A DNA stretch of 64,000 bases from the NCBI RefSeq assembly GCF_003586285.1, contig NZ_QUBR01000001.1, positions 496,001-560,000 of the forward strand, read 5' to 3'. The notes beneath the pieces are model-generated. The model saw only the letters and a program-made list of their open reading frames with translations, searched no databases and was not told the DNA's origin. Shown in pieces: positions 1 through 64,000 of this stretch (position 1 is the first letter of the stretch; each line of letters opens with the position of its first letter). Both the position numbers and the translations under genes were made by a program. The stretch comes from Aeromicrobium endophyticum (lineage in GTDB: Bacteria > Actinomycetota > Actinomycetes > Propionibacteriales > Nocardioidaceae).

Positions 1-1
1 G

Positions 2-550
2 GCGACGACCACGTGGTGGCTGCTGCTGGTCGGCGTCGCCGCCCTGGGTGCTGCCTGGACCTACACCGGCGGGCCGTCGCCCTACGGCTACCGGGCGCTC
101 GGCGAGGTCAGCGTGTTCGTGTTCTTCGGCCTCGTCGCGGTGCTCGGCACGGCGTACGTGCAGATCGAGGACGTCACGGACGTCTCCGTCGCGGCCGCCG
201 TCGGTGTCGGGGCGCTCGCCTGCGGCATCCTCGTCGCCAACAACCTGCGCGACATCCCCACCGACTCGGTCACCGGCAAGAAGACCCTCGCCGTCGTCCT
301 CGGCGACGCGGGCACCCGCCGGCTCTACGGGCTCCTCGGTTTCGTCGCGATCGCGATGCTGGTGTGGGCGGCCTTCTCCACCCCGTGGGCCCTCCTCGGC
401 CTGCTCTGCCTGCCGCTGCTGGGGCGGGGCGCTTCCGTCGTGGCCTCGGGCGCCAAGGGCATGGCCCTGATCCCCGTCCTGCGCGACACCGGCCTGGCCG
501 AGCTCGTGTACGCCGCAGGGCTCGCGATCGGCCTGGCGATCGGCGCCTGA
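2..550 (+). CDS. menA: MenA, DHNA polyprenyltransferase (C-terminal part)
   Basis: Membrane prenyltransferase of menaquinone synthesis that joins 1,4-dihydroxy-2-naphthoate to a polyprenyl chain. The window begins inside the gene; about 182 C-terminal residues are present. The second UbiA-family Asp-rich motif region is visible as NNLRDIPTDSVTGKKTLAV, followed by hydrophobic segments typical of the last four helices. It ends 1 nt before the GTG of the next gene, so the two are probably cotranscribed. Menaquinone is the electron carrier of actinobacterial respiration, which fits the cytochrome c and haem genes nearby; menA also lies near hemL and ccsA in mycobacteria. Family assignment is firm; the start is outside the window. 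Confidence 0.93.
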   Translation, partial: ATTTWWLLLVGVAALGAAWTYTGGPSPYGYRALGEVSVFVFFGLVAVLGTAYVQIEDVTDVSVAAAVGVGALACGILVANNLRDIPTDSVTGKKTLAVVLGDAGTRRLYGLLGFVAIAMLVWAAFSTPWALLGLLCLPLLGRGASVVASGAKGMALIPVLRDTGLAELVYAAGLAIGLAIGA

Positions 551-551
551 C

Positions 552-1049
552 GTGCTCCGGGTCGCCGTCGTCTCCGACACCCACGCCCCGCGCTTCTGGA
601 AGTCCATGCCTCCCGCGGTCGCCGAGCAGCTCGACGGCGTCGACGTCATCCTGCACGCCGGCGACGTCTGCCTGCCGTCGGTGCTCGACGAGCTGGCGAC
701 ATTCGCCCCCGTGCACGTCGTGGCCGGCAACAACGACGGCCCCGAGGTCGAGGCGTGGGGCGCCCCGCCGACGCTCGAGATCGTCCTCGACGGCCTGCGC
801 GTCGCGATGATCCACGACAGCGGCGCCAAGGACGGGCGTGCGCGCCGCATGCGCCGCCGGTTCCCCGACGCCGACCTCGTCGTCTTCGGGCACTCGCACA
901 TCCCGTGGGACACCGAGCACGACGGGCAGCGCCTGTTCAACCCCGGCTCCCCCACCGACAAGCGCCGTCAGCCCCGCGGCACGATGGGCCAGCTGGTCAT
1001 CGACGACGGCCGCCTCGTCTCGGCCACCATCGTCGCGGTCACCCCGTGA
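552..1049 (+). CDS. YfcE/MJ0936-type metallophosphoesterase
   Basis: A 165-residue calcineurin-like phosphoesterase. Metal-binding motifs of the family are in order: DTH near residue 9 (SDTHAPRFW), GDV near 38 (HAGDVCLPS), GNND near 58 (VAGNNDGPE) and GHSH near 108 (VFGHSHIPW), plus the NPGS motif near 126. Length is normal for the YfcE subgroup, which shows phosphodiesterase activity on artificial substrates; the natural substrate is unknown. The GTG start follows menA's stop almost directly, suggesting translational coupling. Confidence 0.85.
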   Translation: MLRVAVVSDTHAPRFWKSMPPAVAEQLDGVDVILHAGDVCLPSVLDELATFAPVHVVAGNNDGPEVEAWGAPPTLEIVLDGLRVAMIHDSGAKDGRARRMRRRFPDADLVVFGHSHIPWDTEHDGQRLFNPGSPTDKRRQPRGTMGQLVIDDGRLVSATIVAVTP

Positions 1050-1061
1050 GGGTGAACCGCG

Positions 1062-2144
1062 TCAGACCGGGGGCAGGACGCCCGTGGCCGAGAACTCCGT
1101 GAGCGCCTCGGCGTACGGCGTGATGTCGATGCCCTTCTCGGCCAGCCACGCGTCGTCGTAGTAGGTGTGCTCGTAGCGCTCGCCGCCGTCGCACAGCAGC
1201 GTGACGACGCTGCCCTGCTCGCCCGCCTGGCGCATGTCGCCGATCAGCGCCAGGGACGCCCACACGTTGGTGCCGGTCGAGCCACCCACCGGACGTCCGA
1301 GGATGCCCGAGACCCACCGCATCGTGGCGATCGAGGCCGCATCGGGCACCTGGAGCATGTCGTCGATGACGCCGCCCACGAACGACGGTTCGACCCTCAT
1401 GCGTCCGATGCCCTCGATGCGGGACGGGCTGCCGGTCGTGACGTCGGAGCGATCGGTCTGCCAGCCCCCGAAGAAGGCCGAGTTCTCAGGATCGGCCACG
1501 GCGATGCGGGTGTCGAAGCGCCGGTAGCGCACGAAGCGTCCGATCGTGGCCGACGTGCCACCGGTGCCGGCGCTGACCACGATCCACGTGGGGCAGGGGT
1601 GCGGCTCGGCCGACATCTGCTCGAAGATCGACTCGGCGATGTTGTTGTTGCCGCGCCAGTCGGTGGCCCGCTCGGCGTACGTGAACTGGTCCATGTAGTG
1701 GCCGCCGGTCTCGTCGGCGAGCCGGCGCGCGACGTCGTAGACGGTGCCGGGGTCGTCGACGAGGTGGCAGCGACCGCCGTAGAACTCGATCAGCGCGATC
1801 TTCTCGCGACTCGTCGTGGCCGGCATGACCGCGACGAACGGCAGCCCGATCAGCCGCGCGAAGTAGGCCTCGCTGACCGCGGTCGAGCCGCTGGACGCCT
1901 CGATGACGGTCGAGCCCGGCCCGATCCAGCCGTTGCACAGCGCGTAGAGGAACAGCGATCGCGCCAGGCGGTGCTTGAGGCTGCCGGTCGGGTGGACCGA
2001 CTCATCCTTGAGGTACAGGTCGATGCCCGGCACCGGGATCGGCAGGACGTGCAGGTGCGTGTCGGCGCTGCGGTTGGCATCGGCGTCGACGCGCCGGATG
2101 GCCTCGGCGATCCAGGCGCGACTCTCAGTCGATGTCTTCGGCAC
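1062..2144 (-). CDS. cds1: PLP-dependent cysteine desulfhydrase/synthase-like (Cds1)
   Basis: A 360-residue fold-type II PLP enzyme. The PLP lysine is in [16 protein letters not shown] and the substrate loop in [14 protein letters not shown]; a glycine-rich phosphate loop [12 protein letters not shown] lies near residue 200. The whole resembles mycobacterial Cds1 (Rv3684), which releases sulfide and pyruvate from cysteine, more than biosynthetic CysK/CysM. It overlaps the end of the upstream DUF4229 gene by 20 bp, so both share one transcript. Function as desulfhydrase is by family resemblance; a cysteine synthase role cannot be excluded. Confidence 0.8.
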
Positions 2145-2391
2145 GACGGGACTCCTCGATGCGATCCGTCATGCGGGTGGCCCGCTGGTGGACGTCCTGC
2201 GCGAGCCGGTCGCGCAGCCCCGCGAGCAGGAACACCGAGATGACCGACGACACGACGAGCGCGATGAGCAGGACCCAGATGTTGGCCACCGTCGTCGACT
2301 CGAGCCAGATCTGCGACAGCAGCCAGATCACGACGAAGCACGCCGCGAAGACGGCCAGGCGTGCCAGCGTGTAGGTCCAGAAAGCCTTCAT
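2125..2391 (-). CDS. DUF4229 small membrane protein
   Basis: An 88-residue protein with two hydrophobic segments (about residues 8-28 and 36-57) followed by a charged cytosolic tail rich in Arg and Glu, the layout of the actinobacterial DUF4229 family, whose function is unknown. The ATG sits 6 nt after a TAGGGT box on the same strand, so the message is probably leaderless. Its 3' end overlaps the Cds1 gene by 20 bp. Upstream it faces another small membrane gene (2462) with its own leaderless promoter. Confidence 0.75.
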
Positions 2392-2397
2392 GCCGCC

Positions 2398-2403
2398 ACC
2401 CTA
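2398..2403 (-). promoter_or_regulatory. Leaderless -10 box for DUF4229 gene
   Basis: TAGGGT on the minus strand ends 6 nt before the ATG at 2391. This is the spacing expected when transcription starts at or next to the start codon. No Shine-Dalgarno sequence is seen. Confidence 0.6.
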
Positions 2404-2448
2404 ATCGGTCGCACCAGATCGCCGGCCGTCCGGTTGTGACGTGCCGGA

Positions 2449-2454
2449 TAGGTT
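2449..2454 (+). promoter_or_regulatory. Leaderless -10 box for PLDc_N gene
   Basis: TAGGTT ends 7 nt before the ATG at 2462. Together with the minus-strand TAGGGT at 2398-2403 it makes a compact divergent promoter pair about 45 bp apart. Confidence 0.6.
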
Positions 2455-2461
2455 GGGGCCC

Positions 2462-2731
2462 ATGGGAAAGGCGCTGTTGATCGTCATCGGGGTGGTGCTG
2501 CTCGTGTACGCCATCTTCGACCTGTTGGCGACCCCCAAGGAGCAGGTCCGGGCGCTGCCGAAGATCGTCTGGTTCGTCCTGCTGTTCGTCCCCTACGTCG
2601 GCGCCCTGCTCTGGATCTTCATGGGCCACGCGCGCCAGGCACCGCCACCGCGTCAGCGCGGCGCCGGGGGCTGGCCGCCGCCCGGGCCACGAGGCCCCGA
2701 CGACGATCCCGACTACCTGCGCGGTCTCTGA
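2462..2731 (+). CDS. PLD N-terminal-like (PLDc_N) membrane protein
   Basis: An 89-residue protein. Two hydrophobic helices (about residues 3-21 and 36-57) are joined by a short cytosolic loop, with WFVLLFVPYVGALLWIF typical of the PLDc_N (phospholipase D nuclease N-terminal) family. The tail is Pro, Gly and Arg rich. In larger proteins this domain precedes cardiolipin synthase catalytic domains; here it stands alone, and its role is unknown. ATG 2462 is preferred over an in-frame GTG at 2441 because the latter lies upstream of the -10 box. Confidence 0.75.
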   Translation: MGKALLIVIGVVLLVYAIFDLLATPKEQVRALPKIVWFVLLFVPYVGALLWIFMGHARQAPPPRQRGAGGWPPPGPRGPDDDPDYLRGL

Positions 2732-2764
2732 ACCGAGGCGCGAGCGGGCGACCGCCGCCGCGGC

Positions 2765-3823
2765 TCAGTCGTCCCAGCGGAACAGCCGGCTCGCGATGGC
2801 CGTGACGACCACCGCGAAGCCCAGCAGCACCAGCATCGGGACGATCGCGGACGACGGGCCCTCGCCGCGCACCATGGTGTCGAGCATCCCGTCGTTGAGG
2901 TGCTTGAGCGGCAGCACCTTGCTGATGGCCGTGACGTAGCCCGGGGCCCCGTCGAGCGGGAAGAACGAGCCCGACAGGAACGCCATCGGCAGCACCACGA
3001 AGTTGGCGATGCCCACCGCGGCCTCCTCGCTCTTGGCCACGGCGCCCGCCAGCAGGCCGATCGCCATGAACGCGAGGGTGCCGCACACCAGCAGCGGGAT
3101 GATCATGGGCCACGAGCCCGTCAGGCGCAGGCCGAACAGCCCGATGCCGACGCCGAGGAAGATCGCGGCCTGCACGATCGCGATCGCGATCGACACCGCG
3201 ACCCTGGCCAGCACGACCGAGCGCGTGGGGATCGGCGCGAGCCGCAGACGTCGCAGCAGCCCGTTGCGGCGCCACACCACGAGGTTGGTCGCGGCGCCGA
3301 ACGTGGCGCCCGACGCGATCGCCCAGCCCATCAGGCCCGGCGTGTAGTACTGGATGGACTTCAACGAGTCGTCCTCGACGCGGTCGGTCGTCAGCGTGAA
3401 CCGCGGCGCCTCGCCGGTCTGGGCGAGGTTGACCGACTGGACGATCGACTGGAAGGTGCCCTGCACCGTCGCGGCCTTGACCTGGTCGGCCTGCGAGTAG
3501 CGAACGACGAGCCGGTCGCCGTCCTGGCTGATGACGGCGTCGGCGTCGCCCTTGCGGACCTTCTGGACGGCGTCCTTCTCGTCGGACGACCTGGTGATGT
3601 CGAGACTCTCGTCGAGATAGGCCTTGACCTCCTTGGGCGCCTCGTCGAGCACCGGCACCGAGCCGACCTGGATGACGTCGGTGCGCGACGCCCCCTGGTC
3701 GGTGAAGATGCCACCGAACAGCACCAGGAACATCAGCGGGAAGATCACGGCGAAGAAGAAGGCCATCTTGTCGCGGAAGAAGCCCTTGAGCATCGCGCGG
3801 GCCAGGCTCGTGAACGGCTTCAT
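2765..3823 (-). CDS. ABC-2 type exporter permease
   Basis: A 352-residue permease. The first helix follows the N-terminal RDKMAFFFAVIFPLMFLVLF; a large extracytoplasmic domain (about residues 45-160) follows, then a cluster of about five helices in the C-terminal half, the standard layout of the ABC2_membrane_3 family. The ATG overlaps the TGA of the ATPase gene in an ATGA, so the two subunits are translationally coupled. Substrate cannot be told from sequence; drug or lipid-linked export is typical of such pairs. Confidence 0.85.
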   Translation of the reverse strand: MKPFTSLARAMLKGFFRDKMAFFFAVIFPLMFLVLFGGIFTDQGASRTDVIQVGSVPVLDEAPKEVKAYLDESLDITRSSDEKDAVQKVRKGDADAVISQDGDRLVVRYSQADQVKAATVQGTFQSIVQSVNLAQTGEAPRFTLTTDRVEDDSLKSIQYYTPGLMGWAIASGATFGAATNLVVWRRNGLLRRLRLAPIPTRSVVLARVAVSIAIAIVQAAIFLGVGIGLFGLRLTGSWPMIIPLLVCGTLAFMAIGLLAGAVAKSEEAAVGIANFVVLPMAFLSGSFFPLDGAPGYVTAISKVLPLKHLNDGMLDTMVRGEGPSSAIVPMLVLLGFAVVVTAIASRLFRWDD

Positions 3824-4722
3824 GCCCGGTACTCCCGCCCGGTCAGCTCGAGGAAGACGTCCTCGAGCGAGGCGCCCTTGACGCTGAGGCCGTCGAGGGC
3901 GTCGCGCTGGGCGAGGGCGGTCAGGACGCGCGAGGGCTCGCGCGTGGTGATCGTGGTGCCTTGGTCGTCGGCGGTCACGGGGTCGCCGCCGGCGATCGCT
4001 CGGGCGTCGTCGACCGACAGCGTGCCGGGCGCCAGGCTGATGCGCACGGGGGCGTCGAGTCCTCGCACCAGTGCCGCCGGGGTGTCGAGCTCGAGGATGC
4101 GTCCGGCGTCCATGATCGCCACACGGTCGCACAGCACCTCGGCCTCGTCCATGTGGTGCGTCGTCAGCACGACGGTGCGGCCGGACGCGTTGATCGTGCG
4201 CAGGACGTCCCAGAGGTTGCGCCGGGCCTGCGGGTCGAGGGCTGCGGTGGGCTCGTCGAGGAAGACGACCTCGGGGTCGTGGATCAGGGCGCACGCGATC
4301 GAGAGCCGCTGCTTCTGGCCACCCGACAGGTCTTCGGTGCGGACGCCGGCCTTGTCGACCAGGCCGACCTGCTCGAGCATCTCGTCGGTGCGCCCGGCCG
4401 CGACGCCGTAGAGGGCGCCGAACGTGTCGAGCTGCTCGCGGGCCGTCAGCCGCTCGAAGAACGACGACGACTGCAGCTGGACGCCCATGCGCCGCTGCAG
4501 CGCCGGCTCGCGTCGCCACGGCTCGTGGTCGTCGATGCGCACGCTGCCCGACTGCGGCTTGCGGAGGCCCTCGATCATCTCGAGCGTCGTGGTCTTGCCG
4601 GCGCCGTTGGGGCCCAGGAGGCCGAAGAACTCGCCGGGTGCCACGGTGAAGCTGACGTCGTCGACGGCGCGCACGTCGCCGTACGTCATGACGAGCCCCT
4701 CGACCCGGATCTCGACTCCCAC
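3820..4722 (-). CDS. ABC exporter ATP-binding subunit
   Basis: A 300-residue ATPase of the DrrA/CcmA-like exporter class. Walker A is GPNGAGKTTT near residue 43, the signature is LSGGQKQRLS near 135, Walker B is EVVFLDEPTAALD near 158 and the switch His is in TTHHMDEAE near 194. The C-terminal extension typical of DrrA-type proteins is present. I start at GTG 4722 because a TAGGGT -10 box lies 8 nt upstream; longer in-frame extensions would run into non-coding inverted repeats. Partner permease overlaps by 4 bp. Confidence 0.88.
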   Translation of the reverse strand: MGVEIRVEGLVMTYGDVRAVDDVSFTVAPGEFFGLLGPNGAGKTTTLEMIEGLRKPQSGSVRIDDHEPWRREPALQRRMGVQLQSSSFFERLTAREQLDTFGALYGVAAGRTDEMLEQVGLVDKAGVRTEDLSGGQKQRLSIACALIHDPEVVFLDEPTAALDPQARRNLWDVLRTINASGRTVVLTTHHMDEAEVLCDRVAIMDAGRILELDTPAALVRGLDAPVRISLAPGTLSVDDARAIAGGDPVTADDQGTTITTREPSRVLTALAQRDALDGLSVKGASLEDVFLELTGREYRA

Positions 4723-4730
4723 GAGACGAA

Positions 4731-4736
4731 ACCCTA
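4731..4736 (-). promoter_or_regulatory. Leaderless -10 box for ABC exporter operon
   Basis: TAGGGT on the minus strand, 8 nt before GTG 4722. The corresponding -35 position (about 4754-4759) touches the outer edge of the inverted repeat at 4758-4807, so a protein bound there could block polymerase. Confidence 0.5.
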
Positions 4737-4757
4737 GCCGGGCGCCAACACCCTGTG

Positions 4758-4807
4758 GGGACGTCATCACGACTGTGGCGTCGCGTCCACGCATGTGATG
4801 ACGTCCC
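4758..4807. repeat. 13-bp inverted repeat, unit 1
   Basis: GGGACGTCATCAC (4758-4770) and its exact complement GTGATGACGTCCC (4795-4807) flank 24 bp. The same pair with the same 24-bp spacer recurs at 4820-4869 with a different spacer sequence. Candidate operator or structured element upstream of the ABC exporter promoter. Confidence 0.8.
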
Positions 4808-4819
4808 GGCTCGTTCCCC

Positions 4820-4869
4820 GGGACGTCATCACGATCGACGTGATCTACGTACTCATGTGATGACGTCCC
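4820..4869. repeat. 13-bp inverted repeat, unit 2
   Basis: GGGACGTCATCAC (4820-4832) and GTGATGACGTCCC (4857-4869), again 24 bp apart; 12 bp separate this unit from unit 1. Arms are identical in both units while the interiors differ, so the arms, not the spacer, appear to be conserved. Confidence 0.8.
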
Positions 4870-4881
4870 AATGGCACCCAT

Positions 4882-4978
4882 GGGCCGAGCGAGCGCAGCG
4901 AGCGAGGCGGGCGCCCGGGCGAAGCCCGGCAGCCGTGAGGAACGAACGGCTGGAGCGGCGAGGGACGAGCCGTGCGCC
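4882..4978. repeat. Hairpin-rich 3'-end element, copy 1
   Basis: Begins GGGCCGAGCGAGCGCAGCGA and ends at the ccsB stop codon. It holds three hairpins: a GC stem around 4912-4930, a 6-bp stem 4931-4936/4946-4951, and a 5-bp stem 4955-4959/4969-4973. The last two enclose the near-identical 9-nt loops GAGGAACGA and GAGGGACGA. A second copy at 23008-23105 keeps loops and pairing but changes stem bases. Possible terminator or RNA-processing site. Confidence 0.75.
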
Positions 4979-5923
4979 CTACTTGGCGTAGGAGTGCATG
5001 CCGCCGACCCACAGGTTGACGCCGACGAAGTTGAACACGAACGTCGCGAAGCCGATGAGGGCCAGGATCGCGGCGGCCTTGCCCTTCCAGCCTGCCGTCG
5101 CGCGGGCGTGCAGGTAGCCGGCGTAGACGACCCAGGTGATGAAGGCCCACACCTCCTTGGGGTCCCAGCCCCAGTAGCGGCCCCAGGCGTACTGCGCCCA
5201 GATGGGTCCGGCGATCAGGGCGGCGAACGTCCAGATCGGGAACGCGAAGGCATGGACCCGGTAGGCGACCTGGTCGATCTTGGCCGACGAGGGGATGCGC
5301 CACAGGAAGCCCCTGCGCTCGTCCTCGGGCGTCGTGCGCTCGGCCCGCGACTTGACGAGGTACAGCACCGACGCCGCGGCGCCCACGAGGAACGCCGAGC
5401 CCGAGATCATCGCCCCGAGCACGTGGATGACGAGCCAGTACGAGTGCAGCGCCGGCACCAGGGGGCCGGCGGGCACGTAGACCATCGCCGAGGCGCCCAG
5501 CACGACCGTGCCGAAGCCCGTGATGATCGGACCGACCCACTCGATCTCCCACACCCGCACCAGCACGAGGTACGCGATCAGCGCCGCCAGGGTCGCGGCG
5601 CAGCCGAACTCGTACATGTTGCCCCACGGGACGCGCTGCGCGGCCAGCCCGCGCGTGGCCACGCCGACGAGCAGCACCAGCGTGGCCAGGGTCGTCAGCG
5701 ACAGGCCGATGCCGCCGGCCATGTTGCTGCGCTCGGCGGGATCGTCGGCACCGGAGCCGCCCTCGACGGAGCCCGCGTTGACGAGCTCGCGCTCGGGGGC
5801 GAGCTTGCGCGCGAACCCCCACTGGGCGACGTACGCCACGAAGGCCAGCGCCAGGACGCCGGTGGCCGACGCCACGGCGTAGTTGGACGCCTGCGCCAAC
5901 GTCTTCAGGGTCTCTGGGCTCAT
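4979..5923 (-). CDS. ccsB: CcsB/ResC cytochrome c synthase subunit
   Basis: A 314-residue polytopic protein, half of the system II (Ccs) machinery that carries haem across the membrane and attaches it to apocytochrome c. The tryptophan-rich WWD haem-handling motif is visible as WGRYWGWDPKEVWAFITW near residue 240, and conserved His residues flank it (SYWLVIHVLG near 168, YLHARA near 270). Start ATG overlaps resB's TGA in an ATGA. Last gene of the hemL - TlpA - ccdA - resB - ccsB operon; its stop abuts the hairpin element 4882-4978. Confidence 0.93.
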   Translation of the reverse strand: MSPETLKTLAQASNYAVASATGVLALAFVAYVAQWGFARKLAPERELVNAGSVEGGSGADDPAERSNMAGGIGLSLTTLATLVLLVGVATRGLAAQRVPWGNMYEFGCAATLAALIAYLVLVRVWEIEWVGPIITGFGTVVLGASAMVYVPAGPLVPALHSYWLVIHVLGAMISGSAFLVGAAASVLYLVKSRAERTTPEDERRGFLWRIPSSAKIDQVAYRVHAFAFPIWTFAALIAGPIWAQYAWGRYWGWDPKEVWAFITWVVYAGYLHARATAGWKGKAAAILALIGFATFVFNFVGVNLWVGGMHSYAK

Positions 5924-7494
5924 GCCTTCTCCTCGGTCTCGCCGAGCGCGTCCTTGAACCGCTCGAGGAAGTCATCCAGGTCGGCGGGCAGGTCGTCCCT
6001 GGGTACACGATCGAGCACGGCGACGTCCACCACGGTACGTGAGCCGTCCCGACGGGTACGAATCCACGTGCGCCGCGGCTTGACCGACAGCGACACCATG
6101 AGACCGATCAGTCCCGCGACGATGCCGAACAGCGGCACCTTGACCAACGGCGCCGAGCCGATCTGGAACCGCGCGAACTGCCGCAGCTCGGTGAACTGGA
6201 TCGTCCCGCCGCCGGGCAGGTCGGCGGTCATGCCGGGCTGCAGGCTGATGCGGACGTTCTTGTCGCCGTCCTTGTACTGGGTCATCTTCGACTTGTCGAG
6301 GATGAACACCGACTGCGACCGGCCGTCGTCGAGGCCGAGGTCGCCGTGCCACACGTTGAGGCCCACCAGGGGGTTGGCCGCGGCCGGGTGCGCCGACGTC
6401 GAGAGCTCCTGGCCGCCGCGCGTGACGGCCGTGGGCAGGAAGAACCCCTGGAAGCCGAGCTGCTCGGGCCGCGCCTCGGAGACCTTGATGATGCCGTTGG
6501 ACGTGTAGGTGGCGTCGGCGGGCAGGAACGGCACGGCGTCGTCGAAGACCACGTCGCCCTGGGCGTCGGTGATCTTGAAGACGGGGGCGTAGCCCTGGCC
6601 GAGCAGGTAGACCGACGTGCTGCCGATCGACAACGGGTGGTTGACCGTGATGTCGAAGGGCTTGTCGGCGCCCCCGCGCGTGGAGGAGTAGGTGCCCTGC
6701 GCGCGGAACTCGCGGGGCGCGCCGGCCTGCGGGCTGCCGAAGCGCTGGAAGCGCGCCGTGACCTTGTCGAGCGTCAACGAGAACGGCGGCAGGTCGCTGC
6801 TCGTGAACAGCGTGCCCGAGCTGAACTCGTCGTACTGCGGCAGCAGGTTGGTGAACTGGCCGCCCTCGTCGGTGACGATGACCGAGCCGCGGTAGCCGAA
6901 CAGCGTCCCGACCGCGACGCCGATCAGCACGACGACGATGCTGACGTGGAACAGCAGGTTGCCGGCCTCGCGCAGGAAGCCCCTCTCGGCGCTGACCTCG
7001 CGCACGACCTCGCCGTCGTCGCCCGCACGGTCGACGACGTCGGTGCGGGCACGCCCCAGCGCCTGGCGGGCCGCCGCCACGACCTCGTCGGGCGATCGGT
7101 CGGTCTCGAACGACGTGGACGCCGGCAGCCGCGAGAAGTTGCGCGGCGCCTTGGGCGGACGAGCTCTGACGGCCTTCAGGTAGACGAACGAGCGCGGCAG
7201 GATGCAGCCGACGAGCGAGACCATCAGCAGCAGGTAGACGGCGCTGAACCATGGCGTGCTGTAGACCGCGAACATGCCCAGGTTGTCGAGCACCGGCGCG
7301 AGCTTGGGGTGGTCGAGGAAGTACGTCTCGACGGCGCGGGCGTCGACGCCGCGCTGCGGGTAGAGCGAGCCGGGCACCGCGGCGATCGCCAGCAGGAGCA
7401 GCAGCATCAGCGCCGTGCGCATGGACGTCAGCTGGCGCCAGAACCACCGCGTGAACTCGCGGCGGCCCAGCGCCGGGACGGCGTTGTCGCTCAT
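5920..7494 (-). CDS. resB: ResB cytochrome c biogenesis protein
   Basis: A 524-residue partner of CcsB in the system II complex. N-terminal hydrophobic helices begin near residues 22-42 (LMLLLLLAIAAVPGSLYPQ), more follow near 75 and 160, then comes a long extracytoplasmic domain and a last helix near 450, as in the ResB family. ATG 7494 is chosen because GGAGGT at 7501-7506 is a strong ribosome binding site 6 nt upstream; an earlier in-frame start would lie before that site. The C terminus overlaps ccsB by 4 bp. Confidence 0.92.
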   Translation of the reverse strand: MSDNAVPALGRREFTRWFWRQLTSMRTALMLLLLLAIAAVPGSLYPQRGVDARAVETYFLDHPKLAPVLDNLGMFAVYSTPWFSAVYLLLMVSLVGCILPRSFVYLKAVRARPPKAPRNFSRLPASTSFETDRSPDEVVAAARQALGRARTDVVDRAGDDGEVVREVSAERGFLREAGNLLFHVSIVVVLIGVAVGTLFGYRGSVIVTDEGGQFTNLLPQYDEFSSGTLFTSSDLPPFSLTLDKVTARFQRFGSPQAGAPREFRAQGTYSSTRGGADKPFDITVNHPLSIGSTSVYLLGQGYAPVFKITDAQGDVVFDDAVPFLPADATYTSNGIIKVSEARPEQLGFQGFFLPTAVTRGGQELSTSAHPAAANPLVGLNVWHGDLGLDDGRSQSVFILDKSKMTQYKDGDKNVRISLQPGMTADLPGGGTIQFTELRQFARFQIGSAPLVKVPLFGIVAGLIGLMVSLSVKPRRTWIRTRRDGSRTVVDVAVLDRVPRDDLPADLDDFLERFKDALGETEEKA

Positions 7495-7553
7495 GCCGAC
7501 ACCTCCGAGGACGAGCAAGGATACGGAGGTGCCGCCATGATCACTGCCTCATG

Positions 7554-7576
7554 ACTCGCTCGCTGGCGCTCGCTCA
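7554..7576. repeat. Short fragment of GCGAGCG-type repeat
   Basis: Minus-strand GAGCGAGCGCCAGCGAGCGA resembles the first 20 nt of the elements at 4882 and 23008. It lies in the ccdA-resB gap and begins within ccdA's stop codon, again at a gene 3' end. It lacks the paired hairpins of the full element. Confidence 0.4.
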
Positions 7577-8326
7577 TACCGGTGCCTCGAATCCGCGGAC
7601 CCACGTCAGCATCTCGTCGACCAGGTCGGTCCACAGCCCCGAGACGAGCAGGACGCCGACGGCGATGAGCACGAGCCCGCCCGTGACCGAGACGGCCCGC
7701 TGGTGGCGCTTGAACCACGACACGGCGTGCATGAAACGGCCGAATCCCAGCGCCGCCAGCACGAACGGGATGCCGAGACCCAAGCAGTAGACCAGCGTCA
7801 GGAACGCTCCCCGTGACGCTGTCGCGTCATCGGTGGCGACCGACAGCCCCAGCACGGCCGACAGCGTCGGGCCGACGCACGGTGCCCACCCGACACCGAA
7901 GAAGAAGCCCAGCAGGGGGGCGGCCGCCAGGCCGATGGCCGGCACGGCATGGACGCGGATGTCGCGCTGCATCAGCGGCACCAGCCCGATGAAGGCCAGG
8001 CCCATCACGATGATGAGCACGCCGGCGATGATCGACAGCGTGTCCTGGTGCTCCTCGAGCCGCTGGCCGAAGAAGCCGAACAACGCGCCGCCCAGCACGA
8101 ATACCGCGCTGAAGCCGAGCACGAACAGCACCGCGCCGGCCAGCAGACGGCCGCGCCGGGCGGTCTCGAGGTCCTGCGCGGCGACGCCCGAGACATAGGA
8201 CAGGTAGCCGGGCAGCAGCGGCAGCACGCACGGTGAGAAGAACGACACGAGCCCGGCGAGGGCAGCCACCGGCACCGCAAGCAGCAGGTTGCCCGAGTAG
8301 GCCGTGTCCTGGAACCAGTCGGTCAC
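7574..8326 (-). CDS. ccdA: CcdA thiol-disulfide transmembrane carrier
   Basis: A 250-residue membrane protein of the DsbD/CcdA family with about six helices. It passes reducing power from cytosolic thioredoxin to the exported thioredoxin-like protein that keeps apocytochrome c cysteines reduced. The two redox cysteines lie in SFFSPCVLPLLPGYLSY (near residue 30) and GVGWAPCVGPTLSAVLG (near 150), the canonical PCxxP-type contexts. GTG 8326 overlaps the TlpA gene's TGA. The partner reductase gene is directly upstream. Confidence 0.92.
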   Translation of the reverse strand: MTDWFQDTAYSGNLLLAVPVAALAGLVSFFSPCVLPLLPGYLSYVSGVAAQDLETARRGRLLAGAVLFVLGFSAVFVLGGALFGFFGQRLEEHQDTLSIIAGVLIIVMGLAFIGLVPLMQRDIRVHAVPAIGLAAAPLLGFFFGVGWAPCVGPTLSAVLGLSVATDDATASRGAFLTLVYCLGLGIPFVLAALGFGRFMHAVSWFKRHQRAVSVTGGLVLIAVGVLLVSGLWTDLVDEMLTWVRGFEAPV

Positions 8327-8907
8327 GCGGTGCTCTTCTGGACGTCGTCGATCAGGTTGGCCAGCGTCGAGGCCGAGACCTTGTCGAGCACGCGTGCCGC
8401 GACGCGTCCCTTGGAGTCGATGATCCAGGTGGTGGGGATGGCGAGCGTGGGCAGGCTGTCGTTGAAGCCGAGCTCGAGCTTGCCGCCCTCGTCCTTGAAG
8501 CTGGGGTACGTGATGCCCTTGTTGCGGTTGAACGCGATGGCCGACGAGGGATCCTTCGAGCGGGTCAGCACGCCCACGAACTGCACGCCCTTGTCGGCGT
8601 ACTGCGTGGCGACCTCGTTGAGCTCGGGCGCCTCGGCGAGGCACGGGGCGCACCAGGGGCCCCACAGGTTGACCACGATGGTCTTGCCGGCGAAGTCGGC
8701 GGTCGAGAGCGGACGTCCGTCGAGCCCCTCGCCCTCGAGCACCGGGGCCTTCTCGCGGTCGGCGACGTCGACCGTGGTGATCGACCCGTCGCCCGACACG
8801 AAGCCGTTGGTGGTGCCGCGGTTGCCCGCCCCGCTGCACGCGGCGAGCACCGTCAGCGCGAGCAGGACGGCGAGGGTCGAGACGGCGCGGAGGGGGCGAT
8901 GGGACAT
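8323..8907 (-). CDS. TlpA/ResA-like thioredoxin lipoprotein
   Basis: A 194-residue exported thioredoxin-fold protein. The signal peptide ends in a lipobox (LTVLAAC, Cys near 24), so it is probably a membrane-anchored lipoprotein. The redox motif is WGPWCAPCLAEAP near residue 83 and the cis-Pro loop is LAIPTTW near 160. In system II it reduces the CXXCH cysteines of apocytochrome c and is itself reduced by CcdA, encoded next. Translation starts 2 nt after the phosphatase gene's stop. Confidence 0.9.
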   Translation of the reverse strand: MSHRPLRAVSTLAVLLALTVLAACSGAGNRGTTNGFVSGDGSITTVDVADREKAPVLEGEGLDGRPLSTADFAGKTIVVNLWGPWCAPCLAEAPELNEVATQYADKGVQFVGVLTRSKDPSSAIAFNRNKGITYPSFKDEGGKLELGFNDSLPTLAIPTTWIIDSKGRVAARVLDKVSASTLANLIDDVQKSTA

Positions 8908-8909
8908 GA

Positions 8910-9560
8910 TCAGGCTCCGCCGACGACCTTGCCGCGCAACGGCGCGGGCAGCAGGTCCCCGGCGGGCTCGCTGTAGGTGAACCCCACGAAGTCGTCGCCG
9001 TCGAAGGTCAGGCTCGTCAGGCTGGCGAGCGTGCACTGCCGCTTGCGGGGGTCGTGCACGAAGCTCTTCTGCTCGTAGGCACGGCGCGCGATCCACACCG
9101 GCAGCTGGTGCGAGACGATGACGGCCTCGTGGCCGCGCGCGGCGTCCCGTGCGTCGGCGACGGCCGCCTGCATGCGCGAGGCGATCTCCTTGTAGGGCTC
9201 GCCCCACGACGGACGCAACGGGTTGCGCAGCATCCACCAGTTGCGCGGGTTGGTGAAGGCGCCGTTGCCGACGCCGACGGTCTTGCCCTCGAAGAGGTTG
9301 TCGGCCTCGATGACGCGGTCGTCGGTGACGATCGGCACCTCGAGCAGCGTCGAGAGCGGCTCGGCGGTCTGCTGGGCGCGCTCGAGCGGCGAGGCGACCA
9401 TGTGCACGATCTCGTTCTTCGACAGGTGCTCGGCCACGCGGGCCGCCATCTGGTGACCCAGCTCGGACAGCACGAACTTGGGGAGCCGGCCGTAGAGGAC
9501 GCCCTCGGGGTTGTGGACCTCACCGTGGCGCATCAGGTGCACGATCGTACGTTCGGACAT
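8910..9560 (-). CDS. Histidine phosphatase family protein
   Basis: A 216-residue protein with the catalytic RHGE motif at the N terminus (LMRHGEVHNPEG) and the second catalytic His in IVSHQLPVW near residue 147. This is the phosphoglycerate-mutase-like protein found between hemL and the TlpA gene in mycobacteria (Rv0525 position). Its substrate is unknown; the context suggests a housekeeping link to haem or cytochrome c formation, but that is inference only. An AGAGG ribosome binding site precedes the ATG. Confidence 0.85.
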   Translation of the reverse strand: MSERTIVHLMRHGEVHNPEGVLYGRLPKFVLSELGHQMAARVAEHLSKNEIVHMVASPLERAQQTAEPLSTLLEVPIVTDDRVIEADNLFEGKTVGVGNGAFTNPRNWWMLRNPLRPSWGEPYKEIASRMQAAVADARDAARGHEAVIVSHQLPVWIARRAYEQKSFVHDPRKRQCTLASLTSLTFDGDDFVGFTYSEPAGDLLPAPLRGKVVGGA

Positions 9561-9590
9561 GGTGCCTCTATCTGTTCGGACGGAGCCGGT

Positions 9591-10907
9591 CTAGCTCGCG
9601 GGGACGGCCTGGGCGGCGGCGCGCGCGGCGTTCGGCAGAGCCGCGGCAATTGTAGAGAGTGCCTGGTCGTCGTGGGCAGCCGAGACGAACCAGCACTCGA
9701 AGGCGCTGGGCGGCAGGTAGACGCCGGCGTCGAGCATCGCGTGGAAGAAGGGCTTGTAGCGCCACGCCTCCTGCGACTGCGCGCCGGCGAAGTCGGTCAC
9801 CGGCCCGTCGACGCCCCAGAAGACGCTGAACATGCTGCCGGCGTTCTGCAGCGCGTGGGCGACACCGGCCTCGACGAGCGCCTCGGTGACCATCGACTGC
9901 AGCTGCTGCGATGCCGCGTCGAGACGGCCGTACGCCTCGTCGTCGGCGAGCCGCAGGGTCGTGAGGCCCGCCGTCGTCGCGATGGGATTGCCCGACAGCG
10001 TGCCTGCTTGGTAGACGGGGCCGGACGGGGCGAGCTGCTCCATGACGTCGCGACGTCCGCCGAAGGCCGCGGCCGGGAAGCCACCGCCCATGACCTTGCC
10101 GAACGTGACGAGATCGGGCGCCCAGCCCTCGCGCTGCCCGTCGAGGCCCCAGTGGCCCGACCGCGTGACGCGGAAGCCCGTCATGACCTCGTCGCTGATG
10201 AACAGCGCGCCGTGGCGGGCGCACGTCTGCGACAAGAACTCGTTGAACCCGGGCTCGGGCGGGACGACGCCCATGTTGCCGGCCGCCGCCTCGGTGATCA
10301 GGCAGGCGATCTGGTCGCCGTGCTCGGCGAAGGCCGCCTCGACCGCCGCCCGGTCGTTGTACGGCAGGACGATCGTGTCGGCGGTGACGTGGGCCGGCAC
10401 GCCCGGCGTCTCGGGCAGCCCGAGCGTCACGACGCCCGAGCCCGCCTCGGCGAGCAGCGCGTCGACGTGACCGTGGTAGCAGCCGGCGAACTTCACGATC
10501 TTGTCGCGGCCGGTGAACCCGCGGGCCAGCCGGATGGCCGACATGGTGGCCTCGGTGCCCGACGAGACCATGCGCACCATCTCGGCGGACGTGCGCGCGA
10601 CGATCTCCTCGGCGAGCAGCACCTCGGGCTCGCTGGGCGTGCCGAACGACGTGCCGCGGGCAGCGGCCGCACCGACCGCAGAGATGACCTCGGGGTGGGC
10701 GTGGCCCAGCAGCATCGGGCCCCACGAGCCCACGAGATCGACGTAGCGACGCCCGTCGACGTCGGTGAGCCAGGCGCCTTCGCCGGACGCCATGAAGATC
10801 GGCGTGCCACCGACGGCCCGGAAGGCCCGCACGGGCGAGTTGACCCCGCCGGGCGAGACGGCACGGGCGCGCTCGAAGAGATGCTGCGAAGCAGGAGAGG
10901 ACGTCAC
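9591..10907 (-). CDS. hemL: Glutamate-1-semialdehyde 2,1-aminomutase
   Basis: A 438-residue PLP enzyme making 5-aminolevulinate, the first common tetrapyrrole precursor, from glutamate-1-semialdehyde produced by HemA (encoded at 15963). Conserved segments: [12 protein letters not shown] at the N terminus, [16 protein letters not shown] near 123, the PLP-binding aspartate in [10 protein letters not shown] near 240 and the PLP lysine in [18 protein letters not shown] near 270. Length is normal. A GACAAT box 6 nt before the GTG suggests a leaderless transcript. It heads the cytochrome c maturation operon. Confidence 0.95.
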
Positions 10908-10913
10908 GGCTCC

Positions 10914-10919
10914 ATTGTC
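10914..10919 (-). promoter_or_regulatory. Probable leaderless -10 box for hemL
   Basis: GACAAT on the minus strand, 6 nt before GTG 10907. It keeps the A and T at positions 2 and 6 of the TANNNT consensus but has G at position 1. Confidence 0.4.
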
Positions 10920-10957
10920 CCGCGCCGCCCAACCGGGCCCGACGGCGGCGTCCCGCT

Positions 10958-10986
10958 CGTAACCTCCCGGGGCTCCGGGTCGTTGA
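10958..10986 (+). promoter_or_regulatory. BldN-type ECF sigma promoter
   Basis: CGTAAC (10958-10963), 17 bp, CGTTGA (10981-10986). This matches the -35/-10 pattern I recall for sigma BldN of Streptomyces. The same arrangement, including the following CT (CGTAACCT-N15-CGTTG), lies before the DUF5667 gene next to the BldN-like sigma gene in this window. It would give a leader of about 100 nt to the lytic transglycosylase gene at 11093. Confidence 0.65.
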
Positions 10987-11092
10987 TCGTGTGTCGTGCG
11001 CCACGGGCGAGGTGGCCGCCGACGTTAATCGCCGGTAACATCGGTTTACGCACTCGGCATGGACGCGGATGTCGAACTGGGAGGGTGGACAC

Positions 11093-12313
11093 ATGGGGGC
11101 TCGCAAGCTCACGCGCTGGCAGAAGGCCGGCGCACTCGTTCCGATGGGCGTGCTCGTGGTCGCCTGGGGCGCCGCGCTCGGCAACTCGGGGCTGGCGACG
11201 GCCTCCGACGGCATCGCCGACTCCGACATCCCCGACGTGCCCGCCACAGCCTTCGAGCAGCCCGCCAGCGTCCAGCAGACCCCTGCCGGCGTGCCGGCCG
11301 GCGTCGACCAGAAGGCCGGTGCCGCCGGCACCGTCGCCACGCTGTCGACCAACGGCATCCCCACCTCGGCCCTGTCGGCCTACCGCCGCGCCGAGACCCT
11401 GCTCGGCAAGGCCGACGAGAAGTGCCACCTGCCCTGGAACCTGGTCGCGGCGATCGGCCGCGTCGAGTCCAACCACGGCCGCAGCAACGGCAACGCGCTC
11501 GACTCCGACGGCATCGCCCAGCCCGGCATCTACGGCGTGCCGCTCGACGGCAACGACGGGCGGGCCAAGATCGGTGACACCGACAGCGGTGCCCTCGACA
11601 AGAACTCGGTCTTCGACCTGGCCGTCGGCCCGATGCAGTTCATCCCCGGCACCTGGAAGTCCGTCGGCGTCGACTCCGACAACGACGGCACCAAGAACCC
11701 CCAGAGCATCAACGACGCGGCCACGTCGGCCGGCATCTACCTGTGCGCGGGTGAGGGCGACCTGGCCAAGACCTCCGACGCGGCAGCAGCGGTCAAGCGC
11801 TACAACAACTCCGACGCGTACGTCGACCTGGTGCTCAAGATCTCGGCGGCCTACGCCAACGGCGACTTCACCAAGTCCCCCGACGGCATGTCGACCTCGC
11901 CGGTCCTGACGTCCTCGTCGAGGGACCAGACGCTGACCCCGGCCCAGCGCGACCGCGCCGCCACGTCGCAGAAGAAGGCCGAGAAGAAGGCTGCGGCCCC
12001 CAAGAAGACGGCCAAGCCGTCGAGCACGAACCCGACGAAGGCACCGGCGGGCGGCGGTTCAGGCAGCGGCAGCCCCAGTGGCTCGGGTGACGGTTCCAAG
12101 CCGACCCCGACGCCGTCGCCCACCAAGAAGCCCAGTGGAACGTTGGGGGGCGGCATCCAGGACGGCGTCAAGGACACCCCTCTGGCGCCGATCACCGAGC
12201 CCATCACAGGCTTGCTGGGCTTGACCGAGGCGAACCTCCGCTGCGGTCTGCAGTTCCCCCTCGGTCTGCCGAAGGACAAGTTCGACGCCTGCGTCTACGA
12301 CCTCATGCACTGA
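11093..12313 (+). CDS. Secreted lytic transglycosylase
   Basis: A 406-residue cell-wall hydrolase. An N-terminal hydrophobic segment (about residues 13-32) acts as signal or anchor. The catalytic domain spans about residues 95-265, with the presumed catalytic Glu in AIGRVESNHGR (near 125) and GPMQFIPGTWK further on, the pattern of MltB-like/SLT_2 transglycosylases that cleave the MurNAc-GlcNAc bond. The C-terminal third is a low-complexity Pro/Lys/Ser/Gly linker and a short conserved end. ATG 11093 follows a GGGAGG site. Expression may depend on an ECF sigma promoter at 10958. Confidence 0.85.
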   Translation: MGARKLTRWQKAGALVPMGVLVVAWGAALGNSGLATASDGIADSDIPDVPATAFEQPASVQQTPAGVPAGVDQKAGAAGTVATLSTNGIPTSALSAYRRAETLLGKADEKCHLPWNLVAAIGRVESNHGRSNGNALDSDGIAQPGIYGVPLDGNDGRAKIGDTDSGALDKNSVFDLAVGPMQFIPGTWKSVGVDSDNDGTKNPQSINDAATSAGIYLCAGEGDLAKTSDAAAAVKRYNNSDAYVDLVLKISAAYANGDFTKSPDGMSTSPVLTSSSRDQTLTPAQRDRAATSQKKAEKKAAAPKKTAKPSSTNPTKAPAGGGSGSGSPSGSGDGSKPTPTPSPTKKPSGTLGGGIQDGVKDTPLAPITEPITGLLGLTEANLRCGLQFPLGLPKDKFDACVYDLMH

Positions 12314-12387
12314 GCGCTGACGCACACGACGAGGGGCCCGGTTCTGACGAACCGGGCCCCTCGTCATGTGATCGTGTGCGTCAGCGC
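12314..12387. terminator. Nested bidirectional terminator
   Basis: Inner 17-bp perfect stem 12328-12344/12349-12365 with loop TGAC. An outer 16-bp pair, GCGCTGACGCACACGA (12314-12329) with TCGTGTGCGTCAGCGC (12372-12387), surrounds it. It separates the convergent transglycosylase and hemB genes; the outer right arm contains the hemB stop and its last codon. Confidence 0.9.
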
Positions 12388-13355
12388 AGGCGTGCTGCCA
12401 GCTCGGCCGCCCAGTACGTCAGCACGATGTCGGCGCCGGCCCGGCGGATCGACACGATGATCTCGTCGATCGCGCGCTCGCGATCGATCCAGCCGTTGGC
12501 CGCCGCGGCCTCGACCATCGCCAGCTCGCCGGAGATGTTGTAGGCCGCGACCGGAACGTCGACCGCCGCACGCACGTCGGCGATCAGGTCGAGGTATGAC
12601 AGGGCCGGCTTGACCATGACGATGTCGGCGCCTTCCTCGATGTCGAGGAGGGTCTCGCGGATAGCCTCGCGTCCGTTGGCGGGGTCCTGCTGGTACGTCT
12701 TGCGATCGCCCTGCAGCGACGAGTCGACGGCCTCGCGGAACGGACCGTAGAACGCCGACGAGTACTTGGCCGCATAGGCCAGGATGACGGTCTCGTCGTG
12801 GCCCGCATCGTCGAGCGCGGCGCGGATCGCGCCGACCTGGCCGTCCATCATGCCGCTGGGGGCGACGACGTGCGCGCCGGCCTCGGCCTGCACGACACCC
12901 ATCTGCGCGTAGATCTCGACCGTGGCGTCGTTGTCGACGCGGCCCCGTGCGTCGAGCACGCCGCAGTGTCCGTGGTCGGTGAACTCGTCGAGGCACAGAT
13001 CGGCCATCACCAGCAGGTCGTCGCCGACCTCGGCCCGTGCGTCGGCCAGCGCGACGTTGAGGATGCCGTCGGGATCGAGCGCGCCCGAGCCGGTGGCGTC
13101 CTTGCGCTCGGGCAGGCCGAACAGCATCACGCCGCCCAGCCCCAGCTCGGCCGCCTCGGCATACGCCCGCCGCGCGCTGTCGCGCGTGTGCTGGACGACG
13201 CCCGGCATGCTCGCGATCGGACGCACCTCGGTGCGTCCCTCGGCCACGAACATCGGCAGCACGAGCTGCGACGGCTGCACGTGCGTCTCGGCCACCAGCC
13301 GCCTCATCGCCGGCGACGAGCGCAGGCGACGAGGACGGTCGGCAGGAAACGACAT
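12381..13355 (-). CDS. hemB: Delta-aminolevulinate dehydratase
   Basis: A 324-residue porphobilinogen synthase that condenses two 5-aminolevulinate molecules. The Schiff-base lysines are in [15 protein letters not shown] (near 195) and [13 protein letters not shown] (near 248). The metal region reads [19 protein letters not shown] (near 118): the central Cys of the zinc-type triad is replaced by Asp, a mixed pattern. ATG 13355 is 5 nt after the cobA/hemD stop. Final gene of the rex-hemA-hemC-cobA/hemD-hemB operon. Confidence 0.95.
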
Positions 13356-13360
13356 GTGCG

Positions 13361-15001
13361 TCAGACCTTGCGACGCGTCGACGGACGCTTCTGCGACGGC
13401 TTGGTGACGGGCTCGCCGGCCTCGACGAAGCCCAGACGACGCGCCGCACCGAACTCGGCGAGCGTGTCGGCCAGCACCTCGACGGACGGCGAGTCGGCGA
13501 CCACGTCGACGCGCAGGCCGTGCTCCTCGGCCGTCTTGGCCGTCGCGGGACCGATGCACGCGATGATCGTCGACGTGTGCGGCTTGCCGGCGATGCCGAC
13601 GAGGTTGCGCACCGTGGACGACGAGGTGAACATGACCGCGTCGAACTTGCCGGTCTTGATCGCCTCACGCGTCGGCGCCGGCGGCGGGGCCGCCCGGACG
13701 GTGCGGTAGGCCGTGACGTCGTCGACCTCCCAGCCGAGATCGATCAGGCCGGCCACGAGCGTCTCGGTCGCGATGTCGGCGCGCGGCAGGAACACCCGGT
13801 TGATGGGGTCGAGCAGGTCGTCGTACGGCGGCCAGTCGTCGAGCAGGCCGCGGGCGGACTGCTCGCCCGAGGGGATGAGGTCGGCGCGGATGCCCCACGT
13901 GGCGATGGCCTCGGCGGTCTTGTCGCCGACCGCGGCGATCTTCAGGCCCGAGAAGGCGCGGGCGTCGAGCCCGTACTCCTCGAACTTCTCGCGCACGGCC
14001 TTGACGGCGTTGACGCTGGTGAACGCGACCCACTCGTAGCGGCCCTCGACGAGGCCGCGGACGGCCTTGTCCATCTGCTGCGGGTTGCGCGGCGGCTCGA
14101 CCGAGATCGTCGGGACCTCCTCGGAGATCGCGCCGAAGCCGCGCAGGCGCGACGCCAGGCCGGCCGACTGCTCCTTGGTGCGCGGGACGAGGATGCGCCA
14201 GCCGTACAGCGGCTTGGTCTCGAACCACGACAGCGCCTCGCGCATCGAGACGACCTCGCCGACGACCGTGATGGCGGGGGCCGTCATGCCGGCCGCCTTG
14301 GCGTCGGCCGCGATCTCGGCCAGCGTCGAGACGACGGTGGTCTGCTCGGTCGTCGTGCCGACACGGGTCATCGCGACCGGGGTGTCGGGCTTGCGACCGG
14401 CGTCGATCAGGCCCGTCGCGACCTCGCCGATGCGGGCCACGGCCGACAGCAGCACGAGGGTGTCCTCGCTGACGTGGTCGGCCCAGGTGATGGTCGAGTC
14501 GCCCACGCTGACGACCGAGTACTCGCGGTGCGTCCGGTTGGTCAGCGGCACGCCGGCGTAGGCCGGGACCGCCGAGATCGACGAGATGCCGGGGACGATC
14601 TCGAAGCCGATGCCGGCCTTGCTGCAGGCGGCGGCCTCCTCGGGCCCGGTCGCGTAGGTGAACGGGTCGCCCGCGATGAGGCGCACGACGTGGGCGCCGG
14701 TCTTGGCGTGCTTGACGACCAGACGTCCTCGCGCCGCGTGCGTCAGCGGCTCGCCGTCGTCGCCGATGCCCCCGTCGACGATCTCGGCACCGTTGGTGAC
14801 GAGGGCCGACTGCTCGGGCAGCTCGGTGATGACGACGTCGGCCTGGGCGAGGAGCTCGGCCGCGCGAACCGTCAGAAGGCTCGCGTCGCCCGGCCCGGCG
14901 CCGACGAAGCTCACGTGGCCGCGGGGGGCCTTGCGTGCGCTCGGGGTCGGGGTCGGGGCATCGGGAGTCGCGGCTTCTCGAGTCGCAGTGGTGATGGTCA
15001 C
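13361..15001 (-). CDS. cobA/hemD: Fused uroporphyrinogen-III methyltransferase/synthase
   Basis: A 546-residue two-domain protein. Residues about 27-262 are an SAM uroporphyrinogen-III C-methyltransferase ([20 protein letters not shown], then [17 protein letters not shown] and [19 protein letters not shown]). Residues about 265-520 are HemD, which closes and inverts ring D ([29 protein letters not shown]). This fusion is common in actinobacteria and serves haem and the sirohaem/cobalamin branch. A basic tail ends the protein. It lies between hemC and hemB. Confidence 0.93.
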
Positions 15002-15030
15002 TGTGGTCCTTTTCTCGGTCTGTCAGGGGG

Positions 15031-15962
15031 TCAGAGGGCGGCGGCCACGAGGGCGTCGGCACCTTCGGCGAGCATCTCGACAGCAAGACGTTCACCGACC
15101 GCGGCGGCCTCGGAAGGCAGGCCGGTCGCGGACAGTCGGATGGTGGGCGAGCCGGAGACGTCTCCGACCACGGCACGGAGCCAGAGCTCGTCGCCGTGAT
15201 CGCCGTCGGCGATCTCGGCCAGGGCTCCCACCGGGGCACTGCAACCAGCCTCGAGGGTGGCGAGGAGGCTTCGCTCGGCGGTGACGGCAGCACGGGTGTC
15301 GCTGTCGTCGAGACGCGCGAGCAGGCGGGTGGTCGCGTCGTCGTCGACGCGGCACTCGCAGGCCAGCGCTCCCTGCCCGGGGGCGGGGAGCATCTGGAGG
15401 GGATCGATGACCTCGGTGGCCTCGTCGGCACGGTCGAGGCGCAGCAGGCCGGCACGAGCCAGCAGCACGCCGTCGACGTCGCCTGCGGCGATCTTGCCGA
15501 TGCGGGTGCCGACGTTGCCGCGGATGGCGACGACCTCGACACCCAGCCCGAGGGCGTTGAGCTGGGCCTCGCGCCGGGGCGAGCCCGTGCCGATGCGCGA
15601 TCCGTGCGGCAGCTCACCGAGGGTGAGGCCGTCGCGGGCCACGAGGACGTCGCGCGGGTCCTCGCGACGCGGGATCGCGGCAACGGTGAGACGCGGGTCG
15701 GGCGTCGTCGGCAGGTCCTTCAGCGAGTGGACGGCGAAGTCGACGTCGCCGCGCACCAGCGCCTCCCGCAGGGCCGCGACGAACACGCCCTGACCGCCCA
15801 TCGACGCCAGCGGCGCGCTGCTGCGGTCGCCCTCGGTGGAGATCGTGACGAGCTCGACGTCGACGCCGCACTCGGTGCGCAGGCGGTCGGCGATCATGCC
15901 CGACTGGGTCATCGCGAGCTCGCTGGCTCGCGTGCCCAGCCGCAGGGACGGACGGTCGGTCG

Positions 15963-15966
<4 letters not shown>
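15031..15966 (-). CDS. hemC: Porphobilinogen deaminase
   Basis: A 311-residue hydroxymethylbilane synthase. RLGTRASELAMTQSG at the N terminus, HSLKDLPTTPDPRL near 81, GTGSPRREAQLNALG near 126 and the dipyrromethane-cofactor cysteine in LEAGCSAPVGA near 236 are the family's hallmarks. ATG overlaps the hemA TGA (ATGA). Product goes to the HemD domain of the next gene. Confidence 0.95.
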
Positions 15967-17251
<1,285 letters not shown>

Positions 17252-17255
<4 letters not shown>

Positions 17256-17950
17256 GCGCCTACTTCCTTGACTGCTCTGCTCGTCGTACTGGTCTTGCGC
17301 TGCTCGTGGTACGCCAGGATCTGCAGCTCGATCGAGAGGTCGACCTTGCGGACGTCGACCCCTTCGGGCACCTGCACGATGGCGGGCGCGAAGTTCAGGA
17401 TGCTCGTGATGCCGGCCGACACCAGCTGGTCGGCGACCTGCTGGGCGGCCTCGCCGGGCGTCGCGATGACACCGATCGAGATGCGCCGCTCTGTCACGAC
17501 GGCCTGCAGCTGGTCGACCGGGCTGACGACGATGCCGGAGATCGTGGTGCCGACGCGCTGAGGGTCTGCGTCGACGAGCGCGGCCACGCGGATGCCGCGG
17601 GTGCTGAACCCCTGGTAGGCCGACAGCGCCGAGCCGAGGTTGCCGACCCCGACGATGACGACGTCCCAGTCCTGGGTCTGCCCCATCTCGCGGGCGATCT
17701 GGTAGCGCAGGTACTCGACGTCGTAGCCGACTCCGCGGGTGCCGTACGAGCCGAGGTACGACAGGTCCTTGCGCAGCTTGGCGGGATTGACCCCGGCCTG
17801 CTCGGCCAGCTCGCCCGACGCGCACGACAGCACGCCGCGCTCGGCGAGGGCGTTGAGCGCACGGAGGTAGACAGGCAGACGGGCCACGGTGGCGTCGGGG
17901 ATGCCACGGGCAGTTCCGTCGGCGAGCCGAGGGCTGCGAAGTAGTGTCAC
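17252..17950 (-). CDS. rex: Redox-sensing repressor Rex
   Basis: A 232-residue NADH-responsive repressor. The winged-helix domain covers about residues 17-90 (TVARLPVYLRALNALAERG; GVNPAKLRKDLSYLGSYGTRG), the NAD-binding Rossmann fold follows (VVIVGVGNLGSALSAYQGF near 97) and a domain-swap helix is C-terminal. GTG start has AGGAG 5 nt upstream. A possible but poor Rex operator lies at 18023-18043: TTTGTGAAC has the good half, the second half is degenerate. It leads the hem operon as in Streptomyces, where Rex represses its own operon. Confidence 0.92.
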
Positions 17951-18183
17951 GGTGCTCCTGCGCCGCGATGCTGGGGATTATCCCTTGCGGGACGGGCACC
18001 GGGTGCTTCCCCAGTTTAAGAGTTTGTGAACGTGGGAACCAAATCGAGCGACGCCGCGGGGTCACCGATCGGGGTGCGTGACAGGCTCACCGCGGTGCGC
18101 CACAGGCGTCCGCCGCGTCGTGGCGACGCACCAGGAGTGACCGACGTCACCAGGCCCGCACGGCCGACGTGGGGCCGTCCGGG

Positions 18184-18444
18184 TCACCGTCGACGAGCCA
18201 ACGCCTTCTGCAGGCGGGTCGGGTCGACACGCCAGAAGTCGTGCTGCGCACCGTCGACGAACGTGACGGGGACCTGTTCGGTGAAGCGGGCCCGCAGGTC
18301 GGGGTCGTCGTCGATGTCGACCCGCACCCACGTGTCTCCGGTGGCCGCGCACACCTCGGCGACCTGCTGCTCGGCGATCTCGCACAGGTGACAGCCCTGG
18401 CGGGTGTAGACGACGACGCGCGCGTCGTCGGCGTGGGCGATCAC
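18184..18444 (-). CDS. Glutaredoxin-like protein
   Basis: An 86-residue thioredoxin-fold protein with redox motif CHLC (YTRQGCHLCEIAEQQV near 20) and the cis-Pro strand QVPVTFVDG near 59. This DUF836/glutaredoxin-like gene sits before hemA in mycobacteria too (Rv0508 position). GTG 18444 overlaps the acyl-CoA ligase gene's TGA. A role in redox homeostasis is likely; the partner is unknown. About 230 bp of non-coding DNA follow before rex, where I see only the weak Rex-like half site. Confidence 0.8.
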   Translation of the reverse strand: MIAHADDARVVVYTRQGCHLCEIAEQQVAEVCAATGDTWVRVDIDDDPDLRARFTEQVPVTFVDGAQHDFWRVDPTRLQKALARRR

Positions 18445-20015
18445 GAGGCGTCGAGCCCCAGCGTCTCGCTGCGCGCCAGGGCCCTCAGGCGTCCCTTCGC
18501 CACCTTGCCGGTCGCCGAGTGCGGCAGCCCCGTGACCGCGATCGTGCGTCGCGGCTGCTTGAACCGCGCCAACCGGGTGCGGCAGTGGGCGTCGATCGCC
18601 TCGAGGAGCACGGCCTCGTCGGCCGGAGCGTCCTTGGCCGGAACGACGAAGGCCACGACGGCCTCGCCCGTCTCCTCGTCGGGCAGGCCCACCACGGCGA
18701 CCTGACCGACGCCGTCGACCTCGGCGATGACGTCCTCGACCTCGAAGGGGTAGACGTTGAAGCCCGAGACGATCACGAGCTCGCGGAGGCGGTCGACGAG
18801 CGTCAGGTCGCCGTCGGCGTCGAGATAGCCCACGTCGCCCGTGGGGTACCAGCCGTCGGCGTCCGGACCGTCGATCCCGTCGGGCCAGTAGCCCGAGAAG
18901 AGGTTGTCGCCCTTGACCCAGATCTCGGCCGGGTCGCCGGCAGCCGCGTCGCCCCCGCCCGGCTCGACGATCCGCAGCTGGATGCCCGGCAGCGCCCGGC
19001 CGACCGAGCCGTGCTTGACGCGGTCGTGGGCGTCGCGCGGGGAGCCGTGGGTCGTCGCGATGACCGGCGACGTCTCGGTGAGTCCGTAGCCCTGCTCGAT
19101 CTGCTGCCCGGACGACTCCCTGAAGGCCTCGGCGAGGTCGGGGTCGAGCGCTGCCGCGCCCGACAGGATGGTCGTGACGTGGCCGAGCTTCTCGCGCAGG
19201 TCGTCGCGCCCCGCCCAGGCCGCGATGACGGGGGGTGCCAGCGGGAGGTTGGTGATGCCCTCGTCGCGGATCAGGTCGAGCAGCCGAGACGGGTCGAACC
19301 CGTCGACGAGCACCACGGTGGCTCCCTGCCGCACGGCCTGGCCCAGCACGCAGTTGAGCCCGTAGATGTGGAACATCGGCAGCAGCCCCAGGCAGATGTC
19401 GTCGGGGGTCATGGCCGGCGGCTGCAGCGCGGCGATCTGCTCGGTGTTGGCGATCAGGGCGCGGTGCGTCAGCATCGCGCCGCGGGGCTTGCCGCTGGTG
19501 CCGGACGTGTAGAGGACGACCGCGAGGGCCTCGGCGTCGGGCGGGGCGGCCGGGGCGGCCCCGGACGCATCGGCCAGGAAGCTCTGGAACGACGTCTCGC
19601 CCTCGAGGGGCGCGGCCCCGTCGACCACGACACCCACCCGGTGGTCGTCGGTCAGGGCATCGCGCACCTGGGCGACGCCCGCCTCGTCGCACAGCACGAC
19701 ACGGGCCCGAGAGTCGGCGAGCATGCGACCGATCTCGCGCGTCGTCGAGCGCGGGTTGATCGGGACGGCCACCATGCCGCCGCGCAGGATGCCGTAGTAG
19801 GCGATCGGCAGGTCGATGCGGTTGGCCATCACGACCGCGACGCGCTGACCCGCGACCAGGCCGCGTCCGGAGAGGGCACGCGCGACGGAGTCGACCGCCG
19901 CGTCGAGCTCGCGCCACGTGACCTCGCGGCGGGCCGGGCGGTGCTCGACCAGCGCGACACCGTCAGGATCGTTCGAGGCGGCAGCGTGCAGGTAGTCACT
20001 GACATTCACCGTCAC
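18441..20015 (-). CDS. Long-chain fatty-acid-CoA ligase-like protein
   Basis: About 524 residues of the ANL adenylating superfamily. The ATP motif is LYTSGTSGKPRGAMLTH (near 168); QGYGLTETSPVI (near 312) and WYPTGDVGYLDADGDLTLVDR (near 397) are the A5 and A7-A8 motifs, and the C-terminal catalytic lysine is in GKVAKGRLR (near 508). Acyl chain specificity cannot be read from sequence. Start is uncertain: GTG 20015 gives VTVNVSDYLHAA, and GTG 20009 is an alternative. It overlaps the glutaredoxin gene by 4 bp. Confidence 0.85.
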   Translation of the reverse strand: MTVNVSDYLHAAASNDPDGVALVEHRPARREVTWRELDAAVDSVARALSGRGLVAGQRVAVVMANRIDLPIAYYGILRGGMVAVPINPRSTTREIGRMLADSRARVVLCDEAGVAQVRDALTDDHRVGVVVDGAAPLEGETSFQSFLADASGAAPAAPPDAEALAVVLYTSGTSGKPRGAMLTHRALIANTEQIAALQPPAMTPDDICLGLLPMFHIYGLNCVLGQAVRQGATVVLVDGFDPSRLLDLIRDEGITNLPLAPPVIAAWAGRDDLREKLGHVTTILSGAAALDPDLAEAFRESSGQQIEQGYGLTETSPVIATTHGSPRDAHDRVKHGSVGRALPGIQLRIVEPGGGDAAAGDPAEIWVKGDNLFSGYWPDGIDGPDADGWYPTGDVGYLDADGDLTLVDRLRELVIVSGFNVYPFEVEDVIAEVDGVGQVAVVGLPDEETGEAVVAFVVPAKDAPADEAVLLEAIDAHCRTRLARFKQPRRTIAVTGLPHSATGKVAKGRLRALARSETLGLDAS

Positions 20016-20054
20016 GCATCGAGTCAACCACAGGCCGCTGGCACGCGGTCGGGC

Positions 20055-20060
20055 TAGGCT
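20055..20060 (+). promoter_or_regulatory. Leaderless -10 box for HAD phosphatase
   Basis: TAGGCT, 7 nt before ATG 20068, with no ribosome binding site between. Confidence 0.6.
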
Positions 20061-20067
20061 CGGCCCC

Positions 20068-20952
20068 ATGGCACGGGACGCAAGACCCGAACGGCAGCGC
20101 AACCTGCAGTCCCGCTCGGTGCTCGCAGGTCAGGCGGCTGCTGCCTCGTCGCAGATCGAGCGCGAGCTGACCGCCGCCCAGGACCCCACCGCCGCGGCCT
20201 TCTTCGACGTCGACAACACGATCATGCAGGGCGCCTCGATCTTCCACCTGGCGCGCGGCCTGCACCGCCGGCAGTTCTTCACGACCGGCGACCTCGTCCG
20301 TGCGGCGTGGCAGCAGGCCTGGTTCCGCGTGGTCGGCAGCGAGGACCCCGAGCACATCGCCAAGGCCCGCGCGGCCGGTCTGGCCTTCATCGCCGGCCAC
20401 ACCGTCACCGAGCTCGAGGAGATCGGCGAGGAGATCTTCGACGAGCACATGGCCGACAAGATCTGGCCCGGCACGCGGGCGCTCGCGCAGTGGCACCTCG
20501 ACCGCGGGCAGCGGGTCTGGCTCATCACGGCCGCGCCCGTCGAGATCGCGGCGGTGATCGCCCGCCGTCTCGGCCTGACGGGGGCCCTCGGGACGGTCTC
20601 CGAGCACGTCGACGGCGTCTACACCGGAGCGCTCGTCGGCGAGATGCTCCACGGCGAGGGCAAGGCCGTCGCGATCCGCGAGATCGCCGAGCAGGAGTCC
20701 CTCGACCTCGACGCCTGCTACGCCTACTCCGACTCCAGCAACGACCTGCCGATGCTGTCGCTGGTGGGGCATCCGTGCGCCGTCAACCCCGACTCGACCC
20801 TGCGCGCCCATGCCAAGGCCAACGGGTGGCGCGTCCGCGACTACCGCACGGGGCGCAAGGTGGCCATGGCCGGCGGCAAGGGCTTCGTCGCTGCCGTCGC
20901 AGCCGGAGTCACCTGGCGCACCCTGCGCGCAAAGATTCGACGAACCCACTGA
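20068..20952 (+). CDS. HAD-IB family phosphatase (SerB-like)
   Basis: A 294-residue HAD hydrolase. Motif I is AAFFDVDNTIMQG (near 50), motif II is WLITAAPVEIAA (near 152), and motif III/IV is YAYSDSSNDLPMLSLVGHP (near 216). It is of the HAD-SF-IB, SerB-like type seen next to galE2/plsC genes in mycobacteria (Rv0505c). Motif I DVDNT differs from the DMDST of true phosphoserine phosphatases, so a phospholipid head-group or other small-molecule substrate is as likely as phosphoserine. Divergent from the acyl-CoA ligase gene. Confidence 0.85.
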   Translation: MARDARPERQRNLQSRSVLAGQAAAASSQIERELTAAQDPTAAAFFDVDNTIMQGASIFHLARGLHRRQFFTTGDLVRAAWQQAWFRVVGSEDPEHIAKARAAGLAFIAGHTVTELEEIGEEIFDEHMADKIWPGTRALAQWHLDRGQRVWLITAAPVEIAAVIARRLGLTGALGTVSEHVDGVYTGALVGEMLHGEGKAVAIREIAEQESLDLDACYAYSDSSNDLPMLSLVGHPCAVNPDSTLRAHAKANGWRVRDYRTGRKVAMAGGKGFVAAVAAGVTWRTLRAKIRRTH

Positions 20953-20999
20953 CTTAGGTCCTCCGTCGGGGTTACGATCCTCGGAACCAGGGAGGGCCT

Positions 21000-21701
21000 G
21001 TGACTTCACGTTGGGGCATGCTGCGCGGCGTCGTGTCGCTGGCTCTGGCGATCCCGGACGACCGTTCACTCCTCGTGGCGCTCGCCGTCGCCGACTCCCC
21101 CGCCTACGCGCCGTCGTCCGGCGGCCACACGCCGCGCGACGACAGCGATCCCGAGGCCACCCGCCTGCGAGCCCTCGTCGACCTCGCCAAGGAGGGCGAC
21201 GCCGATGCGTTCGGCCAGCTGTACGACCACTACGTCTCCGGCGTCTTCCGGTTCGTCTACTACCGCGTCGGCTCGCAGCAGCTGGCCGAGGACCTCACCA
21301 GCGAGACGTTCGTGCGCGGGCTCCGCGCGATCCAGCGATTCAACTGGCAGGGCAAGGACTTCGGGGCCTGGCTGACGACGATCGCGCGCAACCTGATCGC
21401 CGACCACTTCAAGTCGAGCAGGTCGCGCCTCGAGATCGTCTCCGAGACGATCCCCGAGAGCAAGACCCACGCACCGAGTCCCGAGCAGGAGGTCCTGTCG
21501 CTGATCTCCAACGAGATGCTGTTCGCCGCGGTGTCCTCCTTGCCGCCCGAGCAGCGCGACTGCATCCTGATGCGCTTCATCCAAGGACTGTCGATCGCGC
21601 AGACGGCAGCGGCCCTCGGTCGCAGCGAGGGTGCGATCAAGCAGCTCCAGCTGCGCGCCGTGCGCAGCCTGGCCAAGTCGATGCCGGACGACATCCGATG
21701 A
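21000..21701 (+). CDS. ECF sigma factor, BldN-like
   Basis: A 233-residue sigma-70 family protein. Region 2 spans about residues 70-135 (FGQLYDHYVSGVFRFVYYRV; EDLTSETFVRGLRAI), region 4 about 173-225 (LPPEQRDCILMRFIQGLS; ALGRSEGAIKQLQLRAVRSL). About 50 residues precede region 2, including a hydrophobic patch; Streptomyces BldN also carries an N-terminal pro-sequence removed by proteolysis. GTG start follows GGGAGG. The next gene encodes a probable membrane anti-sigma protein and has a matching ECF promoter. Placement beside rex-hem genes matches Streptomyces. Confidence 0.85.
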   Translation: MTSRWGMLRGVVSLALAIPDDRSLLVALAVADSPAYAPSSGGHTPRDDSDPEATRLRALVDLAKEGDADAFGQLYDHYVSGVFRFVYYRVGSQQLAEDLTSETFVRGLRAIQRFNWQGKDFGAWLTTIARNLIADHFKSSRSRLEIVSETIPESKTHAPSPEQEVLSLISNEMLFAAVSSLPPEQRDCILMRFIQGLSIAQTAAALGRSEGAIKQLQLRAVRSLAKSMPDDIR

Positions 21702-21736
21702 CCACCCGAAACAGGACCTTGGTCCCGCCCTCGGCG

Positions 21737-21765
21737 CGTAACCTTGACTGCTGCGCCGTCGTTGT
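21737..21765 (+). promoter_or_regulatory. BldN-type ECF promoter before anti-sigma gene
   Basis: CGTAAC (21737-21742), 17 bp, CGTTGT (21760-21765), giving a leader of about 45 nt before ATG 21817. The sigma factor would drive its own antagonist, a usual feedback. It is almost identical in design to the site at 10958-10986. Confidence 0.65.
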
Positions 21766-21816
21766 CCATGACGGCAGGCCCTCTTCCTATCTCAGCCTCT
21801 CAGTCAGGACGTCATC

Positions 21817-22893
21817 ATGATCGGCCGTCGCTCCCACGACGACGCCCAGCAGCTCGCCGACGCGCTCGACGGTCGCACGCCGACCGACGCCGGGGTCGCC
21901 GAGCTGGTGCGCTTCGCCGAGAGCCTGTGCGAGGCCGCGACGGTCGAGCCCACGCCGATGTTCCGCGAGTCGTTGCGGGCGCAGCTGATGGCCGATGCCG
22001 CCACGGTGCTGGTGCCCGCTTCCCCGGCCCCCCGACCCATCGCCACCGACCGCGCACCCGATCGTCCTGCCCGGCGCCGGCTCGCGACAGCGACCGCGGT
22101 GCTCGTGGCCTCGGCCGGTGCGGTCGGCCTCGTGGCCTCCAGCGCCTCGGCCGTGCCCGGCGAGATGCTCTACCCCGTCAAGCGAGGCGTCGAGTCCGCC
22201 GAGCTGGCCCTGCACCGGGGCGACGCCTCGCGCGGAGCCTTCCAGCTGGCCCAGGCCTCCGAGCGGCTGGCCGAGGCCCGGGCCCTCAGCGCCGACGGCC
22301 GCTCCCCCGAGCTGATCGCCCAGACCCTCGACGACTTCGCCGCCTCGACCGTCACCGGGTCGAGCAAGCTGTTCGACGACTACTCGACCAACGGGGCCAC
22401 GAAGTCCGTCCGCGAGGTCAACAGCTTCGCCGCCACCTCGAGCCTCAGCCTGTCCGAGCTGTCCGGCGAGCTGCCGGACGGCGTCGGCGACTCCCTCGCG
22501 GCGGCCAGCGCGGCCGTGACCGAGGCTGCCACCCAGGCCGCGACGCTGTGCGCGAGCTGCGAGCCGGCCGACGTGGGCGCCTTGTCGTCGATCGCTCCCC
22601 TGGCCAAGGCCCTCCCTGCCGTCGTGCCCACCCGAGACACCGCCACCCGGGCTGCGCCGCCGGCGTCGTCGCCGCGCATCACGCCGCCCGCCACCCCGAG
22701 CTCGTCGCGCTCCGCGACCCCGGCGCCCACGCCGACCCGCGTCCTGCCGTCGCCTGCCACGACCACGCCGCCCGTGTCGCCGCTCGCGCCGCTGACCGAC
22801 CCCCTGCTGGGCGGACTGCTCGGCGACGACGACCAGGTCGGCCTCGTGCCGGGCCTCGTCAACGGCCTCCTCGGAACCACCCCGAAGCCGTAG
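21817..22893 (+). CDS. DUF5667 protein, probable anti-sigma factor
   Basis: A 358-residue single-pass protein. About 88 cytosolic residues precede one hydrophobic helix (about 90-112), then SAVPGEMLYPVKRGVESAELAL, the hallmark of DUF5667. The outer domain ends in a long Pro/Thr/Ser linker (about 265-325). It follows a BldN-like sigma gene, and the cytosolic N domain is the expected sigma-binding part, as in Streptomyces RsbN. No HxxxCxxC zinc motif of ZAS anti-sigma factors is present. Function as anti-sigma is inference from position and topology. Confidence 0.7.
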   Translation: MIGRRSHDDAQQLADALDGRTPTDAGVAELVRFAESLCEAATVEPTPMFRESLRAQLMADAATVLVPASPAPRPIATDRAPDRPARRRLATATAVLVASAGAVGLVASSASAVPGEMLYPVKRGVESAELALHRGDASRGAFQLAQASERLAEARALSADGRSPELIAQTLDDFAASTVTGSSKLFDDYSTNGATKSVREVNSFAATSSLSLSELSGELPDGVGDSLAAASAAVTEAATQAATLCASCEPADVGALSSIAPLAKALPAVVPTRDTATRAAPPASSPRITPPATPSSSRSATPAPTPTRVLPSPATTTPPVSPLAPLTDPLLGGLLGDDDQVGLVPGLVNGLLGTTPKP

Positions 22894-22921
22894 AGCGAGC
22901 AGGCCCAACCTGGCCCGAACG

Positions 22922-23009
22922 GTGACCAAGGGCCGAGCGAGCGCAACTCGGCCCAACGCGGTGACCATCGGCCGAGCGAGCGCAACTCGGCCCAACGCGG
23001 TGACCAAGG
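22922..23009. repeat. 39-bp tandem hairpin repeat
   Basis: Starts GTGACC at 22922, 22961 and 23000 give a 39-bp period. Two full copies contain a hairpin of GGCCGAG or GGGCCGAG pairing with CTCGGCCC around the loop CGAGCGCAA. The third copy runs into the element at 23008. The copies differ at AAGG versus ATCG. Lies between convergent gene ends. Confidence 0.8.
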
Positions 23010-23105
23010 GCCGAGCGAGCGCAGCGAGCGAAGGCAGGCGCCCGGGCGAAGCCCGGCAGCGGCGAGGAACGAGCCGCTGGAGCCGCGAGGGACGAGCGGC
23101 GCGCC
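23008..23105. repeat. Hairpin-rich 3'-end element, copy 2
   Basis: Second copy of the element at 4882-4978, abutting the stop codon of the acyltransferase gene. Stems 23058-23063/23073-23078 and 23082-23086/23096-23100 enclose loops GAGGAACGA and GAGGGACGA, as in copy 1. Stem bases differ between copies in pairs (AGCCGT/ACGGCT versus AGCGGC/GCCGCT), so pairing is kept while sequence changes. Confidence 0.8.
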
Positions 23106-24383
23106 TCAGAAGAACGCGTTGCCTCGTTCGATCAGCAGCTTGTAGAGGGTCTGCTGGATCGTCTCGCGCACCTGGTCGGTGACGTTGAACAGCAGCATGG
23201 GGTCGTCCGCGGCCTGCGGCTCGTACGCGTCGGTGCGCACCGGCTCGCCGAACTCGATGATCCACTTGCTCGGCAGCGGGATGAGGCCCAACGGTCCGAG
23301 CAGCGGGAAGAACGGCGTGATGGGCAGGTAGGGCAGGCCCAGCAGGCGTGCCAGTGACGGCACGTTGCCCACCAGCGGGTAGATCTCCTCGGCGCCCACG
23401 ATCGAGACGGGGACGATCGGCACCTGGGCGCGCATGGCCGACGAGACGAAGCCGCCGCGGCCGAACCGCTGCAGCTTGTAGCGCTCGGCGAAGGGCTTGC
23501 CGATGCCCTTGAAGCCCTCGGGCCAGACGCCGGCGAGCTCGCCGCCGGTCAGCAGCCGCTCCGCATCCTCCTGGCACGCCAGGGTGGCACCGACCTTGCG
23601 GGCCACCTGCCCGACCAGGGGCAGCGCGAAGACGAGGTCGGCACCGAGGGGGCGCAGATTGCGGCCGGAGTACTTCTTGACCGCGTAGCCCGTGATGAGA
23701 CCGTCGAGCGGAACCGTGCCGGAGTGGTTGGCGACCAGCAGCGCTCCCCCGTCCTCGGGGATGTTCTCGATGCCGCGCACCTCGAGCCGGAACCACTTCT
23801 CGGCGATCGGCTCGACAGCGGCCGTGAGCACCTGGGCGATCTCGGGGTCGAAGCCGAACTCGTCGATCTCGTAGTCGCCGCTGAGCCGCTTGCGCACGGT
23901 GGCGAGCAGGGTCGCCACGCGTGACTCCCAGTCGGACCCGAGCACCCGCTGCGCGGCCTCGATGACGGCGACGAAGATCTCGTCGATGGGGATGCCCGCC
24001 GACAGGGGCGCGGCACCCGCGGTGCGGGTGCGGCGGGCAGCCTCCTCGGCGGCGGCTGCTGCGGCTGCCGCGGCGTCCTCGTCGGTGACGGCCCGCAGAC
24101 GCGGCTTGGTGGGCCGGTCGGCAGCCGGCTTGCTGGCGGTCGGCTTCTTGGGCGTCGCCTTGGACGGGGCGGGCTTCTTGGGCGCCGTCTTCTTGGCGGC
24201 GACCGGCGCGGCAGCGGACGCGGTCGTCTTGCCGGCCGGGTCTGCGGCCCTCTTGGGCTTGGCGACGGCCTTCTTGGCAGGCGCGCCACCGGCGAGCGAG
24301 CGCGCGGCCGCCGACGGAGAGGTCTGCCGGTTGCCACGGCCCGGGGTGCCGCCGGAACCGATGGTCTTGCGCTCGTCGTTCAC
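23106..24383 (-). CDS. PlsC-like acyltransferase with basic N-terminal tail
   Basis: A 425-residue protein. The C-terminal part (about 175-425) is a glycerol-phosphate/diacylglycerol acyltransferase-like domain: catalytic His in LLVANHSGTVPLDGL (near 223) and the GVWPEGFKGIGKPF motif (near 290). The first 110 residues are Lys/Ala/Pro-rich with repeated KKAV, KKTAPKKP and TPKKP segments, like the tail of histone H1, then a poly-Ala stretch. ATG overlaps the epimerase gene's TGA. Genes at this place in mycobacteria (Rv0502) encode the same acyltransferase; the tail length is notable. Confidence 0.85.
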   Translation of the reverse strand: MNDERKTIGSGGTPGRGNRQTSPSAAARSLAGGAPAKKAVAKPKRAADPAGKTTASAAAPVAAKKTAPKKPAPSKATPKKPTASKPAADRPTKPRLRAVTDEDAAAAAAAAAEEAARRTRTAGAAPLSAGIPIDEIFVAVIEAAQRVLGSDWESRVATLLATVRKRLSGDYEIDEFGFDPEIAQVLTAAVEPIAEKWFRLEVRGIENIPEDGGALLVANHSGTVPLDGLITGYAVKKYSGRNLRPLGADLVFALPLVGQVARKVGATLACQEDAERLLTGGELAGVWPEGFKGIGKPFAERYKLQRFGRGGFVSSAMRAQVPIVPVSIVGAEEIYPLVGNVPSLARLLGLPYLPITPFFPLLGPLGLIPLPSKWIIEFGEPVRTDAYEPQAADDPMLLFNVTDQVRETIQQTLYKLLIERGNAFF

Positions 24384-25390
24384 TGACGCCTCCCCGCTGT
24401 GGTCGAACCCCGGGTGCTGAGGCCCATGGCCGTCAGGATGCCGGGACGGAGCGAGGCGGCGAACTCGTCGAGCGTCTGCTCGGAGGTGAGGGCCGGCTCG
24501 TAGCCGAAGATCTCGCGCAGCGCCGACGTGTCGACCGCGCGGCCGAACGTCAGCAGGCGGTGCAGGTCGGGCGGGATGTCCGAGCCCATCGCACGCACGA
24601 ACCGCCGCGCGGCCGAGGCGAAGCCCAGGCGCGGCATCGGCACCAGCGGACGTCCGAGACGACGGGCCGCCTGGCTGAGCGGCACGACGCCCTCGCCGGC
24701 CGCGTTGAACGTGCCCGGACGGTCGTGCACGACGGCCTGGCCGAAGATCTCGAGGGCGTCGGTGAGCGACAGGAACTGCAGACGGGGGTCGAATCCGAGC
24801 ACCGACGGCAGCACGGGGTTGCTGAAGTAGTTGCGCAGCGGCGACTCGACGTCGGCGTGCAGCACCTGGGCGGCCCGGATCGTGGTGATGATGACGTCGG
24901 GGCGCCGGCGGGCGAACCCGCGGACGTACGACTCGACCTCGACGATGTCCTTGGGGAACCCCGACCGGACGCCGTTGCGCGCCAGCAGCGACTCGTTGAA
25001 CATCGCCGGGTCGCGCGGCGACGATCCGTAGACCGCGGCCGACGAGCCGAGCACCAGCTTGCCCACGGTGCTCGACCGCTGACAGGCGGCAAGCAGCTGC
25101 ATCGTCCCGATGACGTTGAGCTCCTTGCCGCCGATGCGGCCGCGCTGCGGGGGGTTGACGTCGAGGTGGACGACGGTGTCGACGTCCTCGACCGCGATGA
25201 CCTTGCCGATCACCGGCGTGCGGACGTCGGCCCGCACGAACTTCATGCCGTCGAGATCGGCGTCGGGAAGGATCGTGTCGATCCCGACGACCTTGCCGAT
25301 GCCGGCGTCCTCACCGAGGTCGACGAGCCGGCGAGCGACCTGGGACGCGAACGAGCCAGCCACGCCTGTGACAAGGACGACCCGGCTCAT
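24380..25390 (-). CDS. NAD-dependent epimerase/dehydratase (GalE2-like)
   Basis: A 336-residue extended SDR protein. The dinucleotide motif is VLVTGVAGSFASQVARRL at the N terminus. The active-site region has SSAAVYGSSPRD near 116, but the YxxxK tyrosine-lysine pair is not obvious, so activity as a sugar epimerase is uncertain. It corresponds to mycobacterial Rv0501 (galE2) by neighbourhood: bldC - bS22 - galE2 - plsC. It overlaps the acyltransferase gene by 4 bp. Confidence 0.8.
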   Translation of the reverse strand: MSRVVLVTGVAGSFASQVARRLVDLGEDAGIGKVVGIDTILPDADLDGMKFVRADVRTPVIGKVIAVEDVDTVVHLDVNPPQRGRIGGKELNVIGTMQLLAACQRSSTVGKLVLGSSAAVYGSSPRDPAMFNESLLARNGVRSGFPKDIVEVESYVRGFARRRPDVIITTIRAAQVLHADVESPLRNYFSNPVLPSVLGFDPRLQFLSLTDALEIFGQAVVHDRPGTFNAAGEGVVPLSQAARRLGRPLVPMPRLGFASAARRFVRAMGSDIPPDLHRLLTFGRAVDTSALREIFGYEPALTSEQTLDEFAASLRPGILTAMGLSTRGSTTAGRRQ

Positions 25391-25402
25391 GAGGGTGAGG
25401 GC

Positions 25403-25504
25403 TTACTTGCCCAGACGGCGACGCTGCACTCGGGTGCGCTTGAGCATCTTGCGGTGCTTCTTCTTCGACATCCGCTTACGACGCTTCTTGATGACTGAAC
25501 CCAC
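25403..25504 (-). CDS. Small ribosomal protein bS22 (AURKAIP1/COX24 domain)
   Basis: A 33-residue, extremely basic protein: begins [20 protein letters not shown] and ends in RRRLGK, with 22 Arg/Lys. This matches the tiny AURKAIP1/COX24-domain protein found on mycobacterial 30S subunits (bS22) and encoded between bldC-like and galE2-like genes there (Rv0500B position). GTG start 25504. It is far below usual gene-calling length limits. Identification rests on composition, the [14 protein letters not shown] core and position. Confidence 0.88.
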
Positions 25505-25697
25505 GGGTCACAACTCAATTCTTGTCGGCCGCGCGCACGCGGCTGGTGTTCGTTCGAGACTGGTCGCCACGCGAGGACGACAGGACCAGATGGGCCGTGT
25601 CTTCAGTCGTGGCTAGCCGTCAGCCTACACGTCGGGTGCGGTGGGTGCCGATGCCGACCGGTGCCCGCAGCAGGCACCGTCGCGCGGATCGCGAGGC

Positions 25698-25883
25698 TCA
25701 GCCGGCCTCGAAGTAGGACTTGCCGAGGAAGGCCTGCACGGCGTGCTCGGGGACACGGAAGGAACGGCCCACGCGGACGGCTTCGAGCTCGCCGGAGTGC
25801 ACCAGACGGTAGACCGTCATCTTCGAGACGCGCATCTGACCTGCCACTTCGGCGACGGTCAAGAACGTCGGTCCGGGTGCCAT
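25698..25883 (-). CDS. bldC: BldC-family helix-turn-helix regulator
   Basis: A 61-residue MerR-like DNA-binding protein without effector domain: FLTVAEVAGQMRVSKMTVYRLVHSG is the winged helix-turn-helix and ELEAVRVGRSFRVPEHAVQAFL the wing region. It closely resembles Streptomyces BldC, which binds direct repeats cooperatively and controls development and metabolism. ATG 25883 has AGGTGG just upstream. It sits directly before the bS22 gene as in other actinobacteria. Confidence 0.9.
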   Translation of the reverse strand: MAPGPTFLTVAEVAGQMRVSKMTVYRLVHSGELEAVRVGRSFRVPEHAVQAFLGKSYFEAG

Positions 25884-26037
25884 GCCACCACCTGCTTCCT
25901 GAGGGGCACGCGCGCTCTCTGGCTTCCCCACCAGAGAAACAGCGCGCGTGCCTTGGAAGAGACTAGTGCCTCCCGAGGCTTCCGCGACAGTAGTTCCCCG
26001 AATTGTCCGATCACCGGCCGCGCAGGCCGGATCGGAC

Positions 26038-27264
26038 CTACGGCTGGGGGTCGAGACCGTTGAGCGGGAAGGCCGCCGTGCGCGTGGCCTGGATGGATCG
26101 GTCGAGCCAGCTGGCGGGGTCGTAGCCCTGCTCCCAGGCCCGGTAGCCGACCGCTCGGCCGTCGGTCATGCGCTGCGGCCCGGGCATGCCGCGGATCTCC
26201 TCGATGCGCTCGCGCCAGCGCTGCGGGGTGAGCGCCATGGGGTCGACGGGCGAGCCCGCGACGATCGCCATCAGGTGCGCCCAGGCGCGCGGGACGACGT
26301 CCATCACGGCGTAGCCGCCGCCACCGGTCGCGACCCACTTGCCGTCGCACACCTCGTCGGCGAGCGCCTTGAGCGCCAGGTAGGACGCCCGCTGGCCGTC
26401 GACGCTGAGCATCAGGTTGGTGAGCGGATCGTCCATGTGCGAGTCGCAGCCCTGCTGCGTGACCAGGATGTCGGGGGCGAACTCGCGCACCAGGGCCGGC
26501 ACGACGGCGTGGAACGCGCGCAGCCAGCCGGCGTCGGACGTGCCGGGCGGCAGCGGGATGTTGACCGCCGAGCCCTCGGCCCCCTCGCCGCCGGTCTCCG
26601 TGGAGTAGCCGGTGCCGGGGAACAGCGTCTGCGGGCCCTCGTGGATCGAGATGGTCAGGACGCGCGGATCGTCCCAGAACATCTTCTGGACGCCGTCGCC
26701 GTGGTGGGCGTCGACGTCGACGTAGACGATCTTCTCGGCGCCGTGGTCGAGCAGCCACCGGATGGCCAGGGCGACGTCGTTGTAGATGCAGAAGCCGCTG
26801 GCGGTCGTGGGCATCGCGTGGTGGAGCCCTCCGCTGATGTTGATCGCCCGGGGCGCCTGACCGGTCCAGACCCGGCGGGCCGCCTCGACGCTCGCGCCGG
26901 CGACCAAGGCGCTCGCCTCGTGCATGTGCGCGAAGACGGGGTTGTCGTCGCCCCCGAGACCGATCGACAGATCGGTGTAGGTGGGGTGGTCGCTGAGCTT
27001 GTGCACGCCCTCGATGTAGGCGGCGGAGTGGATCAGGTGCAGCTCGTCGTCGGTGGCCGGAGCGGCACCGACGACCTCGAGGCCGTCGACGATGCCCATC
27101 TCGGCCGCCAGGTCCATCGTCAGGTCGATGCGCACGGGAGCCATCGGGTGCGTCCGCCCGAAGTCGTACTGCATGAGCTGCTCGTCGTAGACGATGCAGG
27201 CGCGATCGGAGACGGTGCCGACGTCGGCGCCGTCGTCGGGTGCTCCGGCTGTGGCCTCGGTCAT
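26038..27264 (-). CDS. acuC: AcuC-like histone deacetylase family protein
   Basis: A 408-residue class I deacetylase-fold protein. Zinc-site and charge-relay residues are visible: GLHHAMPTTASGFCIYNDVALA (near 145), YVDVDAHHGDGVQ (near 180), and TQQGCDSHMDDPLTNL with GGGGYAVMD later. AcuC proteins deacetylate acetyl-CoA synthetase lysines or polyamine-like substrates; the substrate here is unknown. TAGGCT 7 nt before ATG 27264 indicates a leaderless message. Its promoter overlaps the proC 3' end. Confidence 0.88.
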   Translation of the reverse strand: MTEATAGAPDDGADVGTVSDRACIVYDEQLMQYDFGRTHPMAPVRIDLTMDLAAEMGIVDGLEVVGAAPATDDELHLIHSAAYIEGVHKLSDHPTYTDLSIGLGGDDNPVFAHMHEASALVAGASVEAARRVWTGQAPRAINISGGLHHAMPTTASGFCIYNDVALAIRWLLDHGAEKIVYVDVDAHHGDGVQKMFWDDPRVLTISIHEGPQTLFPGTGYSTETGGEGAEGSAVNIPLPPGTSDAGWLRAFHAVVPALVREFAPDILVTQQGCDSHMDDPLTNLMLSVDGQRASYLALKALADEVCDGKWVATGGGGYAVMDVVPRAWAHLMAIVAGSPVDPMALTPQRWRERIEEIRGMPGPQRMTDGRAVGYRAWEQGYDPASWLDRSIQATRTAAFPLNGLDPQP

Positions 27265-27271
27265 ACCCGAG

Positions 27272-27277
27272 AGCCTA
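27272..27277 (-). promoter_or_regulatory. Leaderless -10 box for acuC
   Basis: TAGGCT on the minus strand, 7 nt before ATG 27264; it overlaps the last codon and stop of proC. Confidence 0.55.
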
Positions 27278-28081
27278 TGCCGGGCCCGACAGCTCGGCGG
27301 ACCGGGCTGCCGCCGCGGCGACGCCCGCCACCAGCCCGTCCTTGACCCCGCGCTCGTCGAACGTGACGATCGCGGCGTGCGTCGTGCCGTTCGGCGAGGT
27401 CACACGACGACGCAGCTCCTCGGCCGTCGCGTCGGACTCCGACAGCAGCTTGGCCGCTCCCACGAGGGTCTGCGCGGCCAGCGTGCGGGCGGTCTCGGCG
27501 TCGAGTCCCTCGGCCATGCCGCCGGCGATCATCGCCTCGGCGAGGTAGAAGACGTAGGCCGGCCCGGAGCCCGACACCGCGGTCACGGCGTCCTGCCGGC
27601 TCTCGTCGACGACCACGACGCGTCCGCCCGACTCGAGCAGCGACACGACGGCCGCGAGCTGCTCGGCGGTGACGTCGGGGCCGGGCGAGACGCCGAACAT
27701 CCCCTCCCCCACCAAGGCGGGGGTGTTGGGCATCGCGCGGACGACCGCGACCCCGTCCGGCAGCGCCGACGCCATGGCCTCGATGCGGATGCCGGCCGCG
27801 AGCGAGACGACCGTCGCGGAGGGGCGCACGGACGGCGCGATCTCGTCGAGCAGGGCCGGGACGTCCTGCGGCTTGACCACCAGCAGCACCACGTCGGCGT
27901 CGGCGACCGCCTCGGCGTTGCCGGTGACGGAGACGCCGTAGGTGCTGCGCAGCTCGTCGGCGCGCTCGGCCCGCTTCTCGCTGATGACGAGGGCGTCGAC
28001 GGGGTGCCCGGAGTCGAGGATGGCCGACAGGAGCGTCTCGCCCATGACGCCCGCCCCGAGGATCGCGATCCGTTGAGTCAT
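27275..28081 (-). CDS. proC: Pyrroline-5-carboxylate reductase
   Basis: A 268-residue last enzyme of proline synthesis. NAD(P) motif ILGAGVMGETLLSAIL at the N terminus; GVAVVRAMPNTPALVGEGM near 112 and AVSGSGPAYVFYLAEAM near 161 with TLAAQTLVGAAKLL are typical P5C reductase segments. ATG 28081 is preferred to the GTG at 28090 because a TAGTGT box ends 7 nt before the ATG. Divergent from the BASS transporter gene through a shared palindromic -10 region. Confidence 0.94.
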   Translation of the reverse strand: MTQRIAILGAGVMGETLLSAILDSGHPVDALVISEKRAERADELRSTYGVSVTGNAEAVADADVVLLVVKPQDVPALLDEIAPSVRPSATVVSLAAGIRIEAMASALPDGVAVVRAMPNTPALVGEGMFGVSPGPDVTAEQLAAVVSLLESGGRVVVVDESRQDAVTAVSGSGPAYVFYLAEAMIAGGMAEGLDAETARTLAAQTLVGAAKLLSESDATAEELRRRVTSPNGTTHAAIVTFDERGVKDGLVAGVAAAAARSAELSGPA

Positions 28082-28088
28082 GGCCCTC

Positions 28089-28098
28089 ACACTAGTGT
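28089..28098. promoter_or_regulatory. Palindromic bidirectional leaderless promoter
   Basis: ACACTAGTGT is a perfect 10-bp palindrome. Read rightwards it gives TAGTGT 6 nt before GTG 28105; read leftwards it gives TAGTGT 7 nt before ATG 28081. The two -10 boxes overlap by two bases, so opposite initiations must compete for the same DNA. Confidence 0.65.
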
Positions 28099-28104
28099 CG
28101 GGTC

Positions 28105-29070
28105 GTGCGACTCCGTCTCGACCCGCTCATCGCGGCCATCCTGGTCGCCGCCCTCGTCGCCTCGTTCGTGCCGGCCACCGGCGACGTCCTCGACGTCCTG
28201 AAGCGGGCAGCCGTCATCGCGATCGGCCTGCTGTTCTTCCTGTACGGCGCCCGGCTGTCGACGGCCGAGACCCTCAGCGGGCTGACCCGCTGGAAGCTGC
28301 ACATCGTGACCCTCGCGACGACCTTCGCGGCGTTCCCGCTCGTCGGGCTGGCCCTGCAGCCGCTCGGAGGCAACCTGCTGACGCCGACGCTGGCCAGCGG
28401 CGTCCTGCTGCTGTGCCTGGTGCCCTCGACCGTGCAGTCGTGCATCGTCTACACCCGGATCGCGGGCGGCAACGTCGCCGGCGCGGTCGTCAGCGCCTCG
28501 ATGTCGAACCTGGTCGGCGTGTTCCTGACGCCCGTCCTGGTCGCGCTGCTGATGTCGGCCGACGCGACGGTCGACACGGGCTCGGTCGTGCGGATCGTCC
28601 TGCAGCTGTTCGCCCCGTTCGTGCTGGGGCAGCTGCTGCGCCCGCTCATCGGCTCGTTCGTGACCAGGCGCGACGCGCAGCTGCGCCTGTTCGACCGCGG
28701 CAGCATCGTGCTGGTCGTGTTCGTCGCGTTCAGCGAGGCCTCGGACGCCCACATCTGGTCGTCGCAGAGTGCCTGGTCGGTGCTGGCGGTGGCCCTGGTG
28801 TGCGCCGTGTTGCTGGCGCTCGCGATGGGGTGGAGCCTGCTGGCCGGACGTGTGCTGCGCCTGCCGCGACCCGACCGCGTGGCCCTGCTGTTCTGCGGGT
28901 CGAACAAGTCGCTGGCCAGCGGGTTGCCGATCGCCTCGGTGCTCTTCGCGCCCGACGAGGTGGCGCTCATCGTCCTGCCGCTGATGCTCTACCACCAGAT
29001 GCAGATCATCACGGGCGCCGTGATCGCGCGCCGTCTCGCCCCGCCCGACACCCTCAGGGCGGTGCGCTGA
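28105..29070 (+). CDS. BASS-family (bile acid:Na+ symporter) transporter
   Basis: A 321-residue membrane protein with about nine or ten hydrophobic helices. RLSTAETLSGLTRWKLH (near 54), FAAFPLVGLALQPLGG and FCGSNKSLASGLPIASVLF (near 266) match the YfeH/SLC10A7-like branch of the family, whose NKSLASG motif lies in the crossing helices. Substrate unknown; related proteins move organic anions with sodium. Start GTG is set by the leaderless promoter. Confidence 0.85.
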   Translation: MRLRLDPLIAAILVAALVASFVPATGDVLDVLKRAAVIAIGLLFFLYGARLSTAETLSGLTRWKLHIVTLATTFAAFPLVGLALQPLGGNLLTPTLASGVLLLCLVPSTVQSCIVYTRIAGGNVAGAVVSASMSNLVGVFLTPVLVALLMSADATVDTGSVVRIVLQLFAPFVLGQLLRPLIGSFVTRRDAQLRLFDRGSIVLVVFVAFSEASDAHIWSSQSAWSVLAVALVCAVLLALAMGWSLLAGRVLRLPRPDRVALLFCGSNKSLASGLPIASVLFAPDEVALIVLPLMLYHQMQIITGAVIARRLAPPDTLRAVR

Positions 29071-29085
29071 CGTCCCGAGGCGTGC

Positions 29086-29871
29086 TCAGACGGACGCGTG
29101 CAGGCGCGTGAAGGCCAGGGCCTCGAGCAGGTCGACCTCGCGCTCGGCCTGGTCCTTGGCCTTGCGGGTGTTGATCTCGACCACGATCTCGCCGTCGAAG
29201 CCCGATGCGGCGACGACCTCGAGGAACTCCTGGCACGGCTGCGTGCCGCGGCCTGGCACGAGGTGCTCGTCCTTGGCCGAGCCCGAGCCGTCGGCGATGT
29301 GGACGTGCGCGAGCCGGTCACCGGCCTCGCGGGCCATCTCGACGGGGTCGCTGCCGGCCGTGGAGCTGTGCGAGAGGTCGAGCGTCACGTGGGCGTAGTC
29401 GTCGTCGACCGGGTCCCATCCCGGGGCGTAGGCCTGGAACTCGCGCTTGCCGGTGCGCCACGGGTACATGTTCTCGACGGCGAACGTGATGCCGTGCCGA
29501 TCCTCGAGCTGGGCGATGCCGTCGACGAAGGTGCGCGCGTAGTCGCGCTGCCAGCGGAACGGGGGGTGCACGACGACGACCTGAGCGCCCACCTCGTGCG
29601 CCATCTCGGCGCTGCGGTGCAGCTTCTCCCACGGGTCGGAGCCCCACACGCGCTGCGTCACCAGCAGGCACGGCGCGTGGATCGACACCACCGGCATCTC
29701 GTGGAACGCGCTCAGCGCCTTGATCGCGATGATGTCGGCGCTGACGTCGTCGATGCCGACCATGACCTCGACCCCGTCGTAGCCGAGCCGCGCCGCAGCC
29801 TCGAATCCGCTGGCCGTCGAGCCGGGGTAGACCGACGAGGTCGACAGCGAGACGCGGATGGGATCGGGCAC
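29086..29871 (-). CDS. Sugar phosphate isomerase/epimerase-like TIM barrel
   Basis: A 261-residue AP-endonuclease-2/xylose-isomerase-like barrel. Metal-ligand strands are visible as [50 protein letters not shown] and EIVVEINTR. Such proteins include inositol and sugar epimerases and some cofactor enzymes; the exact reaction is unknown. GTG 29871 is set by TACTCT 7 nt upstream. Convergent with the BASS gene, adjacent to a Ppx/GppA gene as in several actinobacteria. Confidence 0.78.
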
Positions 29872-29878
29872 GCCCCCA

Positions 29879-29884
29879 AGAGTA
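29879..29884 (-). promoter_or_regulatory. Leaderless -10 box for isomerase gene
   Basis: TACTCT on the minus strand, 7 nt before GTG 29871, in the 25-nt gap after the phosphatase gene. Confidence 0.5.
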
Positions 29885-29896
29885 GGACGGACGACC

Positions 29897-30808
29897 TCAC
29901 AGGCCGTCGAGGTGCTCGAGGAGGACACCCTCGCGCAGCGCCCACGGGCAGATCTCGAGCTCGGTGAGGTCGAACAGGTCCATGGCCGCCTCCGCGACGA
30001 TCGCGCCGGCCTGGATCTGGTGGGCCCGGTCGAGCGAGACGCCCGGCAGCCGGCCGACGTCGTCCGGCGACATGGTCCGCAGCTGCTCGACCAGCTCGGA
30101 GAGGTCGTGCTTGCGCAACACGCGACGCACGTAGCGACCCTCGGACGACGGCGCCGCACCGCAGATGCGGGCCAGCGACCGGAACGTCTTGCTGGTCGCC
30201 ACGGCGCGGTCGAACGTCCCGCCCCGCAGGACGAAGCCCGCCTCGTCGGCGATGCGTGACCGGACGTGCAGCCGCAGCTCGGCGTTGGAGCGCCCGGCAG
30301 CGAGCCACTCGCGCGTGAGCCGTCCGGCGCCCAGCGCCATCGACTGCGCGACGTCGGGCGACTCGTCGGCCCCGGCCGCGATCTCGAGCGAGCCGCCGCC
30401 GATGTCGAAGACGCCGAGGCGGCCGGCGGACCAGCCGAACCACCGGCGCACCGCCAGGAAGGTCAGGCGCGCCTCGTCGGGGCCCGCCAGCACCTGCAGG
30501 TCGAGCCCGCTGGCCTGGTTGACCGAGGCGATGACCTCGTCGACGTTGACCGCGTCGCGCACCGCCGAGGTCGCGAACGCCAGGATCGTGGTGCAGCCCT
30601 TGTCCTCGGCCTCCGAACGGGCCTCGACGGCGTACTTGACGAGTCGGCTGACGCCCTCGGGCGTCATGGCCTGGTCGGCATCGAGGTGCTCGGCCAGGCG
30701 CAGCGGCTCCTTGTAGGAGTGGGCCGCCACCGGGGGGCCTCCGCGGAACGCATCGACGACCAGGAGGTGCCCGGTGTTGGAGCCGATGTCCAGGACGCCC
30801 ATGCGCAT
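29897..30808 (-). CDS. Ppx/GppA-family phosphatase
   Basis: About 303 residues of the ASKHA fold. [19 protein letters not shown] is the first phosphate-binding motif, [14 protein letters not shown] and [13 protein letters not shown] (near 138) the next. The short actinobacterial Ppx1/Ppx2-like proteins degrade polyphosphate or hydrolyse pppGpp/ATP. I place the start at ATG 30808 because GGAGG is 9 nt upstream; ATG 30817 would leave no spacing to that site. Confidence 0.85.
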
Positions 30809-30852
30809 GACGACCATCCTCCCACGGCCGCAGCGCAGCTCGACGCCGCGCG

Positions 30853-30858
30853 TAGACT
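30853..30858 (+). promoter_or_regulatory. -10 box with leader for membrane protein gene
   Basis: TAGACT, 45 nt before ATG 30904; GAGAGGGCGA forms a normal ribosome binding site, so this gene is leadered, unlike many neighbours. Confidence 0.45.
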
Positions 30859-30903
30859 CCGGGACGTCCTGCCGTCCCCGCGAGCTCCCGAGAGGGCGAA
30901 CCC

Positions 30904-32589
30904 ATGAGTCAGCGAGACCCGAGCCGGCGCGGCCTCGGCGCCACCCGTGCCCGCCTGCTGACGTCGCCCCGCGTGCGTCCGCTGGCCGCCGCGGTCTACG
31001 TCGCGACGATCCTCGTGGTGCTGGCTCCCGTCCTGCTGTCGTCGGTCGGCGCCGACGACCGCTACTGGCTGCTCATCAAGGGCCCCCAGGCCGACGGCTC
31101 GTTCGTGTCGGCCTTCTGGGAGCCCGTCCGGCACGCCTTCGACTTCGACAACCAGCCGCGCTCGACGGCACTGTCGTTCTCCGAGCGAGCCGTCCTGGCG
31201 ATGGCGACGATGAAGGTCGCGACGACGTTCGCCATCCCGCCCTTCATGGTGTGGGCCGGCGTCAAGATCGCCCTGTTCGTGCTCATGCTGGTCGCCGCGC
31301 GCGTGTTCCTGGGGCAGGTCCGCTACCGGGGTCGCGACGGCGTCGTGCGCGGGCTCGAGCCGTCCAGCATCGCCTTCGTGACGATCCTGCTGCCCGTCGC
31401 GATCGCGATCGGGGCGAAGTCGCAGAACGTCAGCAGCTTCAACGGCTGGAACAACTACCCGACGATCGCCTACGGGGCCTTCAGCGCCTATCTGCTCTCC
31501 GCCGCCTTGGTGCTGAGGCTGTCGAGGACGCTCGACCGGCGGTACGCGCGCGGCGTCGTGCCGGTCGTCGCCCTGATGGCCTTCATCGGCTTCGTGCTCA
31601 ACCTCTCGTACGAGCTGACCGCGCTGATCGTCCCCCTGACGTTGGTCGTGCTGGTGCTCCAGCCCTCCGGCCACCCCGACGGGGGCCTGTGGCGGCGCTG
31701 GCGCGGACGGGCCACGGTGTTCTTGTCGCTGGCCGTCCCCTACACCGTGGTCTTCTGGTGGATCCGCCGCCAGATCAGCCAGATGGCGTGCCAGGCCACC
31801 GACTCCTGCTACGAGGGCACCGTCGTCAAGATCGAGCCGCGAACCCTGCTCGACAACTTCGTCGGCGCCCTGCCGGGCAACAACTCGGCGCTCGTCACCG
31901 AGCAGGTCGAGCGCGCGGGCGTGCCGTTCCCCCACGCGTCGGTCCCGAGCCTCGTGGTCGCCGTCCTCGCGGTCGGCGCCGCGTGGGTGCTGTGGTCGAC
32001 GTGGCGCGGCCGCGAGACCCCGGACCGAGAGACCCCGGACGACCCGACGTCCGCGCACGACGACACGCGAGGGCTGCTCGCCGTCCTCGTCGTGGCGGCC
32101 ACGATGGCGGTCGGCAGCACCGTCATCACGGGCATCTCCGAGCGGGCCGTCGAGGGGCTGACCGCGGGCTCGGTCTCGTACCGCAGCGGAGTCGTCACCT
32201 GGGCGTCCCTGGCCCTGCTGGGCCTCGTCGCGGTGCGCCTGCTGGCGCGCTCCCGGCGGCGTGTGGTCGGCATCGGCGCCTACGCAGCGCTCACCGCCGT
32301 GCTGGTCGGGTGCGTGACGCTCTACCTCCCGCGCAACGTCGTCAGCGCCCAGCTCAACCGGGCCGAGCCGGCCACCGTCTTCGCCGACACGATCCACCGC
32401 GAGATCGTCACCGGCGAGCTGAAGCCTCGCGCCGACGACCGACGGTGCGCCGCGCTCGCCGCCGAGCTCGTGCGGCACGGCGACTCCATGCCGGCATCGG
32501 TGCAGCCCATCATCGACGGCGCGTACCTCTCGTTCGAGATGTTCCACGACGCTCCCTACTGCTCGACCGGCATCGGCCGCACGCCCTGA
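30904..32589 (+). CDS. Polytopic membrane protein of unknown function
   Basis: A 561-residue protein I do not recognise. About ten hydrophobic helices are spread over the length (for example near 29-49, 110-128, 151-166, 193-207, 221-252 and 405-455), with an outer loop near 290-340 containing [15 protein letters not shown] and a C-terminal soluble tail of about 80 residues with three Cys. The SVGADDRYW segment after the first helix resembles the ADD/DD motifs of large membrane glycosyltransferases or DUF6056-like proteins. A mannosyltransferase-like role is possible, not supported further. Confidence 0.7.
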
Positions 32590-32619
32590 CGGCGCACGGC
32601 ACCGACCGCGCTCGCGGCG

Positions 32620-32625
32620 TAGAGT
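32620..32625 (+). promoter_or_regulatory. Leaderless -10 box
   Basis: TAGAGT, 7 nt before GTG 32633; no ribosome binding site. Confidence 0.55.
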
Positions 32626-32632
32626 CGGCGAC

Positions 32633-33376
32633 GTGCCAGAGGTCGAGCTCGGATTCCCGCGGACGTTCGTCGAGTTCGCGCATCCCACCGATCCCGACGA
32701 GGTCTTCCGCTGCGACCTGACGTGGCTCACGTCGCGCTGGACCTGCATCTTCGGCCAGGGCTGCCCCGGCATCTACGCCAGCAGCCCCGATGCGGGTTGC
32801 TGCACCCTCGGCGCCCACTTCTCCGACGACGATGACGCCGAGCGCACCCGCGCCGTCATGGAGCAGCTGACGCCCGGCACCTGGCAGCACCACGACGAGG
32901 GGCACCGCGGGGGCTGGACCGAGACCGACGCCGACGGCGAGCTGAAGACCCGCGCGTTCGAGGGCGCGTGCATCTTCCACAACTCGCGCGACTTCGTCGG
33001 GGGCTACGGCTGCGCCCTGCACGCCTTCGCGCTCGAGAACGACCTCAAGCCGCACACCGTCAAGCCCGACGTGTGCTGGCAGCTGCCGCTGCGCCGGCAG
33101 TTCCGCGACGTCGACCGCGGCGACGGCACGACGTACACCGAGACGCTGATCGGCGAGTACACCCGTCAGGGCTGGGGACCCGGGGGTGCCGACCTCGACT
33201 GGTACTGCTCGTCCAACACCGAGGCGCACGTCGCTCCCGAGCCCGTCTACGTCACCAACCGCGACGAGCTGACGGCCCTGATGGGCGAGGCCGGCTACGC
33301 CGAGCTGGCCCGGTATTGCAGACAGCACGAGGCCCGTGGGGCCAATACACCACACCCTGCCGATCCCGTCCGATGA
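32633..33376 (+). CDS. Cysteine-rich protein of unknown function
   Basis: A 247-residue soluble protein with cysteines in clusters: [48 protein letters not shown], plus two later. The arrangement recalls YkgJ/DUF3109 metal-binding proteins, in which clustered cysteines hold zinc or an iron-sulfur centre, but I cannot place it firmly. Many conserved-looking Trp, His and Asp suggest an enzyme. Start GTG is set by the TAGAGT box 7 nt upstream. Followed at 43 nt by a VOC protein gene. Confidence 0.65.
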
Positions 33377-33418
33377 CCCCCTGACGACAGCCCGACCGGG
33401 GCTGGGTCAGAATGCCGT

Positions 33419-34057
33419 ATGCACCTCGACCACGTCTCGTTCGCAGTCGGCGCCGACGGTCTCGCCGGCACCACCGCCGAGCTCGGCCGGCTTCTCGGCG
33501 CCTCGTTCCTCGACGGGGGTGCCCACCCCCGGTTCGGCACCCGCAACATGATCCTGCCGCTCAAGAACCGGCAGTACCTCGAGGTCGTCGAGGTGCTCGA
33601 CCACCCAGCATCCGACAAGGCTGCCTTCGGTCAGGCCGTGCGCGAGCGCTCCGACGCCGGTGGCGGGTGGATGGCCTGGTGCGTCTCGGTCGACGACATG
33701 GAAGAGGTCGAGCGCCGCATCGGCCGTCACGCCGTGCCCGGCAACCGCCGCCGTCCCGACGGCTTCAACCTGCAGTGGCGTCAGATCGGCACCAGCAGCA
33801 TGCGGGCCGATCCGCAGCTGCCCTACGTCACCGCGTGGGACATCGACCCGGCCGAGCACCCTTCGCAGATGGCCGACTCCGAGGTCGAGCTGATCGCCCT
33901 CGACATCGCCGGGTCGCCGCAGCGGCTGTCCGACTGGCTCGGCGAGCCCGCCGTCGACGCGCTCGAGCAGATCGACGTCAACTGGACCGCGCCCCACGGG
34001 CTGCCGGGCATCATGGCCGCGACGTTCCGCACGCCGTCCGGCGACGTGCGCATCTGA
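33419..34057 (+). CDS. VOC/glyoxalase-like domain protein
   Basis: A 212-residue protein starting MHLDHVSFAVGADGLAGT, the first beta-alpha unit of vicinal-oxygen-chelate proteins, with GTRNMILPLKNRQYLEVVEV and later ELIALDIAGS. It fits the glyoxalase_3 group, in which a metal-binding His is at position 4. Substrate unknown. CAGAAT 5 nt before the ATG may be a weak leaderless -10 box. Confidence 0.75.
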   Translation: MHLDHVSFAVGADGLAGTTAELGRLLGASFLDGGAHPRFGTRNMILPLKNRQYLEVVEVLDHPASDKAAFGQAVRERSDAGGGWMAWCVSVDDMEEVERRIGRHAVPGNRRRPDGFNLQWRQIGTSSMRADPQLPYVTAWDIDPAEHPSQMADSEVELIALDIAGSPQRLSDWLGEPAVDALEQIDVNWTAPHGLPGIMAATFRTPSGDVRI

Positions 34058-34082
34058 CGCCCGCCGACCACGGGCGGTGCGG

Positions 34083-34739
34083 CTAGCGCCGGCCGGCGCC
34101 CGTCTGGTGCGCCAGCTCGAGCTGCGGCGCGACCTCGGTGAGGTGTCCGCGACTCCACATCGAGTGCACCCAGAACGCTGCGAGCACCGAGCCCAGCGCG
34201 CCCAGCGACATGTCGCTGAGGGTGTCGGCGTAGGCGCCCAGCCGCTCGGGCGACCAGCGCAGGAAGGCGAAGTACTCGGCGATCTCCCACACCAGCGCGG
34301 CGCTGACGCCGAAGGCCAGCCCGCGCTCGAGCACGGCGCCGAGGCTCGTCGAGCGGTGCATCGTCAGCAGGATGATGGCCGCCGTCAGCAGCCCCGTGTT
34401 GACGAAGTGCACGATGTTGTCGAACGAGTCGACCGAGTCATACAGGTTCATGACGTTGCCGAAGATGTCGCTGAAGCACGCGAACGTCACCAGGAAGTCG
34501 GCCGCCCACGGGAACGAGGCGCGTTGACGCCACCACGTGAACCACACGAACGGGATGGCGAAGGCCGCGACCGGGTAGCCGATCGCACGCGGCACGAGTC
34601 CCTTGCCGTCCATGTTGCCGAAGCCCGGCACGAGGATCGCGAGGCCCAGCAGCAGCACCAGACCCGTCTTCGCCGCGATGTCAGCGGATCTCAGGACCGG
34701 CGGCGCGGGGTACCGCGTGGCTACGGCGACAGACGACAT
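34083..34739 (-). CDS. DUF2238-like integral membrane protein
   Basis: A 218-residue protein with about six helices. DNIVHFVNTGLLTAAIILL and WEIAEYFAFLRWSPE followed by YADTLSDMSLGALGSVLAAFW resemble DUF2238/YjdF-type membrane proteins (conserved His, Glu and DTxxDM). Function unknown. TAAACT 6 nt before ATG 34739 suggests a leaderless transcript. It lies directly after the broken regulator gene in the same direction. Confidence 0.7.
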   Translation of the reverse strand: MSSVAVATRYPAPPVLRSADIAAKTGLVLLLGLAILVPGFGNMDGKGLVPRAIGYPVAAFAIPFVWFTWWRQRASFPWAADFLVTFACFSDIFGNVMNLYDSVDSFDNIVHFVNTGLLTAAIILLTMHRSTSLGAVLERGLAFGVSAALVWEIAEYFAFLRWSPERLGAYADTLSDMSLGALGSVLAAFWVHSMWSRGHLTEVAPQLELAHQTGAGRR

Positions 34740-34745
34740 GCCAGC

Positions 34746-34751
34746 AGTTTA
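34746..34751 (-). promoter_or_regulatory. Leaderless -10 box for DUF2238-like gene
   Basis: TAAACT on the minus strand, 6 nt before ATG 34739. Confidence 0.5.
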
Positions 34752-34755
34752 GTCG

Positions 34756-35770
34756 TCAACCGGTCGCCTGCCGTCCGGCGGACGGCTGCGCGCGCGTCGG
34801 GGTGGTCGTGCCGAACTGCCGGCGATGCTGCGTCGGCGTCGCTCCGGACGCCTCGCGGAAGCGGCGACGCAGGTTCGCCGCCGAGCCCAGGCCCGACGCC
34901 CGGGCCACCGCCTCGACCGGCATCGCGGTCTGCTCCAGTAGCTCACGCGCCCGATCGACCCGCTGCGCCGTGAGCCACGCGAGCGGGGTGGTGCCCAGCT
35001 CGGCACGGAATGCTCTGTGCAGCGACGCCACGCTGACCGCACCGACCTCGGCCAGGTCGGCGACGGACACCGGCTCGGCGATCCGTTCAGAAGCCCACGA
35101 GGTGACCCGCACCAGCGGCCCCTCGGCGACCCCGGGGCACGGGACGTTCGATGAACTGCTGCTGCCCTCCCGTGCGGTGCGCCGAGTACACCAGGCGGCG
35201 TGCGACCGACGTCGCCACAGCGGCACCGTGGTCGGTCCTCACGACGTGCAGGGCCAGGTCGAGTGCCGACGAGCTGCCGGCGGACGTCAGGATCTGGCCG
35301 TCGTCGACGAACAGCACGCTCTCCTCGACCGTGACGTCCGGGTACCGGCGCCGGAAGGCATCGGCCCACATCCAGTGCAGCGTGACCCGCCGCCCGTCCA
35401 GGACACCGGCCTCGGCCAGGGTGAAGGCCCCGCTGCACATCCCGACGAGTCGTGCGCCTCGGTCGTGCGCCCGGGCGATCGCCTCCAGCACCACCGGCGT
35501 GTGCGGCCGGTCGACGTCCGGACGATTGGGCACGATCACGGTGTCGGCCCCGTCGATCGTCTCCAGCCCCCCGATCCCCGTCATCGTGAAGAAGTCCTGG
35601 CGCATGGGCACCCGAGGGGTCGCGCCGCAGAGGCGGACGTCGTACAGCGGCCCGCCGAGCTCGGGCCGGTCGATCCCGAGCACCTCGAGCATGCACGCGA
35701 GCTCGAACGGGTTGGAGCCGTCGTCGACGAGCACGGCGACACGGGGACGGTGAGAGGATCGTTTCGACAC
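34756..35770 (-). pseudogene. GlxA-type AraC regulator, frameshifted
   Basis: Two reading frames together make one GlxA-family regulator. The first (35770 down to about 35135) encodes a DJ-1/PfpI-like domain with the pseudo-catalytic Cys in LVGMCSGAFTLAEAG and ends ...RTGGQQQFIERPVP. The second (about 35135 to 34756) continues in another frame with PLVRVTSWASERIAEPVSV and the AraC double helix-turn-helix (VDRARELLEQTAMPVEAVARASGLG). The shift falls at CCCCGGGG, 35130-35137: one base too many, or two missing. Either a recent mutation or an assembly error; if real, the regulator cannot bind DNA as an intact protein. Confidence 0.8.
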
Positions 35771-35784
35771 TGGTCATTTATCGC

Positions 35785-35800
35785 ACTCGCCATGGTGAGT
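35785..35800. promoter_or_regulatory. Imperfect palindrome between regulator and cupin gene
   Basis: ACTCGCCATGGTGAGT matches its own complement at 14 of 16 positions. It lies in the 52-bp gap between the divergent GlxA-type regulator and cupin genes, the expected place for an operator. Confidence 0.4.
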
Positions 35801-35822
35801 GGGCAACTGGCACCGTCGGTGC

Positions 35823-36218
35823 ATGACCTCTCAGCCCCGCAACATCACCGCCGCGCTCGCCTCGTTCGACGAGCGGTGGCAGCCGCGATCGCTCGCCGTC
35901 GTGAACGACACCGAGATCCGTCTGGCCAAGGCGGAGGGCGACTACGTGTGGCACCGTCACCCCGACTCCGACGAGTTCTTCGTCGTGCTCGAGGGGCACC
36001 TGCGCATCGACCTGCGCGACGAGGACGGACAGCGACGCGTCGAGCTGTCCGCGCTGGACTCCTACCTCGTCCCTCGCGGGGTGGAGCACCGTCCGTCCTC
36101 GTCCCACGGGGCATCGATCATCACGGTCGACCGCACCGGGACCGCGACGACCGGCGACTTCGCGGGGACGGTCCCCGACCACATCACCTCGCTGACCTCG
36201 GGTCTCCCGCTCGGCTGA
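35823..36218 (+). CDS. Cupin domain protein
   Basis: A 131-residue single-domain cupin. Motif 1 is WHRHPDSDEFFVVLEGHLRIDL (His, His, Glu ligands), motif 2 is YLVPRGVEHRPSS. These small cupins are mannose-6-phosphate-isomerase-like or sugar/metabolite-binding proteins with no fixed function. ATG 35823 is chosen; an upstream in-frame GTG (35799) would overlap the palindrome. Divergent from the GlxA-type regulator, so likely once its target. Confidence 0.75.
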   Translation: MTSQPRNITAALASFDERWQPRSLAVVNDTEIRLAKAEGDYVWHRHPDSDEFFVVLEGHLRIDLRDEDGQRRVELSALDSYLVPRGVEHRPSSSHGASIITVDRTGTATTGDFAGTVPDHITSLTSGLPLG

Positions 36219-36238
36219 CGGCCGAGGTCACGTCGGCC

Positions 36239-36244
36239 TACCAT
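36239..36244 (+). promoter_or_regulatory. Relic leaderless -10 box
   Basis: TACCAT, 6 nt before ATG 36251 of the hydrolase remnant, so the promoter has outlived the gene. Confidence 0.35.
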
Positions 36245-36250
36245 CGGTCG

Positions 36251-36420
36251 ATGGAGACGACGACGTCCGCCGACGGGTCGACGATCCCCCTCGACCGACT
36301 GGGAGCCGGGCCCCGGTCGTCCTGCTGGCCGGAGCGACCTGCACCCGGGGCGTCACCCCACCGCTCGCGCTGGCCCTCCCCGAGCACCTGACGGTGCTGA
36401 ACGTCGACCGTCGCGCCGCA
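36251..36420 (+). pseudogene. Alpha/beta hydrolase remnant (truncated, frameshifted)
   Basis: The first 21 codons read METTTSADGSTIPLDRLGAG, the usual start of an alpha/beta hydrolase. The frame then breaks in the C run 36311-36314; one missing C would restore PPVVLLAGATCTRGVTPPLA and LPEHLTVLNVDRR, the first strand, oxyanion loop and second strand of the fold. Homology stops after about 60 residues; nucleophile elbow and catalytic triad are absent. The rest of the 271-bp gap before radA holds no gene. Confidence 0.7.
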
Positions 36421-36477
36421 CGTCGTGCCGTTCCTGACGAGCTGACGAGCGGCCGGCGGACTGTCGGACCCGCCGCC

Positions 36478-36483
36478 TAGGCT
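36478..36483 (+). promoter_or_regulatory. Leaderless -10 box for radA
   Basis: TAGGCT, 6 nt before ATG 36490. Confidence 0.6.
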
Positions 36484-36489
36484 GACGGC

Positions 36490-37881
36490 ATGGCCAGCAC
36501 CAAGACCGCCCGCCCGGCATATGTCTGCGCCGAGTGCGGGTGGACGACCAGCAAGTGGGTCGGCCGCTGCGGCGAGTGCCAGGCCTGGGGCACGGTCGAC
36601 GTCGCCGCACCCGCCCGCACCGGACGCACCCAGGCCGCGCCCGTCTCGTCCCCTGCCGTGCCGATCAGCCAGGTGCAGGTCGAGTCGGCCCGGTCCGTCG
36701 GCTCGGGCATCGGCGAGCTCGACCGCGTGCTGGGTGGCGGCGTCGTGCCCGGCGGCGTCCTGCTGCTGGCCGGCGAGCCGGGCGTCGGCAAGTCCACGCT
36801 GCTGCTCGAGGTCGCGGCACGGTGGGCCCGCGCCGGGCGCCGCACCCTCTACGTCTCGGGCGAGGAGTCGGCGGCCCAGGTGCGCCTGCGGGCCGAGCGC
36901 ACCGGTGCGGTCGACGACAACCTCTACCTGGCCGCCGAGACCGACCTCGGCGGCGTGCTGACCCACGTCGAGACCGTCGCCCCGTCGCTGCTCATCGTCG
37001 ACTCGGTGCAGACCATCGGCTCGGCCGACATCGACGGCGTCCCCGGAGGTGTCACCCAGGTGCGCGAGGTCGCGTCCGCGGTGATCCAGCGCGCCAAGCG
37101 CGACAACATCGCCACGCTGCTCGTCGGCCACGTCACCAAGGACGGCTCGGTGGCCGGGCCCCGCGTGCTCGAGCACCTGGTCGACGTCGTCCTGCAGTTC
37201 GAGGGCGACCGCAGCTCGCGCCTGCGTCTGCTGCGCGCGGTCAAGAACCGCTTCGGGCCCGTCGACGAGATCGGCTGCTTCGACCTGGTCGACGACGGCA
37301 TCATCGAGGTGCCCGACCCGACCGGGCTGTTCGTCTCGCGGCACCAGCAGCCCGTGGCGGGCACCTGCGTCACCGTCACGATGGAGGGGCGCCGACCGCT
37401 GCTCGCCGAGGTGCAGGCGCTCAGCGTCGCGTCGTCCACCCCCTCGCCGCGACGCACGTCCAGCGGCCTCGACTCGCCGCGGGTCGCGATGATCCTCGCG
37501 GTGCTCACCAAGCACTGCGGTCTCAACCTCGGCCAGCTCGACGTCTACACGGCCTCCGTCGGCGGAGCACGGCTCACCGAGCCGTCGGTCGACCTGGCCG
37601 TCGCGGTCGCGACGCTCTCGGCCGTGTCCGGCCTCGCGGCCCCCACCGATCTCATCGCGATCGGCGAGGTGGGGCTCGCCGGCGAGGTCCGCAAGGTCAG
37701 CAACCTGGCTGCCCGCCTGCGCGAGGCCGAGCGCATCGGGTTCCGGCGCGCGGTCGTGCCGGCCGGGTCCGAGGGGCTCGACACGTTCACCGGCAAGATG
37801 TCGATCCAGGCCGTCCACACCATCGGCGAGGCGATGCTCTGTCTTGATGCACCGGCACTGGCACCGCGCCCCGTAGACTGA
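36490..37881 (+). CDS. radA: DNA repair protein RadA
   Basis: A 463-residue branch-migration ATPase. The N-terminal zinc finger has Cys13, Cys16, Cys27 and Cys30 (YVCAECGWTT, GRCGECQAW). Walker A is AGEPGVGKSTLL (Lys about 101), the RadA signature KNRFG is near 251 and a Lon-like domain follows (about 285-455; VGGARLTEPSVDLAVAVA). RadA extends strand-exchange joints during recombination. It lies 53 nt before disA, the usual gene pair in Gram-positive bacteria; DisA activity is known to be modulated by RadA. Confidence 0.96.
   Translation: MASTKTARPAYVCAECGWTTSKWVGRCGECQAWGTVDVAAPARTGRTQAAPVSSPAVPISQVQVESARSVGSGIGELDRVLGGGVVPGGVLLLAGEPGVGKSTLLLEVAARWARAGRRTLYVSGEESAAQVRLRAERTGAVDDNLYLAAETDLGGVLTHVETVAPSLLIVDSVQTIGSADIDGVPGGVTQVREVASAVIQRAKRDNIATLLVGHVTKDGSVAGPRVLEHLVDVVLQFEGDRSSRLRLLRAVKNRFGPVDEIGCFDLVDDGIIEVPDPTGLFVSRHQQPVAGTCVTVTMEGRRPLLAEVQALSVASSTPSPRRTSSGLDSPRVAMILAVLTKHCGLNLGQLDVYTASVGGARLTEPSVDLAVAVATLSAVSGLAAPTDLIAIGEVGLAGEVRKVSNLAARLREAERIGFRRAVVPAGSEGLDTFTGKMSIQAVHTIGEAMLCLDAPALAPRPVD
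37874..37879 (+). promoter_or_regulatory. Possible internal promoter for disA
   Basis: TAGACT overlapping the radA stop, 55 nt before ATG 37935, with GGGAGG as ribosome binding site. disA could be transcribed alone as well as from radA. Confidence 0.4.
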
Positions 37882-37934
37882 GCCCGCTACCGGCGAGCAC
37901 CGCCGGGCGAGCCACCGCTCTGGGAGGACGTGTC

Positions 37935-39035
37935 ATGGCAACAGCGGCCGAGCGCCACGCGGCGAGCCTCGACGCGTCCGCCCGCATGCGCGCGACGCTG
38001 TCGTCCGTCGCCCCCGGCACCGCGCTGCGCGAGGGTCTCGAGCGCATCCTGCGCGGTCGCACCGGCGCACTGATCGTCATCGGCCACGACAAGAGCGTCG
38101 AGGCCATCTCGACCGGCGGCTTCCGGCTCGACGTCCCGTTCACCGCCACCGGCCTGCGCGAGCTCGCCAAGATGGACGGCGCGATCGTCCTCGACTCGGC
38201 CGCCAGCCGCATCGTCATGGCCGGCGTCCACCTGATGCCCGATCCGTCGATCCCCACCGAGGAGACCGGCACCCGGCACCGCACCGCCGACCGCGTCGCG
38301 CGTCAGACCAACGTCCCGGTCATCTCGGTCTCGGCGTCGATGCACATCATCGCGCTCTACCTCGAGGACCTGCGCCACGTCCTCGAGGACACCGGCGCCG
38401 TTCTCGGGCGGGCCAACCAGGCGCTGCAGACGCTCGAGCGCTACCGCAACCGGCTCGACGAGGTCAGCGACGCCCTCTCGGCACTCGAGATCGAGGACCT
38501 CGTGACGGTGCGCGACGTGTCGGCCGTCGCCCAGCGGCTCGAGATGGTCAGCCGCATCGCCGGCGAGATCGACACCTACGTGCTCGAGCTGGGCACCGAC
38601 GGACGCCTGCTGGCGCTGCAGCTCGAAGAGCTCATCGGCGGCGTCGACGCCGAGCGCGAGCTCATCATCCGCGACTACATGCCCACGGGGCGCCGAGCAC
38701 GTCCGCTCGAGGCCGTCCTCGCCGAGCTCGCCGCGATCGAGTCGACCGACCTCGTCGACCTCGGAGGTGTCGCCCGTGCGCTGCGCATCGGCACCGAGGA
38801 GACCCTCGACGGCCCGCTCGCACCCCGCGGCTACCGCCTGTTGGCCCGCATCCCCCGCCTGCCCATTCCCGTGGTCGAGGGCCTCATCGAGCACTTCGGC
38901 TCGTTGCAGAAGCTGCTCGCCGCGAGCATCGAGGACCTGCAGAACGTCGGCGGTGTCGGCGACCTGCGCGCCCGAGGCGTCCGCGAGGGACTGTCCCGGC
39001 TGGCCGAGTCGAGCATCCTCGAGCGCTACGTCTAG
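37935..39035 (+). CDS. disA: DNA integrity scanning diadenylate cyclase DisA
   Basis: A 366-residue protein making c-di-AMP from two ATP. The DAC domain (about 20-150) has the DGA motif at 81-83 (KMDGAIVLD) and RHR at 114-116 (GTRHRTADR). A helical spine follows, then a C-terminal helix-hairpin-helix DNA-binding domain (LLAASIEDLQNVGGVGDLRA). It scans DNA and slows c-di-AMP synthesis at branched structures. ATG has GGGAGG upstream. The TAG stop shares the sequence CTAG with the stop of the convergent gene. Confidence 0.96.
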   Translation: MATAAERHAASLDASARMRATLSSVAPGTALREGLERILRGRTGALIVIGHDKSVEAISTGGFRLDVPFTATGLRELAKMDGAIVLDSAASRIVMAGVHLMPDPSIPTEETGTRHRTADRVARQTNVPVISVSASMHIIALYLEDLRHVLEDTGAVLGRANQALQTLERYRNRLDEVSDALSALEIEDLVTVRDVSAVAQRLEMVSRIAGEIDTYVLELGTDGRLLALQLEELIGGVDAERELIIRDYMPTGRRARPLEAVLAELAAIESTDLVDLGGVARALRIGTEETLDGPLAPRGYRLLARIPRLPIPVVEGLIEHFGSLQKLLAASIEDLQNVGGVGDLRARGVREGLSRLAESSILERYV

Positions 39036-39814
39036 TCGGCCGGTGTGACCGGCGGCTCGGCACCCGGCTCGGTGGGCGTCGCAGGCGCAGCGGGATCCGC
39101 GGGCGGTGTGGTGGCCGGCGGCGTCGCTGACGGCGCAGGAGTCGTCGGCGCTGCGGGCGGCGCTGCCGTCTTGGCGGGCGCGGGCCTGGCGTCGAGCGAG
39201 AAGGTCGTCTTGCCCGGCTCGCCGCCCAGCGTGCCGATCTGGAGGGTGTACTTGCCCGCCGTCGCCCAGCCCTGGTTGCTGGTGCAGTTCGAGCCCGAGC
39301 CGCGTCCGGTCCACTGGACGGTCGTCAGCGTCGACCACTGAGGCGACAGCGCGACCGGCGCCGACAGCAGCGACGCCTTGCAGACCGTGGAGTCCCACAC
39401 CGGCGTGCCGTTGGCGCTGATGACCGCGACCGTGTCGGCATCGGCGGGCTGCAGGGTGCAGGCGGTCGTCTGCGTGGAGCTGATGACCAGACCGATGTCG
39501 ACGGGGCCCTTCGTGAGCTGCCCGGGCCGCACGCTCGGCGTGATCCGGACGTCCTCGGCGTTGCACGGCGTGGTGCCGGCGACCACCGCCACGTCGACGA
39601 GCCCGTCGACGGTCTGCTTCGGCGCAGGAGGGGTCGTCGGCGCTGCGGACGGCTTGGACGAGGCCTTCGACGGCGTGGCAGCCGCCTTCGCGGGCTTCTC
39701 GTCGTCGCCTCCGTCCCTGATCTGCAGCACGGCCCAGACGACGGCGATCACGACCGCGAGCAGCAGCAGGCGTCGACGCCAGTAGATCCCGGCTGGCAAC
39801 CTGCGCTGACTCAC
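39032..39814 (-). CDS. Secreted/membrane-anchored protein of unknown function
   Basis: A 260-residue protein with one hydrophobic segment near residues 15-31 (RLLLLAVVIAVVWAVLQ), a Lys/Pro/Ser linker, a compact domain (about 65-205) with four Cys that could form disulfides (TTPCNAEDVRI, TTACTLQPAD, DSTVCKASLL, GSNCTSNQGW), and a long Pro/Ala/Thr tail. This DUF4232-less layout is common in actinobacterial cell-surface proteins; I do not recognise the family. GTG 39814 is set by TATCGT 6 nt upstream. Divergent from mutY. Confidence 0.7.
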   Translation of the reverse strand: MSQRRLPAGIYWRRRLLLLAVVIAVVWAVLQIRDGGDDEKPAKAAATPSKASSKPSAAPTTPPAPKQTVDGLVDVAVVAGTTPCNAEDVRITPSVRPGQLTKGPVDIGLVISSTQTTACTLQPADADTVAVISANGTPVWDSTVCKASLLSAPVALSPQWSTLTTVQWTGRGSGSNCTSNQGWATAGKYTLQIGTLGGEPGKTTFSLDARPAPAKTAAPPAAPTTPAPSATPPATTPPADPAAPATPTEPGAEPPVTPAD

Positions 39815-39820
39815 GGTCAC

Positions 39821-39826
39821 ACGATA
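39821..39826 (-). promoter_or_regulatory. Leaderless -10 box for secreted protein gene
   Basis: TATCGT on the minus strand, 6 nt before GTG 39814. A GTG at 39820 directly touches the box and so cannot be the start. Confidence 0.5.
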
Positions 39827-39860
39827 GGCGGCGACGTGGGCGTGCGAAGATCGACGCGCC

Positions 39861-40760
39861 ATGTCGACGCCTCCCCTGCTCCCACGTGCCGACCTGGAGC
39901 GTCTGCACGACGACGTGATGGCCTGGTTCGAGACGGCCGCACGCGACCTGCCGTGGCGCCGCGACGTCTCGCCGTGGGCCGTCATGGTCTCGGAGTTCAT
40001 GCTGCAGCAGACGCCCGTCGCACGCGTGCTGCCGGTCTATGAGGCGTGGATGCAGCGCTGGCCGACCCCCGCCGACCTCGCCGCCGAGCCCGCCGGAGAG
40101 GCCGTGCGGGCCTGGGGGCGACTCGGATACCCCCGCCGCGCCCTGCGGCTGCACGCCGCCGCCACAGCCGTCGTCGAGCGGCACGGTGGCGAGGTCCCGT
40201 CGGGCCGCGACGACCTGCTAGCCCTGCCGGGCGTGGGCGACTACACGGCCGGCGCGATCGCGTCGTTCGCGTTCGGTGACCGGGCCGTCGTGATGGACAC
40301 CAACATCCGCCGCGTGTTCGCACGGGTCGTCTCGGGTGTCGAGTACCCGGCCGCCGCCGTCACCGCGGCCGAGCGCGAGCTGGCGACCGCGCTGATGCCC
40401 GGCGAGGACGCCCACGTGTGGGCGGCGGCCACGATGGAGCTCGGCGCGCTCGTGTGCACCGCCCGCTCACCCCAGTGCTCGGCGTGCCCCGTCGCCGACC
40501 TGTGCCGCTGGCGGGCGTCCGGCTACCCCGCCCACGACGGGCCCGTGCGGCGCGGGCAGTCGTGGGAGGGCACCGATCGCCAGTGCCGCGGCCGTCTGCT
40601 GGCCGTGCTGCGCGAGGCCGAGGGGCCGGTGGCGAAGGCGCGGCTCGACGCCGTGTGGCCCGACGCCGTGCAGCGGGAGCGGGCCCTCGACGGGTTGGTC
40701 GCCGACGGACTGGTGGAGCCGCTCGACAGCGGACTCTTCGCGCTACCCGGCGATCGCTGA
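39861..40760 (+). CDS. mutY: A/G-specific adenine DNA glycosylase
   Basis: A 299-residue base-excision enzyme that removes A mispaired with 8-oxoG or G. Catalytic Glu in SEFMLQQTPVARV, helix-hairpin-helix LLALPGVGDYTAGAI, catalytic Asp in VMDTNIRRVFAR, and the 4Fe-4S ligands CTARSPQCSACPVADLC (C-x6-C-x2-C-x5-C). The C-terminal 8-oxoG recognition domain is short, as in actinobacterial MutY. Its last 18 bp overlap the convergent TetR gene. Confidence 0.94.
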   Translation: MSTPPLLPRADLERLHDDVMAWFETAARDLPWRRDVSPWAVMVSEFMLQQTPVARVLPVYEAWMQRWPTPADLAAEPAGEAVRAWGRLGYPRRALRLHAAATAVVERHGGEVPSGRDDLLALPGVGDYTAGAIASFAFGDRAVVMDTNIRRVFARVVSGVEYPAAAVTAAERELATALMPGEDAHVWAAATMELGALVCTARSPQCSACPVADLCRWRASGYPAHDGPVRRGQSWEGTDRQCRGRLLAVLREAEGPVAKARLDAVWPDAVQRERALDGLVADGLVEPLDSGLFALPGDR

Positions 40761-41282
40761 CGCGAGATCCTGCACGACGGCGCGCGCCACGGCGTCATCC
40801 TCCAGCGGACCGTCGAGCATCAGCCCGTTGAAGGTCGCATCGACCAGCGACGCCAGACGAGGTGCAGCGCTCTCGGAGGCACCCGAGGCTCGTAGGTGAT
40901 CGGCGATGGCGGCGAGCCACACGTCGTTGGAACGGCGCACCGACGTCGCATACGGCTCGCGGCCGAACAATCCCAGCGCGGCGGCCTCGACGTACATGCG
41001 TTGGCACCGCTGCAGCTGACCCGACGAGAAGACGTCCCAGAGGGCCGTGACGGCCGCCTCCACCGAGTCGGCGGCCGGCGTCGACCTGATGACCGCGATG
41101 GACCGCTCGTTCGAGACGTCGAGGACCGCGTCGACGAGCTCGTCCTTCGAGCCGAAGTGGTAGATCAGCATGCGATCGCTCGTGCCGATGGCGGCCGCGA
41201 GCGGACGGAGGCTCAGCCCGATCAGCCCGTGCTCCAGCGCGTGGTCGGTCGCCGCCTCCGCGAGCTCCTGTCGCTTGCCCAT
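40743..41282 (-). CDS. TetR-family repressor of SMR pump
   Basis: A 179-residue TetR regulator. The N-terminal helix-turn-helix is GLSLRPLAAAIGTSDRMLIYHFGSKDELVDAV; the C-terminal ligand domain is variable and Ala-rich. It is divergent from an SMR efflux gene, and two matching palindromes (41292-41305, 41316-41329) lie in the 66-bp gap. It probably represses both genes until a toxic cation binds. Confidence 0.88.
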   Translation of the reverse strand: MGKRQELAEAATDHALEHGLIGLSLRPLAAAIGTSDRMLIYHFGSKDELVDAVLDVSNERSIAVIRSTPAADSVEAAVTALWDVFSSGQLQRCQRMYVEAAALGLFGREPYATSVRRSNDVWLAAIADHLRASGASESAAPRLASLVDATFNGLMLDGPLEDDAVARAVVQDLASAIAG

Positions 41283-41291
41283 GCCATCAAC

Positions 41292-41305
41292 GTAGCAGGT
41301 GCTAC
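41292..41305. promoter_or_regulatory. TetR operator 1
   Basis: GTAGCAGGTGCTAC, a GTAGCA-2-TGCTAC palindrome, 10 bp upstream of the TetR start. Confidence 0.75.
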
Positions 41306-41315
41306 AGTTTTATCC

Positions 41316-41329
41316 GTAGCACCTGCTAC
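41316..41329. promoter_or_regulatory. TetR operator 2
   Basis: GTAGCACCTGCTAC, the exact complement of operator 1 and centred 24 bp from it. It ends 19 bp before the SMR gene's GTG. Confidence 0.75.
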
Positions 41330-41348
41330 AGACGAAAGGACCCCGAAC

Positions 41349-41678
41349 GTGCTCGTCGCCGCTGCTCTCCTGGCCGTCGCCATCGCCTCTGAGGTGCTGG
41401 CGACCGCAGCACTGCCGCACGCCCACGGCTTCACCGACCCGCGCTGGAGCGCCGCGGTGGTCGGCGGCTACGCACTGTCGATCTGGCTGCTGACCCTCGT
41501 GGTCAAGCAGATCCCCGTCTCGGTGACCTACGCCATCTGGGCGGGCGTCGGAACGGCCGCCATCGCGGTCGTCGGCGTCGTGTTCCTCGACGAGCCCGTC
41601 ACGGCCCTGAAGGTCGTCGCGATCGCGCTGATCATCGCCGGTGTGGTGCTGATCAACCTGCAGGGCTCGCACGCCTGA
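41349..41678 (+). CDS. SMR-family multidrug efflux protein
   Basis: A 109-residue protein with four transmembrane helices. The essential Glu in helix 1 is in VAIASEVLATAALPHA (near 14); helix 3 has SVTYAIWAGVGTAAIAVVG, the SMR signature with conserved Tyr and Trp; SMR proteins are proton-driven dimers exporting quaternary ammonium or guanidinium compounds. GTG follows AAAGGA. Control by the adjacent TetR is likely. Confidence 0.93.
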   Translation: MLVAAALLAVAIASEVLATAALPHAHGFTDPRWSAAVVGGYALSIWLLTLVVKQIPVSVTYAIWAGVGTAAIAVVGVVFLDEPVTALKVVAIALIIAGVVLINLQGSHA

Positions 41679-41694
41679 GCCGGGCCGGCACGAC

Positions 41695-41728
41695 GGAGCC
41701 CCCCGCCGCTGGTGCGACGGGGGGCTCC
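41695..41728. terminator. Bidirectional terminator SMR/clpC
   Basis: GGAGCCCCCCGCCGC (41695-41709), loop TGGT, GCGACGGGGGGCTCC (41714-41728): 15-bp stem with one G-T pair. It serves the convergent SMR and clpC genes. Confidence 0.85.
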
Positions 41729-41738
41729 GGTGGTGTGG

Positions 41739-44258
<2,520 letters not shown>

Positions 44259-44286
44259 TCTTCCCCCTGGGGTGGAGTATCCGATC

Positions 44287-44292
44287 AGTTTA
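44287..44292 (-). promoter_or_regulatory. -10 box for clpC
   Basis: TAAACT on the minus strand, 28 nt upstream of ATG 44258. It leaves a leader of about 20 nt that holds the ribosome binding site. Confidence 0.45.
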
Positions 44293-44379
44293 GTCGGCTC
44301 TGGAAATCCGCGCGCAGGATGCCCAGTTGCTTCATCCAACCGTCACACTCGTCCAGACGTTCCCTCGTTCGCCGTGGGC

Positions 44380-44397
44380 GTAACCCGCTCGACGCGG
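44380..44397 (+). repeat. 18-bp direct repeat, left copy
   Basis: GTAACCCGCTCGACGCGG, identical at 44499-44516. The two copies bracket the inverted-repeat element 44401-44500. Confidence 0.85.
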
Positions 44398-44400
44398 TTC

Positions 44401-44500
44401 ACCACGCCGGCAAGGCAAACCCACGAACCCGGCGGGGCAGACAGCGTCCGGGCGCGGAAAGCATGCCGCGCCCGGACGGGGCTTCCGGTGCCGGCGTGGT
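44401..44500. repeat. Nested inverted-repeat element, copy 1
   Basis: Outer arms ACCACGCCGGC (44401-44411) and GCCGGCGTGGT (44490-44500). Inside is a perfect 12-bp hairpin GTCCGGGCGCGG/CCGCGCCCGGAC (44446-44457/44466-44477) with an 8-nt loop. It sits at the ptsH 3' end and probably terminates that operon. A relative lies at 50471-50558. Confidence 0.85.
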
Positions 44501-44516
44501 AACCCGCTCGACGCGG
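44499..44516 (+). repeat. 18-bp direct repeat, right copy
   Basis: GTAACCCGCTCGACGCGG; it ends exactly at the base before the ptsH stop codon. Confidence 0.85.
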
Positions 44517-44777
44517 CTACTCGGCGTCGAGGTCGGACTCGACGAGGCCGGCGATGGTCTCGACGGCCGCGGCGTCGTCGGACTCGACGACGACGTCGGT
44601 GCCGTGACCGGCGCCGAGCGTCATGATCATCAGGGCCGAGCCGGCGTCGACGGCGTCGCCGCCGACGAGGGCGAGCGTCACGGGCGCGCCGAGATCGGCG
44701 GCGGCCGCGGCGATGACGCCGGCGGGACGGGCGTGCAGTCCGACGGACGAGCCGACGGTCACGGTCTTGCTGGGCAT
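44517..44777 (-). CDS. ptsH: PTS phosphocarrier protein HPr
   Basis: An 86-residue HPr. The phosphorylated His15 is in SSVGLHARPAGVIAAAA. Ser47 lies in the DAGSALMIM regulatory region, but actinobacteria generally lack HPr kinase control. It passes phosphate from EI (ptsI, 48813) to the IIA domain of FruA, encoded just upstream. GAGGAG precedes the ATG. Last gene of the fruR-fruK-fruA-ptsH operon. Confidence 0.95.
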   Translation of the reverse strand: MPSKTVTVGSSVGLHARPAGVIAAAAADLGAPVTLALVGGDAVDAGSALMIMTLGAGHGTDVVVESDDAAAVETIAGLVESDLDAE

Positions 44778-44818
44778 GGGTGCTCCTCTGGTGCGGGGTG
44801 GGTTGGGGCTGCGGATGA

Positions 44819-46861
44819 TCAGACGTGCGCCGGCACAGGGGCGGCCTCGTCGGCGGCGACGACGGCATCGCCACCGCGTCCGCCCAGCTGCTTCAGCGCC
44901 GTCACCGAGACGGCGCTGACGACGGTACCGACGGCGATCGCCACGAGGAACCACAGCACCTGGTCGACCGCGAAGAACACGAAGATGCCGCCGTGCGGCG
45001 CCGCGAGGGTCACGCCCGCACCGGCCGAGATCGCACCGGCCACGCCCGAGCCCAGCATCATCGACGGGATGACGCGCAGCGGGTCGGCCGCGGCGAACGG
45101 GATGGCGCCCTCGGTGATGAAGGCGGCACCGAGCAGCCAGGCTGCCTTGCCGTTCTCGCGCTCGGACGAGGTGTAGAGGCCCGGACGCAGCGCGGTCGAC
45201 AGCGCCATCGCGAGCGGCGGCACCATGCCGCCGACCATCACGGCGGCCATGATCTTGACCTCGGTGCCGCCGGCGGCGATCGCCTGGGCCGTGAGCCCCG
45301 TGGTCGCGAAGACGTAGGCGGCCTTGTTGACCGGCCCACCCATGTCGAAGGCCATCATGGCGCCGAGCAGCAGGCCGAGCAGGACGATCGAGCCGCCCGA
45401 GAGGCCGTTGAGCCAGTCGGTCAGGCCGTCGGTGATGTCGGCGATGGGGCGCCCCAGCACCAGCAGCATCAGCATGCCGGCGATGATCGTCGTGACGAGC
45501 GGGATGATCACGACGGGCATGAGCCCCGACAACCAGCGCGGGGCCGGACGCTTGGCGATCTGGTGCGCGATGAGTCCGGCGATGATGCCGCCCACGATGC
45601 CGCCGAGGAAGCCGGCGCCGATCTGGTTGGCCAGGAAGCCCATCACGAAGCCGGGCGCGATGCCCGGGCGGTCGGCGATCGCGTAGGCGATGTAGCCCGC
45701 GAGCGCCGGGACGAGGAAGCCGAACGCCCACGAGCCGAGCAGGAACAGCAGCGCGCCGATGTAGGTCAGCAGAGCGCTGCCGAACAGGGCGTGCTCGCCC
45801 GCAGCGGGCAGGTTGGTGAGCGTGTTGTCGGCCAGGATCTTCGAGGCCGGGTCGCCCGCGACGTCGTAGCCGGCGAGCAGGAAGCCGAGCGCGATCAGCA
45901 GACCGCCGGCCGCGACGAACGGGATCATGTAGCTGACGCCCGTCAGCAGCCACTGCCGCAGGCGCAGGCCGAATCCGCCGGCGTCGGACGCGCGGGCGGC
46001 CTCCGAGGCCACGGCACCGCCCTCGACGCGGCGGGCCCGCGGGTCGGTGGACGCCGTGACGGCCTCAGCGATCATGACCGCGGGCTCGTTGATCGCGCGC
46101 TTGACGCCGCTGACGACGACGGGCTTGCCGGCGAAGCGGGCCTGGTCCTTGACGCCGACGTCGGTCGCGAAGATCACGGCGTCGGCCGCGGCGATGGTCT
46201 CGGGCGAGAGCGGCTTGGCACCCGACGAGCCCTGCGTCTCGACCTGCAGCTCGACCCCGTCGGTCTGCGCGGCCTGCTGGGTGAGCGAGTCGGCGGCCAT
46301 GTAGGTGTGCGCGATGCCGGTCGGGCAGGCCGTGACGGCCACGATGCGCGTGACGGTCGCGGACGTCGTCGGCGCGGCGGGGGCCGCGGGAGCGGTCTCG
46401 GCGACCGCCGCCGGGGAGACGACCTCGTCGACCAGCGCGACGATCGCGGCGGCGTCGGGCGCCGACCGCAGTGCGGCCGTGAAGTCGGGACGCACCAGGG
46501 CGCGGGCCAGCGACGACAACAGCTTCAGGTGCTCCTGGCCGCCCCCGGCCGGAGCCGCGATGAGGAAGACGAGGTCGGCAGGGCCGTCGGACGCGCCGAA
46601 GTCGGCACCCGGCACGAGACGCGCGAAGGCCAGCGTCGGCTGGGTGACGGCCTCGGAGCGGCAGTGCGGGATCGCGATGCCGCCGGGCAGGCCGGTGGCC
46701 GACTGGGCCTCGCGGGCCCGGGCGTCGGCGACGAGCTGCGAGGCGTCGGACGCCCGGCCGGCACCGGCGACCATCTGGGCCAGGGCGGTGATGACGCTCG
46801 CCGCGTCCTCCCCCAGAGCGGTGTCGAGGCTGACGAGATCAGCCGTGATGAGTGATGACAT
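44819..46861 (-). CDS. fruA: Fructose PTS permease EIIABC
   Basis: A 680-residue fused permease. IIA (about 1-148): phosphoryl His near 66 in GGIAIPHCRSEA. IIB (about 170-270): phosphoryl Cys near 179 in IVAVTACPTGIAHTYMAA. IIC (about 300-655): ten or so helices with GGIVGGIIAGLI, MAFDMGGPVNKAAY and ITEGAIPFAAADP. It imports fructose as fructose-1-phosphate, which FruK then phosphorylates. ATG 46861 has AAGGA upstream and lies inside the fruK 3' end (23-bp overlap). Confidence 0.95.
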   Translation of the reverse strand: MSSLITADLVSLDTALGEDAASVITALAQMVAGAGRASDASQLVADARAREAQSATGLPGGIAIPHCRSEAVTQPTLAFARLVPGADFGASDGPADLVFLIAAPAGGGQEHLKLLSSLARALVRPDFTAALRSAPDAAAIVALVDEVVSPAAVAETAPAAPAAPTTSATVTRIVAVTACPTGIAHTYMAADSLTQQAAQTDGVELQVETQGSSGAKPLSPETIAAADAVIFATDVGVKDQARFAGKPVVVSGVKRAINEPAVMIAEAVTASTDPRARRVEGGAVASEAARASDAGGFGLRLRQWLLTGVSYMIPFVAAGGLLIALGFLLAGYDVAGDPASKILADNTLTNLPAAGEHALFGSALLTYIGALLFLLGSWAFGFLVPALAGYIAYAIADRPGIAPGFVMGFLANQIGAGFLGGIVGGIIAGLIAHQIAKRPAPRWLSGLMPVVIIPLVTTIIAGMLMLLVLGRPIADITDGLTDWLNGLSGGSIVLLGLLLGAMMAFDMGGPVNKAAYVFATTGLTAQAIAAGGTEVKIMAAVMVGGMVPPLAMALSTALRPGLYTSSERENGKAAWLLGAAFITEGAIPFAAADPLRVIPSMMLGSGVAGAISAGAGVTLAAPHGGIFVFFAVDQVLWFLVAIAVGTVVSAVSVTALKQLGGRGGDAVVAADEAAPVPAHV

Positions 46862-47861
46862 GGGCGTCCTTCTGTGGGTGGCGTGACGGTGTGGCAGGAA
46901 GATCGAGGGAAGGGCTGGACAGCTGGCGCGCGTCGACAGCGGCGAGTGCCGCCACGTCCGCCGGAGCGGGGGGCGTCGAGCCGGCGAGCGACGCGGCGGC
47001 GCTGCCGTGCGCCACCGCGACCTCGAGACGGCGGGGCGCGTCGAGGCCGTCGACGGCGGCGAGCAGGTAGCCGGCCAGCGACGAGTCGCCGGCGCCGACG
47101 GTGCTGACGGGGACGATCGAGGGCGACGCGGCGAACCACGAGCCGTCCGCGGTGGCCAGCACCGCACCCGAGGCCCCGAGGGTCAGCAGCACCGCGGCGG
47201 GTCCGAAGTCGCGGCGGACGCGCTGGGCGGTGGCGGCGGCGAGCTCGGGATCGGCCTCGATCGCGTCGGCGTCGCCGCCCACCAGCTCGACGACCTCGTG
47301 GGCGTTGGGCTTGACCAGGTCGGGGGCGGCGCCGGCAGCACCGAGCGTCGCCAGCAGCGGCGCACCCGACGCATCGACGGCGACCTGCGCTCCCCCGGCC
47401 CGCAGGGTGCGGGTGAGGACGGCGTACCAGTCGTCGGGCACGCCGGGGGGCAGCGAGCCAGACAGCACGACCCAGGCGGCACCGGCGGCCGACTCGGCGA
47501 TCGCGCCCGTCAGCCGTCCGAGCTCGTCGGCCGACAGCTCGGCGCCGGGGGCGTTGAGCTTGGTCGTGGTGCCGTCGGCCTCGGCGAGCGTCAGGTTGAC
47601 CCGGACGCGGCTGCGGGTGGGCACCGCGACGTGCGCGAGACCCGTCGCCTCGACGGCGGCCACGAACGAGTCGTGGGCCGGCGCCGGGAAGACCGCGACG
47701 ACGTCGTGGCCTGCGGCGGCGACGACGCGTGCGACGTTGACGCCCTTGCCGCCGGGCTGGTCGACGGGGGCGGCGGTGCGACCGACGACGCCGCGCACGA
47801 GCGGCTCGTCGAGCGTCAGCAGGCGGTCGATCGCGGGATTGGCGGTGACGGTGACGATCAT
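46839..47861 (-). CDS. fruK: 1-phosphofructokinase
   Basis: A 340-residue PfkB-type kinase converting fructose-1-phosphate to fructose-1,6-bisphosphate. IVTVTANPAIDRLLTLDEP at the N terminus, sugar-binding PGGKGVNVARVVAAAGHDV (near 37), and catalytic GAGDSSLAGYLLA (near 245). An Ala/Pro-rich C-terminal tail is longer than usual. ATG overlaps the fruR TGA. Confidence 0.93.
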   Translation of the reverse strand: MIVTVTANPAIDRLLTLDEPLVRGVVGRTAAPVDQPGGKGVNVARVVAAAGHDVVAVFPAPAHDSFVAAVEATGLAHVAVPTRSRVRVNLTLAEADGTTTKLNAPGAELSADELGRLTGAIAESAAGAAWVVLSGSLPPGVPDDWYAVLTRTLRAGGAQVAVDASGAPLLATLGAAGAAPDLVKPNAHEVVELVGGDADAIEADPELAAATAQRVRRDFGPAAVLLTLGASGAVLATADGSWFAASPSIVPVSTVGAGDSSLAGYLLAAVDGLDAPRRLEVAVAHGSAAASLAGSTPPAPADVAALAAVDARQLSSPSLDLPATPSRHPQKDAHVITHHG

Positions 47862-48625
47862 GCGAGCACGACCTCCATCCCTGCGTCGCGCAGGCGGGCG
47901 ACGCACTCGGCAGGGGCATCGGCGTCGGTGACCAGCACGTCGACCGAGGTGAGCGGGGCGAACGTGACGAGGTAGTCGGTGTCGAGCTTGGACGAGTCGG
48001 CCAGCACGACGGTGCGGGCGGCCCGCGCGACGATCGTGCGCTTGACCGCCGCCTCGCCGAAGTCGACCGTCGTCAGGCCGCGCTCGACCGACAGGCCGTT
48101 GGCGCCGACGAAGGCGACGTCGACGCCGACCGTCTCGTAGACCGCGACGGTGCCCGCGCCGATCGCGGCACCCGTGGCTCCGCGCACCTGACCGCCGATG
48201 ACGTGCAGGTCGACCTGCTCGAGCCGCGACAGCTGGGCCGCGGCGGCGATGCCGTGCGTGACGGCCGTCAGCGTGTGCTCGTCGGGCAGCAGGTCGATCA
48301 GTGCGGCGGTGGAGGTGCCGGCATCGACGATGATGCTGCCGTCGACCGGCGGGAGGAAGGCGAGGGCAGCTGCGGCGATGCGCTGCTTCTGCGGTGACTG
48401 ACGTGCCTCGCGCTCGCGCAGGTCGAGCTCGACGGCCTGCACCGATGTACGGGCGACGGCCCCGCCGTGCACCCGGCGGGCGAGGCCGCGACGCTCGAGG
48501 GCAGCCAGGTCGCGGCGCACCGTCTCGCCGGAGACGCCGAACTCGGCGGCAGCATCGAGGACGCTGACGCGTCCGTGCTGCTCGAGGCGCTGAGCCAGCG
48601 CTGCTCGTCGTTCTGCTGCGTACAC
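47858..48625 (-). CDS. fruR: DeoR-family fructose operon repressor
   Basis: A 255-residue regulator. The N-terminal helix-turn-helix is VSVLDAAAEFGVSGETVRRDLAALERRG; the C-terminal sugar-phosphate domain has DAGTSTAALIDLLP and FVGANGLSVERGLTT. GTG 48625 is chosen for the GAGGAG site upstream. Fructose-1-phosphate is the usual inducer of this family. It faces ptsI across a 187-bp region with four phased TGT(G/T)G repeats, its probable operator. Confidence 0.88.
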   Translation of the reverse strand: MYAAERRAALAQRLEQHGRVSVLDAAAEFGVSGETVRRDLAALERRGLARRVHGGAVARTSVQAVELDLREREARQSPQKQRIAAAALAFLPPVDGSIIVDAGTSTAALIDLLPDEHTLTAVTHGIAAAAQLSRLEQVDLHVIGGQVRGATGAAIGAGTVAVYETVGVDVAFVGANGLSVERGLTTVDFGEAAVKRTIVARAARTVVLADSSKLDTDYLVTFAPLTSVDVLVTDADAPAECVARLRDAGMEVVLA

Positions 48626-48655
48626 CCGGTCTCCTCGTCTGACCTGCACCACCGA

Positions 48656-48695
48656 TGTGGATTTGTGTGGTTTTTTGTTGATATCTGTTGTTCTA
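48656..48695. promoter_or_regulatory. Four 10-bp-phased repeats, probable FruR operator
   Basis: TGTGG at 48656 and 48666, TGTTG at 48676 and 48686: four direct repeats with an exact 10-bp period. Units are TGTGGATTTG, TGTGGTTTTT, TGTTGATATC and TGTTGTTCTA. The stretch is strikingly AT-rich for this genome. DeoR-family proteins often bind direct repeats about one helical turn apart. Confidence 0.7.
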
Positions 48696-48812
48696 CGCGG
48701 TAACGTCCCACGAAGTCAAGGGGTTCGGTCAGATTTCCTCGCGTTCACGTAGCCCCGCTCACAGACTCCGCCAGGATCTCGACCCGCAGGACCTCGCTCA
48801 TAGGAGAAGCAC

Positions 48813-50453
48813 ATGACCAGCAGCGGAACACCGGTCGTCCCCGGCATCGGCACCGGACCTGTCGTCGTGACGTCCGAGCGCGTCGAGGCCCCCGCCGACG
48901 AGGTGCACGTCGACCACGACACGACCGTCGCCGCTGTCGCCGCCGCGAGCGAGGTCGTCGCCGACCGGCTGACGGCGCGAGCGGCCCACGCGTCCGGTGC
49001 GGCCGCCGAGGTCCTGCAGGCCACCGCGGCGATGGCACGCGACCGCGGCCTCGCGACCTTCGTCGCCAAGCACGCGGACGCCTCGGGGCCCGCGACCGCC
49101 ATGACCGCTGCCGTGGCCGAGCTGGCCACCATGTTCGAGGCTGCGGGCGGTCTCATGGCCGAGCGCGTCACCGACCTGCTCGACGTCCGCGACCGTGTCG
49201 TCGCCGAGGTGCTGGGGCTGCCCGAGCCCGGCGTGCCGAGCCCCGACGTGCCGTCGGTGCTGTTCGCCGACGACCTGGCCCCCGCCGACACCGCCGGTCT
49301 CGACGCCGAGCGCATCACCGCGATCGCGATCCGGCTCGGCGGCGCCACGAGCCACACCGCGATCATCGCGCGGCAGCTGGGCATCCCGTGCGTCGTCGGC
49401 GTCCGCGACCTGCCCCTCGACGGATCCGCCGGCACCGCGCTGGTCGACGGGACGACCGGGGAGGTGCTGATCGACCCGGACGCCGCCGACGCCGAGCGCC
49501 GTGCCGCCGAGGACGCCGAGCGCCGTGCCGCGTCCGCCGCGTGGACCGGGCCGGGCGCGACGCGCGACGGCCACGCCGTGCAGGTGCTCGCCAACGTCCA
49601 GGACGCGGCGGGAGCCGTCCGCGCCGCTGCCGAGCCCGTCGAGGGCTTCGGGCTGTACCGCACCGAGCTGAGCTTCCTCGACCGGTCGTCCGAGCCCACC
49701 GTCGACGAGCAGGCCGAGATCTACCGCGCCGTGCTCGACGCGGCAGGCCCGCACAAGGTCGTCGTCCGCACCCTCGACGCCGGCTCCGACAAGCCGCTGG
49801 CGTTCGCCGACATGGGCAGCGAGCCCAATCCGGCCCTGGGCGTGCGCGGGCTCCGCATCGCGATCGAGCGTCCCGAGCTGCTCGACCACCAGCTCGACGC
49901 GATCGCGGCAGCCGCCGCACAGTCGTCCGCCGACGTGTGGGTCATGGCGCCGATGGTGGCCGTCGTCTCCGAAGCCGTCGACGTCGCCGCGCGCATCCGT
50001 CAGCGCGGGCTCACGGCCGGCGTCATGATCGAGACGCCGTCGGCGGCGCTGCACGCCGACCGCCTGCTGCAGCACGTCGACTTCGTGTCGATCGGCACCA
50101 ACGACCTCAGCCAGTACACCTTCGCGGCCGATCGCATGGCGTCCTCGCTGAGCCACCTCACCGATCCGTGGCAGCCGGCCCTACTGACGCTCGTGGCGTC
50201 CGTCGCCGCCGCGGGCGAGCGGGCCGGCAAGCCGGTCGGCGTGTGCGGCGAGGCCGCCGCCGACCCGCTGCTGGCGTGCGTGCTGGTGGGACTCGGCGTG
50301 ACGTCCCTGTCGTGCGCGGCCAGCGCCGTCCGCAGCGTCGGGGCGATGCTCGCGACCGTCACGCTCGAGCAGTGCCGCGCTGCAGCCTCAGCGGCCCTCG
50401 ACGCCGACGACCCCGCCGACGGGCGCGCCCGCGTCCGGGCGATCCTCACCTGA
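48813..50453 (+). CDS. ptsI: PTS enzyme I
   Basis: A 546-residue PEP-protein phosphotransferase. The phosphoryl His181 is in RLGGATSHTAIIARQLGIP; the C-terminal PEP-binding barrel has EGFGLYRTELSFLDR, GSEPNPALGVRGLR, ETPSAALHAD, SIGTNDLSQYTFAADR and the active Cys in VGVCGEAAADP. It starts the phosphate relay to HPr. ATG follows AGGAG. Divergent from fruR and probably under the same repressor. Confidence 0.95.
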   Translation: MTSSGTPVVPGIGTGPVVVTSERVEAPADEVHVDHDTTVAAVAAASEVVADRLTARAAHASGAAAEVLQATAAMARDRGLATFVAKHADASGPATAMTAAVAELATMFEAAGGLMAERVTDLLDVRDRVVAEVLGLPEPGVPSPDVPSVLFADDLAPADTAGLDAERITAIAIRLGGATSHTAIIARQLGIPCVVGVRDLPLDGSAGTALVDGTTGEVLIDPDAADAERRAAEDAERRAASAAWTGPGATRDGHAVQVLANVQDAAGAVRAAAEPVEGFGLYRTELSFLDRSSEPTVDEQAEIYRAVLDAAGPHKVVVRTLDAGSDKPLAFADMGSEPNPALGVRGLRIAIERPELLDHQLDAIAAAAAQSSADVWVMAPMVAVVSEAVDVAARIRQRGLTAGVMIETPSAALHADRLLQHVDFVSIGTNDLSQYTFAADRMASSLSHLTDPWQPALLTLVASVAAAGERAGKPVGVCGEAAADPLLACVLVGLGVTSLSCAASAVRSVGAMLATVTLEQCRAAASAALDADDPADGRARVRAILT

Positions 50454-50470
50454 TCCCACGGCCCGTCCGC

Positions 50471-50558
50471 GGTTTACCACGCCGGCAAGGCAAACACCGT
50501 CCGGGCGCGGCAAGCTTTCCCCGCCTGGACCCGGTTTACCACGCCGGCGTGGTAAACC
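50471..50558. repeat. Nested inverted-repeat element, copy 2
   Basis: Arms GGTTTACCACGCCGGC (50471-50486) and GCCGGCGTGGTAAACC (50543-50558) enclose a 12-bp hairpin (50499-50510 with 50519-50530, one mismatch and one wobble) with an 8-nt loop. It shares ACCACGCCGGCAAGGCAAAC and CGTCCGGGCGCGG with copy 1. The right arm is itself half of a perfect 28-bp palindrome at 50532-50559. Lies between convergent ptsI and lysS. Confidence 0.85.
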
Positions 50559-50571
50559 GTAGGGGCGCTAT

Positions 50572-50668
50572 TCGTTCCTCGTCGTCGGACTAGACCCTGC
50601 TTCCCTCCGACTCGTTCCTCGTCGTCGGACTAGATCCTGCTTCCCTCCGACTCGTTCCTCGTCGTCGG
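50572..50668. repeat. 40-bp tandem duplication of the lysS 3' end
   Basis: Copies start at 50572, 50612 and 50652 (last partial), each beginning TCGTTCCTCGTCGTCGG. Copies 1 and 2 differ by one base. The true lysS stop is in copy 2; copy 1 repeats the stop as a ghost at 50590-50592. Each start carries the 9-mer TCGTTCCTC, the complement of the GAGGAACGA loop of the 4882 and 23008 elements, flanked by CGAC/GTCG. Confidence 0.85.
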
Positions 50669-52156
50669 GAAGAGGATCGCGTCGCGGATGCCGATGCCCT
50701 GCAGCAGCATCACGAGGCGGTCGACGCCGAAGCCGAGGCCGCCCGCCGGGGGCATGCCGAACTCGAGGGCGCGCAGGAAGTCCTCGTCGACGTCATTGGC
50801 CTCGGGGTTGCCCGCGGCTGCCTGGCGAGCCTGCTCCTCGAGCCGCTCGCGCTGGATGACGGGGTCGTTGAGCTCGGAGTAGGCCGGCGCCAGCTCGACG
50901 CCGTTGATGATGAGGTCCCACGCCTCGACCAAGCCGGGCTTGGTGCGGTGCTTCTTGGCCAGGGGACGCACCGACTCCGGGTAGTCGCGCACGAACGTCG
51001 GCTGGATGAGGGTGTGCTCGACGAGCTTCTCGTACAGCTCGAGCACGATCTCGCCGGCGTCCCACCCGTCACGCAGGGCCACGTCGTGCCGGGCGGCGAT
51101 CAAGACCAGCTCGTCGACCGGCGTGTCGATGTCGATCGTGCTCCCGACCGCCTCGCTCACCAACCCGTGGACGGTCGCGTGGCGCCACTCGGCCTCGAGG
51201 TCGATCTCGCTGCCGTCGCGTCCGGGGACGACCGTCTTGCCCACCGAGCGGGCGGCGTCGAGCACGAGCTCGCGCGTGAGGACGGCCATGGTGTCGTACG
51301 AGCCGTACGCCTCGTAGGCCTCGAGCATCAGGAACTCGACGTTGTGGGTGTTGTCGACGCCCTCGTTGCGGAACGTCTTGGCCATCTCGTAGACCTTGTC
51401 GATGCCGCCGACCAGGGCCCGCTTGAGGTGCAGCTCGAGCGCGATGCGCAGCAGGGCGGGCTCGTCGTACGCGTTGACGTGGGTGCGGAACGGCCGCGCC
51501 GCGGCACCGCCGTTGGTGTGCTGCAGCACGGGCGTCTCGACCTCGACGTAGCCGAGGCGGTCGAGGGTCGAGCGCAGCGACTGCATGACCTTGGCCTTCA
51601 CGCGGACGTTGTCGCGCGCCTCGGGCCGCACGATCAGGTCGACGTAGCGCATGCGGCTGCGGGCCTCGTCCGACAGCGGCGCGTGCTCGTTGGGCAGCGG
51701 GCGCACGGTCTTGGCCGCGAGCTGCCACGACGTCGCCATGACCGACAGCTCGCCGCGCTTGCTGGTGATGACCTCGCCCGTGACGGCCAGGTGATCGCCG
51801 ATGTCGACGAGGGCCTTGAACGCCGCGAGGCTCTCCTCGCCGACGCCGTCCAGCGAGATCATCGCCTGCAGCGGGGTGCCGTCGCCCTCGCGCAGGGCCA
51901 CGAACACCAGCTTGCCGGTGCCGCGGACGAAGATGACCCGGCCCGCGACCGTGACGACGTCACCCGTCAGGGTGTCGGGGCCCAGCGCCTCGGCGTCGTA
52001 CGTGTCGACGATCTCGCGCAGCGTGTGGGTGCGGTCGACGACGACCGGGTACGGCTCGTCGCCGCGCTCGATGACCTGCTCGCGCTTGTCGAGACGCACC
52101 CGCATCTGCTCGGGAAGGTCGTCCTCGGGGCTCTGGGTGCTCGTCGCGTCGCTCAC
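50630..52156 (-). CDS. lysS: Lysyl-tRNA synthetase (class II)
   Basis: A 508-residue LysRS. An OB-fold anticodon domain (about 60-150) precedes the class II core: motif 1 (VEVETPVLQHTNGGAAARPF near 195), motif 2 (FRNEGVDNTHNVEF near 255) and motif 3 (GLGFGVDRLVMLLQG near 478). GTG 52156 is chosen because TAGGCT (52165-52170) ends 8 nt upstream; a TTG start at 52165 would overlap that box. The last 13 codons are part of a tandem DNA duplication. Confidence 0.95.
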   Translation of the reverse strand: MSDATSTQSPEDDLPEQMRVRLDKREQVIERGDEPYPVVVDRTHTLREIVDTYDAEALGPDTLTGDVVTVAGRVIFVRGTGKLVFVALREGDGTPLQAMISLDGVGEESLAAFKALVDIGDHLAVTGEVITSKRGELSVMATSWQLAAKTVRPLPNEHAPLSDEARSRMRYVDLIVRPEARDNVRVKAKVMQSLRSTLDRLGYVEVETPVLQHTNGGAAARPFRTHVNAYDEPALLRIALELHLKRALVGGIDKVYEMAKTFRNEGVDNTHNVEFLMLEAYEAYGSYDTMAVLTRELVLDAARSVGKTVVPGRDGSEIDLEAEWRHATVHGLVSEAVGSTIDIDTPVDELVLIAARHDVALRDGWDAGEIVLELYEKLVEHTLIQPTFVRDYPESVRPLAKKHRTKPGLVEAWDLIINGVELAPAYSELNDPVIQRERLEEQARQAAAGNPEANDVDEDFLRALEFGMPPAGGLGFGVDRLVMLLQGIGIRDAILFPTTRNESEGSRI

Positions 52157-52164
52157 GAGGGACA

Positions 52165-52170
52165 AGCCTA
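52165..52170 (-). promoter_or_regulatory. Leaderless -10 box for lysS
   Basis: TAGGCT on the minus strand, 8 nt before GTG 52156, divergent from the box at 52194. Confidence 0.5.
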
Positions 52171-52193
52171 GTGCCGAGGACTTTTCGTCGTGT

Positions 52194-52199
52194 TAGCGT
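52194..52199 (+). promoter_or_regulatory. Leaderless -10 box for DUF3060 gene
   Basis: TAGCGT, 7 nt before ATG 52207. Confidence 0.5.
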
Positions 52200-52206
52200 C
52201 CGGCGC

Positions 52207-52749
52207 ATGACGAACTCCAGCGCTCGGGCCGCCAGCCGTCTCGCCCTCACCACCGCACTCGCCACCGCGTTCTTCGCCACCGGCACCACGGCATCCCACG
52301 CCGCCACGTCGATCGACTGCTCGACCGGCGCAGTCGCGGTCACGACGAGCAACACCACCGTCCAGCTGACCGGCGCGTGCAGCACGGTCGTGGTCGACGC
52401 CGGCAACACGACGGTCCGGCTCGACTCCGCCTCCCGCGTCACGATCAAGGGCGGCAACAACAAGGTCGTCGCGAGGAAGGTCGGCTCGGCCACGATCGGC
52501 GGCGGCAACAACGCGCTGCGCGTGTCGTCGCGCCTGTCCGTCGCCACCGTCACGGGATCCAACGCGACGGTCAAGGCAGCATCGGCGTCCCGCGTCACCG
52601 TCAAGGGCAGCAACAACGACGTCCGGTCGACGCGGCTCACGAAGGTCGTCATCAGGGGTGCCAACAACACGGTCAAGGTCAAGAAGGGCAGCACCAAGGT
52701 CTCGAACCGCGGCGCGAACAACACGATCAAGGTCAAGAAGCGCCGCTAG
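52207..52749 (+). CDS. Secreted DUF3060-type repeat protein
   Basis: A 180-residue exported protein. The signal peptide ends near TTASHAATS (about residue 36). The mature part is made of short repeats with a recurring G-x-N-N/A turn: GGNNKV, GGNNAL, GSNATV, GSNNDV, GANNTV, GANNTI, spaced by about 20 residues of Thr/Val/Ser strands. Such periodicity suggests a right-handed beta-solenoid, as expected for DUF3060. Two Cys near the start (IDCSTG, TGACST) may form a disulfide. Basic C terminus (KVKKRR). Function unknown; probably cell-surface. Confidence 0.75.
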   Translation: MTNSSARAASRLALTTALATAFFATGTTASHAATSIDCSTGAVAVTTSNTTVQLTGACSTVVVDAGNTTVRLDSASRVTIKGGNNKVVARKVGSATIGGGNNALRVSSRLSVATVTGSNATVKAASASRVTVKGSNNDVRSTRLTKVVIRGANNTVKVKKGSTKVSNRGANNTIKVKKRR

Positions 52750-52772
52750 CCGGGGCGCGGCCGTGCGACCGG

Positions 52773-53548
<776 letters not shown>

Positions 53549-53552
<4 letters not shown>

Positions 53553-53983
53553 CGTGACGCGACGAGCGGGTTGTCGATCACGTCGCCGCGCACCAGGCCC
53601 GAGCCCGGCAGCGCCTCGGCGGGGTCTGCCCCCGTGCCGATGACTCGGTTGTCCCGGTCGACGAACACGACGTGGGGCTCGAACGTCCGCGCCTCGGCGT
53701 CCTCGAGCTGCGCGTAGGCGATCAGGATCACGAGGTCGCCGGGGTGGACGAGGTGGGCGGCGGCGCCGTTGATGCCGATGACGCCCGAGCCCCGCTCCCC
53801 CGCGATCGTGTACGTCTCGAGGCGGTTGCCGTTGTCGATGTCGACGATGTGGACGAGCTCGCCGGGCAGCAGGTCGGCGGCCTCGAGCAGGTCGAGGTCG
53901 ACCGTGACCGAGCCGACGTAGTGCAGGTCGGCCTGCGTGACGGTGGCGCGATGGATCTTGGACTTCATCATGGTGCGGATCAT
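53549..53983 (-). CDS. panD: Aspartate 1-decarboxylase
   Basis: A 144-residue proenzyme making beta-alanine for pantothenate. It self-cleaves at Gly24-Ser25 ([18 protein letters not shown]) to create the pyruvoyl group; Lys9 ([12 protein letters not shown]), [22 protein letters not shown] and the C-terminal tail are typical. ATG overlaps the panC TGA, and its own TGA overlaps coaX. Confidence 0.95.
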
Positions 53984-54819
53984 GAGGGTCTCCCTAGGGT
54001 GAGGCCGATGTTGTCGAGGAGTCGGGGCCTGCCGACCCGTGCGGCGACGAGCAGGCGCGCGTCGGCTCCGGGCACGGCCGGCCCGAGCTCGGGATCGGTC
54101 AGGACGAGGTAGTCGAGGTCGACGTCGGCCGGATCGATCACGGCGTGCGCCGCCGCCAGCACGGCGTCCGGCCCACCCGCGGCTGCGGCGACGCCGGCTC
54201 GCAGCGCGGCCGAGATCGCGGCGGCCGTCGCCCGCTCGTCGGCGCTCAGGTAGCGGTTGCGCGAGCTCATCGCCAGGCCGTCGGCCTCGCGGACCGTGGG
54301 GCACCCGACGACGTCCACGCCGAGGGCGAGCTCGCGCGCCATCTGACGGATGAGCGTCAGCTGCTGGAAGTCCTTCTCGCCGAACACCGCGACGTCGGGA
54401 CGCACGAGCCCGAACAGCTTGGCGACGACGGTGAGGACGCCGCGGAAGTGCGTGGGACGGGACGCCCCCTCGAGGATCGCACCGAGCGGACCGGGGTCGA
54501 CCGTCACGGTGTCGACCAGGCCCGACGGGTACATCACGGGGACGGTCGGGGCGAAGACGACGTCGACGCCGGCCTCGGCACAGCGCTCGAGGTCGGTGTC
54601 GAACGTGCGCGGGTAGTCGTCGTAGTCCTCGCCGGGCGCGAACTGCGTCGGGTTGACGAAGATCGAGGCGACGAGCGTCTCGCCCAAGGGCCTGGCGTGC
54701 TTGAGCAGCTGCACGTGGCCGTCGTGGAGGGCGCCCATGGTGGGCACGAACGAGACCGACGACGCGCCGCGGGCCGCGACGAGCTCGGCGCGCGTGCGCG
54801 CGACGATCGGGCCGGCCAT
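53980..54819 (-). CDS. panC: Pantothenate synthetase
   Basis: A 279-residue ATP-dependent ligase joining pantoate and beta-alanine. [18 protein letters not shown] carries the HxGH motif, [19 protein letters not shown] the pantoate site, [16 protein letters not shown] the ATP site, and [14 protein letters not shown] the KMSKS-like loop. It starts 2 nt after the DUF2520 gene's stop. The operon contains no panB or classical panE. Confidence 0.95.
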
Positions 54820-54821
54820 GC

Positions 54822-55724
54822 TCAGAACCCGGCGGCGATGTGCGCCATGGTGTCCCAGTCGGCCTCGTCGAGCACCTGGCGGATGGTGCCGGCGGTGACG
54901 TGGTCGAGGCGGTCGTCGACCTCTGCACGGCGGGCCGTGGCGCGCGCGAGCTCGAGGTAGGCGTCGACCGTGGCGTCGTCGACGTCGGCCGCGGCGAGCG
55001 CGTCGACGTGGGCGCGGATCGTCGTGACGTCGCCGCGGACGACGGGACCCGTGAGCGCGGCGTCGCCGTAGGCGAGGACGTTGTCGAGTGCCGCCGTGAG
55101 CAGGGGCCGGAGCACGGCTGCGGGGTCGTCGGCGCCTGCCGCGCGCAGCAGGTCCATCGACTGCGCGACCAGCGTGACCAGGTGGTTGGCGCCGTGGGCC
55201 AGGGCCGCGTGGTAGAGCGCGCGGTCGGCCTCGGCGACCCACATCGGCACGCCGCCCAGCGCCGCCACGAGCTCTTCGGCGAGCGGCCTGTCGGCGTCGG
55301 CGGCCGTCAGGCCGAAGACCGGCGGACGGTCGAAGTCGACGGCCGTGCCGGTGAAGGTCATGGCGGGGTGGAACGCGATCGGACGAGCGCCGAGACGCGT
55401 CAGCGAGGCGAGGGCGTCGAGCCCGTGACGACCGCTGGTGTGCAGGACGTACTGGCCGGGGCGCACGGCCCCCGAGGCGGCGAGCTGCTCGGCGACGGCG
55501 ATGAGGCTGTCGTCGGGCACCGCGAGCACGAGCACGTCGGCGGCGGACGCCACCTGCTCGGGCGCGAGCACCGCAACGCCTGGCAGCAGCGTGTCGGCGC
55601 GCAGGCGGGACGCCTCGGACCGTCCGCTGACGCCGACGATCGGGTAGCCCGCCGAGCGCAGACGAGCGGCGAGGACGGAACCGACCTTGCCGGCTCCGAC
55701 GACGCCGATGGAGAGACGCTTCAT
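54822..55724 (-). CDS. Rossmann-fold DUF2520 protein
   Basis: A 300-residue protein. N-terminal Rossmann motif [21 protein letters not shown], then [15 protein letters not shown] and [13 protein letters not shown]; the C-terminal DUF2520 helical domain contains [20 protein letters not shown]. It corresponds by position to mycobacterial Rv3603c upstream of panC. Fold and context resemble ketopantoate reductases (PanE), so it is a candidate for that missing step, but this is inference. First gene of the pan operon. Confidence 0.8.
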
Positions 55725-55856
55725 GGTGGTTGCCCACTTTCGTGTCACAGCGTTCCAGTCCCTGACGGGTACCAGACAAATTGACCTCTTCAGCATATCC
55801 CCGACTCGTCGGATGCCCAGGGGGCCGGCCTGTGCGGTGGGTCACAGACGGAGACG

Positions 55857-57326
55857 TCAGCGCGGGATGGACGCCGAGGCCGTGCCGGTGCGGTCGCCGT
55901 CGTGCAGCGTGACGGTCAGCGTGCGCGGGGCCCGGCGTGCGGCGCCGCGCAGCGTGACGGTCCAGCCCGAGCGGACGTAGCGCCGCTGCGCGCCCTGCCG
56001 CGAGTTGACGACGTGCGGCTCGGCCCCGGGGGTGACGTCGACGAGGTCGCCGTCGGTCTTGACCGTCAGTGACGGATCGGCGAGCTCGACGTTCGGGAAC
56101 CACGCCGCGACGTCGAGCACCAGGTCGCCACCCTGCGCCCGCACCGATCGCACGAGGGCGCGCGCGGCCGTCTGCTCGTCGGTCAGGACGTACGCGGCGG
56201 GGTCGACGGCGTCGACGCCCCACCCGGGCAGGTAGACCGTGGTGCCGGCCGGCTCGCTGCCGGACGGGTGCATCTCGGGCTGCATCCCCTCGGCCCGCAC
56301 GAAGCGCCACACGGCGTCGCGGTCGCCCGCGGCGAGCAGGGTGTGCAGCACGCGGTACTGCGCGGGCACCTCGGAGACGTAGCGGTCGGCCGGGGCCGCG
56401 CGGACGATCGTGGGCACCCGCTCGACCAGGGCGTCGAGGTAGTCGTCGTCGGCGCGCTCGAGCTTGAGCAGCGAGTTGGGGATGTTGTAGCGCAGGTACT
56501 GCAGGATGCGCTCGTCGCGCGCGACGGGCAGCGGCTCGAGGATCTCGAGCACGGCGTCCATCGCGTCGTGGCGGGCGTGGACGGCCGCGGCGGTGACGTG
56601 CCCCTGCGAGATCGAGGTCTCCATGCGTCGCCAGGTGTAGGCCGGGACGCCCGTGATGTCGAGCGACCTGGCCTTCAGGAACGCCTCGGCCGCGACGCGC
56701 TGGTCGCCGGCCAGCAGCACGGTCGGGTAGACGAAGCCGTGCTCGTCCCAGAACGCCCGGCGGAAGATCTTGCCGCCGGGGATCGCGCTGACCAGCACGT
56801 CGGGACGCTCGGCGAGCGTGACCGCCTCGGCCGGACGCGCGTGCACGGCGCGGATCCACGGCGCGGGCGGACGCACGACGTCACCCTCGCGGCGCTGGTA
56901 GGGCATCACCGCGACGTCGGACCCGCTGCGGCGCAGGCCGTCCATCGCGACCTGGATGCCCGTGCGGGTGACGGTGTCGTCGGAGTCGACGTAGGTGAGG
57001 TACTCGCCGGTGGCGGCCTCGGTGCCCGTGCGCCGGGCGACGCCCACGCCACCGTTGGGCTGGCTCAGCACCGTCACCTCGGGGTGCCGCTCAGCGAAGG
57101 CGCGCACCACCGCGAGGCTGTCGTCGGTCGAGCCGTCGTCGACCACGACGATCTCGATGTTGCGGTACTGCTGGTCGAGCACCGACTGCAGCGACTCCTC
57201 GATAAGGTCGGCGGCGTTGTACACCGGGACGACGACGCTGAGCAGCGGGCTGTCGCGGTTGCGCCAACGGCGACGGGCCGCACCGAGCGCTCGTCGCGCC
57301 GTCGATCGCCGCCCCGTGTCCGTCAC
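55857..57326 (-). CDS. Family 2 glycosyltransferase
   Basis: A 489-residue GT-A enzyme. [34 protein letters not shown] and [11 protein letters not shown] give the nucleotide-sugar and metal (DSD) sites. A large C-terminal region (about 230-489) without recognisable domain ends in beta-rich sequence. Similar proteins in actinobacteria attach sugars to cell-wall glycopolymers. GTG start is set by TATGCT 6 nt upstream. Divergent from the MidA-GT-pyruvyltransferase-nuoD operon, whose GT genes may serve the same polymer. Confidence 0.85.
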
Positions 57327-57332
57327 GCGCCG

Positions 57333-57338
57333 AGCATA
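57333..57338 (-). promoter_or_regulatory. Leaderless -10 box for GT2 gene
   Basis: TATGCT on the minus strand, 6 nt before GTG 57326. Confidence 0.55.
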
Positions 57339-57372
57339 ACGAGAGGGCCGGTCCGCCTCGGGGGACGTGCCC

Positions 57373-57378
57373 TAGATT
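57373..57378 (+). promoter_or_regulatory. Leaderless -10 box for MidA operon
   Basis: TAGATT, 6 nt before GTG 57385, 35 bp from the divergent GT2 box. Confidence 0.55.
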
Positions 57379-57384
57379 GGGCGC

Positions 57385-58302
57385 GTGGCGGCACGCGTGG
57401 TCTCGTGGCAGGCGGCGTGGGACGCCGCGCTCTACGCCGACGACGGCTTCTTCCGCACCGTCCGGCCCGCCGACCACTTCCGCACCAGCGCCCACGTCGG
57501 GACGTTCGCGCGCGCCGTGGCCGAGCTGGCGAGACGCACGGGGGCCGCGACGGTCGTCGACCTCGGTGCCGGCGGCGGCGAGCTGCTCACGGCGCTGCAC
57601 GCGCTGCTGCCCGACGTCGAGCTCGTGGGGGTCGAGGTGGCCGCGCGTCCCGGCGCCCTGCCCGACGAGGTCGCATGGACTCCTGCGCTGCCCGACCGCA
57701 TCGACGGCCTGCTGATCGCCAACGAGTGGCTCGACAACGTCCCGTGCCCCGTCGTCGAGCGCGATGACGACGGGGTCGACCGCGTGGTGCTGGTCGACCC
57801 TGCCACGGGCGACGAGACGCTCGGCGACGTCCACGACTCGCCGTGGATGCGTCGGTGGTGGCCGTTGGCGGCCCCCGGCGAGCGGGCCGAGGACGGCACG
57901 CCCCGCGACGCGGCGTGGGCCGATGCCGTCGCCCGGGTCGACGGCGTCGCGGTCGCGATCGACTACGGGCACGTGCTGGCCGACCGTCCTCCCTTCGGCA
58001 CCCTGCGCTCGTACGCCGACGGCCGCGAGGTCGACGTGCGCCTCGACGGCAGCCGCGACGTCACGGCGGACGTGGCGGTCGACGCCGTGGCCGCGGCGGT
58101 CGACGGACGCCTCGTGCGCCAGCGCGACGCCCTGGCCGAGCTGGGGGTCGACGGACGTCGCCCGCCCCTCGACCTGGCCAGCACCGACCCGGCCGGCTAC
58201 GTCCGGGCGCTCTCCGCCGCGGGCGAGGCGGCCGAGCTGACCTCGCGGGGCGGCCTGGGCGACTTCTGGTGGATCGTCACCGATCGGCGGGACGCGGCAT
58301 GA
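57385..58302 (+). CDS. MidA/NDUFAF7-like SAM methyltransferase
   Basis: A 305-residue class I methyltransferase. The SAM loop is VVDLGAGGGELLTALHAL (near 53), followed by GVEVAARPG and LIANEWLDNVP, matching COG1565 (MidA). The mitochondrial relative NDUFAF7 methylates an arginine of complex I subunit NDUFS2, the homologue of NuoD. Here a NuoD-like gene is three genes downstream in the same overlapping operon, which supports the same enzyme-substrate relation. Confidence 0.82.
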   Translation: MAARVVSWQAAWDAALYADDGFFRTVRPADHFRTSAHVGTFARAVAELARRTGAATVVDLGAGGGELLTALHALLPDVELVGVEVAARPGALPDEVAWTPALPDRIDGLLIANEWLDNVPCPVVERDDDGVDRVVLVDPATGDETLGDVHDSPWMRRWWPLAAPGERAEDGTPRDAAWADAVARVDGVAVAIDYGHVLADRPPFGTLRSYADGREVDVRLDGSRDVTADVAVDAVAAAVDGRLVRQRDALAELGVDGRRPPLDLASTDPAGYVRALSAAGEAAELTSRGGLGDFWWIVTDRRDAA

Positions 58303-60077
58303 CGGCGATGCCCGAGGGTGCCTACGTCTCGGTGATCGGAGGCATCCGCCCCGGCGCCGGCGGGCAGACCCGCGTCCTGCTGCTGAGGCACCGGTTGTTC
58401 GCGCAGCACCTGGGCATCGACGTGCCGATCCTGACGTTCAACCCACGCTCCGACTACGACCGCGTCCGGCAGTCGCTGCACGACGACGGCCTGCTGCTGC
58501 CCGGCAGCCGGGTGCTCAACATGCACGAGGACCTGCGCACGCGCGACCTCTCGGGCGTCGCCGGCACGCCCGCGACGCCTCGTCCCGCTGCCAACCAGAC
58601 GGCCGACAAGCCCGACCGCGACGGACGTCCGTGGCGGCGCACCATGACGCCGGACGACGGCGGCGAGGCGTGGCTCGAGTACGTCAGGGTCGACGGCTCG
58701 CCGTACGCACGCACCCCCGTCGACGGCGGCAGCGGCGCCGTCGAGGTGCTGCTGCCCGACGGCTCGGCCGCCGGCACCTGGCCGACGCTCGGCGGGATGT
58801 GGTGCTGGTGGACGCAGCTCGTGACGCCGTCGACGGGCCACGTGTTCGTGCTGAGCGACAGCCGGTTCGTCGCCCAGCAGCTCACCGCGATCGACGACGA
58901 CCGCTTCTTCGTGCTGCACCAGATGCACAACCCCCACACCGTCGGCCGCCGCCACTGGACGTCCGAGATCAGCGCGACGTACGCCGAGTCGATGGAGCAC
59001 CTCGGCCGGCTCGACGCCCTCAGCACCCTGACCGTGCGCCAGCGCGACGACGTGGCCCGCCGCTACGGCGACACCGACCACCTCGTCGTGATCCCCAATC
59101 CCGTCGAGCTGCCGCCCGTGCCCGAGCCCCGTCCCGCGCGGCCGGCCGGACGCATCGTGGTGATCGCGCGGCTGCACAGCCAGAAGCGCCTCGACCTCGC
59201 GGTCGACGCCTTCGCCGTCCTCGCACGGACGCATCCCCAGGCACGCCTCGACGTCTACGGCAGCGGTCCCGAGCGCGAGGCCCTCGAGCAGCAGGTCGCC
59301 GGCCACGGGCTCGACGACCGGGTCACGTTCCACGGTCACGTCGCCCGGGCCGCCGACGAGCTGTGGGCCGCCGACGTCGCCTGGCTCACCAGCGCGTTCG
59401 AGGGCTACTCGCTGTTCCTGCTCGAGGCTCGCGCGCGCGAGTGCCCCGTCGTGTCGTTCGACGTGCCCTACGGCCCCCGCGAGCAGATCACCGACGGCGT
59501 CGACGGGGTGCTCGTGCCGTACGGCGACGTGCAGGCGCTCGCCGCCGCCACCGCGGGCCTGCTCGACGACCCGGCCCGCCTCGACGCGATGCGGGCACCG
59601 GCACGCGCTGGCGCCGCGGCCCACGGGCACGAGCGCTTCCTCGACGACTGGGCCGACGTCGTCCGTGGCGCGATCGAGCGCAAGCCGCACCGCACCCGCA
59701 TCGACGACGTCGTGCTGCACGACGTCCGGCTCGGGCTCCCGTCGCGCCGCGACGGGCTCACGCTGTACGCCCGGCTGGACGTCACCGGCCGTCTCGACCC
59801 CGCCTCGACGCACCTGTGCTGGCAGGCCTGGACCGACCAGATGGCCGATCCCCTCGAGCTGCCGGCCGATGTCACGCAGCGCGGCGACACCTGGACGATC
59901 ACGGGGCAGGCCGACGCCGCCGCACTCGCGACCCTCACGACCCAGGACCGTCCGGTCACGCTGCGGCTGCTGCTGGTGAGCCGCAACTCCGCCTGGCGGC
60001 ACGAGCTGTTCAGCGGCAGCCTGAGCCCCGACGGCCCGCTCAAGCGCCTCCTCCGACGTGGAAGACTGAGGGCATGA
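58299..60077 (+). CDS. Family 4 glycosyltransferase (TagE-like)
   Basis: A 592-residue GT-B enzyme. The N-terminal half has [20 protein letters not shown] and [17 protein letters not shown]; the donor domain holds [33 protein letters not shown] and [20 protein letters not shown] with [14 protein letters not shown] (E-x7-E type). It resembles TagE-like glucosyltransferases that decorate teichoic-acid-type polymers. A beta-rich C-terminal domain (about 460-580) is additional. ATG overlaps the MidA gene's TGA. Confidence 0.83.
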
Positions 60078-61537
60078 CGCGTCTGCTGATCCGTTCCGGC
60101 AAGGACCCGTTCACCCCCGTCGTCGCCGAGTCGACGCTGACGCAGGACGTCTTCAACAGCAACAGCGGCAACTACCTCTTCCAGCACTCGATGTGGAAGA
60201 CGCTGTCGGTCGACGGCGCCGAGCTCGTCACCAACTCGACGCTGTCGGAGCGCGTGCCCCCCGAGCCGGGCGACGCCGCGCGCATCAACGACGAGTTCGA
60301 CCACTTCGTCATCCCCATGGCCAATGCGTTCCGCCGCGAGTTCGAGCCGCGCCTGGCGCGCCTGGCCGAGCTGCTCGAGGGCGTCACGATCCCCGTCACG
60401 GTCACCGGCATCGGCGCGCAGGCGCCCCACGGCCACGGCATCGAGGCGCTCGAGCCCGTCAACGACACCGTCAAGAAGTTCGTCGGCCTGGTGCTCGACC
60501 GCTCGGCGTCCATCGGCGTGCGCGGCGAGTTCACGCGGTCGTACCTGCTGAGCCTCGGCTTCCCCGACGACGCGATCGACGTCATCGGGTGCCCGTCGCT
60601 GTTCCTGCACGGCCGCGACTTCCGGGTCGACAAGCGCGTCGACGCCCTCACGTCCGACAGCCCCCTCGCGCTCAACCTGACGCCCGAGGTGCCGGGCATC
60701 GGCGCCTTCGCGACGACGCAGGCCGAGCGCCACCCGAACCTGACCTACATCGGGCAGGACGCCCACGACCTGCGCATGCTGCTGTGGGGCGTCCCGTTCC
60801 CGCACGTCCACGACCCGCTCGTGCCGGTGCACCTCGAGCACCCGCTCTACCAGCAGGACCGCATCCGGCTGTTCCTCGACACGTGGCCCTGGTACGACTT
60901 CATGGCGACGCAGCACTTCGCCTACGGCACCCGGTTCCACGGCAACGTCGCGGCGCTGCTGGGTGGCACGCCGGCCCACCTGCTGGCCCACGACTCGCGC
61001 ACCCTCGAGCTCGCCGAGTACCACCGCATGCCGTTCACGACGATGCCGTCGTTCGAGGCCGACCTCAGCGCGGCCGAGCTGTACGAGGCCACCGACATGG
61101 CCGAGTTCAACGCCGAGCTGCCCCGCGGGTTCGACCGGTTCACGGCCTTCCTCGACCGCAACGGGCTCGAGCACATCCACACCGATGGCAACGGCACCGG
61201 CACGTTCGACGCCGACCTCGCCGCCGCCACGTTCCCGCCGCCCGTGCAGCCGCTGATCGCCGGCGACGGCCACGAGATCGCGTCGCGCCTGCAGTGGTTG
61301 CGCGACGGCATGGTGCTCGACATCACCCGCCACCCCCAGGCCTACCAGCAGCCGTGGGAGCACCCGACGTGGAGCGGAGCCGGCAGCCGGCACGCCCGCC
61401 TGCACGCCAAGGTGCAGGCCCAGGCCGGCGAGATCGAGACGCTCTACGCCCGCCTCGAGCTCGTCGAGCGCGGGTCGCCGTACATCGCGATGCGGCGCAT
61501 CGGCCGCTGGTTCAAGCGGATGCTCCGCCGGTCATGA
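60074..61537 (+). CDS. Polysaccharide pyruvyl transferase-like protein
   Basis: A 487-residue protein. [15 protein letters not shown]-like segment ([16 protein letters not shown]), [32 protein letters not shown] and [19 protein letters not shown] match the pyruvyl/polysaccharide transferase fold (CsaB-like), which adds ketal pyruvate to wall polymers. The C-terminal 150 residues are unassigned and end in a basic segment. ATGA overlaps join it to both neighbours. Confidence 0.8.
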
Positions 61538-62694
61538 CCGAGGTCACCGCGAGCATCGGTGGCGGCGGCGGTCCGGGGTCGGGCTTCGACACGACCGACA
61601 TGGTGCTCAACATCGGGCCCCAGCACCCCGCCACCCACGGCGTCCTGCGCCTGCGCCTGACGCTCGACGGCGAGCGCGTCAAGGCCTGCGAGCCGATCGT
61701 CGGCTACATGCACCGCGGCGTCGAGAAGCTCTTCGAGGTGCGCGACTACCGCCAGATCATCGTGCTGGCCAACCGCCACGACTGGCTCAGCGCGTTCTCG
61801 TCCGAGCTGGGCGTCGCGCTGGCCGTCGAGGACATGCTCGGCATGGAGGTGCCCGAACGGGCCACCTGGATCCGTACGCTGCTGGCCGAGCTCAACCGGG
61901 TGCTCAACCACCTGATGTTCCTCGGCTCGTACCCCCTCGAGCTCGGGGCGATCACGCCGATCTTCTACGCCTTCCGCGAGCGCGAGACCATCCAGGAGGT
62001 CATGGAGGAGGTCTCGGGCGGGCGCATGCACTACATGTTCAACCGCGTCGGCGGCCTCAAGGAGGACGTCCCGGCCGGGTGGACCGGACGCACGGCAGCA
62101 GCGATCGCGACCGTCCGCGCACGGCTCGGCGAGCTCGAGGACCTCATCCTCGGCAACGAGATCTTCCGCGCCCGCACCGTCGGCATCGGCGTGCTGTCGC
62201 CCGAGCTGGTGCACGCCTACGGCGTCTCGGGGCCGATCGCGCGGGCGTCGGGCCTCGACATGGACCTGCGCCGCGACGAGCCCTACCTGGCCTACGGCGA
62301 CCTGCAGGACGTCCTGCGCGTGCCGGTGCGCACCGAGGGCGACTGCCACGCGCGGTTCGCGGTGCTGCTCGAGCAGACCAAGGTGTCGCTCGACCTGGCC
62401 GACGCCTGCCTGGCGCGGCTCGCCGAGCTCGAGCCGGGGCCCGTCAACGTCCGGCTGCCCAAGATCCTGAAGGCGCCCGAGGGCTCGACCTACGTCTGGA
62501 CCGAGAACCCGCTGGGCCTCAACGGCTACTACCTGGTGTCGCGCGGCGAGAAGACGCCGTGGCGCCTCAAGCTGCGCACCGCGTCGTTCAACAACGTCGC
62601 CGTGCTGCCCGAGATCGTGTCGGGCACGGTCGTCGCCGATCTCGTCGCGATCCTCGGCTCGATGTTCTTCGTCGTCGGCGACATCGACAAGTAG
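61534..62694 (+). CDS. nuoD2: NADH-quinone oxidoreductase subunit D-like
   Basis: A 386-residue 49-kDa-subunit homologue. [20 protein letters not shown] is the near-invariant N-terminal quinone-site region with its conserved His; [28 protein letters not shown]-like [15 protein letters not shown] and the final [10 protein letters not shown] (with the Asp of DxD) follow. It stands alone, without other nuo genes, and shares an operon with a MidA-type methyltransferase. It is probably a second NuoD copy in addition to a full nuo operon elsewhere. Confidence 0.85.
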
Positions 62695-62710
62695 CCGCCG
62701 AGCCGCGGGC

Positions 62711-62716
62711 TAGGGT
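62711..62716 (+). promoter_or_regulatory. Leaderless -10 box for DUF885 gene
   Basis: TAGGGT, 6 nt before ATG 62723. Confidence 0.55.
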
Positions 62717-62722
62717 CGAGCC

Positions 62723-64000
62723 ATGGCTGACGAACGCATCCCCACGCCCGTCGACGAGCTGGCCGAGGAGTGGCTCGAGACGATGCTCGAGCTCTCCCCC
62801 GAGCTGCACGTGCAGCTCGGACGGTCCGGACGCGAGTCCGACTACACCGACCTCTCCCCCGACGGCGTCGCCGCCCAGGCCGACGCCGCCCGCGCGATGC
62901 TGGCCCGGGTGCGCGCCGCCCGCCCCGACGACCAGACCGACGTGGTCACGCAGGCCGAGATGGTGCGCACCCTCGAGCTCGAGCTCGAGCAGATCGAGGC
63001 GGGGTTCTGGCAGCGCGACCTCAACGTCATCGCCTCGCCCGCGCAGGGCCTGCGCGACGTCTTCGACCTCATGGAGACGTCGTCGGTCGAGGACTGGGAG
63101 CACGTCGCGCGCCGCCTGCACCACCTGCCCGCCGCGATGAGTGGCTACGTCGACTCGCTGCGCATCGGCATCGCCGCGGGCAACGCGCCCGCGATCCGTC
63201 AGGTGCGCGAGGTCGCCGCGCAGGCCCGCAAGCAGGCCGGCACCGACAGCTTCTTCGCCCAGCTGGCCGCACGAGCCGACGTCCCCGCCTCGCTGCAGGC
63301 CGACCTCGACGACGGCGCACGGGCGTCCTCCGAGGCCTACGGGCGCCTCGTGCGGTTCCTCGAGGACGACCTGGCGCCTCACGCGCCCGAGGCCGACGCG
63401 GTCGGGCGCGAGCACTACGCCCTGGCGTCGCGAGCGTTCGTGGGCGCCGAGATCGACCTCGACGAGACCTACGAGTGGGGCATCGCCGAGCTCGACCGCA
63501 TGGTGGCCGAGCAGGAGCAGATCGCCGACCAGATCCTGCCGGGGGCCGGTGTCGCCGAGGCCATCGCGCACCTCGACGGCGACCCCTCGAGCAAGCTGCA
63601 CGGCACCGACGCGCTGCAGGCGTGGATGCAGCAGACCAGCGACCGCGCGATCGTCGAGCTCGGCCGCACGCACTTCGACATCCCCGAGCCCATGCGCCGG
63701 CTCGAGTGCATGATCGCGCCCACGCAGGAGGGCGGCATCTACTACACCGCGCCCAGCGAGGACTTCGAGCGTGCGGGTCGCATGTGGTGGAGCGTGCCCG
63801 AGGGCATCACCGAGTTTGACACCTGGCGCGAGCTGACGACGGTCTACCACGAGGGCGTCCCCGGCCACCACCTCCAGCTGGGGCTCGCCACGTACAACAG
63901 CGCCCAGCTCAACGGCTGGCGACGACTCAACTGGAACTCCGGACATGGTGAGGGATGGGCGCTCTACGCCGAGCGCCTGATGGCCGACCTCGGCTACCTC
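62723..64000 (+). CDS. DUF885 metallopeptidase-like protein (3' end missing)
   Basis: 426 codons are present and the frame is still open at the window end. The zinc motif TTVYHEGVPGHHLQLGLATY (near 370) is the HExxxGH-type signature of DUF885 proteins, and GHGEGWALYAERLM follows with the third ligand region. These proteins resemble M2/M3-like peptidases and some act as carboxypeptidases; substrate unknown. No signal peptide, so cytosolic. ATG set by the leaderless box. Confidence 0.85.
   Translation, partial: MADERIPTPVDELAEEWLETMLELSPELHVQLGRSGRESDYTDLSPDGVAAQADAARAMLARVRAARPDDQTDVVTQAEMVRTLELELEQIEAGFWQRDLNVIASPAQGLRDVFDLMETSSVEDWEHVARRLHHLPAAMSGYVDSLRIGIAAGNAPAIRQVREVAAQARKQAGTDSFFAQLAARADVPASLQADLDDGARASSEAYGRLVRFLEDDLAPHAPEADAVGREHYALASRAFVGAEIDLDETYEWGIAELDRMVAEQEQIADQILPGAGVAEAIAHLDGDPSSKLHGTDALQAWMQQTSDRAIVELGRTHFDIPEPMRRLECMIAPTQEGGIYYTAPSEDFERAGRMWWSVPEGITEFDTWRELTTVYHEGVPGHHLQLGLATYNSAQLNGWRRLNWNSGHGEGWALYAERLMADLGYL

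Follow-up and report, generated by a model that had tools for sequence, protein, structure and literature searches.

A BldN-type sigma factor in Aeromicrobium very probably activates the gene of a wall-cutting enzyme along with further surface genes

The window analysed here, a 64-kb stretch of the Aeromicrobium endophyticum genome, carries on its forward strand a gene for an MltB-like lytic transglycosylase (SLT_2; 11093-12313), which is preceded by a promoter-like site. This site comprises a putative -35 element, CGTAAC (10958-10963), and a putative -10 element, CGTTGA (10981-10986), the latter with a T directly before it. The start of the gene is most likely the ATG at 11093 and not that at 11069, because its orthologues align from MGARKLTRWQ and a likely ribosome-binding site, GGAGGG, is found at 11080-11085. 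The distance between promoter site and start is thus 108 bp, and within the predicted leader an alignment of 30 upstream regions revealed a second conserved element, GTAACATCGGTTTAC (11035-11049). When the window was scanned with Rfam, nothing passed the gathering thresholds, thus no known riboswitch was found 5' of the enzyme gene. The encoded protein carries a hydrophobic segment at its N-terminus and a tail rich in Pro, Thr and Ser. It matches PF13406 (SLT_2) with 41.1 bits at a cut-off of 24.3, a partial match that covers profile positions 155-196 of 292, while the NCBIfam MltB models scored far under their cut-offs and a PDB search delivered nothing at E ≤ 0.01. Peptidoglycan cleavage is the predicted activity of the enzyme.

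A second region of the window contains a gene for a BldN-type ECF sigma factor (21000-21701, forward strand), which starts with GTG at 21000 or ATG at 21018. Its best model by far is TIGR02952, the curated model of the BldN family (E 4e-54). However, the curated cut-off was not reached (183 against 206.45 bits), and we consequently refer to the protein as BldN-type instead of assigning it to BldN itself. The closest solved relative is BldN of Streptomyces venezuelae (6dxo_A, E 2e-53, next best 1e-18), with 92 of 149 aligned residues identical (62%). Among named organisms, its nearest relatives belong to Aeromicrobium (family Nocardioidaceae). In Actinomadura and Nocardioides, the genes hemD-hemC-hemA-rex and a glutaredoxin-like gene are kept near the sigma gene, and we take a hem-rex order to surround bldN of Streptomyces as well. 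A membership of BldN in group ECF56 was also considered, and is ruled out by the available text of PMC7730460.

Directly behind the sigma gene follows a gene of the DUF5667 type (21817-22893, forward strand; Pfam DUF5667). Its product is predicted to comprise N-terminal helices, one membrane helix, an outer DUF5667 helical bundle and a Pro-rich tail. In a structural model, helices 5-17, 25-40 and 47-64 are of moderate and helix 87-109 of low confidence, and a hydrophobic segment begins at residue 89. A profile of the N-terminal part found RsbN in 6dxo as best PDB match, although weakly (E 0.0064). The chain matched bears the label BldN, and a swap of the names BldN and RsbN occurs likewise in the available text of PMC7406223. 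The single sequence, in contrast to the profile, gave just one meaningless PDB match, and a fold search with the model against solved structures yielded nothing at E ≤ 0.001. Taken together, the DUF5667 gene probably encodes a membrane-bound anti-sigma factor of the RsbN type that is directed against the adjoining sigma factor, and its outer domain would be the obvious place to seek a signal. Two side observations concern this gene. The stretch directly 3' of it (22895-23000) holds near-identical repeated units (GGCCGAGCGAGCGCAACTCGGCCCAACGCGG), and in the tails of both the rsbN-like protein (22780-22893) and the transglycosylase (12200-12313) a Pro-rich region is followed by a short stretch with GLLG, which may be due to chance.

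Both regions share one motif. Scanning either strand of the window for CGTAAC-N15..18-CGTTG returned two sites, at 10958-10985 and at 21737-21764, each with a spacer of 17 nt if counted from CGTAAC. The motif corresponds to the published BldN consensus CGTAACN16CGTTGA, for which bldM was then the sole known site (PMC2375139, available text). The second site is flanked by the end of the sigma gene (21701) and the start of the DUF5667 gene (21817) and therefore is the likely promoter of the DUF5667 gene, which would allow for feedback. Similarly, a BldN-dependent promoter is reported for rsbN of S. venezuelae itself (PMC4255298, available text). An earlier note on this DNA had described the pair as the only such sites in the window, one of them next to a BldN-like sigma gene; this observation is right, and positions and letters of both sites agree with those it gave. 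In 100 dinucleotide-preserving shuffles of the window the pattern never occurred; the observation is far beyond chance. The genome-wide scan that the note had proposed was performed with spacers of 15-18 and gave 6 sites in 4.03 Mb, while the reversed motif, which served as control, gave 0. Five of the six are located 53-87 bp 5' of a called same-strand gene start, and these precede envelope-related genes or the rsbN-like gene: the transglycosylase, the DUF5667 gene, an ABC ATPase, an NAD-dependent sugar epimerase and a glycosyltransferase. The last two were named via Pfam. The ATPase is of the MlaF/Mkl type (NCBIfam MlaF is its best model, under the cut-off) and is followed by an open frame that is MlaE-like by its resemblance to locus L243; we infer an mce-type system. 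The sixth site falls within a gene that we take to be RNase J-like and is probably a chance match. Chance matches in a GC-rich genome might be assumed for the other sites as well. Yet the shuffles, the reversed-motif controls, the conservation and the spacing described below all oppose this explanation, the conservation of the two window sites being the very outcome that refutes it, and we give it a negligible probability.

The site before the enzyme gene is strongly conserved. An enzyme match was detected in 39 of 41 genus genomes; 35 of the 39 have a clear orthologue (at least 59% identity), while the others are relatives at about 36-43%. All 35 orthologues are preceded by the site (30 exact, four with one and one with two mismatches), 110-136 bp 5' of the aligned start, whereas among 9000 shuffled genus upstream regions none matched exactly and 0.6% matched with at most one mismatch. 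At 30 genus loci, CGTAAC reaches 1.8-2.0 bits per base and TCGTT, identical in 30 of 30, reaches 2.0 bits, while the flanks mostly stay below 0.8; since the sites were chosen as best match, these values favour the motif, an effect that the shuffles bound. Outside the genus but within the order, 55 of 79 genomes with an enzyme match were fetched (37 of family f1, which is all of them, 17 of f3 and one of f4). Here 48 of 55 loci carry the site with at most one mismatch, compared to 0.25-0.35% of shuffles; in detail, 18 are exact, 30 deviate at one, three at two, three at three and one at five positions. The 17 Kribbella-like loci of f3 all deviate at one position (CGTTA) and carry little independent weight, as they are near-identical to one another. 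Five of the seven loci that lack the site at this threshold belong to sigma-positive genomes, and no site precedes the enzyme gene of the sigma-less order members G119 and G122. Furthermore, in genus g10 no enzyme was detected in six genomes that possess the sigma gene, given the threshold applied. Class-wide, 13 further enzyme loci were examined, two of which are second copies in f1 genomes and lack the site. The 11 homologues from outside the order, nine of them with a gene call, include one with the site (G221, exact), while those of the sigma-positive genomes G182 and G242 are without it. In G221 the sigma and enzyme genes are about 1.1 Mb apart, in the genus member G014 about 0.7 Mb, and in both the site is kept. 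Thus gene neighbourhood does not explain the motif. The site is conserved and very probably functional.

A similar picture emerged behind the sigma gene. Out of 79 named loci, the 42 actinobacterial ones were surveyed and 37 from other phyla left out; 28 have an exact site upstream of rsbN, eight deviate at one, three at two and three at three positions. Within the genus, where the locus was fetched for 30 of 34 sigma-positive genomes, 25 of 30 sites are exact and five of 30 are one-off, with a spacer of 17 throughout. In the class outside the genus, 19 of 27 are exact and eight of 27 one-off, based on 27 of 54 sigma-positive genomes, six of them from family f1.

If the sigma factor uses promoters of the CGTAAC-N16-CGTTGA type, the number of sites should depend on the presence of its gene, and the genome comparison points to this. 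The gene was found in 34 of the 41 Aeromicrobium genomes examined. Four genus members that are at least 99% complete (G006, G007, G018 and G040) possess neither the sigma gene nor an orthologue of the enzyme, and they contain 0 sites even if spacers of 15-18 are allowed. In family f1, the 45 sigma-positive genomes comprise 275 sites (2-14 each) against 8 controls, while the seven sigma-negative genomes from three genera comprise one site against three controls; one of the sigma-negative f1 genomes (G056) has no enzyme match at E 1e-40. The 49 genomes of family f2, without a sigma match at E 1e-20, have 23 sites against 67 controls. Three genus members are less complete or irregular. G029 has no sigma match yet three sites, which is likely an assembly gap because its hem contig stops before the expected sigma position. 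G001 and G017 are 82-83% complete and lack sigma factor and enzyme; G001 has two sites against five controls and G017 none against two. One might speculate that another ECF sigma factor of the same cell reads these promoters. However, the four near-complete genomes without the BldN-type sigma factor have zero sites, and a site with at most one mismatch stands directly behind the sigma gene in 57 of 57 genus and class loci. We consider this alternative very unlikely.

The four sigma-less genomes allow a closer look at the joint absence of the sigma-rsbN pair and the transglycosylase. From the cytochrome-biogenesis genes up to the HAD gene, every gene of their heme locus is conserved in place, bar two changes: no enzyme gene separates hemL from hemB, and two other genes lie between rex and the glutaredoxin-like gene (L265-L268), one of which presumably encodes a membrane acyltransferase. 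Behind the HAD gene, sigma and rsbN are absent and other genes are found instead. Since the window's next genes past the HAD gene are absent from the fetched stretches of these genomes, this end may represent a wider rearrangement. A hemA tree, built from 30 genus members with 5 outgroup rows, unites the four genomes in one clade (SH-aLRT 100). Consequently, the joint absence may reflect a single history.

Sites across the genus suggest that the enzyme does not stand alone. From the 210 sites of the genus scan, 101 were classified. This sample deliberately omits the majority of rsbN and enzyme sites in the genomes chosen and the majority of draft-genome sites, and eight of the sites listed for G023, G009 and G032 are not part of it. 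By gene calls, 76 of the 101 are intergenic, and 65 of the 101, all among these 76, are located at most 200 bp 5' of a same-strand start, compared to 5.6% of random positions in the same loci. A spacer of 16 or 17 was found in 57 of 60 distinct start-proximal sequences, while for sites that fall within called genes the number is 10 of 25 (Fisher p ~1e-7). This serves as an internal control, since chance would not favour one spacer. Some of the ten in-gene sites with such a spacer are probably real, as they lie 88-133 bp 5' of recurrent genes in a frame that was over-called.

Clustering, which admitted six sites overlapping called frames, gave 22 families of predicted targets in the genus, the enzyme being one of them; most are surface or secreted proteins. 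Besides the epimerase (8 genomes), the ABC ATPase (6) and the glycosyltransferase (4), these comprise an S15-type secreted hydrolase (6), a subtilase (5), a lipase-like protein (5), a Flp pilin (3) and FlbD (2). Two more families bear names of our own assumption, a presumably maleylpyruvate-isomerase-like protein (5) and a presumably flippase-like protein (3), the latter without Pfam match. A further secreted-protein family occurs in three genomes, and LPRTG was seen in two of the three. A signal-like or membrane segment is present in 16 of 22 target families compared to 17 of 64 window genes, a contrast obtained by a simple and crude hydrophobicity rule in which near-relative genomes were counted more than once. 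LPXTG-type ends (LPHTG, LPRTG) were observed in the predicted targets L027:409-669, L273:1-1482 and L015:1569-3026, with a full sorting signal in L027, while L273 and L015 end at the edge of the fetched stretch. Such targets recall the sortase-anchored chaplins of Streptomyces. In the related genomes G037 and G010 (L024, L250), the motif stands 47 bp 5' of the flagellar FlbD-like gene. Beyond a core, the members of the predicted regulon appear to vary from species to species. The earlier proposal that this sigma factor controls peptidoglycan cleavage gains support, as the site is conserved and tracks the sigma gene, while it was drawn too narrowly: the enzyme seems to be one member of a surface regulon.

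The second leader element raises the question of who else might govern the enzyme gene. The element at 11035-11049 reads GTAAC-N5-TTTAC, with GTTAC in many species, and thus comprises GTNAC-like half-sites 10 nt apart. With few exceptions it is kept throughout the 30 upstream regions that were aligned, while the sequence 3' of it is little conserved, and the leader element is the sole exact copy of GTAACATCNGNTTAC in its own genome. Its conservation suggests a further layer of control. The enzyme might even be mainly under another promoter or regulator acting at this element, such as an MtrA-like response regulator, with the sigma promoter being minor. The half-sites are indeed like those of MtrA boxes, and MtrA binds 5' of the mycobacterial rpf and ripA genes (PMC6265350, available text). 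However, the mycobacterial repeat as given there implies a distance of 11 nt instead of 10, an objection softened by one Streptomyces MtrA site that is shorter by one nucleotide (PMC5650626, available text). Besides, a scan of 10900-12500 detected no sigma-70-like promoter, little is conserved after the element, and the enzyme is absent from the four sigma-less genomes, which argues against control mainly through this element. We therefore regard this possibility as unlikely.

The same half-sites prompt another question, since CGTAAC contains GTAAC and could itself be half of a response-regulator box built from MtrA GTNAC repeats instead of a -35 element, with CGTTG being secondary. A second GTNAC does occur inside some spacers of the Nocardioides type and of Aeromicrobium. 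In contrast, the spacers of the two window sites contain none, TCGTT is conserved as strongly as CGTAAC, the spacing is held at 16 or 17 and the sites accompany the sigma gene. For these reasons MtrA was rejected for the main GTAAC site, and a response-regulator box appears highly implausible.

Thus we return to the BldN-type sigma factor. With high confidence we propose that RNA polymerase with the sigma factor of 21000-21701 uses 10958-10986 as a promoter, that this factor is subject to feedback through rsbN and that it serves a cell-surface regulon. While the sigma factor is free, transcription would begin near 10993, some 7-10 nt past the -10 element. This would yield a leader of about 100 nt followed by the lytic transglycosylase. 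The same sigma factor would transcribe the adjoining DUF5667 gene from the second site, and the product of this gene, most likely a membrane-bound anti-sigma factor of the RsbN type, would bind it and limit the output by negative feedback. Besides peptidoglycan cleavage, the regulon would cover the import of lipids, sugars of the cell surface, pilin and proteins that are secreted or anchored to the wall. As far as genome sequences can tell, it is very probable that a BldN relative activates this wall-cutting enzyme together with other surface genes in Aeromicrobium.

The wider outcome is the predicted surface regulon of a BldN-type sigma factor in a genus that is not known to sporulate. Members of Aeromicrobium are rods and are not known to form aerial hyphae. 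A survey from 2013 found convincing BldN relatives confined to genera of complex morphology; Nocardioides and Kribbella were each represented by one genome, Nocardioides was classed as mycelial and sporulating, and Aeromicrobium is absent from its available text (PMC4255298). In contrast to this restriction, a BldN relative with a predicted regulon is present in most Aeromicrobium genomes. The titles and abstract openings of the literature searched make no link between BldN and a transglycosylase, which may be in print elsewhere. The BldN switch may thus be a general cell-surface regulator and not a sporulation device alone. One might go further and assume that BldN-RsbN is at root a general actinobacterial surface-remodelling system with anti-sigma feedback as its fixed core, that its standing output in Propionibacteriales is the wall-cutting enzyme and that Streptomyces re-used this older switch for aerial growth instead of inventing it for that purpose; to us the chances of this broader idea are evenly balanced. 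If true, wall cutting would be tied to the display of pilins, sugars and wall-anchored proteins. The sigma-less clade provides a natural control, the role of BldN before aerial growth becomes testable outside Streptomyces, and a sigma factor is predicted to link wall cutting with surface display.

Compared to known systems, the one described here is closest to sigma-BldN and RsbN of Streptomyces. It resembles them in sequence, in promoter consensus and in an adjoining putative anti-sigma gene with its own BldN-type promoter, as well as in the heme/rex neighbourhood, which is seen in Actinomadura and Nocardioides and presumably holds for the Streptomyces gene order. BldN of Streptomyces is needed for aerial growth and activates the chaplin, rodlin and bldM genes. 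In contrast, the host lineage considered here is not known to form aerial hyphae, and the targets predicted for it comprise a wall hydrolase, functions in lipid import and surface sugars, pilin and secreted proteins. The putative anti-sigma factor is like class III anti-sigma factors of the RsbN type in its three predicted N-terminal helices followed by one membrane helix, with RsbN as best PDB match. However, the sequence similarity is weak (E 0.0064), and the model with the DUF5667 bundle has no match among solved structures at E ≤ 0.001. Finally, the system is like mycobacterial MtrA in that genes of peptidoglycan-cleaving enzymes are targeted and GTNAC-type half-sites occur in the leader, while MtrA is a two-component response regulator and the regulator proposed here a sigma factor, and the spacing of the second element is off by one.
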